Shown here: positions 1 to 64,000 of the stretch, in pieces
Layout: each line of letters begins with the position of its first letter
Position numbering within the stretch: the stretch's first letter is position 1
Assembly (NCBI GenBank): GCA_945861625.1
Contig: CAMAVI010000007.1
Coordinates: forward strand, 1 to 64,000
Direction of reading: 5' to 3'
DNA: 64,000 nucleotides
Source of the DNA: Candidatus Sulfopaludibacter sp. SbA3
GTDB lineage: Bacteria > Acidobacteriota > Terriglobia > Bryobacterales > Bryobacteraceae
Position numbers and translations under genes: made by a program
Notes under the pieces: generated by a model
The model's input: the letters and a program-made list of their open reading frames with translations, nothing else
Databases searched by the model: none
What the model was told of the DNA's origin: nothing

Positions 1-138
1 GATCACCGCAAGTACCCCGTTGGGCGCAAAATCACGGATGAAGAGTTTGCCCATGTCCATCTGAAGCCCGACACATTTCATGGCGAATGGAACTACACGA
101 TCCATCCAAGCACAACCGTTAGATGTAAAGGTTATTGA
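1..138 (+). CDS. ISAzo13-family transposase, C-terminal end (cut by window edge)
   Basis: The frame is open from base 1 to a TGA at 136-138 and gives about 45 residues. They contain the block FHGEWNYTI near the end and DEEFAHVHLKP before it, which resembles the extreme C-terminus of ISAzo13-family (DDE, PF07592) transposases. The catalytic DDE residues lie upstream of the window, so intactness cannot be judged. No terminal inverted repeat could be defined downstream without the other end of the element. Family recognition is from memory of the C-terminal motif, not a search. Confidence 0.7.
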   Translation, partial: DHRKYPVGRKITDEEFAHVHLKPDTFHGEWNYTIHPSTTVRCKGY

Positions 139-336
139 TTTACGCTGCCTTACCAATAGATTCGCCCCCAACGCCGTATTCAGTTGGACGCGGATGGAAC
201 CGTCATTCTGTCCCAGGAAGCGGCCCCGCAAGCGCGAAGATGGACTGCCGCTGGCGTCCAGAATGATAGTCAACTCGGGATGCGCATCAAGCGTTTCCCG
301 AATGCGAAGGCGGGCCTGCGTGGATCCTGATTGCAT
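1..336 (-). CDS. Truncated or fused hypothetical ORF, possibly PilZ-like, cut by window edge
   Basis: A minus-strand frame begins at ATG 336 with a GGAG ribosome site 5 bases upstream and stays open to base 1 (112 codons). The first 60-70 residues look like a real globular protein (GRFLGQNDGSIRVQLN then GANLLVRQRKSI), faintly like the beta-barrel part of YcgR/PilZ proteins. The rest runs antisense through the transposase tail at 1-138 and is probably not native. My reading is that an insertion sequence truncated this gene. The start is supported by the ribosome site; the function is a guess. Confidence 0.35.
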   Translation of the reverse strand, partial: MQSGSTQARLRIRETLDAHPELTIILDASGSPSSRLRGRFLGQNDGSIRVQLNTALGANLLVRQRKSITFTSNGCAWMDRVVPFAMKCVGLQMDMGKLFIRDFAPNGVLAVI

Positions 337-481
337 CTAGTCTCCGGTTGCCGGTTTGGCAATGTAGATCTATCGGCGTTTCCACGGCTCGTGATAGTAC
401 ATGAATTACCCTACTACCGATACCGGGATCTAAGGCCCTCCGATGGTTGACCTTTGCTCGCAGAGCGCCGTGGATTTCCGG

Positions 482-487
482 TATAAT
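482..487 (+). promoter_or_regulatory. Perfect -10 box (TATAAT) for the glycosyltransferase gene
   Basis: TATAAT lies 23 bases before the ATG at 511, predicting a leader of about 17 bases. No convincing -35 at 16-18 spacing and no Shine-Dalgarno are visible. A TTGACC occurs further upstream (near 453) but its 29-base spacing is too long. Confidence 0.5.
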
Positions 488-510
488 CAAAGTGCCACAA
501 CTACCACTTG

Positions 511-2145
511 ATGTTGACCTTGTCCCTGTCCCCCGCATTCCTCCTTGCCAACGGTGTATTTTCGAGTGCCAGCCGGCTGGTGGACGCCCTATTTGACTCC
601 ACGTTTACCGATATCTACCGCCTCCAGCCGTTCGATTACGCCATTCTGGTGCCCTATTTCGCCGTGCTCATCGTGTTGTCGTTCTACGGCCTGCACCGCT
701 ATCACATGATCCGCGGCTACTGGAAGTACCGTAAGCAGATGCCCGCGCAGGCGCCCCAGAAATTCGAGCGATTGCCCCGTGTTACCGTCCAGCTCCCCAT
801 CTATAACGAACAATACGTAGTACAGCGGCTGGTCGAGGAGACCTGCAAGCTGGATTATCCCCGCGATCTTCTGCAAATCCAGGTCTTGGACGATTCCACC
901 GACGAAACGCATCCTTTCACGGAGCGTCTGGTTGCCGAGTATCAGGCCGCCGGCTGGCCCATCGAATACATTCACCGCGGTAACCGCCATGGCTACAAAG
1001 CCGGCGCGCTGCAGAACGGACTGAAGACCGCTACCGGTGAGATTGTCGCCATCTTTGATGCGGACTTCATTCCTCCCGTGGATTTTCTGCGCCGCACTGT
1101 GGATTATTTCGCCGATCCAAAGGTCGGCATGGTACAGACCCGCTGGGGCTATTTGAATCGCCACTACAGCCTGTTGACCGAAGTGCAGGCGATGCTGCTC
1201 GACGGCCACTTCGTGCTGGAACATGTGGCGCGTTCCGGCGGCGGACGATTCTTCAACTTCAACGGCACCGCCGGCATCCTGCGCAAGTCCATGATCGACG
1301 ACGCCGGCGGCTGGCAGCATGACACTTTGACCGAAGATTCCGACCTTAGCTACCGCGCGCAATTGAAGGGGTGGCAGTTCGTCTACGTCCCTTCGATTGA
1401 GTGCCTTTCCGAGCTGCCTGTGGAAACGTACGGCTTTCAGGTACAGCAATCGCGTTGGGCCAAGGGTCTCACCCAGGTGGCCATGAAGCTGTTGCCGACA
1501 ATTTTAAAGTCGGACGTTCCATTCAAGGTCAAGGCGGAAGCGTTCTTCCACCTGACGCCGAACATATCTTATCCGCTGATGATCATCATGAGCGCCCTGA
1601 TGCTCCCGGTGATGGTCGTGCGCTTTTACATGGGCTGGTTCCAGATGATCGTCATCGACCTGCCGCTCATCATCGCGTCGTTCTGGTCCATTTCGGCATT
1701 CTACGTGGTGGCCCATCGCGAGCTGTTCCCGAACAACTGGAAACGGGCGTTCCTATTCCTGCCCGCCCTGATGGCGGCGGGCGTGGCGCTCACTATTATC
1801 AACTCGCGCGCCGTGCTGGAAGCGCTGTTCCGCCATGAAACCGCGTTTGCCCGCACGCCCAAGTACGCGATCGGCGGCACCCAAAAGGTAAAGATCGAGA
1901 ACATCCAGTACCGTCGCCGCAGCGGCTGGCTGCCCTACGCCGAGCTTGCGGCTGGAACGTTCTTCCTGGGCATGACGGCGTTTGCCATCGAGTCGTTTAA
2001 CTTCCTTGCGGTACCGTTCCTGCTGCTCTTCGTGGGAGGCTACTACTGGGCAGGCTCGACGACGCTGTGGGAAGAGTATCAAGGCAAGCTGGCGTGGCAG
2101 AAGCAGCAACAACTCGCGCTCAATTCTTCAACTCCACAATCGTAG
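511..2145 (+). CDS. Family 2 processive glycosyltransferase, cellulose-synthase-like membrane protein
   Basis: A 544-residue membrane glycosyltransferase likely making a beta-linked polysaccharide from a nucleotide sugar at the inner membrane. Visible motifs in order: a transmembrane helix near residues 45-65, VLDDSTDET, the metal-binding FDADFIPP, the catalytic-base TEDSDLSYRAQLKGW, the processivity motif QQSRWAKGL, then four or five C-terminal transmembrane helices. This is the CESA_CelA-like/GT2 layout, shorter than BcsA and without a PilZ domain. I chose ATG 511; a TTG immediately before it is the only alternative. The gene ends 26 bases inside the convergent mutS2. No partner synthase subunit is next to it, so the polymer is unknown. 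Confidence 0.88.
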   Translation: MLTLSLSPAFLLANGVFSSASRLVDALFDSTFTDIYRLQPFDYAILVPYFAVLIVLSFYGLHRYHMIRGYWKYRKQMPAQAPQKFERLPRVTVQLPIYNEQYVVQRLVEETCKLDYPRDLLQIQVLDDSTDETHPFTERLVAEYQAAGWPIEYIHRGNRHGYKAGALQNGLKTATGEIVAIFDADFIPPVDFLRRTVDYFADPKVGMVQTRWGYLNRHYSLLTEVQAMLLDGHFVLEHVARSGGGRFFNFNGTAGILRKSMIDDAGGWQHDTLTEDSDLSYRAQLKGWQFVYVPSIECLSELPVETYGFQVQQSRWAKGLTQVAMKLLPTILKSDVPFKVKAEAFFHLTPNISYPLMIIMSALMLPVMVVRFYMGWFQMIVIDLPLIIASFWSISAFYVVAHRELFPNNWKRAFLFLPALMAAGVALTIINSRAVLEALFRHETAFARTPKYAIGGTQKVKIENIQYRRRSGWLPYAELAAGTFFLGMTAFAIESFNFLAVPFLLLFVGGYYWAGSTTLWEEYQGKLAWQKQQQLALNSSTPQS

Positions 2146-4510
2146 CCCCCGAGCCGCCTTCTTCCGGCGGCGCGATATAAAACTTTTCAACATGTGGATG
2201 GCGCGCCAGCAGCTCCGCCACCGCGCGTTTCAGAATGCCCATGCCGTGCCCGTGGATGATACGGATACGATCCACTTCCGCCAGCGCCGCGCTGTCGAGA
2301 AGCTTGTCCACCCGCGCGCAAGCTTCCTCGGCCCGCTGGCCCACGATGTTGATTTCGCGGAAATTTCCCTCAAAGCTGGGTCCCTGGCGGAACGTGATAT
2401 GGGGGCGCGCGGCGGGGGCTCCCGACGGCGCAAGAACCTCTTCGATGTCCGTATCGGGCACTTTCATCTTGAGGAAGCCTGCGTCAACTTCGAGCATTCC
2501 GTTGGCCAAGATCCGTCGCACCGTCGCCGGCTGCCGGACACCTTTCAAGCGCACGCGCACGCCTTCGGCCAGCTTGATCCGCGCCGGCTCGCCCGCGGTG
2601 ACGACCCGCTTGGGGGCCAATGTCTCCACGGCCGACTCCACCGCCTCCTGAAACTCCCGCCGCGTCTTGGTGACTTTCACGCGCGCCTTCTGGCTCAGCT
2701 CTCCGAGGGTCTCTTGGGCCTGCTTTTCAAAGCCAGCGGAAAGTTCGGCGGCGCGATGTTCCAGCTCGCGAATCTTCGCCGTGAATTTCTTTTCCCAGGT
2801 CTGTTCGAGGGACTGTTCGCGGGCGGCGAGGGCTCGCTCCTTAACGGCGACGGCGGTCCGCTCCGCTTCCAATGCGTCGAGCCGTTGATGCATCTCATTC
2901 AGGAAGTGCGCGATATCGCGGTCCGTTGTGGTCATCCGTGCGCGTGCGTCGTGAATCAGCGCTGGATCCAGGCCTAAGCGGCTCGCGATATCCAGGCCGG
3001 CCGACTTGCCGGGTGCACCGAGCCGTAATACATACGTCGGCTCCAGGGTAGCGTCGTCGAAGCCCATCGAACCGTTACGGACGCCCGGAGTCGAGGCCCC
3101 ATACAGCTTCAACGCAACAAGATGCGTCGAGGCAAGGGTGAACGCTGCGCGCTTCTGAAACGCGTCGAGTACGGCAGTGCCCAAGGCGCCGCCTTCCTCG
3201 GGATCGGTGGCGCGGCCCAATTCGTCGATTAGGACCAGCGAATCGGGCGTGGCGTGTTCCAGCATTCCGCGGATCGCCACGATGTGCCCGGAAAACGTGC
3301 TGAGGCTTTCTTGCAGAGATTGATGATCGCCGATATCGGCAAGAACCTCGTCAAATAACGGAAACTCGGCGGCCGCCGCGGGAACCGGCAGGCCTGCTTG
3401 GGCCATCAGAGCCAAGAGACCCGCGGTCTTGAGCGTGACTGTCTTGCCACCCGTATTCGGACCGCTGATCAATAACGTACGCTGCCGGCCGTCAAGATCG
3501 AATGTCACCGGCACCACCGCTTTGTTTTGTCCGCGCAATATGTCTTCAAGCAGCGGATGGCGAGCTTCGTTGACGATCATGCGCCGCGCATCGTCCGGGC
3601 TGATGCGCGGGACCACGCAGCGGAAATCCAGCGCGAATTCGGCTTTGGCAAAAATCAACTCCAGCCGCGCGAGCGCCTTGATGGTGGCCGCGATTTCCGC
3701 GGAGTGTTTACGCAGCCGATCCGTGAACTCGCGCAGGATGCGGTGCACCTCACGGGCTTCTTCTTCGCGCAGCCGCACCAGTTCGTTATTCAGTTCGATG
3801 GTTTCCAACGGCTCCACGAACAGCGTGTGACCGCTGCCGCTGGCTCCGTGAATCACACCCTGCACGCGCCGTTCGCGGCCGGTGACGACAGGAACCACAA
3901 AGCGGTCGTCGCGGATGGTGACGAAATCCTCTTGCAGGGTGCCGTCCTCATGATGTGCACGGAGGAAGCGTTCGAGCGATTGCTGGATCGCCCCGCGCTG
4001 CTTCTCCGCGTCGCGCCGCAGGCGCGCCAGCGCGACGCTGGCATGATCGGCCAGGCCGCCGCCCGGTAAAATCTTTCCGGAGAGCTCATGAGCGAGCTCA
4101 CGCAAATCCGCAATCGCGGCTCCGTGGGTTCCCAGGCGGGGAAACCGTGAAGCGGCGGCAAGCAGAATGCCGCGCGCCTCTGCTGCCAGATCCAGCAGGC
4201 GCGTGAGTTCGAAAATATCCTGCCCCTCGAGCGTCGCACCCTCGATGCGCAACCGGCTGACAGCGGAGATGGGGTCGGCGATATCGCCGAAGCTGACGCG
4301 AATCGCCGCACCCCGGCTGGCTGTTTGCGGTTGCGACGCCGCGCGCACATATTCGATGCCCTCGGCTGTTTCGGCGAGTGCCGTTTCAATCAGAACGCGA
4401 TCGTTGGACGGAGTGACGCTCGCCAGCTCGCCGCGTCCAAGCGGACTGCGCAGGTAGCGGCCGATCAGGGCTCGCAAGGCTTCGAATTCCAGGACATCAG
4501 CCGCGTGCAT
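2120..4510 (-). CDS. mutS2: MutS2-type DNA-binding ATPase with Smr domain
   Basis: 796 residues, the usual MutS2 length (about 780). MutS2 proteins act on branched DNA to suppress recombination or rescue collided ribosomes, not in classic mismatch repair. The mismatch-reading N-terminal domains of MutS are absent. Visible parts: core/clamp helices, Walker A GPNTGGKT near residue 350, Walker B VLIDELGRATDP near 425, a long coiled region rich in E, R and A (about 520-620), a KOW-like barrel near 640-690, and a C-terminal Smr domain with IHGHGMGILK. The start overlaps the NUDIX gene stop by 14 bases, so the two are probably co-transcribed. Confidence 0.95.
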   Translation of the reverse strand: MHAADVLEFEALRALIGRYLRSPLGRGELASVTPSNDRVLIETALAETAEGIEYVRAASQPQTASRGAAIRVSFGDIADPISAVSRLRIEGATLEGQDIFELTRLLDLAAEARGILLAAASRFPRLGTHGAAIADLRELAHELSGKILPGGGLADHASVALARLRRDAEKQRGAIQQSLERFLRAHHEDGTLQEDFVTIRDDRFVVPVVTGRERRVQGVIHGASGSGHTLFVEPLETIELNNELVRLREEEAREVHRILREFTDRLRKHSAEIAATIKALARLELIFAKAEFALDFRCVVPRISPDDARRMIVNEARHPLLEDILRGQNKAVVPVTFDLDGRQRTLLISGPNTGGKTVTLKTAGLLALMAQAGLPVPAAAAEFPLFDEVLADIGDHQSLQESLSTFSGHIVAIRGMLEHATPDSLVLIDELGRATDPEEGGALGTAVLDAFQKRAAFTLASTHLVALKLYGASTPGVRNGSMGFDDATLEPTYVLRLGAPGKSAGLDIASRLGLDPALIHDARARMTTTDRDIAHFLNEMHQRLDALEAERTAVAVKERALAAREQSLEQTWEKKFTAKIRELEHRAAELSAGFEKQAQETLGELSQKARVKVTKTRREFQEAVESAVETLAPKRVVTAGEPARIKLAEGVRVRLKGVRQPATVRRILANGMLEVDAGFLKMKVPDTDIEEVLAPSGAPAARPHITFRQGPSFEGNFREINIVGQRAEEACARVDKLLDSAALAEVDRIRIIHGHGMGILKRAVAELLARHPHVEKFYIAPPEEGGSGATIVELKN

Positions 4511-4928
4511 GGGTGAATGCTCGTTCTACCGCCTCAATCGTACCCGAGGTCACCTTGTAGTCGCGCAGGCGCGTGCAAGGAACCCATTCGACGCGGCTCA
4601 CGTCATCGCCGGGCTCCAGCATGCCGCCCGCGGCCCGGCAAATGTAGTCGACCAGAACATAATGATATTCAGCACGGCCCTCCGCGTCGCGCATGATGCG
4701 CTCGAAGATGTCGAAGCGGGAAAGAATCTCCACGGCCAAGCCGGTCTCCTCCAGTACCTCACGGCGCAACGCGTCTTCGAGCGTCTCGCCGGTTTCGAGT
4801 AACCCCCCGGGGATCGACCACCATCCCTTCAGCGGCTCACCCGCGCGTTCGACCAGCAGCACCGTGTCGCCATCAAAAATAATCGCGCCCACGCCGAGGA
4901 GTGGATGGCGCGGATATTGGCGGCTCAT
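4497..4928 (-). CDS. NUDIX hydrolase
   Basis: 143 residues with a complete Nudix box, G-x5-E-x7-REVLEETGL (residues about 42-64), so the metal-binding glutamates are intact. The family cleaves nucleoside diphosphates linked to another moiety; the sequence does not decide between ADP-ribose, NADH and oxidised nucleotide substrates. The N-terminal RHPLLGVGAIIFDGDTVLLV is typical of ADP-ribose-pyrophosphatase-like members. It overlaps mutS2 by 14 bases and starts one base after the lactonase stop codon, so the three genes form one minus-strand unit in the order lactonase, nudix, mutS2. Confidence 0.92.
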   Translation of the reverse strand: MSRQYPRHPLLGVGAIIFDGDTVLLVERAGEPLKGWWSIPGGLLETGETLEDALRREVLEETGLAVEILSRFDIFERIMRDAEGRAEYHYVLVDYICRAAGGMLEPGDDVSRVEWVPCTRLRDYKVTSGTIEAVERAFTHARG

Positions 4929-4929
4929 C

Positions 4930-5805
4930 CTAGTAAGGAAGCGCCCCTTTCACGCCCAAGCGGACGCGATACACGCCGGTGCGAGCCGTGATATACAGCG
5001 TGGCCATGTCCTGGTCTCCGAAGGCCAGATTGGAAGGCGCTTCGCGCAGAGGGATTTCGCCCAGCAGCTTTGCCGGTCCGCTATTGGGCAGCGCGTAGAC
5101 CAGCACGTCCTTCGCGGCTACATACAGGTTCCCCTTTTCGTCCGTGCGGATGCCATTGGGAACGCCGGGAATTTTATCCACGACCGTGCGCTCTTTAGAT
5201 GCGACACCTTTCCCGTCCAGATCGTAGGCGCGCACGAGGCGGGCATCGGAATCGGAGACGTAGAGCACGCGGCCGTTCGGAGACAGCGCGATACCGTTGG
5301 GGCGCGTTTTCCATTTCGCGACCACATCGATCTCACCTTTCGGAGTCACGTGGAACACGCCGTAGTAATCCATCTCGCGTGCGTCCTGCTGCGCACCGAA
5401 GGCGGGATCGGTAAAGTAGACATGGCCGTCGCGCCGCACCACGATATCGTTGGGCGCATTGAACCGCTTGCCTTCGAAGCGCGAGACGAGGACCTCAATC
5501 TTCCCGTTCTTCAGAGTACGTGTAACGCGGCGCTCGCGAAACTCGCACGTGTAAAGGCGCCCGTCCACGTCAAACGCGTTGCCCATGACTCCGCCGGCGC
5601 GTTCGGCGAACACGACATCCCCAGTGTTGCTCAATTTGTGAATCTTATCGACTACCGAGTCACTGACCAGCAGGTAGCCCTCGTGGGACCACACCGGCCC
5701 TTCGGCGAAATGCAGGCCGCCGCCGACCCGTTCCACGGAGATGTGGCTGAAATCCTGCGCGGAAAGAGCAGCCGCGACCGCGAGAACTAGGAGCATCGCC
5801 TTCAC
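4930..5805 (-). CDS. Secreted SMP-30/gluconolactonase-like beta-propeller protein
   Basis: 291 residues beginning with a signal peptide (MKAMLLVLAVAAALSA). The body carries SMP-30/LRE propeller signatures: FAEGPVWSHEGYLLVSD, FNAPNDIVVRRDGHVYFTDP, RPNGIALSPNGRVLYVSDS and GVPNGIRTDEKGNLY. The acidic and Asn residues that bind the divalent metal in this family (E of AEGP, N of PND, N of PNG, D of SDS) are all present. It probably hydrolyses sugar lactones outside the cytoplasm; the substrate is not readable. First gene of the lactonase-nudix-mutS2 unit. Confidence 0.88.
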   Translation of the reverse strand: MKAMLLVLAVAAALSAQDFSHISVERVGGGLHFAEGPVWSHEGYLLVSDSVVDKIHKLSNTGDVVFAERAGGVMGNAFDVDGRLYTCEFRERRVTRTLKNGKIEVLVSRFEGKRFNAPNDIVVRRDGHVYFTDPAFGAQQDAREMDYYGVFHVTPKGEIDVVAKWKTRPNGIALSPNGRVLYVSDSDARLVRAYDLDGKGVASKERTVVDKIPGVPNGIRTDEKGNLYVAAKDVLVYALPNSGPAKLLGEIPLREAPSNLAFGDQDMATLYITARTGVYRVRLGVKGALPY

Positions 5806-5809
5806 CTAC

Positions 5810-7015
5810 TTAGAAACTATAGCGGACGGCAAGCGATAAATAGGAATTGCGGTGGTATTGGCCCAGAAAGTCGTTCATGCTGCCGCGAATCCAAGCGACG
5901 CCCGGAGTCACGCGCCAGTGCTCGCCGAGCGCCTGCGAATATTCGAAGCGCACGAAGGAACCGCCGGAGCGCACTGCCGACTCCACGACCAGGGTACGAT
6001 TCACGTCGATGGTGAGCGCGGCTCGTCCGACAAATGACTTGGCAAACCCGCGATCCGGCGTAAAGCGGAGCGGATTATTCGCGCCTGCCGTCACCGCTTC
6101 TCCAGCGTAGCCGCCGACCAGGGACCATTCCTTCACCTGGCGCTCCACTTGAACCACGTAAAGAATGTACTCCTGGGAGCCTGGCGTCGAGGTCGTGAAG
6201 TATCCGGCTTCGCCTTTCAGGGTTACCCAAGGCAGTTGAATGGCCGTGTCTCCTCCGTACATGCGCATGTTCGGGTAGAATCTTTGCGCGCGCACCGCCG
6301 CGGCGAGCGGATCGAATTGCGCGGCGAACTGCGGCAGCGTGTTGAAGCCATCGAAATAAGAGAGCGAGTATTCGTAGCCGGATGCAAAGTGATTCCAGCG
6401 CGCTCCGTACTGGCTGCGTCCCGGATAGCGCGCGCCGGCGTCAGTGATCGCGATGCCGTTCAACGCGGGAGGCAGTGCAGTCCAACGCTGGTTGAGTAGT
6501 GGTGTGCGGCTGGGAGTAAACCACGGTTGATAGACCATATCGAACGAGTCATTGGCGCCAGCCACCGTGAATCGCGCCGCCGTGACCCCGAGAAAATCAC
6601 TGTCTACCACACTGCTCAAATAGTCTCTTGGCGCAAAACGATCCGTAGGTGTGAGGATGTCAGTCTTGCCCCAACGGATGATCTGCCGCCCGAGCTCCGC
6701 AGTAATCTTGCCCTTGTGAATCGTGGCGCTGAACTGGCGCAGCGCGAGGGCCGGCCTTTGCGCCGTGCGATCGTCCAAATTCAAGCGCAGTTGACGATCC
6801 GCCTGACGGTGCGTGTCGAGCCGCGCGTCGAAGGACCCGTTGAATTTCAACCACGGGGAAGGTTTGTAAGACCCCTCCCAGCGGAGGAGAGACTGATTGA
6901 CGGCGTTGGCGCTGTCATTCGGCGCGTCTTGTGGAAACAGCAGCGCACGATTTTCGATGAACCCGCGCTGTTCCACGTTCTGCGCCAGCAGAGTCAGTAG
7001 TAAAAGACCGGTCAT
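5810..7015 (-). CDS. Outer-membrane beta-barrel protein, last gene of ABC export operon
   Basis: 401 residues from ATG 7015. Longer starts add a poor proline/aspartate leader, while this one gives a signal peptide (MTGLLLLTLLAQ) 16 bases after the previous stop. The body alternates polar and aromatic strands and ends in AVRYSF, with the terminal Phe that outer-membrane barrels need for BAM insertion. It resembles DUF1302-type or capsule-assembly-like barrels found beside lipid exporters. It follows ATPase, permease and LolA-like genes, so it is probably the outer-membrane partner of that system. The cargo is unknown. Confidence 0.72.
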   Translation of the reverse strand: MTGLLLLTLLAQNVEQRGFIENRALLFPQDAPNDSANAVNQSLLRWEGSYKPSPWLKFNGSFDARLDTHRQADRQLRLNLDDRTAQRPALALRQFSATIHKGKITAELGRQIIRWGKTDILTPTDRFAPRDYLSSVVDSDFLGVTAARFTVAGANDSFDMVYQPWFTPSRTPLLNQRWTALPPALNGIAITDAGARYPGRSQYGARWNHFASGYEYSLSYFDGFNTLPQFAAQFDPLAAAVRAQRFYPNMRMYGGDTAIQLPWVTLKGEAGYFTTSTPGSQEYILYVVQVERQVKEWSLVGGYAGEAVTAGANNPLRFTPDRGFAKSFVGRAALTIDVNRTLVVESAVRSGGSFVRFEYSQALGEHWRVTPGVAWIRGSMNDFLGQYHRNSYLSLAVRYSF

Positions 7016-7031
7016 GTCCCCGGCATCCTCA

Positions 7032-7778
7032 TCAGGCGCCCCTCCGGAGGGCATCCAGCGTGAAGCCGGCATCCTTCATGGGGATGTTGTACTCCAGCTT
7101 GTCGTACTTGAGAATCGTGCGGCTATTGCGCGTGACATCGTGCACTTCCGTTGTGCGCGCCGTCCAGATTCCCTTGGCTTGCTCGAAGTCGCGATAGTCG
7201 ATGACGCGTACCAAACCCTTTTTGTTGTACGACTCGATCTTCACGATCGTATAGTTGTCCTTTTTCACCCACAGGTAGCCGTAGGTGTATTGCGAAGACT
7301 TGCGCGGAGTGGATTGCAGCTTCCACGTGCCCGCTTCTTCGCCGAGGAACTTGTAATCGTACTGCTCCACATCGCGTTCTTCCAGATCTTCAAAGCTGAA
7401 GTCGGTGCCGAAGAAACGGGTGGAACGGTCCTGTAACGCGATGCGCTGCTCGCGGCCGATATTGGGCCGCCACATCCATTGATCGCTGGCGCGGTCGGGA
7501 TGATTGACGATCAGCAATCCCACGCCTTTCACCTCGGCCGGTACCGTGAAGCGCAGCATCCCCTTGCTGTTGCCGAAATCGCCGAGGCGGTCGAAGATCC
7601 AGCGCTTGGTGGCGATGCGATTTCCTCCGCCGATCACTTCGAGTGTTCCTTCATAGTGCTGGGAAGTGGAATGCTGGCGCTTCTGCACTTCCTGCATGAT
7701 CTGCCGGGCGTCTTGAGCAACCGCGCACGGGGTTAGCAGCGCGAGTGACAGCGCGGGCGCGAGCAGCAATCTATTCAT
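7032..7778 (-). CDS. Outer membrane lipoprotein-sorting protein (LolA-like) domain protein
   Basis: 248 residues with a signal peptide ending near AVAQ. The sequence matches the LolA-like outer membrane lipoprotein-sorting family (PF17131 type): an N-terminal helix ARQIMQEVQKRQ, a beta-rich core with GVGLLIVNHPDR and WMWRPNIGREQRI, and FSFEDLEERDVEQYDYKFLG. Such proteins are half-barrel lipid carriers of the periplasm. The start overlaps the permease stop by 8 bases and the stop is 16 bases before the barrel gene, placing it between inner- and outer-membrane parts as a likely periplasmic shuttle. It is not the canonical LolA. Confidence 0.85.
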   Translation of the reverse strand: MNRLLLAPALSLALLTPCAVAQDARQIMQEVQKRQHSTSQHYEGTLEVIGGGNRIATKRWIFDRLGDFGNSKGMLRFTVPAEVKGVGLLIVNHPDRASDQWMWRPNIGREQRIALQDRSTRFFGTDFSFEDLEERDVEQYDYKFLGEEAGTWKLQSTPRKSSQYTYGYLWVKKDNYTIVKIESYNKKGLVRVIDYRDFEQAKGIWTARTTEVHDVTRNSRTILKYDKLEYNIPMKDAGFTLDALRRGA

Positions 7779-10311
7779 ATTCGAGGGCCTCCACCAGCGA
7801 CCCGCGTACCGCGCTTTCGGAGGGTCCCACGGCGGCGAGAAACGCGGCGATCAGGATTACAGGCGCCAAGGCCAAGGCCGTTCGGAACGGATACGCGTAT
7901 CCGATATCGATGCCGACCAGATCGCGGCGGGAAATTTCGATGGCGTAATACAGCTCCACCGCGCCGAGCAGCAAGCCCAGAACCAGTCCGATAAAACCGA
8001 TGGCCGCCGCTTCCATCCACACGGTGTGCCGGATCTGCTGACGCAATCCGCCGACGGCCTGCAATACACCCAACTCACGCCGACGGTCCGTGATCGAGAC
8101 GGTCAACGCATTCACGATGCCCAGGATTGCCACCAAAACCGCCACGGCGATCTGAACATAGGTGAGGCCGAACCACTGATCTGTCAACCGCGTCACGTAG
8201 TCGCGCACGTCTTTATTGGTCAGCACGAAAAGCCGCTGTTGCTTTCCGAAGGTGTCCAGAATGCGCTGGCGCACGTCCGAATCCTGAGCGCCCTGTTTTA
8301 CATAGACGCGGAAGACGTTCACGGAATCGTCGTTCCAGAACCGAATGTAGGCTTGGCGGGAAATCAGCAGACTGCCCTGTTGATCTGAAAAATCACGCAC
8401 AATGCCGGCGATGGGCAGCTTGAGCACTCCACTGGGCGCGGCGATTTCCAGTACCTCCCCGAGCTTGCCGCCGTGCAAACGCACAAAGTTTTCCGAAGCC
8501 AGGACGGCCTCTCCGCGCTCGGTGCGGCGGTACATCGTGGCCGCGTCGCCTTCCACTGCGGGGAGTTTCGCGCGCCGCTCGACGGAGCCGATGTCTAGAG
8601 CCACCAACATCACCGGACCGCCTTTCACGGGAACGCGCACACTGCGCACCAATTGCACTTCATCCACGCCGGGAATCGCACGCAGGCCATCGCCGAGGGA
8701 CGCCGGAAATACGAACGTGCGTGACGTCACGCTCTGCGCGGTGGTAACGAACAAGTCCGGGTTGAGCGCGATCCGCATCCAGTCCGCCAGCGAGTCGTAG
8801 CTGGAGCGCGCCAGACCGCCCAGCGAGATCACCAGCGCAAGAGACAGCATGAGCGCGGCGACGGTGCCGGAGGTTCGCCGCGGGCTTTGAATCAAGCTAT
8901 CCGCGGCGAGCGTTCCTTCCACGGGCCGCAGGAAAGCTAATAGCGGCCGCAAGAAGCGGGACAGCCACAGGGTCAAACTCGGAGCGAGTAAAACGGCTGC
9001 CACGCCGCCGAGTACGAAGCCGGCATAGAAGATCGCAGTACTGTGGCTGAAGATCACAGCGATGACGGCAGCCGCCGCGCAGCCGACCGCCGCCCAGCGC
9101 CGGAGCAAGCTCTCGCCCTCGCTCAAAGCCTGGTTGCGGCCCTTCTGCAACGCCTTCACAGGATCGACATAGGCGGCGGCGCGCGCCGGAATGACGGCGG
9201 CAAACAGACTCGTCACGATGCCCATGGCCCAGGCCCCACCAATCAAAACGGGATCCACCTGAATTCCATCGGCGCGCTGCGCCACACCGTAGACCTCGGT
9301 CAGGATGTTGCCGATGTAGCTGGCCATCGCGTGTGCCATCACGATTCCAAACAACACGCCGAGGCCGGAGCCGATGGACCCTGCAATCGCACTTTCGGTC
9401 AAAAACAAGGTACGAATCTGTGAGCGCGTCGCCCCCAGCGCGCGCAGGATGCCGATCTCCGACCGCCGCTGCGTGACCGCAATGGCGAACGTGTTGTAGA
9501 TGATGAACATCCCGATGAAGAGCGCGAAGATGCTGGTGATGTTGGATGCCAGCGAGTAAATGCGCGAGGTTTGCTCGAACTGCTCTCCGCGAGAACTGGG
9601 AGGACTCACCTCATAGCCGGAGCCGAGCAGGGCGCGCAGCTTCGCCGAGCCGTCCGCCAGCGTAACGCCGTCCAGCAGGGCCAGATCCACGCGGTCGAAG
9701 CGGCGGCCACGCCCGAAGAACTTCTGCGCGGCGTAGATATCCATGATGGCTAAGTCGCCTCCGAAGGCGCTGGCCAGGCCGCCGGGCTTCATGATTCCAC
9801 GCACGGTGAAGATCAGATCGCCCTGCATGGTGCGCATGGGCACGCGGCTGTTGACTTGCAGGCCGTTCTTCTCCGCGAACGTCCTGGTCACGATCAGGGA
9901 GTCTGCTTGCGCCAGGAAGATGAGCGGATCGTCGATGGCTTCGTCCGTGCCCTCCAGATCGTAGGTGCGCAGACTGCGGTCCCCCAGCATGTCGACGCCG
10001 AGGATCAGGAGATTACCTTGGCCAGTGGAGACTGTCGCTTCGATCACGGGCGCGGCGGCGCGCACTTCCGGCAGGCTCTGCACTTTTTCGAGAACTTCCT
10101 CGCCGAATCCCGGCTCGCCCGCGGTGATCTGCAACTGCGTGGTCCCGGCGACCTTGTCAATGGTTTCGCGAAACGCGGCCAGCACGCTTTGGTTCGCCGT
10201 ATGCATGCCGACGAACACACCCACGCCGAGCACAATGCCGGCCATCGTGAGCAGCCAGCGCAGCAGGTGCTTGCGCGCATACGGCCAGCTAATGAGGCGC
10301 AGGAGCATCAT
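7771..10311 (-). CDS. FtsX-like ABC transporter permease, double-domain
   Basis: 846 residues with two FtsX/MacB-type units. Each has a periplasmic domain, and the C-terminal helices of each show the family pattern: IYNTFAIAVTQRRSEIGILRALGATRSQI near residue 270-300 and ALTVSITDRRRELGVLQAVGG near 730-750, which contact the ATPase. About ten transmembrane helices are predicted. Long two-unit permeases of this kind extract lipophilic molecules or lipoproteins rather than move small solutes. It overlaps the ATPase gene by 4 bases (ATGA) and the LolA-like gene by 8, so stoichiometric expression is likely. Confidence 0.92.
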   Translation of the reverse strand: MMLLRLISWPYARKHLLRWLLTMAGIVLGVGVFVGMHTANQSVLAAFRETIDKVAGTTQLQITAGEPGFGEEVLEKVQSLPEVRAAAPVIEATVSTGQGNLLILGVDMLGDRSLRTYDLEGTDEAIDDPLIFLAQADSLIVTRTFAEKNGLQVNSRVPMRTMQGDLIFTVRGIMKPGGLASAFGGDLAIMDIYAAQKFFGRGRRFDRVDLALLDGVTLADGSAKLRALLGSGYEVSPPSSRGEQFEQTSRIYSLASNITSIFALFIGMFIIYNTFAIAVTQRRSEIGILRALGATRSQIRTLFLTESAIAGSIGSGLGVLFGIVMAHAMASYIGNILTEVYGVAQRADGIQVDPVLIGGAWAMGIVTSLFAAVIPARAAAYVDPVKALQKGRNQALSEGESLLRRWAAVGCAAAAVIAVIFSHSTAIFYAGFVLGGVAAVLLAPSLTLWLSRFLRPLLAFLRPVEGTLAADSLIQSPRRTSGTVAALMLSLALVISLGGLARSSYDSLADWMRIALNPDLFVTTAQSVTSRTFVFPASLGDGLRAIPGVDEVQLVRSVRVPVKGGPVMLVALDIGSVERRAKLPAVEGDAATMYRRTERGEAVLASENFVRLHGGKLGEVLEIAAPSGVLKLPIAGIVRDFSDQQGSLLISRQAYIRFWNDDSVNVFRVYVKQGAQDSDVRQRILDTFGKQQRLFVLTNKDVRDYVTRLTDQWFGLTYVQIAVAVLVAILGIVNALTVSITDRRRELGVLQAVGGLRQQIRHTVWMEAAAIGFIGLVLGLLLGAVELYYAIEISRRDLVGIDIGYAYPFRTALALAPVILIAAFLAAVGPSESAVRGSLVEALEYE

Positions 10312-11012
10312 GCGCGGCTCATTTCCCGGCGGGCGTCTCCGCGTCTCACGTCAGTAACAATCCGCCCGTCGCGAATTCCAATGGTCCTGGGGCAACTCTC
10401 GGCTACCACCATGTCATGTGTAACGATCAGGATCGTCGCGCCCAGGCGATCGTGCAGGTCGTGAATCAACTTCAAGATCTCAGCCCCGGTGTGCGTGTCC
10501 AAATTTCCCGTGGGCTCGTCGGCCAGCAGGACTGGGGGAAACACGCTCAATGCGCGGGCGATGGCCACGCGCTGGCGCTCTCCGCCGGAGAGTTCATCGG
10601 GAAGATGTTCCAGGCGTCCGCTGAGCTGCACCAGGTCCAGTAGTTCGCGTGCGCGCTCGTCAATTTTCTTGCGAGGCCAACCGCGCAGGTGCAAGGGCAG
10701 CGATACGTTTTCCAGGCAGGAAAGCGTGGGCAATAGGTTGAAGAACTGGAAAATGAAACCGATTTTGTCGCGGCGGACGCGGGTGAGGCCGTCGTCGCTC
10801 AAGGTGGAAAGAGCCTGGCCGTCGATCTTGATTTCACCTTCCGTGGGCCGGTCCAGACCGCCGATCAAATTGAGCAGCGTCGATTTGCCCGAGCCTGAAG
10901 GTCCGACGATGGACACCATCTCGCCGCGCGCGAGGTGCAAGTCCAGACGCTCCAGCGCAGTGACCTGTCGCTTGCCGGCGAATTGCTTGGTAACACCCTG
11001 GAGATGGATCAC
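10308..11012 (-). CDS. ABC transporter ATP-binding protein, LolD/MacB type
   Basis: 234 residues with every functional motif: Walker A GPSGSGKS, Q-loop FQFFNLLPTL, signature LSGGERQR, Walker B VLLADEPTGNLD, and the switch His in VTHD. The DEPTGNLD form and length are typical of LolD/FtsE/MacB ATPases that pair with FtsX-type permeases, as here. First gene of a four-gene minus-strand operon that runs through permease, LolA-like protein and outer-membrane barrel. The intergenic region to hyuA on the other strand is only 64 bases and must hold both promoters. Confidence 0.95.
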   Translation of the reverse strand: MIHLQGVTKQFAGKRQVTALERLDLHLARGEMVSIVGPSGSGKSTLLNLIGGLDRPTEGEIKIDGQALSTLSDDGLTRVRRDKIGFIFQFFNLLPTLSCLENVSLPLHLRGWPRKKIDERARELLDLVQLSGRLEHLPDELSGGERQRVAIARALSVFPPVLLADEPTGNLDTHTGAEILKLIHDLHDRLGATILIVTHDMVVAESCPRTIGIRDGRIVTDVRRGDARREMSRA

Positions 11013-11061
11013 CTGCTTCTATCATGCCGCACGTCCGCCCGGGGACGCGAATGTTGATAGG

Positions 11062-11067
11062 TAAAAT
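11062..11067 (+). promoter_or_regulatory. -10-like TAAAAT 9 bases before hyuA start
   Basis: TAAAAT with a 9-base gap to ATG 11077 and no Shine-Dalgarno between them; transcription would start about 2 bases before the codon. Part of a pattern repeated through the window. Confidence 0.45.
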
Positions 11068-11076
11068 AAGAACTCA

Positions 11077-13002
11077 ATGCGCATTGGTGTGGATGCTGGG
11101 GGAACGTTTACCGATTTCGTGGTTCTCCATGACGACGGCCAACTGGAAACATTTAAGCAGCGCTCCAACCGAATCGATCCCGCCCAGGTGATCCTGCAAG
11201 GGCTGGAGCAAGCCGCCGGCAAGCGGCGCGTGGACGTGGTGCATGGCTCCACGGTTGCGACCAATGCGTTGTTGGAGCGCAAAGGCGCGCGTACCGCGTT
11301 TGTGACCACGGCCGGGTTTGAAGATCTGCTGGAAATCGGACGCCAGAACCGAGCTGAGCTTTACAATCTGACCCCGGCGCCGCGGCGTCTTCTAGCCGAT
11401 CCCAAGCTATGTTTTGGTGTGCACGAACGCGCCTATTACGACGGCGCCATCGCGCTGCGTCCCACGGCGGCGGAACTGGCGCGGCTGGCGGCGAAGCTTC
11501 GACGCGCGCGAGTCCAGTCCGTCGCGATCTGCTTCCTGCACTCGTATCAGAACGCGGCCAATGAACGGGCCGTCGTCAAAGCGCTCACCGGCGCCCTGAG
11601 GGGCGTCTACATTTGTTCCTCGCACGAAATCAGCCCGGAGTTCCGCGAGTATGAGCGCAGCTCCACCACCTTCGTGAATGCCTACGTCGGGCCGCTCATG
11701 GAAAGTTACCTCGATAGTCTCTCGCGGGCGCGCAACTACCGCATCGCAATTATGCAATCGAACGGCGGATTTCTGTCCGCCAAGACCGCCGCCAAACATG
11801 CCGTACGTACGGTGCTTTCAGGGCCCGCTGGAGGTGTTGTCGGAGCGCTCGAGACCGCGCGCCTCAGCGGATACCGCCGCGTTCTGGGCTTCGATATGGG
11901 CGGCACGTCGACCGACGTGAGCCTGGCCGATGGAGCGCCGCGCGAAACCACGGAAGCGATGATCGATGGTTACCCCATTCGCATTCCGATGCTGGATATC
12001 CACACGGTGGGGGCGGGTGGCGGGTCCATCGCGCGCGTGGATGCCGGGGGCCTGTTACGAGTCGGTCCGCAAAGCGCGGGCGCCGATCCCGGACCGGCAT
12101 GTTACGGCGCCGGAACTGCTGCCACCGTGACCGATGCGCACGTGGTCCTCGGACGGATCAGTGCGGCGCAATTACTTGGTGGAGCCATGTCAATAGACGT
12201 GGAGCGCGCCGGTGCCGCTATAGACCGCATTGCGAGGGCATTGGAGCTGGACCGCACGGCCGCTGCCGCTGGGATCTTGCGCGTAGCCAACGCCAACATG
12301 GAACGGGTGATTCGTGTGGTTTCGGTGGAACGCGGCCATGATCCGCGCGACTTTGCGCTGGTGGCTTTCGGCGGCTCCGGCGGCCTGCATGCTTGTGAGA
12401 TCGCCCGTGAACTCGGCATTCGCACGGTTATCGTGCCGGAACACGCGGGGGTTTTGTCCGCCTTGGGAATGCTGATGGCGGACGCCGTGCGTGACTACGC
12501 CGCGGGCGTGCTCGGCCGTACCCATTTGGAAAAGGAATTCGCCAAGTTAGAGCGCCGCGCGCGCCGCGAATCGCCAGGCGCGCAGATCGAGCGTAGTGCC
12601 GACCTGCGCTATCGCGGGCAAAGCTACGAACTGAACGTACCCTGGAATGCCGATCCTTGGCGGGCTTTCCATCGCGAACATAAGCGTGTCTATGGTTATG
12701 CTGGGGGCTACGCAACTCTGGAGCGTGAAGTTGAAGTCGTGACCCTGCGCGTCCGTGCCCGCCAGCGGCTCGCCAAGCCCAACCTTCACCGGACGCCATA
12801 CAGCAAGGGAAACCCGGAAACACGCCGCGTCTGGCTTGACGGCGGCTGGAAGACAATCCCGGTACTACAGCGCGCGCAGGTGCCATCTCGCGATAACCCG
12901 GGTCCCGCGTTGATTCTGGACTACGGCTCAACGACGTTGATTCCGTCGGGATGGAAATATCGAAATGATCGAGCGGGGAATTTGATCGTCGCGGGCGCTT
13001 AG
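11077..13002 (+). CDS. Hydantoinase/oxoprolinase family protein, HyuA-type subunit
   Basis: 641 residues. The N-terminus IGVDAGGTFTDFVV is the phosphate-binding loop of the Hydantoinase_A N-terminal domain, followed by VVHGSTVATNALLERKG. A second actin-fold block contains GPAGGVVGAL and LGFDMGGTSTDVSL, then VGAGGGSIARVD and GADPGPACYG. These ATP-dependent enzymes open hydantoin or 5-oxoproline rings or carboxylate ketones. HyuA normally works with a HyuB partner, and no hyuB lies beside it: the next gene is on the opposite strand, 9 bases away. It may therefore use a distant partner. Confidence 0.92.
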   Translation: MRIGVDAGGTFTDFVVLHDDGQLETFKQRSNRIDPAQVILQGLEQAAGKRRVDVVHGSTVATNALLERKGARTAFVTTAGFEDLLEIGRQNRAELYNLTPAPRRLLADPKLCFGVHERAYYDGAIALRPTAAELARLAAKLRRARVQSVAICFLHSYQNAANERAVVKALTGALRGVYICSSHEISPEFREYERSSTTFVNAYVGPLMESYLDSLSRARNYRIAIMQSNGGFLSAKTAAKHAVRTVLSGPAGGVVGALETARLSGYRRVLGFDMGGTSTDVSLADGAPRETTEAMIDGYPIRIPMLDIHTVGAGGGSIARVDAGGLLRVGPQSAGADPGPACYGAGTAATVTDAHVVLGRISAAQLLGGAMSIDVERAGAAIDRIARALELDRTAAAAGILRVANANMERVIRVVSVERGHDPRDFALVAFGGSGGLHACEIARELGIRTVIVPEHAGVLSALGMLMADAVRDYAAGVLGRTHLEKEFAKLERRARRESPGAQIERSADLRYRGQSYELNVPWNADPWRAFHREHKRVYGYAGGYATLEREVEVVTLRVRARQRLAKPNLHRTPYSKGNPETRRVWLDGGWKTIPVLQRAQVPSRDNPGPALILDYGSTTLIPSGWKYRNDRAGNLIVAGA

Positions 13003-13010
13003 ACGAGCGC

Positions 13011-13640
13011 CTAAACTTTCGCCGCGCGCGATACCGGAGCCTTGAGCTGCGCCTCTTCCAGGCGTTTGGATTCCTGCCAGGTGAAGATCATGCGGTGGAC
13101 TACGGTGATGTTACCCAATACCGCCAGCACCCACAGCACCGGAGCCATGCGGTCAAACAAAGCGCCGATAATCACCAGCACCACGCGTTCGGGACGCTCC
13201 AGGAAACCCACCTTGCACATGGGGATCGAGTTTTCCGCCCGCGCCCGCGTGTAGCTGATCATGACCGAGGCGATCATGGCGATCGCGGTGAGCACGACAT
13301 ACGCCGGGCGGTTGATGGAGCCGTACCAGACCAGCAACCCCACCAGCAGCGCCAGATCCGAATAACGGTCCATGACGGAATCGAAAAAGCCGCCGAAGCG
13401 GGTCACGCGGTTTGTCTCGCGCGCCACCCGGCCATCCACCATATCGAACAGGCCTGCGCCAATGATGACGGCGCCACCCCAACGGAACTGGCCCGCGGCC
13501 AGCATGTAGGCCGCAACGATGTTGATCACTAATCCGAGAAAAGTGAGTACGTTGGGGTGAATCCGCGATAACGCCAGACCGCGCACAATCAGCCGGATAG
13601 CCTTGCTGCAGACGTATCCGATGCCGTGCGTGAGCGTCAT
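13011..13640 (-). CDS. CDP-alcohol phosphatidyltransferase family membrane enzyme
   Basis: 209 residues with the full catalytic signature DG-x2-AR-x8-G-x3-D-x3-D: DGRVAR, then G, then FFDSVMD. Four or more transmembrane helices follow. The enzyme transfers a phosphatidyl group from CDP-diacylglycerol to an alcohol such as glycerol phosphate or inositol phosphate; the sequence does not decide which. It overlaps the greA stop by 4 bases (ATGA), so the two genes are translationally coupled. Confidence 0.9.
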   Translation of the reverse strand: MTLTHGIGYVCSKAIRLIVRGLALSRIHPNVLTFLGLVINIVAAYMLAAGQFRWGGAVIIGAGLFDMVDGRVARETNRVTRFGGFFDSVMDRYSDLALLVGLLVWYGSINRPAYVVLTAIAMIASVMISYTRARAENSIPMCKVGFLERPERVVLVIIGALFDRMAPVLWVLAVLGNITVVHRMIFTWQESKRLEEAQLKAPVSRAAKV

Positions 13641-14113
13641 TTCGATCCGTTACTTTGATGAATGGTGATGAGTTCGATGATTTCCAGGTCCCGTACGCCT
13701 CCTGGGATCTGGATCTTTACGGTATCACCCACGTTCTTCCCCAGCAAGCCTCGTCCGATGGGAGAACTGGTGGAAATAAGACCTTTGGCCACGTCGACGT
13801 CTTCGCTGGTCACCAATTTGTAACGGATTTCTTCTTCCTTGATAAGATCCAGCACGGTCACGGTTGACCCCAGACCAATGCGATCATGCGGGATCTTCGA
13901 CATATCGATCATGGAGACTTCGCGCAGGCGGGCGTGGAGCTGGCCCAGGCGCGCGCTGACGAAAGCCTGGCGCTCCTTGGCGGCGTGATACTCCGCGTTT
14001 TCACTCAGATCGCCATGGGCCCGGGCCTTGAGAATTTCCCGCGGAAGTTCCACCCGCAACTCGACTTCGAGCACCGAAATCTCTCCCTGGAGCCGCTTGA
14101 TGACTTCTTCCAT
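13637..14113 (-). CDS. greA: Transcription elongation factor GreA
   Basis: 158 residues, the standard GreA length. The N-terminal coiled coil contains ARAHGDLSENAEYHAAKERQ, with the acidic D/E pair at the tip that reaches into RNA polymerase to stimulate cleavage of backtracked RNA. The C-terminal FKBP-like domain has ISTSSPIGRGLLGKNVGDTV. It precedes the phosphatidyltransferase gene with a 4-base overlap. A perfect TATAAT stands 10 bases before the start, so the leader is very short. Confidence 0.96.
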   Translation of the reverse strand: MEEVIKRLQGEISVLEVELRVELPREILKARAHGDLSENAEYHAAKERQAFVSARLGQLHARLREVSMIDMSKIPHDRIGLGSTVTVLDLIKEEEIRYKLVTSEDVDVAKGLISTSSPIGRGLLGKNVGDTVKIQIPGGVRDLEIIELITIHQSNGSK

Positions 14114-14123
14114 TTACAGTGCG

Positions 14124-14129
14124 ATTATA
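14124..14129 (-). promoter_or_regulatory. -10 box TATAAT for greA, 10 bases before the start
   Basis: On the minus strand TATAAT is followed by 10 bases and then ATG 14113. No ribosome site fits in that space. Confidence 0.5.
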
Positions 14130-14188
14130 CCGCGCCCCCGATACTGAAAGTAACGTAATCCGGCCGGGCCGCATCCGGTTCATCAGCT

Positions 14189-14479
14189 ATGTCCACAGCC
14201 GCCGAGTTTAAGACCGCTGACCGCTCTCACACCAGTCTGTTAGCTGAGGTTGAGAAACGCACCCTGATCTGGATCGCCCAGCGCCTGCCGGCCGGGGTGA
14301 ACTCCGACCACCTGAGCGGACTCGGATTCGTCTCGCTGGCGGCGGCCGGTGGGGCCTACTGGTATTCCAGGTCGCATCCCCTGGCGCTCCTGGCGGTGAT
14401 TGTATTGTTGGCGCTCAATTGGTTCGGCGATTCATTGGACGGTACCCTGGCCCGGGTCTGGCGTTCTCAGGCCTGCTGA
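14189..14479 (+). pseudogene. CDP-alcohol phosphatidyltransferase, N-terminal fragment cut at the active site
   Basis: 96 codons from ATG 14189. Residues 1-88 look like a normal membrane protein ending in FGDSLDGTLARV, the first half of the CDP-alcohol phosphotransferase signature (DG-x2-AR). The frame then turns into WRSQAC and stops, so the G-x3-D-x3-D half and all later helices are missing. The next bases belong to the tail of an unrelated gene in another frame, so an internal deletion most likely removed everything between. Non-functional as an enzyme. Confidence 0.7.
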
Positions 14480-14604
14480 CGGGCGTGTGGGGAATGCCGG
14501 CGGTCCCGGCGAATCTGCTGGCGATTGGTGCGACGTCACTGCTGAACTTCGCACTCAGCGAGCGCTGGGTGTTCAAGCCCGCTATTGCAGAGCCCGCACG
14601 GTAG
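14455..14604 (+). pseudogene. GtrA-like membrane protein, C-terminal fragment
   Basis: About 49 codons in a different frame from the preceding fragment, ending in TAG 14602-14604. The stretch MPAVPANLLAIGATSLLNF followed by ALSERWVF is the typical last transmembrane hairpin and tail of GtrA-family proteins or GT2-GtrA fusions. It has no start codon of its own and no upstream part. It abuts the broken phosphatidyltransferase around 14451-14465, marking the deletion junction. The last 23 bases overlap the convergent START-like gene. Confidence 0.6.
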
Positions 14605-15316
14605 CTTCCAAAGTGTCCTGCAAAGACTCCCGCGGGACGCTGAGCAGCATCGGCTTCACCACCCAGCGCAGCGCCGCCGGCACGTCGCGCGACATGGATA
14701 TGGCGCGGCATTCGATATAGACGCCTTCCGCGCGTTGCTCCAGCACCCAGTAGGCGTTCAAGCGCCATAGGAATCCATGCCCCTGGCCCACGGGCAGCTC
14801 GCGGCCGTCATCGATTTCCGCGACCTTCGTCGAGCGGGAAAGAATGCCCCACCGCGACGGCCCCAGCGGGCGGTATTCAATCTCGTAATCGGTGTTCAAG
14901 TTGGTGGTGAAAACATTTTTTTTATAGAGCTTGAGAAACACCCGCCAGATATTGCCCTCGTGGCTGTAAACCTTGGCGGCGGTTACCTGCGGCGCGTAAT
15001 GCCGCGGATAGCCGTCGTAGGCCTGTAACAACGCGATCACTTTCTCAATCCTGGCACGGGGAGCGACAACCGCGGCGCGCCAATCGTGGATCAGGGCGCC
15101 GTCGAGGACCACCAGGGATTCCGTTGCGCCCGGGACGATCTTCACGTTGCCCGCGTCGACGCTAACGCGCGGCTGCCAGTCGAGCCCGCTTTCCAGATTA
15201 TTGATGTAATGATCGAAGGCGCGGTCCGCTTGCGGCGCCAGCTTGGTCATCAACTGTGCCGGCAGCGGCCTGGACAACGCGCAAGCGGCGAGGATGGCAG
15301 CGATGAGACGGCCCAC
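14582..15316 (-). CDS. Secreted START/SRPBCC-like protein of unknown function
   Basis: 244 residues with a signal peptide (GRLIAAILAACALSRPLPA). The body alternates strands and helices and contains DWRAAVVAPRARIEKVIALLQ, VTAAKVYSHEGNIWRVFLKLYK, TDYEIEYRPLGPSRW and a final helix SVPRESLQDTLEATVRAL. This order of helix, curved sheet and long C-terminal helix is what START/polyketide-cyclase (SRPBCC) folds show, so it may bind a lipid in the periplasm. No catalytic motif is visible. The call rests on pattern, not on a search. Confidence 0.6.
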   Translation of the reverse strand: MGRLIAAILAACALSRPLPAQLMTKLAPQADRAFDHYINNLESGLDWQPRVSVDAGNVKIVPGATESLVVLDGALIHDWRAAVVAPRARIEKVIALLQAYDGYPRHYAPQVTAAKVYSHEGNIWRVFLKLYKKNVFTTNLNTDYEIEYRPLGPSRWGILSRSTKVAEIDDGRELPVGQGHGFLWRLNAYWVLEQRAEGVYIECRAISMSRDVPAALRWVVKPMLLSVPRESLQDTLEATVRALQ

Positions 15317-15349
15317 ACCCTTATTCTAAGGGCTGCTTACAGGGGGTGT

Positions 15350-16471
15350 TCACTTGATAAGCTCGCGGCGCATGTTTTCCAGGGAATTTACCATTTCCCT
15401 GTCCGCCGGCCACGGTGAGGCGCTGGAATCACCCGCCGGCCTGGTCACCTCGGCGAACAGCGGGATCAGTTCCGGATCGCGCCATCCCCGGCTGGCCTCT
15501 TCGAGCATGATATCGAGCGCGTGCTGATGCGAAAACGCCGGCTTATACGAGCGCGCAGTCGTGAGCGCATCGTAGATGTCGGCCACCTGCAGGATACGCG
15601 CGAGCAAAGGAATTTCTTCTCCGCGCAGGCCGTCCGGATAGCCCGAGCCGTTCCACCGTTCGTGATGGCTGCGGATGATGGGAAGCACCGGCGCCAGCGA
15701 TTTCATGGGCCGGCAGATCTCTTCTCCGCGCAATGTGTGCTGGCGCATGATCAGCCACTCTTCATTGCTCAGCATGCCGCGCTTGAAAAGGATGGCATCC
15801 GGGATGCTGACTTTACCGATGTCGTGGAGATAGCCGCCGCGATACAGAGCCAGTTGATCGGCTTTGGACACGCCCAACGCCTGGCCCAGACGGATGCTGT
15901 AGGCGGCCAGCCGCTCGCAGTGGAGCCCGGTATAGTTATCGCGCGCTTCCACAGACTTAGCCAGCGCAAACAAAATGGTTTCGGCTTCATCCAACGAATC
16001 GGTGAGCGCCTTGTTGCGCAGCATTCTGCGGACGCGCGTGCGCACCAGCGCCGGCTTCAGGGGCTTCAGCAGAAAGTCATCGGCGCCGGAATCAATCCCC
16101 GTGATCTCGTTTTCCGCACCCTGCACGCCCGTGGTCATCAGGATGGGGATCAGGTGGGTGCGGCGGTCCGCTTTCAGAGCACGGCAGAAATCGGGTCCAC
16201 TCATCCCTGGCATTACCAGATCGACGACCACGAGATCCACACTGTCCTTCTCCAGGATGTCCATTGCCTCCGCGGGCCGCCTGGCTTCCAAGATGCGGTA
16301 CTCTTCGGTTTTCAACATGGCCTTGAACACGCGCCGGTTGATCTCCAGGGCGTCGACGATCAGGATGGTGGCGGCCTGGCTGGGCTCTTCGAAAGCATTG
16401 TCCCAATGGGGGAGGCGCAACTCCGCGCTTGTCGCGCTAAGTCCTTTCGATGCTTCTTCGATTTCAGCCAT
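15350..16471 (-). CDS. Response regulator with HD-GYP c-di-GMP phosphodiesterase domain
   Basis: 373 residues, RpfG-like. A receiver domain (about 34-150) has the phosphoacceptor Asp in VVVDLVMPG and the conserved Lys in LLKPLKP. An HD-GYP domain (about 165-345) has YLHDIGKVSIPD, HTLRGEEI, SHHERWNGSGYPDGLRGEE and ADIYDALTT, so the metal and GYP residues are intact. It should break down cyclic di-GMP. One oddity: the receiver's acidic pair reads VDA instead of DD, so one Mg-binding acid is missing and phosphorylation may be weak. No cognate kinase is adjacent. Confidence 0.93.
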   Translation of the reverse strand: MAEIEEASKGLSATSAELRLPHWDNAFEEPSQAATILIVDALEINRRVFKAMLKTEEYRILEARRPAEAMDILEKDSVDLVVVDLVMPGMSGPDFCRALKADRRTHLIPILMTTGVQGAENEITGIDSGADDFLLKPLKPALVRTRVRRMLRNKALTDSLDEAETILFALAKSVEARDNYTGLHCERLAAYSIRLGQALGVSKADQLALYRGGYLHDIGKVSIPDAILFKRGMLSNEEWLIMRQHTLRGEEICRPMKSLAPVLPIIRSHHERWNGSGYPDGLRGEEIPLLARILQVADIYDALTTARSYKPAFSHQHALDIMLEEASRGWRDPELIPLFAEVTRPAGDSSASPWPADREMVNSLENMRRELIK

Positions 16472-16555
16472 GCCCTATGCGGCCTTACACCTTTTCCTGA
16501 AGGTAGTATCGGTAAAACCTTAGGAAATATTTAGGGTTATGCCCTTGGCCTAAGC

Positions 16556-16561
16556 TAAAAT
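16556..16561 (+). promoter_or_regulatory. -10-like TAAAAT 8 bases before the cupin gene
   Basis: TAAAAT, 8 bases, then ATG 16570; no Shine-Dalgarno. Transcription would begin at or next to the start codon. Confidence 0.45.
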
Positions 16562-16569
16562 ACGCAGAT

Positions 16570-17040
16570 ATGGCTGATCCGGCAACACCCGATTGGAAAG
16601 CACACGGAATCCGCGTCGTGCGGGCGGGTGAGTTGGATACCAACACGCCGCAGACCCCCGGGATGTCGCGGGCCGCGGCCATCACCCACGCGCGTACGGG
16701 AGCGAGTAAGTTATGGGCGGGCACGGTGGTGGTCGAGCCCTCGGTGCGAACCGCCGCCCATCACCACGGTGAGCTCGAGACCGTTCTCTACATCGTCCGC
16801 GGGCGCGCCCGCTTCCGCTGGGGTGATCATCTGGAGTACGTGGAAGAAGCCGGCCCCGGCGATTTCATTTATGTGCCGCCTTACGTGCCGCACCAGGAGA
16901 TGAACGCGCGCCCTGACGAACCGGTGGAAGCAGTGATCGTCCGCAGCGGCCAGGAGCCGATTGTTGTGAATCTCGATATTGTTAGCCCCGAGCCCGGCGA
17001 TTCAGGTCCCAACTTGTTTCATGCAAAACCGCAGTCGTAA
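16570..17040 (+). CDS. Cupin-domain protein
   Basis: 156 residues forming a single cupin barrel. Motif 1 is seen as TAAHHHGELETVLYIVRG (metal-binding His, His, Glu) and motif 2 as PGDFIYVPPYVPHQEMN (second His). All four metal ligands are present, so it can bind a divalent metal. Cupins of this size include isomerases, dioxygenases and sensors; nothing here decides which. It stands alone between a divergent HD-GYP gene and a downstream LssY_C gene 66 bases away. Confidence 0.85.
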   Translation: MADPATPDWKAHGIRVVRAGELDTNTPQTPGMSRAAAITHARTGASKLWAGTVVVEPSVRTAAHHHGELETVLYIVRGRARFRWGDHLEYVEEAGPGDFIYVPPYVPHQEMNARPDEPVEAVIVRSGQEPIVVNLDIVSPEPGDSGPNLFHAKPQS

Positions 17041-17106
17041 GATTTAGGTGCGGAACCAATCCGCGATGAGCGCGGTCTGACCTTCGTCTATACTAAGACG
17101 ACCTTC

Positions 17107-18657
17107 ATGAGCTTCGCCTATGCGTTGCTGGCTTTGAGTCTCATCTCGCCGCGGCAGGCGCCGCCGGGCGCGCAACTCCATATCCGGCTTACGACCGCCG
17201 TCAGCTCTTATGCCAGCCGGGCGGGAGACCCCGTCTCCGCCGTACTGATTGCACCGGTCACCTTCGGCTTTACCGTGGCGCCCTCGTTGAGCGAGCAAAT
17301 CATACTCCCTCGGGGCAGCGTGGTTTCCGGTACGGTCAAGTCCGTGCAACGTGTGGGGTTGGGACTTAGACACGAAAACGCAGCCTTCGATCTCGAGTTC
17401 ACCAGTGTGACCTTGCCGAATGGTGACCGTTTTTCGATTTCGTGCCGCGTACTCGAAGTCGATACCGGCCGCGAACAAGTAGCCTCTGACGGCAGCATTC
17501 GCGGCGCGCGGCCCACCGGCACACTTTCCTATCGCACGGGCGGCTACATCCGAACTGCGCTCCAGTGGCAGCCGCAACTTGCAGCAGCTTCCTGGGCCAT
17601 CAAGACGCTGTTGTTACAGGTGCCCGAGCCCGAGTTGTTTTACCCGGCTGGGGTGGAACTCACGCTGGCGTTGACGCAACCTCTATTGGCTCCCCTTGCG
17701 GCCGTGCCGGCCGTGCAAACCCAGAGTAGCTCACCTGTATCCGGCGGCCAACCTGCATCCGGCGACGAACGCGCCCGCCTGGCGGAGATAGCCGCGGCTA
17801 TGCCCATGAGAACCCATACGCTGAGCCCCGGCCGCCCGGACCGGAATCGCCCATCGGACCTGACCAACCTCTTGTTTATTGGCTCGCGGGAACAGTTGAC
17901 TGTTGCTTTCGAAGCCGCCGGATGGACCCAGCCGGATTCTCCAGGCATGCGAACTAATATCCGCAGGATCCGCGCCGTCGCCGAAGGTCACGGACACGCT
18001 AACGCGGGCATGTCCCTGCTGGCGGTGGAAGGCTTCGCGCCTGATATGGCCTGGCAGAAAGGCTTCAATGACGTGTCCAAGCGCCACCACCTCAGAATAT
18101 GGAAGCAGCCGGAAACCTGGTATGGCCGGGAGACTTGGATCGCAGCGGCCACCCGCGACATCGACTTCGCCTACTGGCGGCCCGGCCATTCAATCACCCA
18201 CAAGATCGATGAGAACATCGACGAAGAGCGGGAAAAGGTCGTGAACGACTTGGTGTTCACTTCGTGCGCAGCCCTGCTGGAATCCTACGAACGCCCGGAT
18301 GTGCCAACCGTCGCGCGGAACGCAACCGGCGATCCCATGAAAACCGACACGCGGCTTGCCATCGTGGAATTGCGGGAATGCAACCCGCCCTCGTATTTGA
18401 GCCGTGACGATGGTCCTATACTTCCGCGTCATGGCCGCGGCATTCAGCGCTTTGCCCGGCGCGAGATCCTTAGCCTGCGCAATGACCTGCTGCGCGGAAA
18501 TCTCTACTGGCGTATATACGAAGGGATTCGCTGGACAGCAGTCTGGACTCACCAGCGCCGGGGAACCGCAAATGACGGTCCTCCCGCCCGCCCAGCCACG
18601 GCTATTCTTGGTCTGGACAGCCACCGCTCTCGCGCGGTGCGCGAGATGCTGCAATAG
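17107..18657 (+). CDS. Secreted protein with LssY-type C-terminal domain
   Basis: 516 residues with an N-terminal hydrophobic leader (SFAYALLALSLIS). Residues about 20-210 form a beta-rich domain with IILPRGSVVSGTVKSVQ, like envelope proteins that shield or modulate surface properties. The second half has the LssY C-terminal pattern: SDLTNLLFIGSREQLTVAFE, AAGWTQPDSP, then MAWQKGFNDVSKRHHLRIW and ETWIAAATRDIDF. LssY_C is usually attached to PAP2 phosphatases; here it follows a soluble beta domain. TATACT lies 12 bases before the start. Function unknown. Confidence 0.7.
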   Translation: MSFAYALLALSLISPRQAPPGAQLHIRLTTAVSSYASRAGDPVSAVLIAPVTFGFTVAPSLSEQIILPRGSVVSGTVKSVQRVGLGLRHENAAFDLEFTSVTLPNGDRFSISCRVLEVDTGREQVASDGSIRGARPTGTLSYRTGGYIRTALQWQPQLAAASWAIKTLLLQVPEPELFYPAGVELTLALTQPLLAPLAAVPAVQTQSSSPVSGGQPASGDERARLAEIAAAMPMRTHTLSPGRPDRNRPSDLTNLLFIGSREQLTVAFEAAGWTQPDSPGMRTNIRRIRAVAEGHGHANAGMSLLAVEGFAPDMAWQKGFNDVSKRHHLRIWKQPETWYGRETWIAAATRDIDFAYWRPGHSITHKIDENIDEEREKVVNDLVFTSCAALLESYERPDVPTVARNATGDPMKTDTRLAIVELRECNPPSYLSRDDGPILPRHGRGIQRFARREILSLRNDLLRGNLYWRIYEGIRWTAVWTHQRRGTANDGPPARPATAILGLDSHRSRAVREMLQ

Positions 18658-18714
18658 TACAATCCGTACCCGCTTGCGGGGATTTCCCGGGGAACCGTTA
18701 CACTGAAAGATTCC

Positions 18715-20001
18715 ATGCAAGAAACTGTTTTCCCCGCCAAGTCCATCGACGGGACCATTACCCTTCCTGGCGACAAGTCGATTTCCCACCGTTACGGAAT
18801 GCTGGGAGGCATTGCCGAAGGCGTTACCACCATTCACAATTATTCGACGGGCGCCGATTGCCAGTCGACGCTGGGCTGCATGGCGGCGCTGGGCGCGAAG
18901 GTCGAGCGCGTGGACGGCAAAGTCGTCATCCATGGCGGCAAGCTCAACGAGCCCTCCGGGCAACTGGACGCCGGCAATTCCGGCTCGACCATCCGGATGC
19001 TCTCGGGGATTCTGGCGGGGCAGCCGTTCACCAGCCGCATCGCCGGCGACGAATCGCTGGCGCGCCGTCCCATGGACCGTATCATCGGGCCGCTGACCGA
19101 AATGGGCGCGCAGGTGGAAGGAACCAGCAGCGAAGGCCGCAAGGGCACCTTCCCACCGCTCACCATTCGCGGAGGCGCGCTACACGGCATCGACTACACG
19201 CTTCCGGTGGCCAGCGCGCAGGTGAAGAGCTGCGTTTTATTTGCCGGGCTGTTTGCGAAAGGAAATACCGTTGTCCGCGAGTCGATTCAGACGCGCGATC
19301 ACACGGAAATCGCGCTGCGCGAGTTCGGCGCCGAGATTGACGTCCATCAACGTGTAATTACATTGAAGGAGGGCGCCAAGCTCACCGGCCGCGAACTGGT
19401 GGTTCCCGGCGATCTGTCCTCGGCGGCATTCTTTCTGGTGGCCGCGTTGCTGATGCCGGAATCCAATCTGGTGATTCACAACGTGGGTCTGAATCCCACG
19501 CGTTCCGCGCTGCTCGATTTTCTGACGTCGATCGGCGCGTCGATCAAAGTGATCGACGTGAAGCAGAGCGGCGGCGAGTTGATCGGCAGCCTGCGCATTC
19601 GCGCATCGAAGATTACCGGCGGAGTGATTGAAGGCGCGCTCACCGCCGGTCTGATTGATGAGATCCCCGCGCTGGCCGTGCTGGGAGCCGCTAGTTCGGG
19701 CGGATTGATCGTGCGTGACGCCGGCGAGCTGCGCGTCAAAGAGACCGACCGCATCGCGACCATCGAATCGAATTTGAAGCGTATGGGCGTCGAGATCGAA
19801 TCTTCGCCGGACGGCTTCCGCATCCCGGGAGGACAGAAGTTTCACGCCGCCCAAGTGGATTCGGAAGGCGATCACCGCATCGCCATGGCGTTTGCCGTGG
19901 CTGCCCTGGCGGCAGACGGTCCCTGCACCATCGCAGGAGCCGAATCGGCAGGGGTTTCCTTCCCCGAATTTTTTAGTACACTGCGGGAGATCGCCCACTA
20001 G
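18715..20001 (+). CDS. aroA: 3-phosphoshikimate 1-carboxyvinyltransferase (EPSP synthase)
   Basis: 428 residues. It makes EPSP from shikimate-3-phosphate and PEP in the chorismate pathway. Signatures: LPGDKSISHR at the N-terminus, LDAGNSGSTIRM in the PEP-binding region, RPMDRIIGPLTEMGAQVEG, and VKETDRIATI plus DHRIAMAFAVAAL near the C-terminus. The GNSGSTIR form resembles class II enzymes, which tend to tolerate glyphosate, rather than the class I GNAGTAMR form; that is inference. The next gene starts directly after the stop codon, so they share a transcript. Confidence 0.96.
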   Translation: MQETVFPAKSIDGTITLPGDKSISHRYGMLGGIAEGVTTIHNYSTGADCQSTLGCMAALGAKVERVDGKVVIHGGKLNEPSGQLDAGNSGSTIRMLSGILAGQPFTSRIAGDESLARRPMDRIIGPLTEMGAQVEGTSSEGRKGTFPPLTIRGGALHGIDYTLPVASAQVKSCVLFAGLFAKGNTVVRESIQTRDHTEIALREFGAEIDVHQRVITLKEGAKLTGRELVVPGDLSSAAFFLVAALLMPESNLVIHNVGLNPTRSALLDFLTSIGASIKVIDVKQSGGELIGSLRIRASKITGGVIEGALTAGLIDEIPALAVLGAASSGGLIVRDAGELRVKETDRIATIESNLKRMGVEIESSPDGFRIPGGQKFHAAQVDSEGDHRIAMAFAVAALAADGPCTIAGAESAGVSFPEFFSTLREIAH

Positions 20002-20682
20002 ATGGAAACGACTTCTGATCTTACGCTAGCCGATCTTGCCCTGCCTGACCTTACCACGCAGTGCTTGATTCACGATCTGAATAATATTTTTCAGACCTTG
20101 ATGGAAGCCGCCGATCTGCTCTCCGAAGATCCCGGTTGGGAGCCTCTATCCGCCGCGATTTTTCGCAGCATTGAGCGCGGCAAGGACATCACCCTCAGCA
20201 TGCAGACGGCGAATCACGTCCCCGCGCCGCTGGAGACTATTCTCGAAAAAGCCGTCACCTTCGTGCAGGATTCGGTCGCTTTGCACCACGGTCCCCAGGT
20301 CGGCTTTACCTGCGATATAGAGCCGGGCATCGTGCTGCGCCACCCTTGGGGTTGGGAACGTGTACTGCTCAATCTGTTTTTGAACTCGGTCCACGCCATG
20401 CCGCGGGGCGGAACCATTTCCGTGCGGGCGCGGCGCACGGATCGTGAATTCGAGATCGTGGTGGCCGACGACGGCCGCGGAATCGCGCCGGACCTGTTGC
20501 CCCGCATCTTCCAGCCCAATGGCTCGACCAAAATCGGCGGCGGCCTGGGACTGCATATCGTGAATTCGATCGTGACCAGCGAGGATGGTACCGTGCGGGC
20601 GGCCAATCGCGAAACGGGCGGCGCGGAATTCACGATTACCGTTCCCGCCGGTTCGCCGGTTACGCGCAGCGCCTCCGCGTAG
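20002..20682 (+). CDS. Histidine-kinase-like ATPase without sensor domain
   Basis: 226 residues. Residues about 23-90 form a short helical dimerisation region with IHDLNNIFQTLM, which has an H-box-like His. The rest is a HATPase_c domain with N-box LNLFLNSVHAM, G1 box ADDGRGI and G2 box GGGLGLHIVNSI, all intact. There is no sensor, transmembrane or receiver part, so any input must come from a partner protein. Its ATG follows the aroA stop without a gap, an unusual partner for a signalling gene. No response regulator is nearby on this strand. Confidence 0.8.
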   Translation: METTSDLTLADLALPDLTTQCLIHDLNNIFQTLMEAADLLSEDPGWEPLSAAIFRSIERGKDITLSMQTANHVPAPLETILEKAVTFVQDSVALHHGPQVGFTCDIEPGIVLRHPWGWERVLLNLFLNSVHAMPRGGTISVRARRTDREFEIVVADDGRGIAPDLLPRIFQPNGSTKIGGGLGLHIVNSIVTSEDGTVRAANRETGGAEFTITVPAGSPVTRSASA

Positions 20683-20709
20683 CTTGGCCTTATTCCCTGA
20701 CCAACTGCC

Positions 20710-21396
20710 GTGACCAAGATTCTGGTAACCAATGACGATGGATGGGATGCCGCCGGTCTCGCCGCACTCAAGAGCCTGGCGGCGGAGTTCGGCGAGGTTT
20801 ACGTGCTGGCCCCGCGCGAGCCGCATTCCTACGCGGGCCACCGCGTGACCACGCATGAGCCATTGACGCTGATCGAAACCGCACCGCGCGAGTTCACTCT
20901 CTCCGGCACGCCCGCCGACTGCGTACGCGTTGCTTTGACTTCCGTCTTCGAGGACATCGATTGGGTTTTGTCGGGCATCAATCATGGCGGCAACCTGGGC
21001 GCCGACTTGTATACGTCGGCAACGGTCGCGGCCGCGCGCGAAGCCGCTTACCTGGGCAAGCCCTCCATTGCCATCTCGCAGTACATCAAACGCGCCCTGC
21101 CGCTGGACTGGACCCGTTCTTGCGATCTCGCGCGTCCCATCCTTAGCCAGTTGTTCGCGCAAGGGTGCCGGGCCAAAGGCTATTGGAATGTGAATCTGCC
21201 CCATACCGAAAACCGCGGCGAAGAGGTACCCGTAACCGTTTGTGAGCCGGACAACGAACCGCTCGACGTGCGTTTTCACCGCGAGGGCTCCCAACTCCGT
21301 TTTGGCGGCTCCTACGTCGCGCGCCCGCGTACACCTGGCCGCGATGTCGATCTGTGTTTTGCGGGCGCTATCACCATCAGCCAGCTCCATCTGTAA
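20710..21396 (+). CDS. surE: 5'/3'-nucleotidase SurE
   Basis: 228 residues starting with GTG, giving TKILVTNDDGWDAAGL, the metal-binding NDD motif of SurE. Further signatures are VLAPREPHSYAGHRVT, LSGTPADCVRVAL and SGINHGGNLGADLYTSATVAAAREA. The enzyme removes phosphate from nucleoside monophosphates and is linked to stationary-phase survival. It lies 27 bases after the ATPase gene and may be in the same aroA transcript. No Shine-Dalgarno is visible before the GTG. Confidence 0.94.
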   Translation: MTKILVTNDDGWDAAGLAALKSLAAEFGEVYVLAPREPHSYAGHRVTTHEPLTLIETAPREFTLSGTPADCVRVALTSVFEDIDWVLSGINHGGNLGADLYTSATVAAAREAAYLGKPSIAISQYIKRALPLDWTRSCDLARPILSQLFAQGCRAKGYWNVNLPHTENRGEEVPVTVCEPDNEPLDVRFHREGSQLRFGGSYVARPRTPGRDVDLCFAGAITISQLHL

Positions 21397-21496
21397 CTGC
21401 AAGAACCATCTTGCGCCCTTTGCGGGCGATCCGGCATAGTAGAAGTGCGGGCCATGGCCCCGTTATGCGTGCGCGCTTTATGGAACCGGGCAATCG

Positions 21497-22738
21497 ATGG
21501 CGGAAGAATTTCTGTACCTTACCGAGCTCTTCGGCCTCAAGGTCTATGACCTTAAGGGGCGCAAGCTCGGTGTGGTCAAAGACGCCGCCATTGTTCCGCT
21601 GGTGGATCCCGTCCGCGTAGACCGCTTTCTGCTGAGCGGCGATGGCACGCTGCTGACCATCCGCTTCGATCAGGTCAAGACCATTTCGCTCGACGGAATT
21701 CACTTGCGCGACGAAAATCTCACGCCGTATCACTCCGACGAGTACATGCTGCGGCTGGCCCGCGATCTTCTCGATCAGCAGATTGTCGATGCGCAGGGCC
21801 GCAAGGTGGTGCGCGTCAATGACGTTACCTTTGAGCTACGCGAAGAAAACGACGCGCAGATTCTGTGGGTGCTCGAAGTGGATATCGGGATCCGCAGTAT
21901 TTTCCGGCGCCTGTTCCGCGGCATTATTCCTCCCCGCTGGATTCGCCGGATGCAGGTGCGCATTCCTCCGCATTCCATCCGCTGGGAATTTTGCAATATT
22001 CTCGAACCTGACCCGCAGCGCCGCCTGCGCCTGAATATTTCCAACCGGCTGCTGGAGAATATGCACCCGGCCGACCTCGCCGATATTGTCGAAGCACTGG
22101 GCCCCGAAGATCGCGAGGCGATTTTCGAAAATATCGATAGCGAAGTCGCGGCCGAAGCGCTCTCCGAAGTCGACCTGGAAATCCAGGCCAGCATTCTCGA
22201 ATCGCTGGAAACGGAAACGGCGGCCGACATTGTTGAGGAAATGGCTCCCGATGAAGCCGCTGACGTTCTCGCCGAACTTGAAGAAGACACCAGCGATGAA
22301 ATTCTCGAAGAGATGGAGCACGACCCCAAGCACGAGGTCGAGGAGCTCATGGAATTCGCCGAGGACACGGCGGGCGGTCTAATGAATACCGAGTACGTCG
22401 CGCTGCGGGCCGACGCGACGGTCGGCGACGCTCTGGTGGCGCTGAAAGAGAACGAAGATTTGCTGGAGACGCTGAATACGCTGTTCCTGATCGACGAACA
22501 CGAACGCCTGGTCGCCACCGTGCCTCTGGCGCGGCTGTTTCTGCATGAAGGCGGCGCGCGACTCTTGGATCTGTCCGCCGAAACCCTCATTCAGGTGCCG
22601 GTCAGCGAGCGCCAGGATCGGGTCACGGAACTGTTCGACAAATACAACTTGTTGGCGCTGCCCGTCACGGGTCACGACCACAGGCTGGCCGGCGTGATCA
22701 CAGCGGACGACATTATTTCCGTGTTAAGACAGAGGTGA
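21497..22738 (+). CDS. MgtE-like cytoplasmic protein: PRC-barrel, MgtE N-domain and CBS pair, no channel
   Basis: 413 residues. Residues 1-165 hold two PRC-barrel-like units (FGLKVYDLKGRKLGVVKDA, then LLDQQIVDAQGRKVVRVND). Residues about 195-310 are the acidic superhelix of MgtE with MHPADLADIVEALGPEDRE, EEMAPDEAADVLAELEED and FAEDTAGGLMNTEYVAL. A CBS pair follows and ends with ADDIISVLRQR. In true MgtE the Mg channel comes next; here the gene stops, so it is the magnesium-sensing half alone. The stop TGA overlaps the ATG of the DUF885 gene by one base. Confidence 0.85.
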   Translation: MAEEFLYLTELFGLKVYDLKGRKLGVVKDAAIVPLVDPVRVDRFLLSGDGTLLTIRFDQVKTISLDGIHLRDENLTPYHSDEYMLRLARDLLDQQIVDAQGRKVVRVNDVTFELREENDAQILWVLEVDIGIRSIFRRLFRGIIPPRWIRRMQVRIPPHSIRWEFCNILEPDPQRRLRLNISNRLLENMHPADLADIVEALGPEDREAIFENIDSEVAAEALSEVDLEIQASILESLETETAADIVEEMAPDEAADVLAELEEDTSDEILEEMEHDPKHEVEELMEFAEDTAGGLMNTEYVALRADATVGDALVALKENEDLLETLNTLFLIDEHERLVATVPLARLFLHEGGARLLDLSAETLIQVPVSERQDRVTELFDKYNLLALPVTGHDHRLAGVITADDIISVLRQR

Positions 22739-24435
22739 TGAAAGCCCTCGCGGCAGCCCTCCTGATGGCGAGTTGGCTGGCTGCGCAAGCGCCGGCGCCC
22801 GCGCCAGCGATTTCGTCAAACGCCGCCAGCGAACTGCGCCCCTTGATCGAGCGCTATTCCGCCGATCGCGATTCCCTCAACCGTGTCTACTCCATCCGCT
22901 TCAGTGAAACGCGGCGTGCCCGCTTCGACCGTTTCTACGCCGAGCAGCAAGATGCGCTCAACAAAATAAACTTTGACATCTTGAGCCACGACGGGCGGGT
23001 CGACTATATCTTGTTCCGGAATCTGCTCGACCGGCAGCGCCGCCAGATTCGACTCGATGCCGCCCGCGATCGGGATATCGAGCAACTGCTGCCGTTCGGC
23101 AAGACAATCATAGATCTCGAAGAAGCCCGCAAACGCATGGACACCGTCGATCCCCGAAAAACCGCCGATTCCGTCGCGGCCATGCTCAAGCCGATCGAAG
23201 ACGGCCGCAAAGCCGCTGAGGGCGTCGCAAAACCGAAAACCTTGCTGGCGAGCCGTGCGGCGGAACGGCTCCATGAATTCCGTCGTATTATCAAAGGTTG
23301 GTTTGAGTTCTACAACGGCTACGATCCCAACTTCACGTGGTGGATGGCCGATCCCTATAAGCGCGTGGACGCTGGATTAGAAGCTTTTGCCAAGGCCATT
23401 CAGCCTCTGGAAAACAGCACAGTGGTGGGCAGTCCCGCCGGTCGCGATGCTCTGATCAGCGACCTCAATTACAACTTGATCCCCTACGCACCGGAAGAAC
23501 TGATTGAGCTTGCGCGCAAGGAACTTGCCTGGTGCGAACAGGAAATGATCCGGGCTTCCCGCGACATGGGTTTGGGCGACAACTGGCACGCGGCGCTGGA
23601 AAAAGTGAAGAATGATTTTGTTGAGCCCGGTAAGCAGCCGGACCTGGTCCGGCGCCTGGCGCGGGAAGCCGTCGATTACGTCACACAGCGCGACCTTGTT
23701 ACCGTACCCGCTCTGGCCCGTGAGGATTGGTGGCAGGAGATGCTGACGCCGGAGCAGCAGCGTAGCGCGCCGTTTTTCCTGGGCGGCTACATCATTGAGC
23801 TGGCATTTCCCACGAACACAATGACGCAGGAGCAGAAGCTGATGAGCATGCGCGGCAACAACGTCCACTTCGCGCGGGCTACGGTGCTGCATGAGTTGAT
23901 TCCCGGCCACCATCTGCAATTTTTCATGGCGGCGCGTTCCCGCGCCTACCGGCGGCCGTTCGCCACGCCTTTCTGGACCGAGGGCAACGCCTTCTACTGG
24001 GAACTTCTGTTGTGGGACCAGGGATTCGCGAAAACGCCGGAGGACCGCATCGGCATGTTGTTCTGGCACATGCACCGGGCCGCGCGCATCATCTTTTCGC
24101 TGAGCTTCCACCTCGGCAAAATGTCGGAGCAGGAGTCTATCGACTTTCTGGTAAACCGCGTGGGCTTCGAACGTGACAACGCCACCGCGGAAGTCCGGCG
24201 CTCGTTCGATGGCTCGTATCCGCCGATCTATCAGTCGGCGTATATGCTGGGGGCGCTACAGTTCAAAGCCCTGCACAAAGAATTGGTCGAATCCGGCAAG
24301 ATGACCGACCGTGCTTTTCACGACGCGATCCTGGAGCAAAACTCGATTCCCGTGGAACTCATCCGCGCCAGCCTGATCAAGCAGCCGCTGATCCGCGACT
24401 TCAAGACGAGCTGGCGGTTCTGGGAGTCGCGTTAG
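22738..24435 (+). CDS. DUF885 family secreted metallopeptidase-like protein
   Basis: 565 residues from ATG 22738, which shares one base with the preceding stop (tgATG). A signal peptide (MKALAAALLMASWLAAQ) directs export. The domain is DUF885, a zinc-peptidase-like fold: VLHELIPGHHLQFFM carries the HExxxGH-like metal site and FWTEGNAFYWELLL the downstream Glu. It probably cuts peptides in the periplasm or outside. Translational coupling to the MgtE-like gene is strange for an exported enzyme and may only reflect packing. Confidence 0.86.
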   Translation: MKALAAALLMASWLAAQAPAPAPAISSNAASELRPLIERYSADRDSLNRVYSIRFSETRRARFDRFYAEQQDALNKINFDILSHDGRVDYILFRNLLDRQRRQIRLDAARDRDIEQLLPFGKTIIDLEEARKRMDTVDPRKTADSVAAMLKPIEDGRKAAEGVAKPKTLLASRAAERLHEFRRIIKGWFEFYNGYDPNFTWWMADPYKRVDAGLEAFAKAIQPLENSTVVGSPAGRDALISDLNYNLIPYAPEELIELARKELAWCEQEMIRASRDMGLGDNWHAALEKVKNDFVEPGKQPDLVRRLAREAVDYVTQRDLVTVPALAREDWWQEMLTPEQQRSAPFFLGGYIIELAFPTNTMTQEQKLMSMRGNNVHFARATVLHELIPGHHLQFFMAARSRAYRRPFATPFWTEGNAFYWELLLWDQGFAKTPEDRIGMLFWHMHRAARIIFSLSFHLGKMSEQESIDFLVNRVGFERDNATAEVRRSFDGSYPPIYQSAYMLGALQFKALHKELVESGKMTDRAFHDAILEQNSIPVELIRASLIKQPLIRDFKTSWRFWESR

Positions 24436-24442
24436 CTCGTCT

Positions 24443-24470
24443 TCGTTAACTCTTTTTCGTTAACTCTTTT
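24443..24470. repeat. Exact 14-base tandem duplication over a stop codon
   Basis: The unit TCGTTAACTCTTTT occurs twice in a row (24443-24456, 24457-24470). The second copy contains the stop codon of the convergent enoyl-CoA hydratase gene. It is a simple recent duplication; a shared GTTAAC palindrome sits in each copy. Confidence 0.8.
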
Positions 24471-25218
24471 TTGCGAATCCCGCGAAGCCCTTCTTGGCGT
24501 CCTCCGTGGTGCGGGAGAGCGCGTTCACCTGCGCGCCTGCCTCGATGGCCTTTTCGAGCGTCATACCGTCCGTCTGATACAGCAAACTCTTCATCAACGT
24601 TAGGGCCGTCGACGATTTTTCGGCGAGACCCCGCACATAAGTATCCACGGCGGCTTCAAAGTTCGCATCGGAGAACACGTGATTGACCAGCCCGATCGCC
24701 TGCGCCTCATCGGCGGGAACGCTCTCTCCGCTGGCCAGCAGCTCGAACATGCGCTTTTCGCTCACGGAGCGGCGCAGCAGCGCGGCCACCATGGCGGGCA
24801 CGAAACCAATCTTCACCTCCGGGTAGCCAAACCAAGCCGATTGCGCCGCCAGAACCAAATCGCACGCCGACGCGATTCCGGCCCCACCGCCCAACGCGCG
24901 GCCTGTTACCGCAGCCACTACCGGATGCGGATGCTTGCGGATGGCCAGCAGCCCTTCGGCCAACTGGCGCGCGGTTGCGAGGTGATCCAGCGCGCTGGCA
25001 TCGTTGCCCCGGTCGAGTGCGAGCAAGTCCATACCGGCACAGAAGTCTCCGCCGGCGCCGCCGATCACAACCACGCGCACAGCGGCGTCGTCAGCGGAGA
25101 GCCGCAAGGCGTCGCGCAGGCCCGCGATCATTTCCGTGTTCAAGGCATTGCGCTTCTCCGGACGGTTCAAAATAATTCGTGCAATTCCCGCCTCGACATG
25201 ATAGGAAATGAGGTCCAT
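24460..25218 (-). CDS. Enoyl-CoA hydratase/isomerase family protein
   Basis: 252 residues of the crotonase fold. The oxyanion-hole segments are GGDFCAGMDLLALD (around residue 58) and GRALGGGAGIASACDLVLA (around 105), followed by FGYPEVKIGFVPA, which carries one acidic catalytic residue. Members hydrate or isomerise acyl-CoA esters; the exact substrate is not readable. It stands alone with no other fatty-acid genes. A TACAAT hexamer lies 8 bases before ATG 25218. Confidence 0.9.
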   Translation of the reverse strand: MDLISYHVEAGIARIILNRPEKRNALNTEMIAGLRDALRLSADDAAVRVVVIGGAGGDFCAGMDLLALDRGNDASALDHLATARQLAEGLLAIRKHPHPVVAAVTGRALGGGAGIASACDLVLAAQSAWFGYPEVKIGFVPAMVAALLRRSVSEKRMFELLASGESVPADEAQAIGLVNHVFSDANFEAAVDTYVRGLAEKSSTALTLMKSLLYQTDGMTLEKAIEAGAQVNALSRTTEDAKKGFAGFAKKS

Positions 25219-25226
25219 CGCTTGTT

Positions 25227-25232
25227 ATTGTA
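25227..25232 (-). promoter_or_regulatory. -10-like TACAAT 8 bases before the enoyl-CoA hydratase gene
   Basis: Minus-strand TACAAT, 8 bases, then ATG 25218. No ribosome site in between, consistent with a leaderless mRNA. Confidence 0.45.
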
Positions 25233-25240
25233 GCCCCTGC

Positions 25241-25246
25241 TATCCT
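25241..25246 (+). promoter_or_regulatory. -10-like TATCCT 7 bases before the parvulin gene
   Basis: Plus-strand TATCCT, 7 bases, then ATG 25254. It lies 8 bases from the divergent TACAAT box, so the two promoters are nearly back to back in a 35-base gap. Confidence 0.45.
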
Positions 25247-25253
25247 GATTCTT

Positions 25254-26138
25254 ATGAGAACTTCCCTACTCTTGCCCGGTCTCTTAGTGGCTTCCTTGCT
25301 CGCATGGGGACAGGCAGCGCCCCCCAAGCCAGAGGATGCCGACCCCGTCGTGCTTACCGTTGGCGCCGAAAAACTCACTAAGACCCAGTTTGAGCAGATC
25401 ATGGAACAGATCATGGCGCAGATGCCTCCTGAGCGGAGAGCCACGGCACGCGCGCCTGAGGCCCGGCGTCAACTGGCGGAGCAACTGGCGGAGTTGAAGG
25501 CCCTGGCGCAGGAAGCGCGCCGCGAGAAGATCGACCAGTCGGATGAAGCCAAAGCGCAGCTCGCGATGCGTACCGACCAGCTCATTGCCAGCTTGCTCTA
25601 CCAAAAGATCGCCAAGGAAATCAAACCGGGGGCGGCGGATCTCAAGGTCTATTACGATGCCCACAAGAACGAATACGAGTTGGTAACGGCGCGTCACATT
25701 CTGATTCGCATGACCGGCTCGCCCGTGCCCGCGAAACAAGGGCAAAAGGAACTTACGGACGAGGAAGCGCTAGCCAAAGCCAAAGATCTGCGCGCGAAGA
25801 TAACCGCCGGCGGAAACTTTGCCGACCTGGCTAAAGCCGAGTCCGATGACACCGGTTCCGGCGCCAACGGCGGCTCGCTCGGCGAATTCACCCGCGGCCG
25901 CATGGTGCCGCAGTTTGAAGAGGCCGCCTTCAAGCTCGCCGTGAACGAAGTGAGCGAACCCGTGAAAACCCAATTTGGCTACCACGTCATTCAGGTGCAG
26001 AAGCACGACAGCAAGTCCATGGACGACGTGAAAGCCGAAATCGAGCAGAAGATCGGGCCGGAGCTGGCGCAGAAACAGATCGAAGCCATTAAGGGCAAGA
26101 CCACGATTACGTTCGATCAAGCCTACTTTGGCAAGTAA
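25254..26138 (+). CDS. Periplasmic peptidyl-prolyl isomerase, parvulin/SurA type
   Basis: 294 residues. A signal peptide (MRTSLLLPGLLVASLLAWGQA) is followed by a helical SurA_N-like chaperone region (about 30-140) and a rotamase domain (about 145-260). The rotamase has TARHILIRMTGSP, a charged insert, AKAESDDTGSGANGGSLGEF, RGRMVPQFEEAAFKL and VKTQFGYHVIQV, all classic parvulin blocks. It should help fold outer-membrane or secreted proteins, fitting the many exported products encoded nearby. Confidence 0.92.
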   Translation: MRTSLLLPGLLVASLLAWGQAAPPKPEDADPVVLTVGAEKLTKTQFEQIMEQIMAQMPPERRATARAPEARRQLAEQLAELKALAQEARREKIDQSDEAKAQLAMRTDQLIASLLYQKIAKEIKPGAADLKVYYDAHKNEYELVTARHILIRMTGSPVPAKQGQKELTDEEALAKAKDLRAKITAGGNFADLAKAESDDTGSGANGGSLGEFTRGRMVPQFEEAAFKLAVNEVSEPVKTQFGYHVIQVQKHDSKSMDDVKAEIEQKIGPELAQKQIEAIKGKTTITFDQAYFGK

Positions 26139-26183
26139 TTCCGGCATTCCCGCGGGCGGCATGATCCGCCGCATGGTCCAGTG

Positions 26184-27791
26184 ATGGAAGGTGCACCGCC
26201 CAAAGGTCCGCTACCGCGCGCGGAAGCTTTACGTTATGCCGCGCGGATGGCTGACGCCCTCAAAGAGGATCAGCCCGGTGGCGCTAGCGCGGACATATAC
26301 AATTTCGGTTGCGCGCTGTATGAAATGCTGACGGGGCGCCCAGTCACGGTGGCGCGGCGGCGGGTGGAACCGCCGGCGCTGGAAAGTTTCATCACGAAGT
26401 GTCTCCATCCGGACCCCACCGCGCGCTACCAGTCCGTCTCGGAATTGCGCCAGGCACTCGCCAAATTGCAGAAGGGACGGAGTATCCGGCTTGAGTACGT
26501 CTTTATTTCCATCGCTGTCGTAACGCTGGCCCTCGGTTTGGTGCTGCTCATGATGGAGTTCCCCTCCCGCCAGCGCTTCACCGATAAAGATGTTCTGGTG
26601 ATGGCGGATTTCACCAACACCACGCGCGACCCCATCTTCGACAAGGTTCTGCGCACCGCGCTGACGATGCAGCTTCAGCAATCACCTTTCCTCAAGGTCA
26701 TGGACGACGGGAAAGTGCGCCAGCACCTGGCACGCATGGCGCGGCCACTGGATTCCCGGATCACCGCCGCTGTCGCCCATGACATCTGCCAGCGCGAAGG
26801 CCAAAGGGCCATGCTCGGCGGATCCATCGCGGATCTGGGCAATGCTTTTGAGGTCACCGTTCAGGTGATCAGTTGCCGGACCGGAGCCACGCTCGCGCGC
26901 CAGCAGGTGCGCGTCGAGAGTAACCGCGACAAGGTGCTTGGCGCGATTTCAAATGCAGCCAGCGGGATGCGAGCCGTGCTCGGCGAGCCGCGCTCTTCAT
27001 TGGAGAAATGGGACCGGCCGCTCGAACAGTCCGCGACGGCATCGCTTGCCGCGATGCAGGCATATTCGTTCGGCGTGGAGCGGCGCAGCCTGGGTTCGGA
27101 GCTGGCTTCGGTATCTTTCTTCGAGCGGGCCGTTGAGCTGGATCCGAACTTCGTGAATGCGCACCTGTCGCTGTATTTCGCCTACAGTAACTTGGGTGAC
27201 GGCAACCGGGCCACGGAATCCCTCAAGAAGGCTTTCGCATTGATCGACCGCGCCAGTGAGTACGAGCGCCTTCAGATCCATGCCCTATACGAGCGCGACG
27301 TGACTCGCGATTTGAGCAAAGCGCTGGCCGCCGCGCAGCTTCTCGCACGCAGTTATCCGCGATCAGACGCGGCCCATTACATATTGGGAAGCACGTACGA
27401 GAGTCTAGGCCAGAACGAGCAGGCCTTGCGCGAATACCAAGCCGCCGTGGAGAATCCCGCCTACACGGCCCCCCTGATCGCCGCGTACATGCGGCTTAAC
27501 CGGTTCGCGGAAGCGCACGAGGCGGCGAAAACATCAGTGGACCCCAACGTGCATCGCAACCTGTTGCGTCTGGCGTATATTCAGGGTGACGCGGCGGCTG
27601 TCGCTAAAGAGGTGCAGTGGTTCGCCGGGAAGCCCGAAGAACACCTCAGCCTGATCGAACAATTCGAAAATGCCCGGGTTCGCGGCGATAACCAGAAAGC
27701 GATTGCCCTCGCGGGGCAGGCGGCAGCGATGGCGCGGCAGCACAATCTGAAGGGGGCGGCTGATCAGATCCTTGCCGCCGCGAAGAAATAA
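26184..27791 (+). CDS. Headless Ser/Thr kinase remnant with membrane helix and TPR tail
   Basis: 535 residues from ATG 26184 (a GTG directly before is possible). The start looks like the middle of a Solibacter-type kinase: ALRYAARMADAL (helix before the catalytic loop) runs straight into ASADIYNFGCALYEMLTGRP (after the activation loop). The N-lobe, the VAIK lysine, HRDLKPxN and DFG are gone, so it cannot phosphorylate. A transmembrane helix follows (about 95-118), then VLVMADFTNTTRDPIFDKVL (a TolB-like sensor block) and TPRs. Only 42 bases separate it from the previous gene, so the missing parts are deleted, not frameshifted. Confidence 0.78.
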   Translation: MEGAPPKGPLPRAEALRYAARMADALKEDQPGGASADIYNFGCALYEMLTGRPVTVARRRVEPPALESFITKCLHPDPTARYQSVSELRQALAKLQKGRSIRLEYVFISIAVVTLALGLVLLMMEFPSRQRFTDKDVLVMADFTNTTRDPIFDKVLRTALTMQLQQSPFLKVMDDGKVRQHLARMARPLDSRITAAVAHDICQREGQRAMLGGSIADLGNAFEVTVQVISCRTGATLARQQVRVESNRDKVLGAISNAASGMRAVLGEPRSSLEKWDRPLEQSATASLAAMQAYSFGVERRSLGSELASVSFFERAVELDPNFVNAHLSLYFAYSNLGDGNRATESLKKAFALIDRASEYERLQIHALYERDVTRDLSKALAAAQLLARSYPRSDAAHYILGSTYESLGQNEQALREYQAAVENPAYTAPLIAAYMRLNRFAEAHEAAKTSVDPNVHRNLLRLAYIQGDAAAVAKEVQWFAGKPEEHLSLIEQFENARVRGDNQKAIALAGQAAAMARQHNLKGAADQILAAAKK

Positions 27792-27798
27792 GGGTCCG

Positions 27799-29109
27799 TT
27801 ACAACCGCACGATTTTTTCGGACGGATAGCCCTTCAGCGCATTGCGTGTATCGACGATCAGCTTCGCGCTCTCCAGAATTCGTGCGTAGTCGAAACTCTT
27901 GTGGTCGGTCACAATGACCACGCAATCGGCCTCGGCCGATGCCGTCGCGGGATCCAGTGAAGACATCTCCGGAACCACCCCGTCGGCGCGGAGCCGCGGT
28001 ACGTAAGGATCGCTATAGGTGACTTTCGCACCGCGCTTGTCGAGCAAATGAATGATGTCGAGGGCCGGCGACTCCCGCACATCGTCGATTTCCCGCTTGT
28101 AGGCCGCTCCCAGTACGTGAACATGCGAGCCTTTTAACGCCTTGGCGTGATCGTTGAGCGCGTTCTGAATCTTATCGACCACGAAGTGCGGCATGTTGCC
28201 GTTGATGTAACCAGCCAGCTCGATGAAGCGCGCCTCAATGCCCGCCTGCTTCGTCTTCCAGGATAGATAAAACGGATCGATCGGAATGCAGTGACCGCCC
28301 AGCCCCGGTCCCGGATAAAACGGCATGAAGCCGAACGGCTTGGTGGCCGCCGCGTCGATCACTTCCCACACGTTGATGCCCATGCGGTCGCACAGCATCG
28401 CCATCTCGTTCACCAGGCCGATATTGATCATTCGGAACGTGTTTTCGAGCAGCTTGACCATCTCCGCCACGCGCGTGGAACTCACCGGAATCACCGTCTC
28501 CAGGGCCTGCCCATAAAATGCAGCGCCCATTTGGGTGCAGGCGGGTGTGATGCCGCCCACCACCTTGGGGATGTTCCTGGTCTGGTAAGTTGCGTTGCCG
28601 GGATCGACGCGCTCCGGCGAGAAGCACATAAAGAAGTCTTCGCCCACCTTGAGGCCCGTCTTTTCGAACATGGGCAGCATCAGTTCATTGGTGGTGCCGG
28701 GGTAGGTGGTCGATTCCAGGATGATCAACATCCCGGGATGAAAATATTTCGCGATTTCCTGGCAGGAACTGACAATGTAGCTCATGTCCGGATCTTTGGT
28801 CTTGCGCAGCGGCGTGGGCACGCAAATGTTAATGGTGTCCAAATCCGCGACGGCCGCGAAGTCCGCCGTCGCCGTAATCTTGCCGGCCTTTACCAGAGGC
28901 GCCAAGACGGAGGTGGGTACATCCTGGATGTAGGACTCGCCGCGATGAATCGCCGCCATTTTGTCCTCGTCGATATCGATCCCGGTAACGGAAAATCCCG
29001 CCTGAGCGAATTCCACCGCCAGCGGCAGCCCCACATAGCCCAAGCCGACGATGCCCGCGCGCGCCTGCTTGGACTGGATCTTTCTTTCAAGCTGTTCGAA
29101 TGGACTCAC
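27799..29109 (-). CDS. Nucleotide-sugar dehydrogenase, UDP-N-acetylmannosamine/UDP-glucose dehydrogenase family
   Basis: 436 residues from GTG 29109, which overlaps the dapF-like TGA (GTGA). A longer ORF reaches 29193, but the added leader is not family-like. Blocks: NAD-binding GIVGLGYVGLPLAVEF, NICVPTPLRKTKDPDMS, ILESTTYPGTTNEL, FSPERVDPGN, KLLENTFRMINIGLVNEMA, and GPGLGGHCIPIDPFYL, where the catalytic Cys is in GGHC. It oxidises a UDP-sugar to its uronate for surface polysaccharide. Closest by motif to WecC/VipA-type enzymes. Last gene of a four-gene minus-strand operon. Confidence 0.9.
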   Translation of the reverse strand: MSPFEQLERKIQSKQARAGIVGLGYVGLPLAVEFAQAGFSVTGIDIDEDKMAAIHRGESYIQDVPTSVLAPLVKAGKITATADFAAVADLDTINICVPTPLRKTKDPDMSYIVSSCQEIAKYFHPGMLIILESTTYPGTTNELMLPMFEKTGLKVGEDFFMCFSPERVDPGNATYQTRNIPKVVGGITPACTQMGAAFYGQALETVIPVSSTRVAEMVKLLENTFRMINIGLVNEMAMLCDRMGINVWEVIDAAATKPFGFMPFYPGPGLGGHCIPIDPFYLSWKTKQAGIEARFIELAGYINGNMPHFVVDKIQNALNDHAKALKGSHVHVLGAAYKREIDDVRESPALDIIHLLDKRGAKVTYSDPYVPRLRADGVVPEMSSLDPATASAEADCVVIVTDHKSFDYARILESAKLIVDTRNALKGYPSEKIVRL

Positions 29110-29912
29110 GCGCTCTCGTTCCCCTTCCAGAAATACTCTCCATTGGCGACCAGCTCCGCCGGGCCTGCCAGCAGGATGGCTTCGTTTTCCCAACGCAAAT
29201 CCAAGGGTCCCGCGGGAGTCAATACCCTTACCGGGCTTTCCACGAACCCTCTTGCCAGGGCCGCCGCTGCCGCTCCCGTGGATCCCGTGCCGGAGCTCAT
29301 GGTCTCACCCGCGCCGCGCTCGAAAAAGCGCACGTCGAGAGTATGCCGGTCTGTCACCTTCACGAAAGAAACATTGGTCCGCTTGGGGAAGCGGGGATGG
29401 CGTTCGACGCGCGCTCCCAGCGCTTGCCACTCAAAATCAAAGTGCTCCACAAAGAACGCGCACTGCGGGTTCCCCACATTCAGAATGACGCAGTCGCGGT
29501 CTTCGATGCTGGCCCGCAATTCTTCCACGCGTGCCGCACCCATGTTCATCTCAAAGGAAAAACTCCGGCCACTGCGGGATAGAAGCCGCAAATGCTTTGG
29601 CCCAGCCCCGGTGGTGATCCGCACGTCATCGGAGGCCAAACCGCTGTCCACCAGAAGCGCCGCGGCGCAGCGCGTCCCGTTGCCGGAGATCTCGCTTCGG
29701 CTTCCGTCTGAATTCCACAACTCGATGGCCGCCTGGGTCTCGCCATCACCCGGAGACACCAGCAGCCAGCCATCGGCGCCCACGCCGGTGTACCGCTCGC
29801 AGATGGCCACGGCAACATCGGCAAATTCGGTCAGGCTAGAAGGAAGTTGATCCCGCCAGGTAAGGAGAAAGTTGTTGCGCGCGCCGTGCGCCTTTGTGAA
29901 TGGGATTTTCAT
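29106..29912 (-). CDS. DapF-like epimerase homologue lacking both catalytic cysteines
   Basis: 268 residues with the diaminopimelate epimerase fold: ICERYTGVGADGWLL, LWNSDGSRSEISGNGTRCA, ILNVGNPQCAFFV and ERGAGETMSSGTGSTGAAAA. In working DapF the residue before GNG and the one in the ACGSG block are the two catalytic cysteines; here both are serine (Ser76, Ser207). The GNPH histidine is Gln150 and the N-terminal HGxGNDF reads HGARNNF. I checked the codons (TCC for both serines). It sits between a membrane glycosyltransferase and a sugar dehydrogenase with 4-base overlaps on both sides, so its role may not be lysine synthesis. Confidence 0.85.
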   Translation of the reverse strand: MKIPFTKAHGARNNFLLTWRDQLPSSLTEFADVAVAICERYTGVGADGWLLVSPGDGETQAAIELWNSDGSRSEISGNGTRCAAALLVDSGLASDDVRITTGAGPKHLRLLSRSGRSFSFEMNMGAARVEELRASIEDRDCVILNVGNPQCAFFVEHFDFEWQALGARVERHPRFPKRTNVSFVKVTDRHTLDVRFFERGAGETMSSGTGSTGAAAAALARGFVESPVRVLTPAGPLDLRWENEAILLAGPAELVANGEYFWKGNESA

Positions 29913-31453
29913 TGCGATCCAGGTCTCCGCCGCTGGTAGATCTCGATCACCGGCGCTCCTTCTACGATAATCTGCTTCTTTAGTTCATAGTGCGGGCCGC
30001 TCCGCGCGGCTCTCAGGAGAGTTGCGGCGGTGGCGTCGCCCGCCAAGGCGATCGCCCATTCTTCATGCAAGAACAATTCCGGACGCAGCGTTGCCGCGTC
30101 CCAGGCTGGGTGATTTCCCTGCTGCAGCCCTTCCCGCAGAGGGATTCCCGCGGCGCGGACCGCACCCGTCAGGTCGCCAAAAGAATAGAAGATGCCATCC
30201 CCTATACGGTAATGGGCAGCCAAGTAATCGCCAGCTTGCTGCGTCCAGGCGCGACGGGCCGTCGAATTTACCTCGGATTCCTTCCACGTCACGGGATCTC
30301 CAGCCAATACACTGGCGCCCGCGATGAAGGCTATCAATACGGCCGCGGCGCCCACCCGCCACTTTCCTCCCGGAATTGCCACCAACGAAGCTGCCGCCAG
30401 CGCGCACAGCGGCAGACACGCCAGCGCATAGCGCGTGTTGTACCACTGATGGGGCCACAGTCCTGGCACATAGAGCGGAGTGCCGGAAGAATGAATGCTC
30501 CACACGTAAAAGAGGGGAGGCAGGGCCAGCAACAACACCGGCCACCAGGCTTTCTTGGCAATCGCCACAGCGGCGCCGAGCGCCCCCAACATCAGCAGCG
30601 GCGCACCCACAGCCAGCTTCATCGCCGCGAAATAGTAGTGGATCGCGGTCCGCCAGTCGTGATCGCCGGGATAGCGGGTCACCCCCTGCGCCAGTTGCCG
30701 CCCGTAGATTGCCGCCGCCGAATACTCGCCGTTGTAGAACTCCAGAGCGTTCGAATAATAGTACTGATTATGCGCCAGCCAGGCCAGCGGTCCGAATGCC
30801 GCCAGCGCCGCGAAGATCGCGCCGTGCGATCTACGAATCCAGAGAACGTAGAGTGCCACGAACGGAATCAGGAACCAGCCTTCATAGCGCGTCAACGAAG
30901 CTGCATTGGAGGCCGCTGCCGCCAGCGCGAGCGCAGCCAGTGACTGGGAATCGCGATACCAGATCGTGGCCCACAACAATGCGGCGAGTGCGGCGGCGAA
31001 CACGGCCTCCGTCATTGGAGTGCCTTGCAGGTATAGCATGTTCGGATTCAGCGCGAAGAGCAGTGCCGCTGTGACACCGGCAGCGGTGGACGCATACAGA
31101 CGCCGCGCGGCGGCAAATAGAAACGCCCCGGCCAGCACAAAACAAAGCGCCGAAGGGAACACGCCCGCAAGCCCACTTCGCCACAAGCTGTCGCGTATGG
31201 CCAAGGGAAGCATCAGCACGTGAGGCAACGGCAGCCACACCGTCCCGAATTGTTCCCCGCCAGGTGTTCGTGAATCCAGGACGCGCCGCGCGATGTTCAG
31301 GTGCGCCTCGGCGTCGCCGTAATAGAGGGTATAGCCGCGCGAAAAACACCAGCCGGCCGCCGCCGCGCTGATGGCGGTCAGCAGCACTACCACTCCCGGC
31401 AGTGCAACCGCGTTAGAACGAGGTGAACTTGCGGAACTCTTCGAAGCGGGCAT
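29909..31453 (-). CDS. Multi-pass membrane glycosyltransferase, GT39/PMT-like
   Basis: 514 residues from ATG 31453, preceded by GAAGAG; a longer start at 31495 lies deeper in the PfkB gene. About ten to eleven transmembrane helices follow. The first loop has YYGDAEAHLNIARRVLD, where an acidic D-x-E pair is the usual catalytic motif of GT-C enzymes that use polyprenyl-phosphate sugars. TRYEGWFLIPF and an aromatic lumenal C-terminal part fit GT39/ArnT-like proteins. Overlaps: 41 bases with PfkB, 4 bases (ATGA) with the DapF-like gene. The acceptor is unknown. Confidence 0.78.
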   Translation of the reverse strand: MPASKSSASSPRSNAVALPGVVVLLTAISAAAAGWCFSRGYTLYYGDAEAHLNIARRVLDSRTPGGEQFGTVWLPLPHVLMLPLAIRDSLWRSGLAGVFPSALCFVLAGAFLFAAARRLYASTAAGVTAALLFALNPNMLYLQGTPMTEAVFAAALAALLWATIWYRDSQSLAALALAAAASNAASLTRYEGWFLIPFVALYVLWIRRSHGAIFAALAAFGPLAWLAHNQYYYSNALEFYNGEYSAAAIYGRQLAQGVTRYPGDHDWRTAIHYYFAAMKLAVGAPLLMLGALGAAVAIAKKAWWPVLLLALPPLFYVWSIHSSGTPLYVPGLWPHQWYNTRYALACLPLCALAAASLVAIPGGKWRVGAAAVLIAFIAGASVLAGDPVTWKESEVNSTARRAWTQQAGDYLAAHYRIGDGIFYSFGDLTGAVRAAGIPLREGLQQGNHPAWDAATLRPELFLHEEWAIALAGDATAATLLRAARSGPHYELKKQIIVEGAPVIEIYQRRRPGSQ

Positions 31454-32330
31454 CAATCTCTTCGCGCGTGAGCGTGCGGAAACGGTCCACGCCAAAGCGC
31501 TCGCAGCAGAAGCTGCCCATTACGGATCCGTAAATCACCGCGCGGCTCAGCATCCCGCGGCTGATGTGATCGCCTTCCAGGCTGAAGCCGTGTTCGGCCA
31601 GGTAGCCGATGAAGCCGCCCGCGAAGCAATCGCCAGCGCCGGTCGGATCGAATATGTTCTCCAGCAGGTAGCCGGGCACGATGAAATACGCGTCGTGCCG
31701 GAACAGCATCGCGCCGTACTCGCCGCGTTTAATCACCACCGTGTGCGGACCCATCTCCAGAATCTTGTTGGCCGCCTTGCGCAGGTTGTTTTCGCCGGAA
31801 AGCAGGCGGGCTTCATGGTCGTTGATCAGCAGGAAGTCCCAGCGCTTGATGGTCTTCAGAAGTTCGCCGCGAAAGTCGCTGATCCAGAAGTTCATGGTGT
31901 CGCCGCCAACCAGGCGCAGATGCTTCATCTGATCCAGCACGGTGCGCTGCAAGCTCGGTTGGATATTGCCGAGCAGCAGATAGCGCGCGTTCTGGTAGCT
32001 CTCTGGCAGCTTGGGCTGGAAATCCGCAAATACGTTGAGATCGGTTCGCAGCGTGACGCGGTCGTTCATGTCGTCGGTATACTTGCCCTCCCAGAAGAAC
32101 GTCTTCCCGGGCACGCGTTCCAGGCCTTCCAGGTCGATGTTGCGGCCGGCCAGCAGATCCGCGTCGTCCTGCGCGAAATCGTCGCCCACCACGGCCACGA
32201 TGCGCACTTGCGTGAAATAACTCGCGGCCAGAGAAATGTATGTGGCGGCACCGCCCAGCATGCGCTCCACGCGTCCGTGAGGGGTTTCCACGCCGTCATA
32301 AGCTACTGACCCAGCTACTACCAGAGACAT
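31413..32330 (-). CDS. PfkB-family carbohydrate kinase
   Basis: 305 residues from ATG 32330. Longer starts would run into the divergent metallophosphoesterase gene, and the family usually begins as here (MSLVVAGSVAYD). The N-terminal glycine pair region reads RMLGGAATYISLAASYF and the C-terminal catalytic block DPTGAGDCFAGGFIGYL, with the Asp base present. It phosphorylates a sugar or nucleoside; the substrate is not readable. First gene of an operon with a membrane glycosyltransferase, a DapF-like protein and a UDP-sugar dehydrogenase, which suggests a role in making an activated sugar. Confidence 0.88.
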   Translation of the reverse strand: MSLVVAGSVAYDGVETPHGRVERMLGGAATYISLAASYFTQVRIVAVVGDDFAQDDADLLAGRNIDLEGLERVPGKTFFWEGKYTDDMNDRVTLRTDLNVFADFQPKLPESYQNARYLLLGNIQPSLQRTVLDQMKHLRLVGGDTMNFWISDFRGELLKTIKRWDFLLINDHEARLLSGENNLRKAANKILEMGPHTVVIKRGEYGAMLFRHDAYFIVPGYLLENIFDPTGAGDCFAGGFIGYLAEHGFSLEGDHISRGMLSRAVIYGSVMGSFCCERFGVDRFRTLTREEIDARFEEFRKFTSF

Positions 32331-32366
32331 TTCTTGATTGTAAGCGATAACCCGCGATCCGCACGC

Positions 32367-32372
32367 TAAAAT
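32367..32372 (+). promoter_or_regulatory. -10-like TAAAAT overlapping one possible start of the metallophosphoesterase
   Basis: TAAAAT covers the first two bases of ATG 32371 and is 7 bases before an in-frame GTG at 32380. If it is the -10, the leaderless start would be the GTG and the ATG would not be in the message. Confidence 0.4.
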
Positions 32373-33558
32373 GGAAGCAGTGAGTCCTCGCGTCATCCGT
32401 GCTCTTCCGGACCTAGTCGTTATGATCGCCGCTTTGGCCGGCCAGTTGGTCAGCGCGTGGTGGGGCTGGCGGCACGTAGCGCGCTACCCGGACCGCATGC
32501 GCGGCCGGGTCCGCGCCGCTATCACGGCGGCTTTGGGGGCCTCCATCTTGGTTCTCGTGTTCGGTTTCCTTCTGCGATTTGAGCGCGTGCTCCGCTACGT
32601 CCCCGCGGGTGACTGGCGCGCATGGACGCGCGGTTTCATCATGGCCTGGATGTTGGTATCGGTCGGCTGGCTTTTGGGCTTCGCCATCGTCCGACGGCTC
32701 GCGAAGCGGGGCGCCTCGCCGCATAGCGTCACCCGCCGCCACTTCCTGCGGACCGCCCACGCGGCGGCGTTTGTCGCCCCGCCCGCCGTACTCGGGGCGA
32801 TGTTCATCCAGCGCAACCGGGTCGAGCTTCGCGAGCACAAGCTAGAAATCCCCAACCTTCCTGCCGGTCTTGACGGCGTGCGGCTGGTGCAGTTAACCGA
32901 TATTCATATGGGTCCCTTCCTCAGCCGCCGGGACCTGGAACACGCCGTGGCCATGGCCAACGAAACCCGCGCCCATGTGGCGCTGGTTACGGGCGATCTC
33001 ATCACCAACCGCGGCGACCCTCTGGATGCCTGCCTGGACGCTCTGGCGGCCCTTCGCGCCGAAGCGGGCATCTTTGGCTGTTTAGGGAACCATGAGCAGT
33101 ACGCGGGCGCCCAGGATTACAGCGAAACCGAAGGGGCACGCCGCGGCCTGCGCTTTTTGCGCGGCACTGCCGCTCCGCTGCGTTTCGCCAACGCAACGCT
33201 GAATCTGGCCGGTGTCGATTATCAAAGGCTGCGCGAACCGTATTTGGTGGGAGCCGAAAAGATGCTCCAGCCGGGAGCCTTCAATGTGCTCCTCTCGCAC
33301 AATCCGGATGTGTTTCCGGTGGCCGCCCGCCAGGGATTTCCGCTCACGATTTCCGGCCACACCCACGGCGGGCAGGTGCGCGTGGAAATTCTCAGCGCGG
33401 ATCTGAATATGGCGCGCTTCTACACGCCCTACGTGGACGGGCTCTACCGGCAGGACGCCGCTTCGATTTTTGTTTCGCGCGGTATTGGCACTATCGGGAT
33501 TCCCGCGCGGTTCGGCGCGCCGCCGGAAGTTTCGCTTCTCACGTTAACGCGCGGCTAA
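32371..33558 (+). CDS. Membrane-anchored metallophosphoesterase
   Basis: 395 residues from ATG 32371 (392 if GTG 32380 is used; see the TAAAAT entry). Residues about 10-135 hold three or four transmembrane helices and a Tat-like RRHFLRTAHAAAF. The catalytic domain has the calcineurin-like series in order: LTDIHMG, VTGDLITNRG, GNHE, LSHNPD and SGHTHGGQ, so the dimetal site is complete. It belongs to the YaeI/UDP-2,3-diacylglucosamine-like membrane phosphoesterases. The divergent PfkB gene starts 40 bases away. Confidence 0.9.
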   Translation: MEAVSPRVIRALPDLVVMIAALAGQLVSAWWGWRHVARYPDRMRGRVRAAITAALGASILVLVFGFLLRFERVLRYVPAGDWRAWTRGFIMAWMLVSVGWLLGFAIVRRLAKRGASPHSVTRRHFLRTAHAAAFVAPPAVLGAMFIQRNRVELREHKLEIPNLPAGLDGVRLVQLTDIHMGPFLSRRDLEHAVAMANETRAHVALVTGDLITNRGDPLDACLDALAALRAEAGIFGCLGNHEQYAGAQDYSETEGARRGLRFLRGTAAPLRFANATLNLAGVDYQRLREPYLVGAEKMLQPGAFNVLLSHNPDVFPVAARQGFPLTISGHTHGGQVRVEILSADLNMARFYTPYVDGLYRQDAASIFVSRGIGTIGIPARFGAPPEVSLLTLTRG

Positions 33559-33607
33559 GTTTCGCTCTGCGCGGGGTCTCACAAAAGCCTAGAATAGAAA
33601 AGTACAG

Positions 33608-36873
<3,266 letters not shown>

Positions 36874-36891
36874 GCTCGTCAGGCGAATCGT

Positions 36892-38535
36892 ATGAGCGTG
36901 AGTCCGTTGGCGGGACGTGCTGCCCCGGCCAGGATGCTGGCCAACATCCCGCGGCTCGTATCCGCCTATTACACGGGCCGCCCCGATCCCTCCGTGCCCG
37001 GCCAGCGCGTTGCGTTCGGAACCTCCGGACATCGCGGTTCATCGCTGCATAACGCTTTCAATGAGGCGCACATTCTCGCCATCACAGAGGCCATCTGCCG
37101 TTACCGCAAGGCACAGGGGATCGACGGCCCTGTATTCCTCGGCATGGACACCCATGCGCTATCCGAACCGGCCTTCGCCAGCGCTCTGGAGGTGCTGGCG
37201 GGCAACGGTGTGGAGACCATGATTGACGCTGAACTCGGGTACACGCCTACGCCCGCGATCTCCCACTCCATCCTGAAGTGGAACATCGCCCGCACGAAGG
37301 GCCGCGCCGATGGCATCATCATCACACCATCCCATAATCCGCCCGAGGACGGCGGTTTCAAGTACAACCCGCCAAACGGCGGCCCCGCCGATAGCGATGC
37401 CACCAAGTGGATTGAGACCGCGGCGAACCGCCTCATGGAAGACAGACTCCGTGACATCCGGCGCACGTTCTACGCAAACGCGCTCAAGGCCGCGACCACG
37501 CACCGTCACGACTACCTCACTTCTTATGTGAGCGATCTCGGCGCCGTGCTCGATTTGGATGCCATCCGCTCCGCCGGGATCGAACTTGGGGTGGATCCAC
37601 TCGGTGGCGCCGGCGTTGCCTATTGGCCCCGCATCGCCGAACGCTACGGCTTGCGGATGCGGGTGCTGCACGACCACGTCGATCCAACCTTCCGCTTCAT
37701 GCCGGTCGATGGGGACGGCAAGATTCGCATGGATTGTTCCTCGCCCTACGCCATGGCCGGGCTGATCGGGTTGAAGGATCAGTTCGCGGTTGCCTTCGCT
37801 TGCGATACCGACCACGATCGCCACGGCATCGTCACGCGTACCGCCGGATTGTTGAACCCGAATCACTATCTCGCGGTCGCGATCCAATATCTCTTTGGGC
37901 ATCGCCAGGGCTGGCGCGCGGATAGCGCTATCGGCAAGACGCTGGTTTCCAGCAGCATGATCGACCGCGTGGCTGCGTCGCTCGGCCGCCGCTTGGTCGA
38001 AGTGCCGGTGGGCTTCAAGTGGTTCGTCGACGGCCTGGTGAATGGGGCATTCGGCTTCGGTGGAGAGGAGAGCGCGGGCGCCAGTTTCCTCCGCCACGAT
38101 GGCACCGTCTGGACCACGGACAAGGACGGTATCGTCCTGGGCCTGCTCGCCGCCGAGATTCTCGCCAAGACGGCCCGCGATCCCGGCGAGCACTACCGTG
38201 AACTCACGAGGCGTTTCGGAGCGCCCATCTACGAACGCATCGACGCCCCCGCTACGGCGGTCCAAAAGGCCGCGTTGGCGAAACTTTCCGCCACCCAAGT
38301 CCACGCCACGGAATTGGCGGGCGAGAAGATCACCGCCATCCTCACGGAAGCCCCCGGGAACGGCAAGCCCATCGGGGGATTGAAGATCGTGACCGCAAAC
38401 GGCTGGGCCGCCATGCGGCCTTCCGGTACCGAGGATGTATACAAGATCTACGCCGAAAGCTTTCTTGGAGCCGAACACCTTCGCCGCATCCAGGAAGAGG
38501 CGCGGGAACTTGTGTCCGCAGCTCTAGCTGGTTGA
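36892..38535 (+). CDS. pgm: Phosphoglucomutase, alpha-D-glucose-specific type
   Basis: 547 residues, the usual length of the bacterial Pgm family. The phosphoserine loop is [17 protein letters not shown], the metal loop [11 protein letters not shown], the sugar loop [10 protein letters not shown] and the phosphate loop [15 protein letters not shown], all intact. It interconverts glucose-6-phosphate and glucose-1-phosphate and so feeds GalU (encoded at 51.6-52.5 kb) and the polysaccharide genes of this window. A GC-rich inverted repeat in the 72-base convergent gap before cutA may act as a two-way terminator, but it lacks a T-tract. Confidence 0.96.
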
Positions 38536-38607
38536 GACGCGGGGGGTCAGTCACGCGCTTGACGGGACGGCCTATGCGTCACTTGCCGCCCGCTGCCCGC
38601 GGCGGCT

Positions 38608-38937
38608 CTAAGATCCCGGTGAGGCGAGCTGACTGTCGATCCAGCCCAGATAGGGTTCCGCGCCATCGATGATCTGCATCGCGATGATCTCCGGCACCTT
38701 GTAGCTGTGAACTTTCTCGATTTCCGCGCGCAAGGCGGGAAATAGGTCCTGGCGCGACTTAATCACTAGAAGGCATTCCGTGGAATCCCTAATGCGGTCT
38801 TTCCACCGGTAAATGGACCGCGCTCCGGCCAAGATATTGACGCAAGCCGCGACGCGCCGCTCCACTAGATAGAGCGCTATTTCCTGAGCTTCGGCTTCGG
38901 AATCACATGTGGTGAGGACAACGATTTTATCGGTCAT
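38608..38937 (-). CDS. cutA: Divalent-cation tolerance protein CutA
   Basis: 109 residues, the normal CutA1 size. It starts IVVLTTCDSEAEAQEIA and has CVNILAGARSIYRWKDRI, the conserved core with the Cys, followed by ECLLVIKSRQDLFPALRAEI and HSYKVPEIIAMQI. CutA forms a PII-like trimer; the copper-tolerance role is indirect and not settled. Its start overlaps the stop of the TPR gene by 4 bases (ATGA), so it is the downstream member of a two-gene unit. Confidence 0.95.
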   Translation of the reverse strand: MTDKIVVLTTCDSEAEAQEIALYLVERRVAACVNILAGARSIYRWKDRIRDSTECLLVIKSRQDLFPALRAEIEKVHSYKVPEIIAMQIIDGAEPYLGWIDSQLASPGS

Positions 38938-39350
38938 TTTTTTCCGTGACGGCGAGGTAGTTTGGCGAGGCGCTTCTTGACCGCCTCGATGTCCTTGGCG
39001 TCGGTTGCCAGGGTGAGAAACTTTTCATAGGCTTCGCGGGCGCCGGCAGTCTCGCGCATTTTCTCATTTGCATCCCCCAGCTTGAATTGGGCTTCGGCGG
39101 AGGCCGGGTCCCATTTGGCGGCCTCGACATAACGCCGCGCCGCCGCCTTGTAGTTACCCTTCTTGAAGTAGAAGTTGCCGGCAGTGATGTTGCGGCTGGC
39201 TTCCAGCGGATTGAACGCGTACTCGGTGGGCTTGAGGTCCGGATCCTCTTCCGGCGGCTCCTGCTCCACGGCGGCAGGGGGCGGCGCTTCTCGCTGCCGT
39301 GCGGCAAGAGGGAACGCGATCAGAACGATCAGGAAGAAGGCGCGTGCCAC
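38934..39350 (-). CDS. Small secreted TPR protein
   Basis: 138 residues. A signal peptide (ARAFFLIVLIAFPLAA) is followed by an acidic proline-rich linker (EEDPDLKPTEYAFNPLEAS) and about two and a half tetratricopeptide repeats: ITAGNFYFKKGNYKAAARRY, WDPASAEAQFKLGDANEK, and a last helix EAYEKFLTLA. It is probably a periplasmic scaffold. It overlaps cutA by 4 bases. The divergent uvrC starts 20 bases away on the other strand. Confidence 0.75.
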   Translation of the reverse strand: MARAFFLIVLIAFPLAARQREAPPPAAVEQEPPEEDPDLKPTEYAFNPLEASRNITAGNFYFKKGNYKAAARRYVEAAKWDPASAEAQFKLGDANEKMRETAGAREAYEKFLTLATDAKDIEAVKKRLAKLPRRHGKK

Positions 39351-39370
39351 AATCTAAGTGTAAACAGAAC

Positions 39371-41212
39371 ATGTCCGATCTGCGCAAACGCGCCGCCGAA
39401 CTGCCCGCCCTCCCAGGCGTTTATCTGTACAAAGACGCCTATGACACGGTGATCTACGTCGGCAAGGCCAAAAATCTGCGCAGCCGTGTCCGCAGTTACT
39501 TCAACGACGATCGCCTGGCGGACGCGAAGACCGGGACGCTGATCGGCGAGGCGCGCAAGATCGACTACATCCACGTTGATAACGAAAAAGAAGCGCTGGC
39601 TCTGGAGAACAACCTCATCAAGCAGTGGAAGCCGCGCTATAACATCCTGTTGCGCGACGACAAGACCTACCCGTATATCAAACTAACAGCGGAGCGCTAT
39701 CCGCGTGTCTACGTGACCAGGCGCCTGCGGAAAGACGGTTCCAGCTATTTCGGGCCATACTTCCCCGGCAACCTCGCGCACCGTCTGGTGCACTTCATCC
39801 ACCGGCATTTCAAGGTGCCTTCCTGCAAAGTCGATCTGACCAAGCAGCATTCGCATCCGTGCCTGGAGTTCCACATTCACCGTTGTCTCGGTCCCTGCGT
39901 GCAAGGGCTGACAACGGACGCGGCGTATGCCGATGCGGTCCGCTCGGTGAAGCTGTTTCTGGAAGGCCGCCACAAGGACCTCGCGCATGAGCTGAGCGAA
40001 CGCATCACGGCCGCCAGCGAAGCCATGCGTTACGAGGAGGCCTCCGCGTTGCATGAGCTGATGCGAACAGTGGAGGAACTCGGAGAAAAGCAGAAGATGG
40101 CAAAGGTGCAGGGCACCGACACCGATATCTTCGCGTATTACGCCGAACCGCCTCTGGCCGCCGTGAATCTGTTTCATCTGCGCGGCGGCCACATTGTCGA
40201 CCGGCGCGAGTTCTTCTGGGAAGATCAGCGTGAATTCGATCCGTCCGAGTTCGTCTCGTCTTTGCTGAAGCAGGTGTATCTGGATGAGCCGTACATTCCG
40301 GCGTTTATCCACGTGCCCGTGGAATTTGAAGATCGTGAACCATTGGAAGAGCTGCTCTCCGAGCGCCGCGGCCACAACGTGGAAATTCATACTCCGCAGA
40401 GGGGCGAGAAGAAAGCCATGCTGGAGCTGGTCGAATCCAACGCCAAGCACAGTTTTGAACAGCGCTTCCGTGTGCTGAAGCCGTCGTCGAAGGCGATACA
40501 GGAGGCGCTACGGGACGCTCTCGGCCTGGAGAAAGCCCCCGCCAGAATTGAATGTTTCGACATCTCCCACATTCAAGGCACGGATAAAGTAGCCAGCATG
40601 GTCGTGTGGGAAAACGGGCGCATGAAGAAATCCGACTACCGGAAGTTCGTGATCCGCACCGTGGAAGGTAACGACGATTTTGCTTCCATGCGGGAAGTGA
40701 TCACGCGCCGCTACGGGCGCTTGCGGGAGGAAAAAGTTGAGCCACCGGGCCTGGTGCTGGTGGATGGCGGCCTGGGACAACTTCACGCGGCCGCGGAAGC
40801 GCTCGAAGCGCTGGGAATTACTGACCAGCCGCTGGCCTCGATCGCCAAACGTGAAGAGTGGATTTACGTGTATGGCCAGGAGGAGGAGCCAGTAATCTTG
40901 GACAAGTTCTCTCCGGTCCTGCACTTAATCCAGCAGGCGCGGGATGAAGCGCACCGCTTTGCCGTGACATTTCACCGGACCCGGCGCAACGCCAGCCGTC
41001 TGCGCAGTGAGCTCAGTCAGATTTCAGGCGTGGGGGAGAAGACGGCGATGAAGCTGCTGAAGCATTTTGGCAGCGTGGAGCGGGTGCGCCAGGCGCCGGA
41101 AGAGGAGTTAGTGCGCGTGGCGGGCCGTGCTTCGGCGCAAAAAATCAGGACGGGACTCGGACTTGTCGAGCCCGTGCCCCGTCCCCAGTCGCCTCGCGAG
41201 CAGACCGGTTAG
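39371..41212 (+). CDS. uvrC: Excinuclease ABC subunit C
   Basis: 613 residues from ATG 39371 (MSDLRKRAAELPALPGVYL, the normal start); a longer frame runs back into the divergent TPR gene. Domains: N-terminal GIY-YIG nuclease (PGVYLYKD, IYVGKAKNLRSRV), a Cys-rich insert with VPSCKV and RCLGPCVQG, a UVR helix pair (AMRYEEASALHEL), the RNase-H-like second nuclease (ECFDISHIQGTDKVASMV, LVLVDGGLGQLHAA) and a C-terminal helix-hairpin-helix tail (ISGVGEKTAMKLL). It makes both incisions in nucleotide excision repair with UvrA and UvrB, which are not in this window. Confidence 0.97.
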   Translation: MSDLRKRAAELPALPGVYLYKDAYDTVIYVGKAKNLRSRVRSYFNDDRLADAKTGTLIGEARKIDYIHVDNEKEALALENNLIKQWKPRYNILLRDDKTYPYIKLTAERYPRVYVTRRLRKDGSSYFGPYFPGNLAHRLVHFIHRHFKVPSCKVDLTKQHSHPCLEFHIHRCLGPCVQGLTTDAAYADAVRSVKLFLEGRHKDLAHELSERITAASEAMRYEEASALHELMRTVEELGEKQKMAKVQGTDTDIFAYYAEPPLAAVNLFHLRGGHIVDRREFFWEDQREFDPSEFVSSLLKQVYLDEPYIPAFIHVPVEFEDREPLEELLSERRGHNVEIHTPQRGEKKAMLELVESNAKHSFEQRFRVLKPSSKAIQEALRDALGLEKAPARIECFDISHIQGTDKVASMVVWENGRMKKSDYRKFVIRTVEGNDDFASMREVITRRYGRLREEKVEPPGLVLVDGGLGQLHAAAEALEALGITDQPLASIAKREEWIYVYGQEEEPVILDKFSPVLHLIQQARDEAHRFAVTFHRTRRNASRLRSELSQISGVGEKTAMKLLKHFGSVERVRQAPEEELVRVAGRASAQKIRTGLGLVEPVPRPQSPREQTG

Positions 41213-41215
41213 AAA

Positions 41216-41581
41216 CTAAAATAGGTCGCCGATTTCCTTGGCGGCGGAACGGGCTTCCAAGTGAATGAGCCCGGCGTTGCCGCCTTGCGGGGAGATCACC
41301 GCCAAGACTGCTTTGGAACCAGCGGAGTAAACGAACAGCGCGCCCTCATCGGCCTGTACCGACACTTCGCCGAGGTTTCCCGCACTCATGGCTTCGCTGA
41401 TGCGGCGGCCGAGGCTGGATGCCGCGGCGGCCATGGCGGCGACTCGGTTCGGATCGGCGCCATTGGTTAACGCGTGAGCAATCGGCAGTCCTTCGTTGGA
41501 CGCCAGCAACACGCCTTTCAATTCCGGTATTGCGCTCCGCAGCGATTCCAACGCCGCTTTAAGAGCTTCACCCTTTGCCAT
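41216..41581 (-). CDS. Roadblock/LC7-domain protein
   Basis: 121 residues forming one Roadblock/LC7 fold: LRSAIPELKGVLLASNEGLPIAH, VAAMAAAASSLGRRISEAM, EVSVQADEGALFVYSAGSKAVLAV. Such proteins, like MglB, bind small GTPases and act as their activating factors. No Ras-like MglA gene is present in the window. A strong ribosome site (GGGAGG, 6 bases before ATG) suggests good expression. It converges on uvrC with only 3 bases between stops and diverges from the zinc-finger gene across a 294-base gap. Confidence 0.85.
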   Translation of the reverse strand: MAKGEALKAALESLRSAIPELKGVLLASNEGLPIAHALTNGADPNRVAAMAAAASSLGRRISEAMSAGNLGEVSVQADEGALFVYSAGSKAVLAVISPQGGNAGLIHLEARSAAKEIGDLF

Positions 41582-41875
41582 AAACTTCCTCCCTAATGTC
41601 CGTGGGTTCCTAGCAATGCACTGTATGGATCGACGGATAGGGAGAAAACTTTAGGTAAGGGTAAGCGAAAGTGCAAACTCGATGCGAATGAAAACGCGAG
41701 ACTTATACTTGGAAGGGAGAATCGCGGGCCTATGCGTCTGTTGGTGAAGGGCAAAACTAAAGAGCTAGATAGGTAGGGCCTTGACCCTAGTCCCGAATGA
41801 TAAGTGCTTTACCGCAACTAAATGTTATCATCACCCCCTTTTGGATTAGGCCGTAAAGGCCGATCAGATTGAGGT
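41582..41875. other. Longest gene-free stretch: divergent regulatory region with inverted repeats
   Basis: 294 bases between the divergent Roadblock and zinc-finger genes, lower in GC than its surroundings. It contains TGATAA and TTATCA as an inverted pair near 41800-41835, a GGCC-gtaaa-GGCC hairpin near 41850, and a stem CTC-GCG pairing with CGC-GAG around 41688-41710. I see no convincing sigma70 promoter, tRNA or known riboswitch core. Two tiny ATG frames here (14 and 21 codons) are too weak to call. Confidence 0.4.
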
Positions 41876-43282
41876 ATGCGGTGTCTGCAGTGCGGCAAGG
41901 CCCTACCTCTGCTCAAACGTTTGGCGGGCGGCGAGTTCTGCTCCGACGCGCACCGGCAAGAGTCTCAGCGGGAATACACGAATCTGGCCGTGCGCCGGCT
42001 CCAGCAGGCTGTACCGCCGGTGGGTCCGCCACTGCGGGTGGAGGAATTGCCGAAGGAAACTGGCCCTTCAAATCCACCCCTTTCGCCGGTTACCCCCGTT
42101 GTCCCGCCGCCGGCCTCGGTAGCTGCATCCGTACCGCTAGTGCCTCCCCAACCGGCTCCCCACGTGCGTGCGACACCGCCGCCCACGCCCGCCCAGATCG
42201 CTTCAGCTCTGCCCGTGCCGGCTCCAGTCACGAGTGCCCCGCTCCCTTCTCCCCATGTGCCTTCCGGACCAGCCGCGGCCACCCAACCCAGGCGCACGCC
42301 ACCCGTGGTGCCGCGTCCACAGTCCAAAGCCGCCCCGCCCAAGCGCGATACCGGGCCTGCCATGGCCAGTACGTTGACGCGAAAACCTCCAGCGGCAAAG
42401 ATCCGATGGGGAAGAATGAGTGCACCGTTGGAAGTAGTGCCCGCCGGTACTCTGCCCGCATTACCACACAGGCAGAACTTACAAGTCTCCACCGGTTTGG
42501 CGACGGCTAACCTCATCTACTGGGCACCCGTGTGCGAACGTCGCGAATCAGCCGCCGTGGTGATGAAATCCAAGCTGGATGTGCGGGGCTTTGTGCGGAT
42601 ATCGCCCGTGATGGATGTTGGCATGAGTGTGATCCCCCCGCGGGGTTGGGATCTTACACGGCATGTTCCACAACAAAACATTCCCATGAAGAGCCCGGAT
42701 GCGATTTCCCCAGGGGAGCCGGTCTTGTGGAATGCAGAGCCACGCCCATTCAACAGTTCCGCGGCGCCGCTGGGCGAATGGGCCGCGCTGCCGTTTACCA
42801 CGATCCAGCTAGCCGGGGAAGTTGCCGCGGAAGTCACCGAAGAAGTTACCGGGGAAATGCAGGCGGAATCGCTGGAGCGGCCGGCAGCGGCGGCTACTGG
42901 CCAGAGACCAGCTCCTCTCGTCGTGGAGGAAATCGCGGCGGGGAAGGCGCGGCCAATGCAGATCTTCACCGCGCATCTGACAAGCGGGTTACACGCCCGG
43001 ATTCCGCCATTGGAGGCAATGCCCTTGCGGCCCACCATGGTGCTGGGTCCGGCGCCGGACTCCGCGAATTCCGGACCGCCCGTTGCGAACGAGAAATTGC
43101 GGAAGCCAGAGGTCCGAATTCTGGCGCCGGAAAAACCCGCGATCACGCAGGCGGAACCCCAGCCGGCGGACCCAGTGGCGCAGCCAGTGCCGCAACTCGA
43201 CTTAGGCCCCCAGGCGCCGAGCGCAAGTTCGGGACGTTCTGCAAGCAAAATCTTGACCCTGTTTGGCGGTTCGCGGGAGTAA
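41876..43282 (+). CDS. Zinc-finger protein with long proline-rich region, unknown function
   Basis: 468 residues. The N-terminus has Cys3, Cys6, Cys22 and His26 (MRCLQCGKAL, then GGEFCSDAHR), an FCS/treble-clef-like zinc site. Residues about 45-185 are Pro/Ala/Val-rich and likely disordered. Residues about 205-390 contain short conserved-looking blocks (STGLATANLIYWAPV, LDVRGFVRISPVMDVGM, FTAHLTSGLHARIPPLEAM). There is no signal peptide or membrane helix. The ATG must be the start because the first Cys pair depends on it. A TPR gene follows 30 bases later, so the two probably act together. Function unknown. Confidence 0.7.
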   Translation: MRCLQCGKALPLLKRLAGGEFCSDAHRQESQREYTNLAVRRLQQAVPPVGPPLRVEELPKETGPSNPPLSPVTPVVPPPASVAASVPLVPPQPAPHVRATPPPTPAQIASALPVPAPVTSAPLPSPHVPSGPAAATQPRRTPPVVPRPQSKAAPPKRDTGPAMASTLTRKPPAAKIRWGRMSAPLEVVPAGTLPALPHRQNLQVSTGLATANLIYWAPVCERRESAAVVMKSKLDVRGFVRISPVMDVGMSVIPPRGWDLTRHVPQQNIPMKSPDAISPGEPVLWNAEPRPFNSSAAPLGEWAALPFTTIQLAGEVAAEVTEEVTGEMQAESLERPAAAATGQRPAPLVVEEIAAGKARPMQIFTAHLTSGLHARIPPLEAMPLRPTMVLGPAPDSANSGPPVANEKLRKPEVRILAPEKPAITQAEPQPADPVAQPVPQLDLGPQAPSASSGRSASKILTLFGGSRE

Positions 43283-43312
43283 TCGCTCGCAGAAATTAAG
43301 GGAGATACTACG

Positions 43313-44989
43313 ATGGCGGGAGACAACGAGCAACAGCTTTTCTTCATCGATGGGGAACTCATCGAACGCTTGATGAGGGGCGATCGCACACCCGTGCAGA
43401 CTCAGCAACAGCGCCCAGTTACTGCAAGCGCACTGACAGCCGCGGTATCCTTGGCCTCGGAAGGCCGCCTGGATGACGCCGCAAAGGAATTGCAGAGCGC
43501 GGCGGACCACGGCGAAGACACCGCCGATGTCCAGGCCGGACTGGGCCATCTTCGTTTCGAACAGCAGAACTGGATAGAGGCGGAAGCGCACTACGCGAAG
43601 GTCACGCAACTTGAGCCGGGGCATCCCACCGCGCACTACAACCTGGGTTTGTGCCTGGAGCGGCAGTCGAAATGGGAACCAGCTGCCATGGCATTTGAGA
43701 CCGCGCTGGCGATCGAACCAAAACGCTGGCAGGCACAGCTGGGCCGCGGGCTTTGTTTGTTAAGGCTTGGCCAATTCGAGGCCGCACTGCCCTGCTTTGA
43801 AGCGGCGATCGAGTTTGTTCCGAGTCAGGGAAAAGACGCGAATCCAGGGCGCATTCTATTCGGGAACGCAGTGGCGCTGCATGGGCTGGGACGGCTTGAC
43901 GAGGTTGCGGATTTGTATAAGAAGCTATTGCCCGCATCGCCAAATGCAACGGATCTGTTGGCGAACTTCATCGCGCTGTCGATTGCCCGCAAAGACGAGA
44001 CCAGAGTGAAGGAACTATCGGAACGTCTGCTGAAACTCCAGCCGGACGCCCCGAGCGCGCTGGAAGGACTCGCGTCCATTGCGCTTTCTCACGGAGACTA
44101 CAGTGCGGCCGCGCAGCACGGCTCGCGGCTGGTGAAAGTCTCGCCGGAGTCCTGCGAAGCCTGGTTTAACCTGGGCGTGGCCCTGCAGAAGACGGGCCGG
44201 TTGGAACAAGCCATCAACGCCTACCGCCAGGCGGTACGGCTGCGGCCGGATTCCGTTGAGGCGAATGCCAATCTGGGCGCCGCTCTGCAGGAACGGGGAG
44301 ATTTGGAGGGCGCCGCCGTGGCACACAAGGCGGCGCTGCGCGGTGACCCGCAAGCGCCAGGAGTCTTGTGGAATCTCGCCATCGCCTGCGAGCGGCAAGG
44401 GAATGCGCAGGAAGCCGAAAATTTATTTGCCACACTGATTCGTATCGCGCCTGACTGGGAAGACGCGGCCTTCCGGCTCGGCTATCTACAACTGCGGCGA
44501 GGGTCGCACCAGGAAGCGGCCGAAAGCTTCCAGATCTGCCTGAAGAAACACGAGGACTGGACCGGGGCCTTGGTCAATCACGGTTTGGCAGCGTGGAAAT
44601 CCGGTGACCTGGAAACCGCCGCCGGCAATTTCCATAGAGCGCTAGCCGTGGAGCCCAGTCATTCCACGGCCCTGACCGCGCTCGCCGCCGTACTCGTCGA
44701 GCAGAATCATTCCGTGGACGCCTTGCACTGGTTTCGCACATTGAAGTCGCAACAACAGCCCGCGCCGGAGCTTTCCTATAACCTGGGCGTACTGCTGCAA
44801 ACCGGCGGTGATCATGCGGCCGCCGCGGAATGCTACCAGGCCGCTGTGGAGAGCAACCCTGCATTTTCCCAGGCATTATTGAACCTGGGCCAGGTGCTCA
44901 AAGCGGCCGGGAAAGCAGAAGAGGCGCGGCACGCCTGGAGTAGAGCCATGGCGATTGACCCTGAACTGGCGGTTGAGCGCCTTCGGTAG
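43313..44989 (+). CDS. Large tetratricopeptide-repeat protein
   Basis: 558 residues, almost entirely TPR helices from about residue 40 to the end; I count roughly thirteen 34-residue units, for example HPTAHYNLGLCLERQSKWEP and SCEAWFNLGVALQKTGRLEQ. No signal peptide or enzyme domain is present, so it should be a cytoplasmic scaffold. The ribosome site GGGAG lies 9 bases before ATG 43313. It is 30 bases downstream of the zinc-finger gene. TPR proteins of this kind often organise polysaccharide export or signalling complexes; that role is not shown here. Confidence 0.85.
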   Translation: MAGDNEQQLFFIDGELIERLMRGDRTPVQTQQQRPVTASALTAAVSLASEGRLDDAAKELQSAADHGEDTADVQAGLGHLRFEQQNWIEAEAHYAKVTQLEPGHPTAHYNLGLCLERQSKWEPAAMAFETALAIEPKRWQAQLGRGLCLLRLGQFEAALPCFEAAIEFVPSQGKDANPGRILFGNAVALHGLGRLDEVADLYKKLLPASPNATDLLANFIALSIARKDETRVKELSERLLKLQPDAPSALEGLASIALSHGDYSAAAQHGSRLVKVSPESCEAWFNLGVALQKTGRLEQAINAYRQAVRLRPDSVEANANLGAALQERGDLEGAAVAHKAALRGDPQAPGVLWNLAIACERQGNAQEAENLFATLIRIAPDWEDAAFRLGYLQLRRGSHQEAAESFQICLKKHEDWTGALVNHGLAAWKSGDLETAAGNFHRALAVEPSHSTALTALAAVLVEQNHSVDALHWFRTLKSQQQPAPELSYNLGVLLQTGGDHAAAAECYQAAVESNPAFSQALLNLGQVLKAAGKAEEARHAWSRAMAIDPELAVERLR

Positions 44990-45026
44990 CACGATGTTGT
45001 TTGGCGGAGGCACGCTATCATGAAAC

Positions 45027-46031
45027 TTGGGTGACAGAAAATCACGCAGTCTCCGGTCCCGGATCCTGCTTGTCGTCGTCAACGTTGTTTCCGTTGCCAG
45101 CCTGATCTGGACCTTTCGCGACGCACATCTTTCGGAGCTGGGAAGCGATCTGGCGGAGATGAACTGGTGGTGGGTGGGGCTTGCCATGGCCGTGGACGTC
45201 TGCGTGTACCTGTGGCATGGCTGGCGCTGGCAGACGTTGCTGCGGCCAGTGGTCCGGCTCAGCTATTGGGAACCGGTGCGATCCATCTACGCCGGACTCT
45301 TCGCGAACGAAGTGCTGCCCTTCCGCGTCGGAGAAGTGCTGCGCTGCTACTTGCTGGCCCGGAATCCCCAACTGCCTTTGTCGGTGTCCCTGACCAGCGC
45401 GCTCATCGAGCGGATCTTCGACGGTATCTGGCTGTCGCTGTGCATTTTCCTGATGTTGCGCATGACCCCATTTCCGCATGATCTTCGCTATCTGGTGGAC
45501 GGCGGTTACGCGCTCGGGGGCGCCGTATTCGTGGTCGGTGTCCTGATTGGGATCGCGATGTTCCTTCCCCACAAGACGCACGAAGCGCTGCAAGGGACCC
45601 GCTGGCAGAAGCAGTTCCGCACGCTTATGGACGATCTGGAGCTGATGGGGCACTCGCGCTCGTTGATCACATCGTTTCTGCTCAGCCTGCCGTACCTGCT
45701 GCTCATGATCATTCCGATTTTCGCCTCGTTTCGCGGCTATGGGTTCGATCTGTCCTGGCAGGTTGCATTTGTGTTGATGGTGGTGCTGCGGCTGGGAACC
45801 ATTGTTCCGCAGGCTCCAGGGAATCTGGGATTGTTTCAGGTACTGGTCAAAGTAAGCCTGGAGAAAATCTTCCACGTGGTCCCGGCGGAGGCCGCGCGTT
45901 TCTCTATCATTCTGTGGACTGTCGTGACGCTTCCTCTGTTGATTGGCGGAGCTATTTCGCTGGCGGTCACCGGATTGAAGCTCGGCGAGCTGCACGAAAA
46001 AGCGCAGGCCGAGGTCGGCGACCGGTCCTAA
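45027..46031 (+). CDS. Lysylphosphatidylglycerol-synthase-type transmembrane (UPF0104) protein
   Basis: 334 residues with about eight transmembrane helices. The UPF0104 pattern is clear: ANEVLPFRVGEVLRCYLLAR and SVSLTSALIERIFDGIWLSL, then IVPQAPGNLGLFQVLV. This family includes the flippase half of MprF and AglD-like proteins; without the aminoacyl-transfer half it is more likely a lipid or polyprenyl-sugar flippase. The start is uncertain: TTG 45027 is the best in-frame choice, with TATCAT 5 bases upstream. A glycosyltransferase gene converges 10 bases away. Confidence 0.85.
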   Translation: MGDRKSRSLRSRILLVVVNVVSVASLIWTFRDAHLSELGSDLAEMNWWWVGLAMAVDVCVYLWHGWRWQTLLRPVVRLSYWEPVRSIYAGLFANEVLPFRVGEVLRCYLLARNPQLPLSVSLTSALIERIFDGIWLSLCIFLMLRMTPFPHDLRYLVDGGYALGGAVFVVGVLIGIAMFLPHKTHEALQGTRWQKQFRTLMDDLELMGHSRSLITSFLLSLPYLLLMIIPIFASFRGYGFDLSWQVAFVLMVVLRLGTIVPQAPGNLGLFQVLVKVSLEKIFHVVPAEAARFSIILWTVVTLPLLIGGAISLAVTGLKLGELHEKAQAEVGDRS

Positions 46032-46041
46032 CGCCCGGCCA

Positions 46042-47076
46042 TCATTTATTTGCAGCCAGCACTTTTTCATAAATGGCCCAGGTGCGTGCGACCGCGGCAT
46101 CCCAGCTAAACTGGCCAGCGCGTTCGCGGCCACGCCGAATGAAGTGTTCGCGCAACGATTCGTCAGTGGCGAGACGCGCCAGCGCGGAACCGATATCTTC
46201 CACGTCCAGGGGATCAACCAACAGCGCGGCGTCTCCCGCTACCTCGGGCATGGCCGAACAGTTGGAGGTGACCACGGGAACACCGTGCGCCATAGCTTCC
46301 AGCACCGGGATTCCAAAGCCTTCATCCAAAGATGGAAACGCGAAAATGCGCGCACGGGCGTACAAGCCGTCGAGCTGTTCGCGAGAGAGATGCCCAAGAA
46401 TCTCGACGTCGGCCCGCCGCGGACTTTCTTGGACGGCGCGCAGCTGTTCCTCCGCGCCAAACCCCCGCGCGGCCCCCGCCAGTGCCAGGCGCCAGCCGGC
46501 GGGGACGTGCTCAAAGGCTTGCACCAGGCGCGCGACGTTCTTGCGCCTCTGAATCACCCCGACAAACAAGATCAGATTCTCGCGGGCGGCGGCGGATGGC
46601 GCTACGGCGTGCACCCCATGGGGCACCACGTGAATGCGCGATCGCTCATAGCCCAGGAGTTGCACGATCTGCGAGGCAGTGAATTCGGACACCGCGATGA
46701 TTGCGTCGCTGTGGCCGGCGGCCCGGCGGGCCTGCTCCGTGAAACGCGCGCGAAAATCAGGCGTTGAGTAATCTCCGCTCATCACAAACAGATCGTGGAA
46801 GGTAGAGATGGTGCGCCGCGCCGGCTGGTCCACGCGCTGGCTGAGGGAGTGAAACAGATCCACGCGCGGAGCGCCGAGTAAAGGGCGGCGCGTGGCATTG
46901 GAAGGCAGCGTCTCGCGTAGCGACTTCAACAGCGGCCGCGGCCGGTAATAGTAGCGAAAGCGCTGCTCTGGATGCGCTCGCGCGAGGCCGGCTAAAATTT
47001 CGCGCGAATAAACTCCCAGGCCGGATAAATTTTCTCCCACGCTGTAGGTAGCGTCGAGTCCGCAAGAAAATGGCAC
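46042..47076 (-). CDS. Glycosyltransferase family 4 (GT-B fold)
   Basis: 344 residues from GTG 47076. A longer open frame upstream only shadows the GGDEF gene and is not protein-like. The start reads PFSCGLDATYSVGENLSGLG, a GT-B N-terminus. The C-terminal donor site is complete: LFVGVIQRRKNVARLVQAF, then DVEILGHLSREQLDGLYARA, and the EX7E motif in SLDEGFGIPVLEAMAHGVPV. It transfers a sugar from a nucleotide donor, probably in surface-polysaccharide assembly. It starts 22 bases after the degenerate REC-GGDEF gene, so the two are likely co-expressed. Confidence 0.9.
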   Translation of the reverse strand: MPFSCGLDATYSVGENLSGLGVYSREILAGLARAHPEQRFRYYYRPRPLLKSLRETLPSNATRRPLLGAPRVDLFHSLSQRVDQPARRTISTFHDLFVMSGDYSTPDFRARFTEQARRAAGHSDAIIAVSEFTASQIVQLLGYERSRIHVVPHGVHAVAPSAAARENLILFVGVIQRRKNVARLVQAFEHVPAGWRLALAGAARGFGAEEQLRAVQESPRRADVEILGHLSREQLDGLYARARIFAFPSLDEGFGIPVLEAMAHGVPVVTSNCSAMPEVAGDAALLVDPLDVEDIGSALARLATDESLREHFIRRGRERAGQFSWDAAVARTWAIYEKVLAANK

Positions 47077-47098
47077 TTGCCTGCTATATTCGCACGGG

Positions 47099-47980
47099 TC
47101 AAAGGCGCACGGCTGCCGATCGTGCGGCGAGGCCGGGGGCATGGAGGTCGGCCTCGGCGCGATCCAGAAGCGTTTCCACGTTCGCGGGTTCCCCCGGCTC
47201 GAAGATCGCCGCGCCGATGCGCATGCGTTGCCGCGCGGCGGCCGTATGGACCCGGAACCAGATCCGTTCGATGGGCTCGGAGGAAGAATCGAATAAAGCC
47301 AGCGCGAAGCGGACTTCCCCCACGCGTCCCACCACTCCGGTGCCTCCGGCAAGGCCGCGCAGAAAGTCGCTCGCCTCCACCAGCGCCAGGTCGCGCCGTT
47401 GTTCGCCGGCCGTTGCCGCCAGTTCCCCGCTGTCCGCGGGCTCCGCCACAACGATCAACATTCTTCTGGCGAGCCGCTCGGCGAGTTGCCGGTCCCGCTC
47501 GGCCAATGTGTAGAAGGCTCCGCGATGGAGCAGGCCTGTGAGCGGATCGGTCATGGTTGTCGCCCGCACCGCTTCGAGAATCCTTTGCCGTTCCATGGCG
47601 TTGCGGATGGAATGAGCCAGCGGAGCACAATCGATTTGCTTCTTGATCAGGAAATCCTGCGCGCCCTCGCGAACCAATTGCACGGCCAAGTCCCGGTCCT
47701 CGGCCTCGATCAAAAGGAGAATGGGCGTGTGCCGCGCCAGGCTTTGAACCCGCCGGAACAAGGCTGCGCCGCCGCAATCGCTTAGGTGGGGGTTGAGCAG
47801 GACCGCGTCGACCGGCTCACGCGGTAATAACGCCTCTGTTTCCATCCATGTAGAAGCGGCAAGGGTTTCCACTTCCACCCACGGGGTCCACAGGCCGCTT
47901 TGTTCGATTTCCCGGATGGCCTCTTCCACGAAGAGGAGATCTTCCGGATCGGATTCGATGATGAGAATCCGCAGATGCAC
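47099..47980 (-). CDS. Degenerate receiver-GGDEF protein, predicted non-catalytic
   Basis: 293 residues. The receiver (1-125) has IESDPEDLLFVEEAI, and at the phosphoacceptor position it has Asn (VLLNPHLSD) instead of Asp; I confirmed the AAC codon. The Lys of LIKKQI is kept. The second domain begins TDPLTGLLHRGAFY like GGDEF proteins, but the active-site loop reads VGEVRF in place of GGDEF, so it should not make c-di-GMP. It may bind a ligand or partner. Located just upstream of a glycosyltransferase it could control. Confidence 0.82.
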   Translation of the reverse strand: MHLRILIIESDPEDLLFVEEAIREIEQSGLWTPWVEVETLAASTWMETEALLPREPVDAVLLNPHLSDCGGAALFRRVQSLARHTPILLLIEAEDRDLAVQLVREGAQDFLIKKQIDCAPLAHSIRNAMERQRILEAVRATTMTDPLTGLLHRGAFYTLAERDRQLAERLARRMLIVVAEPADSGELAATAGEQRRDLALVEASDFLRGLAGGTGVVGRVGEVRFALALFDSSSEPIERIWFRVHTAAARQRMRIGAAIFEPGEPANVETLLDRAEADLHAPGLAARSAAVRL

Positions 47981-48020
47981 GAATGAATAGTGCGGGCTGT
48001 GGATTTTTTTCTCGGCGGTC

Positions 48021-48317
48021 TTAGCCGATACGCCAGTAGGTTTCGATACGAGGGGGCTCGCCTAGCAAGCCGGGCGCGGCGGCCTTGAACGCTTCCAAGT
48101 GCGGCGAGGCGAGGTGCCGGTCCAGGTGTTCCTGCGACACCCAGTTTTCGTAAAAGACAAACCGGCCCGGATCGGCCGTGCTCACGTGCAAGTCATATTG
48201 CACGAAACCATCTTCCTTGCGGGTGGGCTCGATCAGGGCAAGCAGCGCTTGCCGCAACGCTTCTTCTTTGCCGGCTTGGGCCTTGATTTCAGCGACAACG
48301 GTAAGTAATTGGGCCAT
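48021..48317 (-). CDS. Antibiotic biosynthesis monooxygenase (ABM) domain protein
   Basis: 98 residues from ATG 48317; longer frames are not protein-like. One ferredoxin-like ABM domain: LLTVVAEIKAQAGKEEALRQ, then EDGFVQYDLHVSTADPGRF, FYENWVSQEHLDRHLASPHL. This matches YgiN/YcnE-like small dimeric quinol monooxygenases or stress proteins. No partner gene is obvious. The gap of 59 bases to the sigma54 activator gene leaves room for its own promoter. Confidence 0.88.
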   Translation of the reverse strand: MAQLLTVVAEIKAQAGKEEALRQALLALIEPTRKEDGFVQYDLHVSTADPGRFVFYENWVSQEHLDRHLASPHLEAFKAAAPGLLGEPPRIETYWRIG

Positions 48318-48376
48318 AGTCTCTTGAGTATAAGACGCGGCAGTGTCGCTCCTACAGCTATCTCTTCCGCAAACGG

Positions 48377-49411
48377 TCAGTTTGCAAGATGGTATTCCTT
48401 CAACTTCCGGTAGAGTGTCGTGCGGCCGATTCCAAGCAGGTGCGCGGCAACGGCGCGGTCTCCGCGCGTGTATTCCAAGGCGTTGAGGATGGCGCGCCGT
48501 TCCAGTTCCATCAGCGGGATCACGCCCGGAACAGGCTGCGGAACCGCGGCTCCTCGCGGCGAGAATGACTCGGGGCTGTCCACAACGCCTGGGTGCGGCC
48601 CCGGTCCCGCGAACGCAGTGGCGGTCAGATACTGGGATTTCTTTTGGATCAGATGATTTTGCAGGCTGGAAGGCAGGTCGGCGACGTGCAGCAGCGGTCC
48701 GGAGTTCACCGCAACCATGTGCTGGACACAATTTTCCAGTTCGCGCACGTTGCCCGGCCAGTCATACGACAGCATCACTTCCAGGGCCTCCGCCGTCACC
48801 GTATAGTTGCCGCCGACCTGCGTCAGGAAGTGCTGAATCAATGCCGGAATATCTTCCTTGCGTTCGCGTAACGCGGACAGGCGGATGTTGATCACGTTCA
48901 AACGGAAATACAGATCCCGCCGGAAAGTTCCTTTTTCCACTTCCTTGGCCAGATCCCGGTTGGTGGCGGCGATGATGCGGAAGTCCGAGCGCCGTGAACT
49001 GAGCGAGCCCACGGGCCGAAATTCCTTGTCCTGCAACACACGCAGCAGCTTCGCCTGCAGGTCCAATGGGAGCTCGCCGATTTCGTCAAGGAACGCCGTA
49101 CCGTTGTTGGCGGCCTCGATCAGCCCGATCTTGGTGGTCGCGGCACCCGTGAAAGCACCCTTAACGTGGCCAAACAGCTCGCTTTCCATCAGCGGCCCAA
49201 CCATCGAAGAACAATCCACAACGACAAACGGTCCGCTGGGACTTATATTATGGATAGCCCGGGCGACCACTTCCTTACCGGTGCCCGTCTCGCCGAGCAG
49301 CAGGGCCGGCCAGCGGCACTTGCCAAGTTTCTCAATCAAACGAAGAACTTGGCGGGTTCGGGGTGACTGGCCTACCAGGACGTGTCGGGTTTCTTCAAGG
49401 TTCGCGAACAT
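48377..49411 (-). CDS. Sigma54-dependent transcriptional activator without receiver domain
   Basis: 344 residues from ATG 49411, chosen because CGGAGA lies about 6 bases upstream. The AAA+ domain has Walker A GETGTGKE, the sigma54-contacting GAFTGA loop, Walker B FLDEIGELPL and the downstream arginines. A linker leads to a Fis-type helix-turn-helix (NALEYTRGDRAVAAHLLGIG, then TTLYRKLKEYHL). There is no receiver or other input domain, only about 15 residues before the AAA+ core, so activity may be set by expression or by a partner such as FliT/FleN in flagellar control. Target genes are not evident. Confidence 0.93.
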   Translation of the reverse strand: MFANLEETRHVLVGQSPRTRQVLRLIEKLGKCRWPALLLGETGTGKEVVARAIHNISPSGPFVVVDCSSMVGPLMESELFGHVKGAFTGAATTKIGLIEAANNGTAFLDEIGELPLDLQAKLLRVLQDKEFRPVGSLSSRRSDFRIIAATNRDLAKEVEKGTFRRDLYFRLNVINIRLSALRERKEDIPALIQHFLTQVGGNYTVTAEALEVMLSYDWPGNVRELENCVQHMVAVNSGPLLHVADLPSSLQNHLIQKKSQYLTATAFAGPGPHPGVVDSPESFSPRGAAVPQPVPGVIPLMELERRAILNALEYTRGDRAVAAHLLGIGRTTLYRKLKEYHLAN

Positions 49412-49452
49412 TCTGTCTCCGGGCAATAAACGCTCTAATGTATGTGCGTTGG

Positions 49453-49471
49453 CCGTAGATAAACTCTACGG
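49453..49471. repeat. Perfect 7-base inverted repeat upstream of the sigma54 activator gene
   Basis: CCGTAGA-TAAAC-TCTACGG, 42 bases before the activator start. It has no T-tract on either side, so a DNA-binding-protein site is more likely than a terminator. Confidence 0.5.
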
Positions 49472-49542
49472 TGGAATCAAGAGTTCCTCAAGATCCCCAC
49501 ACCGAGAGTTGGGGTAAGTCGATTGCGGGTAGGGTGCATCCC

Positions 49543-50313
49543 CTATTTGGGGGTAGGAGTGTCGGGAGTCGAGTGTTCGGGCTCGCGAACAACAACCGCC
49601 GCGCCCGCTTCCTTGCGGACCCGCATGGAAAGTTCGTTGGCCTGATCCAGCGTCAGCTCGCGGCCTACCAGGACCCGCCAGAGATTCCTGTCGCCGGCCA
49701 GCACCCGCGCATCCATGAAAATTGCTTCCAGATTCGCCCGCAAGGATTCCGCGCGGTTCGCATCCGCGAACGCTCCGGCTTGCACTGCATATCCATCCAT
49801 GGCCACACTGGCGCCCGGAGCATGGACGGCGGGCGCGGTACTCGTGGCGGCAGGAACCGCTTGCCGATCCTGCCGTTCATGCGCCACTTCCTTTGGCGGA
49901 GCGATCACTCGTACGCGGACGCGCGCGGTGCCGGAACGGAGCATGTCGATGTCGCGCGCGGCGGCTTGCGAAAGATCGATGATGCGTCCGCGCACGAACG
50001 GACCACGGTCGGTGATGCGCACGCCGGTGCTTTTTCCATTCGACAAGTTGGTGACCTCGACCCAAGTTTGGAAGGGAAGTTTGCGATGCGCGGCGGTGGC
50101 GGCATTCATGTCGAAGACTTCGCCGGAAGCCGCGCGGCGGCCGTGATAGGGAATTCCATACCAGCTTGCGACGCCGGTTTCGATTGTGCCGATGCGCGCC
50201 GGAGCTGCCGGACTTTTCGCGCGCGTGTAATGACGTCCGCAACCGGACACGCTGATGATCAAGATCGCGAGTAGCGCGAAACCCGCATGAACCGGCCCTC
50301 GCAAGCGACTCAT
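49543..50313 (-). CDS. rlpA: RlpA-like lipoprotein with double-psi barrel and SPOR domain
   Basis: 256 residues from ATG 50313 (AGGTGG lies 11 bases upstream; GTG 50328 is an alternative). A lipoprotein signal ends in SVSG-Cys25. The RlpA barrel has GVASWYGIPYHGRRAASGE and the catalytic Asp in VRITDRGPFVRGRIIDLS. After a Pro/Ala linker a C-terminal SPOR domain (GYAVQAGAFADANRAESLRA) binds denuded septal peptidoglycan. RlpA proteins are septal lytic transglycosylases in some species and inactive scaffolds in others. Confidence 0.92.
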   Translation of the reverse strand: MSRLRGPVHAGFALLAILIISVSGCGRHYTRAKSPAAPARIGTIETGVASWYGIPYHGRRAASGEVFDMNAATAAHRKLPFQTWVEVTNLSNGKSTGVRITDRGPFVRGRIIDLSQAAARDIDMLRSGTARVRVRVIAPPKEVAHERQDRQAVPAATSTAPAVHAPGASVAMDGYAVQAGAFADANRAESLRANLEAIFMDARVLAGDRNLWRVLVGRELTLDQANELSMRVRKEAGAAVVVREPEHSTPDTPTPK

Positions 50314-50424
50314 GATGTCTGGATCCACCTAAAACAATTCTACTCGTCTATGTTTTTATCGTGTGAGTGCTCTTTCGCGCGCGGCGCGACGCGAGCGACG
50401 CGAACGGCGATGTGCATTTTTTTC

Positions 50425-50453
50425 TTGACATTCACAGCAATCCACCTTATAAA
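50425..50453 (+). promoter_or_regulatory. Consensus sigma70 promoter of the lysine-rich microgene
   Basis: TTGACA (50425-50430), a 17-base spacer, and TATAAA (50448-50453). It is the best promoter in the window and predicts a start near 50460 and a 55-base leader to the ATG at 50516. Confidence 0.8.
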
Positions 50454-50515
50454 GGGGACACAAGCGCGTTCTCTCACGAGTGGCGCGTATTTTGATGTAA
50501 AGGGAGAATCACCAA

Positions 50516-50581
50516 ATGAAATTCGCAACCAAGAAGAAAGCGGCCCCGAAAAAGAAAGCTGCTGCCAAGAAGAAGAAGTAG
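50516..50581 (+). CDS. 21-residue lysine/alanine-rich microprotein, undescribed
   Basis: The ATG is preceded by AGGGAG with 9 bases between. The 21 codons give 11 Lys and 6 Ala plus single Met, Phe, Thr and Pro, with no acidic residue, in KKKAA-type repeats like histone H1 tails. A TAG follows and then a strong terminator at 50615-50648. A consensus promoter stands at 50425-50453. The complete set of signals makes this a real transcription unit of about 190 bases. It might neutralise nucleic acid or membranes, or the RNA itself might be the product. Too short for usual gene callers. Confidence 0.65.
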   Translation: MKFATKKKAAPKKKAAAKKKK

Positions 50582-50614
50582 CTTCACGGGCTCGCAATAG
50601 CGAGTTTGACCAAC

Positions 50615-50648
50615 CGGCCCCGAGCAATCGGGGCCGTTCTTATTTTGT
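50615..50648 (+). terminator. Intrinsic terminator with GNRA tetraloop
   Basis: A perfect 9-bp stem (CGGCCCCGA with TCGGGGCCG) around a GCAA loop, followed by TTCTTATTTT. A smaller stem CTCGC-aata-GCGAG precedes it at 50591-50604. It ends the lysine-rich microgene and overlaps the stop codon of the convergent thioredoxin gene. Confidence 0.88.
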
Positions 50649-51569
50649 CCCGCCTTTGTTATTCATCACGCCCTGCACCGCGGTCCGCAAGGCCGCGTAA
50701 GTCATCTTGTCGGGATGATACGTCCGCACAATTCCACCGCCATCCACCAACACCAAGGTCGGTGTGGTGCTGACTCCGTAGCGGACGAAGTTCGCTTCGC
50801 TGATGGGCGCTGTCTCCTTGATCACGCCGCTGTAGTAGGCGCGGCGTATCTGCTCGATGTAGGCGGTTTCCTCGGCCGGCTTTGCGTCCTGGCCTCTGGC
50901 CATGTAACCGTATTTCTGCGTGGGAGCCAACAATACCAGGCCCTGCGGCCCGAACTCCGACATGATCTGCGTAAGGATGGGAATTTCAGCTTTACAATCG
51001 GCGCACCAGTGAGCCCAGAAAAAAATCAGCGCGGGCTTGCCTTTGGGAAGCCCGGCATTTTCCAGTGCGGGCGCCGGCTTCCCTTCCAGATCCGCCAATA
51101 AGAGGTTCTTGCGGATGCGCGTGATGATGGAAGTGTTGGCAAACGTCTTCAGTTGTGCTTGCAGGTAACTGACGGCTTCGCTGCGGCGGCCCTGCGCGAT
51201 CATCAAATCGCTTTGGATCTCGATAGCGGCTCCCAGGGCGATGGGAAGGTGCGGCTCGCGGTCCATGGGACGCGACTTCAACTGTTCCACGGAGGCGGCG
51301 TAGATATCCTGCGCGAATTTTTCCGCCGGCTCGTAATTGCGGCTTGTCGACTCCACGCGCGCCAGCCAGCTATAGGCTTCCAGGAATTCCGGCGTGATGC
51401 CGTTGGCGGTTCGATACGCGCGCAGAGCCTCGATCGCCGGGCCATCGGAACCAGTTGCGAACGAAGCGCGCACGCGCTCAATGATGTCGTCCGCGGCGAA
51501 GAGCGGAATCGTCACGCAGAGCGAGAGGGCCAACCGGCCCACGATGCGGAAAAGACGCGCTTGGATCAT
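50640..51569 (-). CDS. TlpA/ResA-like thioredoxin protein with helical N-terminal region
   Basis: 309 residues. A signal peptide (LFRIVGRLALSLCVTIPLFA) is followed by a TPR-like helical region (about 30-160) and a redoxin domain. The active site is FFWAHWCADCKAEIP, a CxxC of the TlpA kind, and the cis-Pro segment is YGVSTTPTLVLVD. It should act as a periplasmic thiol-disulfide exchanger. The galU stop is 3' of its start strand-wise: its first four bases overlap the end of galU (ATGA), so it is downstream of galU in the same transcript. Confidence 0.9.
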   Translation of the reverse strand: MIQARLFRIVGRLALSLCVTIPLFAADDIIERVRASFATGSDGPAIEALRAYRTANGITPEFLEAYSWLARVESTSRNYEPAEKFAQDIYAASVEQLKSRPMDREPHLPIALGAAIEIQSDLMIAQGRRSEAVSYLQAQLKTFANTSIITRIRKNLLLADLEGKPAPALENAGLPKGKPALIFFWAHWCADCKAEIPILTQIMSEFGPQGLVLLAPTQKYGYMARGQDAKPAEETAYIEQIRRAYYSGVIKETAPISEANFVRYGVSTTPTLVLVDGGGIVRTYHPDKMTYAALRTAVQGVMNNKGGTK

Positions 51570-52450
51570 AATTTTAGGCTCTTCAGATATTGTAAGAAGT
51601 TCGCGCCCAGGTCGTGGCGCTTCAGGGCGAACTCAACGGTGGCCTGGAGGAAGCCCTGTTTGTCGCCTGCGTCGTAGCGCTTGCCTTCGAACTTGTATCC
51701 GTAGATCGGCCGGCTTCGCAACAAGTGCTTCAGGCCGTCGGTCAGTTGAATCTCACCGCCGCTGCCGGGCGGGATGGTCTCCAGGGACGTGAAGATGTCG
51801 GGTGTCAGCACATAACGGCCGATGATGGCCAGGTTCGAAGGCGCATCGGCCGCCTTCGGTTTCTCCACCAGGTTGCGGATACGGTAGAGGCGGTCGCGGC
51901 CGCCGTTATGCGCAACGGGTTCCGCGTCGACTACGCCGTAGGCCGAGATGCTTTCCTTGGGAACTTCCATCAGCGCCAGCACCGGCGCCGAGTAGAATTC
52001 ATAGACGTCGAGCAATTGGCGCAGGCAGGGTGTATCCGAGTCGATTATGTCGTCGGACAGAATCACGGAGAAGGGCTCATCACCCACCAGGGCTTGCGCC
52101 CGCAGGACGGCATGGCCCAAACCGAGCGCTTCTTTCTGGCGCGCGTACGACACGTCAATCAAGTCCGACACGGAGCGCACAATGGCCAGCAAATCTTTCT
52201 TGTGGCGGCTCTCCAACAGGTGTTCCAGTTCAAAGCTCACATCGAAGTGATCTTCAATCGCGGTCTTGCCGCGCCCGGTGACGATAATGATGTTCTGTAC
52301 GCCGGAGTGCTTGGCTTCCTCGACGCCATATTGGATCAATGGCTTGTCGACCAGCGGCAACATCTCCTTGGGCATGGACTTTGTGGCGGGAAGAAAGCGC
52401 GTGCCGAGGCCGGCCGCGGGAAAAACTGCCTTGCGAACCTTACGAGTCAT
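51566..52450 (-). CDS. galU: UTP-glucose-1-phosphate uridylyltransferase
   Basis: 294 residues. The nucleotide-binding start AVFPAAGLGTRFLPATKS with MPKEMLPLVDKPLIQYGVEEA is diagnostic, followed by FSVILSDDIIDSD and RYVLTPDIFTSL, then GEIQLTDGLKHLL. It makes UDP-glucose from glucose-1-phosphate, the product of pgm at 36.9-38.5 kb, supplying the glycosyltransferases and the UDP-sugar dehydrogenase in this window. TAGAAT lies 8 bases before ATG 52450. The TlpA-like gene follows with a 4-base overlap. Confidence 0.96.
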   Translation of the reverse strand: MTRKVRKAVFPAAGLGTRFLPATKSMPKEMLPLVDKPLIQYGVEEAKHSGVQNIIIVTGRGKTAIEDHFDVSFELEHLLESRHKKDLLAIVRSVSDLIDVSYARQKEALGLGHAVLRAQALVGDEPFSVILSDDIIDSDTPCLRQLLDVYEFYSAPVLALMEVPKESISAYGVVDAEPVAHNGGRDRLYRIRNLVEKPKAADAPSNLAIIGRYVLTPDIFTSLETIPPGSGGEIQLTDGLKHLLRSRPIYGYKFEGKRYDAGDKQGFLQATVEFALKRHDLGANFLQYLKSLKL

Positions 52451-52458
52451 TCGTCCCC

Positions 52459-52464
52459 ATTCTA
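52459..52464 (-). promoter_or_regulatory. -10-like TAGAAT 8 bases before galU
   Basis: Minus-strand TAGAAT, 8 bases, then ATG 52450; no Shine-Dalgarno between. Confidence 0.45.
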
Positions 52465-52500
52465 GCCAATAGCCAAGGCTCGCCGAACGAAAGACCCCGG

Positions 52501-53289
52501 TTACTTGTTGGTCTTGCCGGGTTCCGCGAGCGAACCTTGCTCGCTGAGGATTACGATATCCACGCGGCGGTTCCGCGCGCGTCCCTCTTCGGTGTCGTTG
52601 GAAGCAAGGGGAGCGTTCTCCGCGTATCCGGCGATGGAGATGCGCCCACGCGGGGCATGGAAGCGGGTGGACAAGACCTCCAGCAGCGCTATGCTGCGCG
52701 CGGCGGAAAGCTCCCAGTTGCTGCGAAAACGGGAATTGCGGATGGGGCGCGAATCCGTGTGGCCTTCCAGGCGGGCCGGATTGGGAATCTTGGCCATCGC
52801 CGCCGCGACTTTTTCCAGGCTCTCCGAAGCGCTCTCGGAAATCACGTCTTCGCCGGATGGGAATAACGTCGCCTGCTGGAAGCTGACGACCAACCCGCGT
52901 GGCTCCAAATTAACCTGAATCCGCCCGGCGTCGATTTCGGCTTTCAGCGCCTTGCTGAGCACTGCAAGCGACGGGACGAGTTCCACCATTTTTTCTTCGG
53001 CTGTTGTAGGGGCGGGTTTCTGCACGCCACCCGGACCCTTCATCATCACGTTGCCCTTGCCCTTGTCGTCAGCCGCGCCGCCCAGAATGGCCGCGATCAT
53101 GGCGCTGGCCTTGTCGCCTTCCAGGGCTTTCTTCACCGAATCGGAGACACGCTGGGCCTTGCCTTTATCGGTCTGGGAGCTGGCGAACATCACCACGAAG
53201 AAAGCGAAGAGGAGCGTGATGAAGTCGGCGTAGGAGATCAGCCAGCGCTCGTGGTTTTCGTGTTCCTCGGGAACTTTCTTGCGGGCCAT
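52501..53289 (-). CDS. motB: Flagellar motor stator protein MotB
   Basis: 262 residues. The N-terminal segment NHERWLISYADFITLLFAFF has the transmembrane helix with the proton-carrying Asp of MotB (YADF). After a linker, the OmpA-like peptidoglycan-binding domain has TLFPSGEDVI, LEGHTDSRPI, NWELSAARSIALLEVL and a final RARNRRVDIVIL. It anchors the stator to the wall. It lies 6 bases after motA, last gene of the flbD-motA-motB unit. Confidence 0.93.
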   Translation of the reverse strand: MARKKVPEEHENHERWLISYADFITLLFAFFVVMFASSQTDKGKAQRVSDSVKKALEGDKASAMIAAILGGAADDKGKGNVMMKGPGGVQKPAPTTAEEKMVELVPSLAVLSKALKAEIDAGRIQVNLEPRGLVVSFQQATLFPSGEDVISESASESLEKVAAAMAKIPNPARLEGHTDSRPIRNSRFRSNWELSAARSIALLEVLSTRFHAPRGRISIAGYAENAPLASNDTEEGRARNRRVDIVILSEQGSLAEPGKTNK

Positions 53290-53295
53290 GGGAGT

Positions 53296-54144
53296 TTACG
53301 CCTTGGCTTCCGCCGGCGCTTCCGCCGCGGCAGGGGCGCCCTGCTTCTTGCCCTTGGCGGGCGAGGAATGCGTGAAGGCCTCCAACTGCGATCGGATCAG
53401 TTTGGGATTCAAGCCCTCCACGATTCCGCAGACCCCTTCCAGGATCAGTTCCTTGCGGCGGACGTCGGCCTGCACGCGCGATTTGATCTTGGCGGCCGCG
53501 GGCAGCAAGAACAGGTTGGACACGCCGACGCCGTACACGGTTGCCACGAAGGACACGGCGATGCCGTGGCCGACTTCGTCAATATTGGCCAGGTTCTTCA
53601 TGACCTGGATCAAGCCGAGCACCGCCCCGATTATGCCGACCGTGGGCGCGAAGCCTCCGGCGGCTTCAAAGACCTTGGCCTCGGCCTCGGCGTGATGCCG
53701 GTCCAGATCGATTTCGAGCTCCAGCATTTTACGGATCTCCTGGATGTCGGTGCCATCCACCGCCAGATTCATGGCCTTGCGCAGGAACGGATCTTCGGCG
53801 GCCATCGCTTGTTGTTCCAGCGAAACCAAACCCTGCTTGCGCGCTTTGGTCGCATATTCGATCAACTCTTCCACCAGACTGTCCAGGGGTTTAGCGGAAT
53901 CGAACAACACGCCCATCAAACGGCGCGCCGCTCCCGCCAGAACCGCCATCGGAGTCGAGACCATGACCGCGCCCGCCGTTCCGCCGAGCACAATCAAGGC
54001 AGCGGTAAACTGCGCGACGTCCTTGAGCTTGCCGCCTTCCAGCAACAGCCCACCCAGGATGCCTCCCAACGCCAGCACCACGCCGCCGACACTGGCCAGG
54101 TCTAACTTCGAACCTCCCTTTGTGGACGAGCTGCTTTCAGCCAT
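53296..54144 (-). CDS. motA: Flagellar motor stator protein MotA
   Basis: 282 residues of the MotA/PomA family with four transmembrane helices: about 15-35, 40-60, and a late pair around FAPTVGIIGAVLGLIQVM and AVSFVATVYGVGVSNLFLLP. The cytoplasmic loop has the charged residues that touch the rotor (RKQGLVSLEQQAMAAEDPFL). The N-terminal SVGGVVLALGGILGG is standard. Its start overlaps flbD by 8 bases and motB follows after 6, so the stator proteins are made together. Confidence 0.94.
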   Translation of the reverse strand: MAESSSSTKGGSKLDLASVGGVVLALGGILGGLLLEGGKLKDVAQFTAALIVLGGTAGAVMVSTPMAVLAGAARRLMGVLFDSAKPLDSLVEELIEYATKARKQGLVSLEQQAMAAEDPFLRKAMNLAVDGTDIQEIRKMLELEIDLDRHHAEAEAKVFEAAGGFAPTVGIIGAVLGLIQVMKNLANIDEVGHGIAVSFVATVYGVGVSNLFLLPAAAKIKSRVQADVRRKELILEGVCGIVEGLNPKLIRSQLEAFTHSSPAKGKKQGAPAAAEAPAEAKA

Positions 54145-54355
54145 GATTTTGCGCCGGACCGGTTCCGATGGGGCCGGCTTGCGCGGCTCGGCGGAAAGCG
54201 ATCACGCGGCGAATGATTTCTTCCACCGATTCGAGCACCACGAATTTCTGCCCGTTGGTCAAACTGATGATGGTGTCCGGAGTGGTTTCGATATGTTCAA
54301 TCAAGTCCGCGTTCAGGACCAGCGGAAGGTGATTGATGCGTGTGACTTCGATCAT
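54137..54355 (-). CDS. flbD: FlbD-family flagellar protein
   Basis: 72 residues from ATG 54355, the start with family-like sequence (MIEVTRINHLPLVLNADLIE); CCAGG lies 6 bases upstream. The rest, IETTPDTIISLTNGQKFVVL and EEIIRRVIAFR, matches the small FlbD (SwrD-like) family that precedes motA in many bacteria and raises stator power. A longer start at 54415 is possible but adds nothing conserved. It overlaps motA by 8 bases. Confidence 0.92.
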   Translation of the reverse strand: MIEVTRINHLPLVLNADLIEHIETTPDTIISLTNGQKFVVLESVEEIIRRVIAFRRAAQAGPIGTGPAQNHG

Positions 54356-54438
54356 GGCAAACCTGGGGCGATCATGGCGAACTACCGGCAACCCGGTGAA
54401 TAACTCATCGGCCACGGGGATTGGAATGTGAGAAGCCG

Positions 54439-54864
54439 CTACTTGAGCAGTTCAGTCAACGCGCGCAGTTCCTCGCGGACTTTCGATAGTAGAGGCGCCA
54501 GGGATTCGGAGGAGTCTCCTCCAAACAAGTTGGCTTGCGCTTTCTTGGCTTTGGCGGCTCTTGCGGCGGCCTTGACCGGCGCCGGTTTCACGCGGGCCGC
54601 CAGATGCTTGCGCGCTCCCTCAATGGTAAAGCGCTGTTCGTAGAGGAGCCGCTTGATCTCCAGCACCAGCTCGACGTCCTTGCGCCGGTACAGCCGGTGC
54701 CCCGTGCCCGATTTTTTCGGACCCAGGCCGCCGAATTCGGTCTCCCAAAAACGCAGCACGTAGGGTTTAATGCCGGCGACACGCGCAACTTCACCGATCC
54801 GGAAGTACAGTTTGTCCGGGATTTCCTGCGCCGGTAGTGGGATCAGGTCTTCTTCCGCATTCAT
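54439..54864 (-). CDS. MerR-family transcriptional regulator
   Basis: 141 residues. The N-terminal winged helix YFRIGEVARVAGIKPYVLRF followed by WETEFGGLGPKKSGTGHRLY is the HTH of MerR_1 proteins often found near ribosome or cell-cycle genes (e.g. the YcgE/HiNmlR-like group). No metal-binding cysteines are present, so it is not a metal sensor. The C-terminal part is short and basic, with KAKKAQANLF. It is divergent from rlmB, with overlapping -10-like boxes in the 17-base gap. Confidence 0.9.
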   Translation of the reverse strand: MNAEEDLIPLPAQEIPDKLYFRIGEVARVAGIKPYVLRFWETEFGGLGPKKSGTGHRLYRRKDVELVLEIKRLLYEQRFTIEGARKHLAARVKPAPVKAAARAAKAKKAQANLFGGDSSESLAPLLSKVREELRALTELLK

Positions 54865-54868
54865 GACG

Positions 54869-54881
54869 TACCCTTATTCTA
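54869..54881. promoter_or_regulatory. Overlapping divergent -10-like boxes for rlmB and merR
   Basis: Plus TACCCT (54869-54874) is 7 bases before the rlmB ATG. Minus TAGAAT (54876-54881) is 11 bases before the merR ATG. They lie side by side in a 17-base gap, so the two promoters should interfere with each other. Confidence 0.35.
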
Positions 54882-55598
54882 ATGTCCCTGTTAGTAGGAA
54901 TCCATCCCGTGCGGGAGGCCTTGCGCGCCGGCCGCCCGCTGGATCGCATCGTAATTGCGCAAGGCGCAGGGGGCGCGCGCCTGCAGGAAATCATCGCGAT
55001 GTGCCGGGAGCGGCGTGTTCCCATGCGCTTTGAGCCGCGCGAACAGTTGGATCGGCTGGCGAATGGCGCGTCCCACCAGGGCGTTGTAGCCTTCGGGGCG
55101 GCGGAGAGGTTCGCGTCTCTCGAACAGACGGCCGCCGGTGGCGGCCTTCATGTGGTCCTCGACGGCGTGGAGGATCCCCACAACCTAGGCGCGATCATCC
55201 GCACGGCACATGCAGCGGGCGCTTCCGCGGTCGTGATTCCCGAACGCCGGGCCGCGGGACTCACGGAAGTGGTGGGCCGCGCCGCGGCTGGGGCGCTGGC
55301 CTACGTACCGGTTGTAAAGGTCACCAACATCAACCGGGCGCTGGAGGAATTGAAGCAGAGCGGTTACTGGATTTACGGCCTGGATGAACGCGGCACGGAG
55401 TCCTACGACAAGATCGAGTTCACGAAACCATCCGCCATCGTTCTGGGCGCGGAAGGCAGTGGTCTGCATGCGCACGTGGCCAAACATTGCGACTTCCTGG
55501 TGCGCATTCCCATGGCCGCGGACGGAGTTGCCAGTCTGAATGTCAGCGTGGCCGCCGGAGTGATACTTTTTGAATGGAAGCGCCGTGCTTCCAATTAA
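54882..55598 (+). CDS. rlmB: 23S rRNA (guanosine-2'-O)-methyltransferase, RlmB/TrmH-type SPOUT enzyme
   Basis: 238 residues. N-terminal substrate-binding part SLLVGIHPVREALRAG, then the SPOUT knot: LDGVEDPHNLGAIIRTAHAAG (motif 1), IVLGAEGSGLHAHVAKHCD (motif 2) and IPMAADGVASLNVSVAAGVIL (motif 3). It methylates a ribose in 23S rRNA, by family G2251. The last 56 bases overlap the convergent transglutaminase-like gene. Confidence 0.95.
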   Translation: MSLLVGIHPVREALRAGRPLDRIVIAQGAGGARLQEIIAMCRERRVPMRFEPREQLDRLANGASHQGVVAFGAAERFASLEQTAAGGGLHVVLDGVEDPHNLGAIIRTAHAAGASAVVIPERRAAGLTEVVGRAAAGALAYVPVVKVTNINRALEELKQSGYWIYGLDERGTESYDKIEFTKPSAIVLGAEGSGLHAHVAKHCDFLVRIPMAADGVASLNVSVAAGVILFEWKRRASN

Positions 55599-56220
55599 AT
55601 AACGGGGCGCACACGCCTCCCACCCGGCCCGCTTCATACAGGCGCGTGTCCGTGCGCGCCAGTGTGCGCTCCATCGGCCTGGTCAGGATCTGGGTGTGCG
55701 GAATCTCGCAAAGATATCCGGGGATCGGCCAGATTTCATCGAGCGTACTCATCCAGCGCAGAGAGCGATCGAAGCGGGCCAGGCTCACCGGTTTCGAATA
55801 CGCCCGCAAGGTCTTTTCGCCCGCCGGGTTGTAATAGTGCTCGAAGTAGCTCATGGCGAGTTCGCGGATCGTGCCGTAGACGGGTTCGCGTGAGCGCAGA
55901 CCTGCGTAATCCGACTTTGCCACCGCGCCCCACCGTCCGTTGACGCGATACACGGCGAGCACGTGATCGGAATCGCGCACGGCTTCCAGATCCACCAGCA
56001 ACGGCGCATACCCAAGCCGCCGAAGCGCCAGCGCGGCGAGCACCGCCCCTTCCATGCAATGCGCGGCAAGCTCGCGCAAGACGGTGCGCGGCGAATAGCA
56101 CGTGGCCCCGTGCGGTTCCTGATTATAGGCAATCTCTTCGTCCAGAAAGCGCTGAATCTTGGCGGGAGTCGTCAGGGGCCGCAGCAGCCGGCGCTCGTGC
56201 GCGTTCCATTCATTCGTCAC
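55543..56220 (-). CDS. Transglutaminase-like cysteine-protease-fold protein, unknown role
   Basis: 225 residues from GTG 56220. A Cys-His-Asp triad in the transglutaminase-core arrangement is visible: Cys55 in AAHCMEGAVLAALALRRLGY, His86 in RDSDHVLAVYRVNGRWGAV, Asp104 in AKSDYAGLR. The N-terminal half has EEIAYNQEPHGAT. The C-terminal half (about 120-225) matches nothing I know. No signal peptide, so it is cytoplasmic. It overlaps rlmB by 56 bases in convergent orientation. Family membership is inferred from the triad spacing. Confidence 0.65.
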   Translation of the reverse strand: MTNEWNAHERRLLRPLTTPAKIQRFLDEEIAYNQEPHGATCYSPRTVLRELAAHCMEGAVLAALALRRLGYAPLLVDLEAVRDSDHVLAVYRVNGRWGAVAKSDYAGLRSREPVYGTIRELAMSYFEHYYNPAGEKTLRAYSKPVSLARFDRSLRWMSTLDEIWPIPGYLCEIPHTQILTRPMERTLARTDTRLYEAGRVGGVCAPLFNWKHGASIQKVSLRRPR

Positions 56221-56254
56221 CCTGACAGGCTATCGTATGTCCCTGCCCCGCTGG

Positions 56255-56260
56255 TATACT
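56255..56260 (+). promoter_or_regulatory. -10-like TATACT 7 bases before the zinc-ribbon gene
   Basis: TATACT, 7 bases, then ATG 56268; the mRNA would start on the start codon itself. Confidence 0.5.
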
Positions 56261-56267
56261 CACGGGC

Positions 56268-56561
56268 ATGTGGGAACTGCGGCTCGGTGACGAGCTGGAC
56301 GATTACTGCGTCAAATGCCGCCGCCTGACCAACCACTTGACTGTTTCGCTGGTGGAGGGCAAAGCCGCCAAGGTGCGTTGCCGCTCCTGCTACGCCGATC
56401 ACGACTACCGGAATGAGATCGCGCCGCCTTCCAAGAAAGAGCTGGCCAAGCAAAAGGAACTCTTCAACGCCGTGCTCGCCGGAGTCGCGCCCGCTGACCC
56501 GGAGCCAGCTCCTGAGGAAGCGGAATCCGAGAAGCTCAAAACCAAAAAGAAGAACGGCTAG
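56268..56561 (+). CDS. Small zinc-ribbon protein with charged tail
   Basis: 97 residues. Two CxxC pairs (Cys14/Cys17 in DDYCVKCRRL and Cys38/Cys41 in VRCRSCYAD) form a zinc ribbon in the first 45 residues. The tail is rich in Lys, Glu, Pro and Ala and ends KLKTKKKNG. No enzyme motif or membrane helix. It could bind RNA or a protein partner. It ends 4 bases inside the convergent addA gene. TATACT sits 7 bases before the start. Confidence 0.75.
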   Translation: MWELRLGDELDDYCVKCRRLTNHLTVSLVEGKAAKVRCRSCYADHDYRNEIAPPSKKELAKQKELFNAVLAGVAPADPEPAPEEAESEKLKTKKKNG

Positions 56562-59500
56562 CTTTCGGGTAATTCTGCCGGCGCCCATTCGCGCCATTCA
56601 TCGAGCAACGGGAAGTACAAGCCCAGGCGAACCGGATGGCCCAGCGGCGCCAGGATGCGTGCATAGCGTTCCATTTGGTCACGATAGCGCCGCTGCTGTT
56701 CGTCCAAGAACGCTTCCAGATTGCCGCCTTCGTGGATGCTGGTTTTGAAATCGATAATCCAGCGCACGCCGGCGTCGATGAAGGTGCGGTCGATGATTCC
56801 GCGCACTACTTCCCTGTTGCCTACCACGCCGTCAACCACCCCACTGACAGCGTATTCCGATTGCGCCTCCGGATGCGCCGCCAAGATCCAGTGTCCTCTT
56901 TGGCTGGACTGCGTGCGTAACAGTGCCCGTTCCACGCGCTGCGCCATGGCGTCCAACTCCGTTGCCGTAACTCCGGCATGAGCGAGCGTCTTGCGGATGA
57001 CCGGGAGTCCCGGCAGCACGTCGTCGGGCCCCTGCATTCGCTGGAGCAGTGCATGTACAACCGTGCCCGCGTGGCGCAAGCTTTCGCCGACCCACTCAAA
57101 GCTCGGTTCGTGTGGCTCAGCAAGCGCGTGCTGCGCGCCTTCCCAAGCGACCGTGGAAGGCAACTCAGGAAGCCGCCACGATTCCGGTAGCCGGTGAAGA
57201 GATTGGGTTCTTGCCCCAACCGAGGCGGGCTGTTCGACCTGCGCATGGCGGCGGAAAGTTGCTCGCTCGTCTAGAGTCAAGCCGTCCCACAGATCGGCGA
57301 GCATGGAACGCGAGTCCGGACGAAGCTCTCCATCTTTGTGCGGGCGAGCATGACCCATCAGATGCAACCGCTTCTTGGCGCGCGTCGCCGCCACGTAAAG
57401 CTGCCGCGCACGTTCGAAGTTCTCCTTGCGAGCGTCGACACCGCGGAGGTAGCTGTACAGCGGGTCCCTATCCGCTCCGGTTTCGTTGACGGGCGCAAGC
57501 AAGCACTCGAACTCGCGCCCCTCCATCCATTCATGAAACAGAACCAGCGGCGGGTCGTCCACTCTGGAGGGCCGTCCCAGCCCAGGCACGATAACAGTGT
57601 CGAACTCCAGTCCCTTGGCTTTGTGAATCGTCATGACTTTGAGCCAGATGTTGGCGGAATTTTCCGGAGGCGCAAACAGCTCCCCCACCCGTTCGCGAAA
57701 CAGACTGAAGTCGCGGATATCCGCGCCGGCTTGCTCGCTCTCCAGTAGATCGAAGTAAGCCGCGGTACTCGCAAACGCACCTGCGTCGCCCGCTAAGCAG
57801 GCCGGCCCGCCCAGGCGCAGCCAGACACGCTCCACCCAGCGGCGCAGCGGCCAGCGTCCCTGTGCGGCGAAGGCCTCTTGGATTACGTCACGCACGCGTG
57901 CTGCGCGAACTTGTCCGTCGCCGGTTAGCTGGCTAAGATCCTTCATGCACTCGGTGATGGTTTGCTGCGCGCGGCCGCGCACCAGGGCTTCCAGGTCCGC
58001 GAGTGAAAGCCCACACCACGGAGCGCGCAGGGTGGCCAGCCACGCAATGCGGTCTCTGACGTCAAGCAGCGCACGCGTCAGGGCCAGTAGATCCTGAACC
58101 GCCGGCCGGCTTCCCAGCGGATCGATATCCACGGCTTGAAACCGGAGATCGTTTGCCTTGAGCGCTTCCGTAATGGCGGACAGGTGCGTCCGTGCGCGGA
58201 CCAGGATCGCCACCGTGCCTTCCGGATCTTTCGCGCGGGTCTCCTGAATGCGGCGGACTACGCATTCGGCCTCTTCCTGATCCTCGCCCTTGAAAAAGCC
58301 GTCGAAGGTGACTTCGCCGCCGTCTTCTCCGTGTGCCGCGTCCCGCGCCGCGCGCGACGCAGTATAGGAAACCGCGCCCGTCTCGGTGTCGTTGTCCGTG
58401 GGGAAGCTGCGCGTGAAGATGGCATTCACTCGATCCACAATCGCGGGAAGCGAGCGCCGGTTCAATTGCAACTCCAGACGTTCGAGCGGCAGATCACCCA
58501 GCCCTCGCTCTTCAGCTTCCAGAAACAAGCCGACTTCGGCCTGCCGGAACCGGTAGATGGATTGCATCGGATCGCCCACCAGGAACAACGTGCGCCCGTC
58601 TCCCGGTTCCCAGCCGGAAGTGAGTTGGGTGAGAAGCGTGAATTGCCCGCGGGAAGTGTCCTGGAATTCGTCCACCAGTAAATGATCGATCCGCGAATCC
58701 ATCCGGAAGGCGGCTTCCGTTGGGCTGTCCGGCTTACCCAATGCGTCGCGCGCGGCAATCCCCAGTTCGACGAAGTCGATCATACGCCGCTCGCGGAAGA
58801 CCATGCGCAGTTGCGCGAGGGCCAGGCGCAAGGCTCGCAGCAACGCGCGCAGCACCTCCCACTGTTCGGGTTTGTAGTAGGGGTCAGGCAGCGTGCGCAC
58901 TTCCTTCAGCACGCCCAACAAAGGCTCCATGCGTTGCTGGTCCAAGCTCGCGGGGAAGCGCTTGCGCCATTCGTTGCGTTGGGTCAGGACCGCTTCCACC
59001 AGCTTCCTCCAGGCGTTAACATCCTCCGGTCCAGGCCAACGTGGCAGTTTTGCTTCCCGCGCCCAGGGGGCTTTCAACTCGTCGGGGACTTGGCGGTCGG
59101 CTCGTGCCAGACCCCTCGCCACGCTGCGCGCCAAGGCCTCTTCGAGCGCGTAGCGTTCGCTCCTCTCTTCCTGTACGGCTAGTTCGGCCCACTGATCCCG
59201 GCGCGCGAGCATCTCGGCGATCCGGCGGCGCGCCTGCACGGCATTATTATCCAGATGCCGGAGCAGCCCGGTCAGCGCATCCGCGTACTCCGCATTCTCA
59301 TCGAGCAAAGTCAGACGCGCGGCCTCGTCATAGAGGGCCCACGCATCTTCCTCGATGCGGGGCATACCGCCCAGGCGGGCGAGCCACGGCATTTCTCCCG
59401 TGATCGCCATGCACAATGAGTCGATCGTCTGCACGCGCAGGCGTCCGGGATGATGCAGAAGGTCCCAACCCAGCGCGCGATCCCTCGCAAGGGCTTCGAG

Positions 59501-59794
59501 TGCCAACGCACGCGTGATTTCTTGATGCGTCTCCGTCACGGGTACCCTTGCCTGGGCCCCGCGCAGCGCGTCCAAGATGCGGCCCAGCATTTCGCCCGCG
59601 GCCTTGCGCGTGAACGTAATCGCGACGATGGATTCGGGTCTTTCGACAATTGCCAGTAAGCGCAGGAAACGCTGGATCAGCAACTCTGTCTTGCCCGAGC
59701 CCGCCGGCGCGCGCACGGTGAATGACCGGCGGGGATCGAGCGCCTGTTCACGCGCGTCGTCGTCGAGCTGAGGGAGGAAGACCGGGCTACTCAC
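56558..59794 (-). CDS. addA: AddA-like helicase-nuclease (UvrD/RecB type)
   Basis: 1078 residues from GTG 59794, which overlaps the addB stop by 8 bases; a longer start runs back into addB. Helicase motifs: Walker A VRAPAGSGKTELLIQRF, AITFTRKAAGEM, DEFQDTSRGQF, VGDPMQSIYRFR, and MTIHKAKGLEFDTVIVPGLG. The C-terminal nuclease has GIIDRTFIDAGVRWIIDFKTS (RecB-family D...DxK). It resects double-strand breaks for RecA with AddB. Divergent from standard AddA in length (about 10 percent shorter), but all motor motifs are intact. Confidence 0.92.
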   Translation of the reverse strand: MSSPVFLPQLDDDAREQALDPRRSFTVRAPAGSGKTELLIQRFLRLLAIVERPESIVAITFTRKAAGEMLGRILDALRGAQARVPVTETHQEITRALALEALARDRALGWDLLHHPGRLRVQTIDSLCMAITGEMPWLARLGGMPRIEEDAWALYDEAARLTLLDENAEYADALTGLLRHLDNNAVQARRRIAEMLARRDQWAELAVQEERSERYALEEALARSVARGLARADRQVPDELKAPWAREAKLPRWPGPEDVNAWRKLVEAVLTQRNEWRKRFPASLDQQRMEPLLGVLKEVRTLPDPYYKPEQWEVLRALLRALRLALAQLRMVFRERRMIDFVELGIAARDALGKPDSPTEAAFRMDSRIDHLLVDEFQDTSRGQFTLLTQLTSGWEPGDGRTLFLVGDPMQSIYRFRQAEVGLFLEAEERGLGDLPLERLELQLNRRSLPAIVDRVNAIFTRSFPTDNDTETGAVSYTASRAARDAAHGEDGGEVTFDGFFKGEDQEEAECVVRRIQETRAKDPEGTVAILVRARTHLSAITEALKANDLRFQAVDIDPLGSRPAVQDLLALTRALLDVRDRIAWLATLRAPWCGLSLADLEALVRGRAQQTITECMKDLSQLTGDGQVRAARVRDVIQEAFAAQGRWPLRRWVERVWLRLGGPACLAGDAGAFASTAAYFDLLESEQAGADIRDFSLFRERVGELFAPPENSANIWLKVMTIHKAKGLEFDTVIVPGLGRPSRVDDPPLVLFHEWMEGREFECLLAPVNETGADRDPLYSYLRGVDARKENFERARQLYVAATRAKKRLHLMGHARPHKDGELRPDSRSMLADLWDGLTLDERATFRRHAQVEQPASVGARTQSLHRLPESWRLPELPSTVAWEGAQHALAEPHEPSFEWVGESLRHAGTVVHALLQRMQGPDDVLPGLPVIRKTLAHAGVTATELDAMAQRVERALLRTQSSQRGHWILAAHPEAQSEYAVSGVVDGVVGNREVVRGIIDRTFIDAGVRWIIDFKTSIHEGGNLEAFLDEQQRRYRDQMERYARILAPLGHPVRLGLYFPLLDEWREWAPAELPES

Positions 59795-62324
59795 TGTGCT
59801 CGTACCCTTCCCGCAGTTCGCCGACCCGGCACAGCGAGTGCAGTTTACAGAATTCGCAGGACTGTTGCGGATGCTTCGGGTCCACCGCGGCATCGCCGCG
59901 CATGAAACTTTCGCCCAACTGATCCACCACTCGTTTCCACTCCCGTAGATGGGTGTTCAGTTCTTCGCCGTCGTGGCCCAGAAGCTTCACGTCTCCGGGG
60001 ACCAATTGCGCGAAATGCACGGCCGAGATATCGTGCTCGCTTTTCGCTGCGTACAGCGGAAGCTGTGGCGCGTCCAGCCGTTCGCCGCCCCAATCTTTGA
60101 CGCTCAACTTATCCGAGGTCTTATAGTCGAGGATCGCGTAGGTGCTGTCTTCGAGGCGATCCAAGCGGTCGGCCTTGATCCCGATGGTCAAACCACCGGC
60201 GTCCACCTGGCGCTGGACCTCACGTTCGACAACCGTGAAGGAAGGTCTTCGCTTCTCTTCCTCCAGCCATTCGAGCAGGAGACTCTGCCATCGTTCCAAC
60301 TCTAGTGCTCGTGCGCGGTCCAGGGACTTACTGCGCTGGCGGCGGCTGAGGCGGCTATCCAGGGCGGCGTTGACGCAGCGCTCCACTAGCGCGGCAGTCT
60401 CCTCGTGCGGCAAGGCTAGCAAGTTCTCTTGCGATTGCACATCCCGCCAGAACAATTCGAGAGCTTCATGCGCGACGGTGCCGCGCTCGGCCGCGGAGAT
60501 TCCCAGATCCGCCGCGTCCAGCTCTTTCGCGCCGAGCCGGTGGATCGCGAAAGCTCGAAAAGGACATGCGGCCTGATCCTTAAGCACGCTCATGCCGCCG
60601 CGTTGCACACTTCCCGGCGTCACCGGCGGAGCGGAGCCGGCTGGTTGCCTATCCAGTTCCGGACCCGTGCTGAAAAGTCTTCGCGCCATACTTTCCGGCA
60701 ATGCCGCGGCAGCCCGAACTTCCGGCAGCATTTCGATCAACGGGCTCACGCGCAAGGCTTCTTCTCCCGAGTAGCGGGCAAAACTGCACACCACTTCGGG
60801 AGCCGCTGCCAGCAGCCGGGCCGTGACGCGGCGCGCATAGGCAAGCTCCCGTTCCGGCGAACTGTGGGGCAGGCCCGCGGCTCTCTGCAGCGATCCGGGC
60901 AGAAACGGATTGGGGCGCGGAGCTTCCGGCCACGCAGTCGCGTTCATGCCGGCGATCCACAAGGCGTCGAAGCGCGACCCGGCGGCCTCCAACATGTCCA
61001 TGATCTGAATGGGAGCGTCGTCTTTAGACCAACCCCCTTCGCTGGGTGCGAACCGGCGTTCGCGGGCGATCTGCCGTAATCGCGACAGTGCTTGTTCATA
61101 GGTGATCCTGGGCAGGACCAAATCCAGCGCCGCCAATTCCGACAACAATTCCTTCCAGTGCTCGAGCGTCTGCTGTTCTTCCGAAGAAAGCGGCCTGTTG
61201 CTGGGCCAGCCAGCCGTCGTGAGCAGTCTGGAAAAATGACTGCTCCACTCGCCGGGGTGCTGGCGGCGCCGCGGTTCCGCCGTTGCTTTGGTGAAAGCTG
61301 GGAACGCGCGCGCCACAATATCCACATGCAGGGAGACTTGATCCACACCCAGCCGGCGAAGCTCGAGCGCCAGGGATGCTGCTGCCGCGCGTTCCCATCC
61401 CAGAAACGGTGAGCGCAGCAACATCTCGGCATCCACCAACGGCATTCCGGATGGCAACCGCAGCATGCCCAGCGCCGCGGAGATCATGGGGACTTCGGAC
61501 GACGCCACGCCTGCGGAAACATGGAAGGCTCGTCTCTCCGGACGCACAAACGCCACACCTGGATGCAAAATGTCGTCGAAGATCCTTTCCACGGTGGCGG
61601 ATTGCATGGCCAGTCCGCGTACCACCACACCGATGCGCGTTCCGGGTTCGGATTCCAGTTGGTACCTCGCCCACCAGGCTACCTGCGCCAGTTCTTCGGC
61701 GGCACTATCGAATGCAACACGCGAGGTTCGCGCCTGAACCGCGGGCGTCGTCCATTCGGTCGCGCCGCACGCGGCAAACAACCCGCGATCTGCCGGCGTG
61801 AGCTCGTCAAAGCCCGTGTAAGCGATTCTGCGCGACAGCGCTTCTCGCGTCAAGGTCGCGGAAAGCGCCTTGGGGAGTTCGGCCGCAGTGATCCAGTTCT
61901 GCTCGCGCAAGCGGTTCCTTATGAAGCGATGCCATTCCAAAAATGCTTCGGGATCGCGGAGCCCGGTGAACTCGGATGGGTCCACGGAAACTTCCCACGA
62001 ATGCAGCAACTCCCAGGCTCGCGCCGCCGTTGCCGCCGTGGCCGGCAGGTCCAGCAGCACGTCGTTCACATCCGATTGCGAAACGGCCTGCTCCCAGAGA
62101 GCCTGCTCCTGCGTAGAGCTCAGCAGTTGCGGAGTATTGACGGGATCGCGATACACGCAGTCCTGCCACATTCGTACCAGCCAGGCCTCCCGCGAAACGA
62201 TATCCGGTGATTCCCACACCCGTAGCCCCTGTTTACGCTGTTCCGCGTCAAAGTCACCGCGTAATTGCCGGCTCAGCCGCATGTTGGCGGTAACGATGGT
62301 GCGCTGGGGCTCACGGCCGGACAT
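59787..62324 (-). CDS. addB: AddB-like PD-(D/E)xK nuclease subunit with iron-sulfur staple
   Basis: 845 residues. The nuclease site is LTIGIKADRLDRLEDSTYAIL then DYKTSD. A 4Fe-4S staple is visible: Cys near residue 586 in DQAACPFRAFAI and a C-x2-C-x5-C cluster near 825 in SCEFCKLHSLCRVGE, as in AddB. The N-terminus (RTIVTANMRLSRQLRGDFD) lacks a Walker A motif, so this subunit does not hydrolyse ATP. It starts 2 bases after the methyltransferase stop and overlaps addA by 8 bases. It may match the separately named probable-DNA-repair-protein family rather than AddB proper. Confidence 0.86.
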   Translation of the reverse strand: MSGREPQRTIVTANMRLSRQLRGDFDAEQRKQGLRVWESPDIVSREAWLVRMWQDCVYRDPVNTPQLLSSTQEQALWEQAVSQSDVNDVLLDLPATAATAARAWELLHSWEVSVDPSEFTGLRDPEAFLEWHRFIRNRLREQNWITAAELPKALSATLTREALSRRIAYTGFDELTPADRGLFAACGATEWTTPAVQARTSRVAFDSAAEELAQVAWWARYQLESEPGTRIGVVVRGLAMQSATVERIFDDILHPGVAFVRPERRAFHVSAGVASSEVPMISAALGMLRLPSGMPLVDAEMLLRSPFLGWERAAAASLALELRRLGVDQVSLHVDIVARAFPAFTKATAEPRRRQHPGEWSSHFSRLLTTAGWPSNRPLSSEEQQTLEHWKELLSELAALDLVLPRITYEQALSRLRQIARERRFAPSEGGWSKDDAPIQIMDMLEAAGSRFDALWIAGMNATAWPEAPRPNPFLPGSLQRAAGLPHSSPERELAYARRVTARLLAAAPEVVCSFARYSGEEALRVSPLIEMLPEVRAAAALPESMARRLFSTGPELDRQPAGSAPPVTPGSVQRGGMSVLKDQAACPFRAFAIHRLGAKELDAADLGISAAERGTVAHEALELFWRDVQSQENLLALPHEETAALVERCVNAALDSRLSRRQRSKSLDRARALELERWQSLLLEWLEEEKRRPSFTVVEREVQRQVDAGGLTIGIKADRLDRLEDSTYAILDYKTSDKLSVKDWGGERLDAPQLPLYAAKSEHDISAVHFAQLVPGDVKLLGHDGEELNTHLREWKRVVDQLGESFMRGDAAVDPKHPQQSCEFCKLHSLCRVGELREGYEHSE

Positions 62325-62326
62325 CG

Positions 62327-62923
62327 CTACGGCCTCGCCTCCGCGAAGGAACGTCCGCTGAGCGCCCGGTACTTCCGCAGCAGTTCGAACAGCACCACGC
62401 CGCCCGCCGTGGCCACGTTCAGCGAGTGCTTCCGCCCCAGCATCGGAATGCGGATGTGCACGTCACACTGCGCGGAGACTTCCGGGCGGATGCCGTCGAC
62501 CTCGTGCCCGAAAACAATACACACGGGGAACGCCGGATTCCAGTCGAACAAGTCGACTGCGTGCGGCGTCGTCTCAACCGCCGCGATCTGATAACCCTGG
62601 GCGCGCAGCCGGTCGAGCAGGGGTTCGGGCTCGCGGACGTGTTCCCAACGCACGGTTTCTTCGGCGCCCAAGGCGGTCTTGCGGATGCCGGATTTCGGCG
62701 GATATGCCGTGATCCCCGTCAAATACAACGCAGCGGCGGCCGCCGCGTCCGCGGTGCGGAAGAAAGACCCGACATTATACATACTGCGCACGTTATCTAA
62801 TAGGACGGCCACCGGCAGCTTTCCAATCGCTTCATAAGGCGACGCGAGTTGGGTAGCGCGAAAGGGGAGCCGTTCCATGTGACTTGCGTTCTTCCCCACC
62901 ATCATCGCAATACTGCCGCTCAT
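62327..62923 (-). CDS. TrmH-family SPOUT RNA 2'-O-methyltransferase
   Basis: 198 residues from ATG 62923; a longer frame reaching 63601 is antisense to flagellin and not real. SPOUT motifs: VAVLLDNVRSMYNVGSFFRT, CIVFGHEVDGIRPEV, and IRIPMLGRKHSLNVATAGGV, ending VLFELLRKY. It methylates ribose in rRNA or tRNA; the target is not readable. The start is uncertain, with AAGG only a base from the ATG. It leads the operon with addB (2-base gap) and addA. Confidence 0.88.
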   Translation of the reverse strand: MSGSIAMMVGKNASHMERLPFRATQLASPYEAIGKLPVAVLLDNVRSMYNVGSFFRTADAAAAAALYLTGITAYPPKSGIRKTALGAEETVRWEHVREPEPLLDRLRAQGYQIAAVETTPHAVDLFDWNPAFPVCIVFGHEVDGIRPEVSAQCDVHIRIPMLGRKHSLNVATAGGVVLFELLRKYRALSGRSFAEARP

Positions 62924-62938
62924 ACCTTCATCTGCCCG

Positions 62939-62946
62939 CCCGATAA
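62939..62946 (+). promoter_or_regulatory. Possible flagellar sigma28 -10 element upstream of flagellin
   Basis: CCCGATAA matches 7 of 8 bases of the GCCGATAA consensus. The -35 element at 11-base spacing (TCATACCT) matches TAAAGTTT poorly. A start near 62953 would put the hairpin at 62958-62974 in the leader. Confidence 0.35.
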
Positions 62947-62957
62947 GCCCCCTAGAG

Positions 62958-62974
62958 CCGGGAAGGATTCCCGG
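62958..62974 (+). promoter_or_regulatory. GGA-loop hairpin in flagellin leader, candidate CsrA/RsmA site
   Basis: CCGGGAA-GGA-TTCCCGG, a perfect 7-bp stem with GGA in the loop, the geometry CsrA binds. A second GGA lies in the ribosome site AAGGAG at 62987-62992, 13 bases downstream, as in classical CsrA-repressed leaders. Confidence 0.5.
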
Positions 62975-62986
62975 AGACACACTTTC

Positions 62987-62992
62987 AAGGAG
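62987..62992 (+). promoter_or_regulatory. Strong ribosome-binding site deciding the GTG start of flagellin
   Basis: AAGGAG with 9 bases to GTG 63002. It confirms GTG as the start and contains the second GGA of the possible CsrA site. Confidence 0.85.
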
Positions 62993-63001
62993 AGAAACTT
63001 C

Positions 63002-64000
63002 GTGGCATTTACAATTAACACCAACATTACGTCGCTGCAGGCGCAAAATTACCTGCGTACCAACAGCGATTTTCAGAGCAAGACCATCAACCGCGTGACC
63101 TCGGGTCTGCGCATTGTGACCTCGGGCGACGACGCCGCCGGCCTGGCGATTGCCAACGGCTACCGGTCCGACGCGGCGGTGCTGACACAAGGCGTGCGTA
63201 ACGCCAACGACGGCTTGAGCCAGTTGCAGATTGCCGACGGCGGCATCAGTAACATCTCGCAACTGTTGGACCGCGCCCGCACGCTGGCCACGCAGTCCGC
63301 CTCGGGCGCCTTCACGGGCGACCGCAGCGTGCTGAACTCCGAGTTTCAGACCGTGATCGGGGAAATCGACCGCCAGGCGCAGGCCGTGGGGCTGAATCAG
63401 GGCGGTGCGTTTGCCCGGGCTCTGAGCGTTTTCATCGGCGGTGGCCGGTCCTCCAATGGCATCAATGCGATCACCAACGGAAGCATCGCCATCGACTTGA
63501 GCAACTCGACCGTCGACTCGCAAAGCCTGGGCCTTAAAGGCGTGCAGGCGGCCGGCACGGCGGGAACCGATATCGGCGTGGGCAGTGCGACCAGCGTGCA
63601 AAACATCGTTACCAACGCGACCAACCTGGCTTCGATCGCCAACAACACGACGGAACTCTACTTTACCGGCCCCGGGTTCGCGGACACCTTCGGCTCCAAC
63701 GTGGTGAAGGTCGCTGTGAATCTGACCGGTGTCACGGATTCAAACACGCTGGTAGCGGCGGTCAACCAGGCCATCGCCAACGCCGGCAACGGGGCGAGCC
63801 AGCAGGCCACGGCGTTTAAGAACTCCAACATTGCCGCCGCCATCAATACGGATACCAGCGGAAAGCAGCAGTTGACCTTCAACTCGGCTTCCACGGCGTT
63901 CCAGGTGCAGGGCGGCGACCGTGTCGCCACCGGGCTGCTCGGCAGCTTCTCCAGCGGCTCCACCGGCAACATTTCCATCGTCACGGCGCTCGCGGCAACC
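63002..64000 (+). CDS. fliC: Flagellin, N-terminal part (runs off the window)
   Basis: 333 codons, open to the window end. The GTG start gives VAFTINTNITSLQAQNYL, the usual flagellin N-terminus. The conserved D0/D1 helices follow: RVTSGLRIVTSGDDAAGLAI, ANDGLSQLQIADGGISNI and LLDRARTLATQSASGAFTG, up to about residue 130. After that comes a variable Asn/Gly/Ser/Ala-rich surface domain (about 150-333). The C-terminal D1/D0 helices lie outside. The motAB/flbD genes 9 kb upstream agree with a motile organism. Confidence 0.95.
   Translation, partial: MAFTINTNITSLQAQNYLRTNSDFQSKTINRVTSGLRIVTSGDDAAGLAIANGYRSDAAVLTQGVRNANDGLSQLQIADGGISNISQLLDRARTLATQSASGAFTGDRSVLNSEFQTVIGEIDRQAQAVGLNQGGAFARALSVFIGGGRSSNGINAITNGSIAIDLSNSTVDSQSLGLKGVQAAGTAGTDIGVGSATSVQNIVTNATNLASIANNTTELYFTGPGFADTFGSNVVKVAVNLTGVTDSNTLVAAVNQAIANAGNGASQQATAFKNSNIAAAINTDTSGKQQLTFNSASTAFQVQGGDRVATGLLGSFSSGSTGNISIVTALAAT

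Follow-up and report, generated by a model that had tools for sequence, protein, structure and literature searches.

A lysine-rich microprotein gene with a conserved leader in Bryobacteraceae, and comparable units elsewhere in the class

A compact unit between rlpA and a thioredoxin gene

The window, which is the whole 64-kb stretch of DNA that was analyzed, contains an rlpA-like gene and a thioredoxin-like gene, both on the minus strand, and the 311-base gap between them (given as 312 bases in the original prediction) holds a unit on the plus strand. It starts with a T-rich tract and the promoter elements TTGACA-17-TATAAA; a hairpin and the ribosome site AGGGAG precede the 21-codon frame, which is followed by a second hairpin and a GCAA-loop terminator. 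The coordinates of these features, and of the upstream neighbor, are as follows.

50418..50453, + strand: promoter, with a T-rich tract (50418-50424), −35 box TTGACA (50425-50430), 17-base spacer, and −10 box TATAAA (50448-50453)
50464..50488, + strand: 5′ leader hairpin GCGCG...CGCGT, in the minimum free energy (MFE) fold of 50461-50645; located at the probable 5′ end of the transcript, as judged from a predicted start site
50501..50506, + strand: ribosome site AGGGAG, 9 bases 5′ of the ATG
50516..50581, + strand: microprotein gene, 21 codons and TAG, product MKFATKKKAAPKKKAAAKKKK as read from the frame
50587..50608, + strand: 3′ UTR hairpin CGGGCUCGC-AAUA-GCGAGUUUG, in the MFE and centroid folds of the single sequence
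50615..50645, + strand: intrinsic terminator with a GC-rich stem, a GCAA (GNRA) loop, and a T-rich tail; the stem-loop itself spans 50615-50636
49543..50328, − strand: rlpA-like gene (DPBB_1 and SPOR domains, Pfam 1.7e-25 and 1.3e-10), the divergent upstream neighbor, given as a context marker outside the unit

When the sequence was re-read, the promoter, AGGGAG, the 21-codon Lys-rich frame, and the GNRA-loop terminator of the original prediction were all present and in the right order, and two features that it did not mention came to light: the leader hairpin at 50464-50488 and the hairpin at 50587-50608, between stop codon and terminator. The 21-residue product contains 11 Lys and 6 Ala and not a single acidic residue.

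Each of these signals had been claimed to be among the best in the window. This holds for the promoter, which, scored over 12 positions with at least 4/6 in the −35 box and a spacing of 16-18, reaches 11/12 and is the sole site of at least 10/12 on both strands of the 64 kb, and for the frame, since no other ORF of 10-60 aa in the window reaches 35% Lys. In 2 kb, 4 terminators were listed (2.9 expected by shuffling), and the unit's own has more GC pairs than the other three. A promoter scanner run on a 2-kb region around the locus found none (0.7 expected); it omits the present promoter because the sixth base of its −10 box, TATAAA, is not the T that the scanner demands.

Occurrence in Bryobacteraceae and selection on the frame

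We quantified the occurrence of the unit with R1, a covariance model of 82 positions that runs from the −10 box to the sixth codon and was built from 76 leaders. In a class sample of 220 genomes, which includes genomes that helped build R1 and relatives of these and for which E-values are rough, R1 found exactly one match per genome in 46/47 Bryobacteraceae, and it also matched genomes from two other families, f92 (four genomes) and f95 (one). The frames behind all 46 matches were read, and they are Lys-rich and 20-114 aa long in 44, the remaining two genomes (G041 and G153) having lost the frame. G097, the only Bryobacteraceae genome of the sample that R1 did not match, is from g41, the genus of these two. 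The 114-aa product, MATKKPNDAPA..., is that of G007, where the leader has diverged and no promoter of the TTGAC/TATA type was seen on reading the locus. We propose to define the Bryobacteraceae MK-x-AT family by an R1 match and a Lys-rich frame behind the ribosome site; the window has both, its R1 match (E 4.7e-15) by construction, being a row of R1. A DNA search returned 160/200 Bryobacteraceae genomes at E ≤ 0.01, a count that may include hits in longer genes with Lys-rich stretches, some of which were indeed observed; the prevalence given here is therefore the R1 count. A pattern scan of the phylum matched 3/396 genomes, all of the window's genus, in a sample nearly devoid of other Bryobacteraceae.

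Losses are found in genus g41, where R1 matches 13/19 genomes and none of the other 6. The frame is intact in 10 of the 13 (19-52 aa). In the other three (G041, G153, and G179; loci L401, L400, and L398), promoter, hairpin, and ribosome site are retained and the frame has been deleted or shortened, in three different ways. The three losses, together with the 6 genomes without a match, indicate that the protein is dispensable in g41, where either the gene is decaying or its RNA is useful without the peptide. The losses look recent.

Two further loci, titled Bordetella and Acidimicrobiia (L074, on CALQCC020000009.1, and L072), carry the Bryobacteraceae unit beside rlpA, and the L074 protein is that of G024, a genome of the window's genus. 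These are probably mislabeled metagenome bins.

For sequence comparison, 138 rows were collected by pattern, and four of them (L077, L096, L106, and L119) were discarded, being chance hits on frames of another kind. The rest yielded 109 distinct complete ORF sequences encoding 71 proteins, one of which is encoded by 11 different DNA sequences. Correctly spaced TTGAC and TATA elements precede 109 distinct Bryobacteraceae leaders; one locus, L102, an f92-type sequence at a contig end, has none on its contig. A terminator lies ≤140 bases from the stop codon at 99/105 distinct Bryobacteraceae loci, with a GNRA loop in 44 of the 99.

Ratios of nonsynonymous to synonymous change (pN/pS) were then determined by ungapped comparison within length classes, leaving out ORFs cut by contig ends and including L102. 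For frames of 21 aa, the length of the window's own, pN/pS is 0.243 (n = 19 distinct ORFs), against 0.95 and 2.35 in the shifted frames. The values for the other classes are 0.056 at 19 aa (n = 4 sequences), 0.190 at 20 aa (n = 22), 0.247 at 22 aa (n = 15), and 0.225 at 23 aa (n = 16), with weaker constraint at 24 aa (0.411, n = 7) and 25 aa (0.383, n = 4). In the same alignments, the +1 and +2 frames give 0.61-2.95, one value being undefined. The true constraint is probably stronger than these figures, since shifted repeats raise pN when sequences are compared without gaps. The microprotein frame is thus under purifying selection at the protein level. Conservation of the RNA without the frame, which was to have counted against the original prediction, is contradicted, as the frame is conserved too (0.06-0.41 vs. 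0.61-2.95 when shifted). A chance ORF is ruled out by this codon-level selection and by the Markov controls, since in 50 first-order Markov windows ATG frames of 18-60 aa never reached 50% Lys.

What is conserved is a plan rather than an exact sequence. The usual protein starts with MK[N/S/T/Y/F]AT, continues with KK(A/P) repeats, and mostly ends in KKK or KKKK; start variants are MM, MR, MKNAA, and MATKK, and complete frames in the pattern set range from 18 to 120 aa. It is Lys density and clustering that are maintained, not exact order, and this explains why orthologs retain MK-x-AT and the Lys-rich end around a middle that lengthens and shortens in KKA/APAKK units. The likeness to a bare histone H1 tail, noted originally for the window's product, agrees with these Lys/Ala/Pro repeats.

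In some genera (L039, L111, L113, L136, and similar loci), the unit has expanded to 60-120 aa of AAPAKK repeats, with promoter, leader, and rlpA neighbor retained. These longest versions might have a function beyond the reach of those of 11-21 aa.

Leader RNA and gene neighborhood

The leader was analyzed in an alignment of 76 of the 109 distinct leaders, with L102 excluded here as well as from the hairpin and terminator analyses. The consensus hairpin has 8 pairs, 6 of which show changes on both sides. It is paired in 94.0% of cells, compared with 85.6% in shuffles and 21-61% when the structure is slid along the alignment, and its covariation score is 0.355 vs. 0.197, with 0/500 shuffles as high; pairing was tested on the very alignment that had supplied the structure, which favors the latter. 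The hairpin leaves the ribosome site uncovered in the consensus. GGGAGAAT is invariant in the 76 aligned leaders, but it is contained in the pattern by which they were collected. More generally, the pattern by which most loci were collected prescribes the ribosome site and some of the initial codons, and conservation there is partly built in; the variants AGGAGAA and CGGAGAAC occur at other loci.

These properties raise the alternative that the functional product is a structured RNA of ~185 bases, dual-function or noncoding, to which the frame is secondary. Besides the covarying hairpin, it would account for the folding of the whole transcript (50461-50645), which is better than that of shuffles (z −2.8, 0/200 as good, with the terminator contributing), and for the three g41 genomes in which promoter, hairpin, and ribosome site persist although the frame is no longer intact. 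However, substitutions are mostly synonymous, leader sequences vary between genera whereas the protein plan stays constant, and the three frame losses are mutually different and look recent. A known RNA family was rejected, since Rfam 15 returned no match in the window at gathering score; a permissive search of five loci gave 5 matches, all below gathering score. We therefore regard an RNA as the main product as quite unlikely. It had also been suggested that the peptide could be a side product of a small RNA, which codon-level selection makes improbable, although the leader itself is conserved as structure and outlives the frame in three g41 genomes.

A second alternative, that the frame is a Lys-codon leader peptide attenuating a downstream gene, is suggested by the succession of Lys-rich frame and terminator and can be judged from the neighborhood. 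An rlpA gene lies upstream on the opposite strand at 77/115 loci including the window (within 0.4 kb at 76 of them and 1.9 kb away at L041), with a sigma-54-type regulator beyond it at 62/115. Thioredoxin, galU, and motB genes are found at 8, 9, and 2 of the 115 loci, respectively. These counts include L102, and contig ends hide some neighbors. None of the five genes was detected in the fetched flanks of the MKSATKKAAPKKK... loci or near 11 loci from families f92-f96 and f3. The first downstream gene, as estimated from the longest ORF, is on the opposite strand in the window and at 60/85 relatives' loci (same strand at 25/85), which argues that there is no conserved downstream gene under regulation. 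Few loci share the downstream genes of the window, and the frame can reach 120 codons. Attenuation, contradicted by a changing and mostly convergent downstream gene, is thus very improbable.

Lysine-rich micro-units in other families and their possible role

Several further families of the same class have comparable free-standing units, down to MAAKKKAKKKR. Family f92 encodes MKCATKKAAAKKKPAAKKKGK and similar products, the MKxATKK pattern being present in 5/7 sampled genomes. Further examples are MKCATKKPAKKKAKKK in f95, MKKSATKKAPKKKAAKKKKR in f94, the 11-aa MKKKAAKKKKK in f96, one 63-aa frame in f93, MKKAPAKKKATKKKK and MATKKAPAKKKATKKKK in f3, MAKKPAKKAAKKKK in f89, a 26-aa frame in f98, MATKKKAKKKKH and others in f2, MAAKKKAKKKKR and MPAKKKAAKKKR in f90, and a single candidate, MKKATKKAKKGSKKGC, in f91. 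In f90, KKKAKKK matched in 22/39 sampled genomes, and the one locus read in each of 16 of these 22 was free-standing in every case (16/16), with 11-12 codons and promoter- and terminator-like sequence by eye; these frames differ so little in DNA that they are barely informative about codon selection. Six loci read in f2 gave five micro-units and one match within a large gene. At seven further loci (one each in f3, f98, f96, and f91 and three in Bryobacteraceae), the match lay within longer frames, and one more locus was the f95 unit already given. None of the patterns tried revealed a micro-unit in f88 (8 genomes, same order), f97 (1 genome), or f99 (1 genome).

Outside the class, a Lys-rich pattern was present in 24/79 genomes, and most matches at the 30 loci read belong to chance frames or to longer proteins. 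In six genomes there are short frames that stand free, for example MAAKKKAAKKKATKKKK (f52) and MAKKKKAAKKKRKAAKKKGAKKR (f30), one of them (L328) without an ATG. Another pattern, in the 30 loci read, mostly met MAAKKKE/D-type stretches of larger genes and was left uncounted.

Common descent, as judged from sequence, is supported only for Bryobacteraceae, f92, and f95, since composition alone cannot demonstrate descent beyond them. The expectation that homologs might be missed across the phylum was thus right insofar as homologs exist and similar units occur in several families, but the reach of common descent is narrower. Because these genes are very short and of low complexity, annotation and BLAST filters may miss them.

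Family f90 has a second type of Lys-rich unit, of 11-12 codons, in which a CTCCTT-type stretch complementary to a GGAGG-type ribosome site lies just before the terminator at L277/L428 (the same place), L280, L281, L416, and L426. In single-sequence folds, the two are not consistently paired, so that control by folding back is at most a putative mechanism; a comparable stretch was seen at only 10/114 loci in Bryobacteraceae. Some genomes of the class contain two different Lys-rich micro-units with unlike leaders, namely G727 (L254 and L260), G627 (L245 and L283), G606 (L246 and L284, the latter frame read without an ATG start), and G612 (L247 and L257).

Database searches returned no family for these proteins. 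Pfam gave no match for the 21-aa product, and its HC2 profile (PF07382) none for the 92- and 87-aa relatives or the 20-aa L046 protein either. Neither NCBIfam, including NF038053 (hist_H1_lk_Burk), for the window, L046, L098, and L111 proteins, nor PHROGs, for the window and L111 proteins, gave a family, and a PDB sequence search with the 21-mer found nothing up to E 10. A plasmid origin was rejected, since the window DNA has no plasmid match. So was a phage origin: 28 phage records match the DNA of L111, the 92-aa relative, but among the best 20 of the 28, none exceeds 34% query coverage, which we read as shared repeat composition. The window's genome encodes a separate 149-aa protein with a Lys/Ala/Pro-rich tail (L196, 464-910, minus strand, contig G000:C104), which scores below threshold with HC2 PF07382 (17.5 of 40 bits) and NF038053 (15.6 of 80 bits).

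Among known systems, the closest description is that of AlgP from Pseudomonas aeruginosa. AlgP has 352 aa with a predicted helical N-terminal domain of 124 aa. Peptides derived from its C-terminal Lys/Ala/Pro repeats are reported to bind DNA, and the protein to be associated with polyphosphate granules, whose spacing depends on it (PMC9239181). The same study compares AlgP with the histone H1 tail, and in Lys/Ala/Pro composition both resemble the microprotein (PMC9239181). Unlike AlgP, the microprotein is a 21-aa tail alone, with its own MK-x-AT start context and leader: its frame begins 9 bases after its own ribosome site, and a folded N-terminal domain of the AlgP type is absent. Unlike H1, it has no globular domain, and homology is not implied. 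The histone H1 tail is intrinsically disordered. The HC2 (PF07382) and hist_H1_lk_Burk (NF038053) families are likewise Lys/Ala-rich and H1-like, but their profiles do not match the microprotein. The Chlamydia proteins DdbA and HctA are also small and basic, a likeness of description; HctA binds DNA and is reported to condense the genome, and HctA and DdbA are said to be regulated by the RNA IhtA (PMC8343073). A literature search found no description of the present microproteins. Lys-rich, H1-like bacterial proteins are thus known; new, as far as our searches go, is a microgene that encodes the tail only and has a conserved leader.

On balance, we lean toward the view that the unit is a free-standing gene for a Lys-rich microprotein, a well-expressed cytoplasmic polycation that would bind nucleic acid in the manner of a bare H1 tail. 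Promoter, leader, and terminator would drive strong, steady expression, and the 5′ hairpin may shield the message from decay. The product, with a charge of about +11 in 21 residues and no hydrophobic stretch, is predicted to be unstructured and cytoplasmic and to condense on polyanions, its main target presumably being nucleic acid (DNA and/or RNA, ribosomes included). There it might screen charge as the C-terminal tail of H1 does, a gene-encoded counterpart of polyamines. By sequence, the unit has a near-consensus promoter and a good Shine-Dalgarno site, ends in a strong terminator, and requires no downstream gene. That known Lys/Ala/Pro repeat domains of bacteria bind DNA, as reported for C-terminal peptides of AlgP, counts for nucleic-acid binding (PMC9239181). 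We favor a role based on charge over one based on shape, given the freely varying middle and the like composition elsewhere; that products in other families share little but this Lys-rich composition fits such a role.

Two other partners for a real protein deserve consideration. If the main partner were the ribosome or rRNA, the product would be a tiny accessory basic protein, and other very small ribosome-associated proteins of comparable size exist. In favor are the size and charge of the product, the occurrence of just one leader match per genome, the presence in nearly every sampled genome of the family, and signals that look constitutive. Yet ribosomal proteins tend to conserve exact sequence and length, whereas here the middle varies freely and lengths span 18-120 aa; moreover, the gene is being lost in g41, and the neighbors tested (rlpA, sigma-54 regulator, trx, galU, and motB) are non-ribosomal. 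This makes a dedicated ribosomal role rather unlikely. Action on polyphosphate or storage granules instead of DNA is retained as a rival because AlgP, with its Lys/Pro/Ala C-terminal domain, is reported to be associated with polyphosphate granules and needed to space them (PMC9239181). We consider it unlikely, since AlgP carries an additional 124-residue N-terminal domain and the neighbor genes tested do not indicate polyphosphate.

Returning to the nucleic-acid-binding polycation, a broader proposition, which we regard as evenly balanced, is that "tail-only" H1-like microproteins are widespread in Acidobacteriota. These would be nearly pure Lys/Ala chains of 11 to ~26 residues, encoded in hairpin-led units, would rank among the smallest conserved free-standing proteins, and could act as encoded polyamines that set the charge balance of nucleoid or ribosome.

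H1-like Lys-rich domains are known within larger bacterial proteins such as AlgP, and here the tail alone is the gene. The unit is present in 46/47 sampled genomes of Bryobacteraceae, a soil family, with the frame in 44, and comparable genes of 11-12 codons occur in family f90 of the same class (16/16 loci read). These microproteins suggest that one kind of tiny bacterial protein has been overlooked. Should the peptides indeed bind DNA, RNA, or ribosomes inside the cell, they would offer a minimal system for asking what share of H1-like function is due to charge alone, and, should such binding prove true, a test case for the minimum length of a conserved gene.
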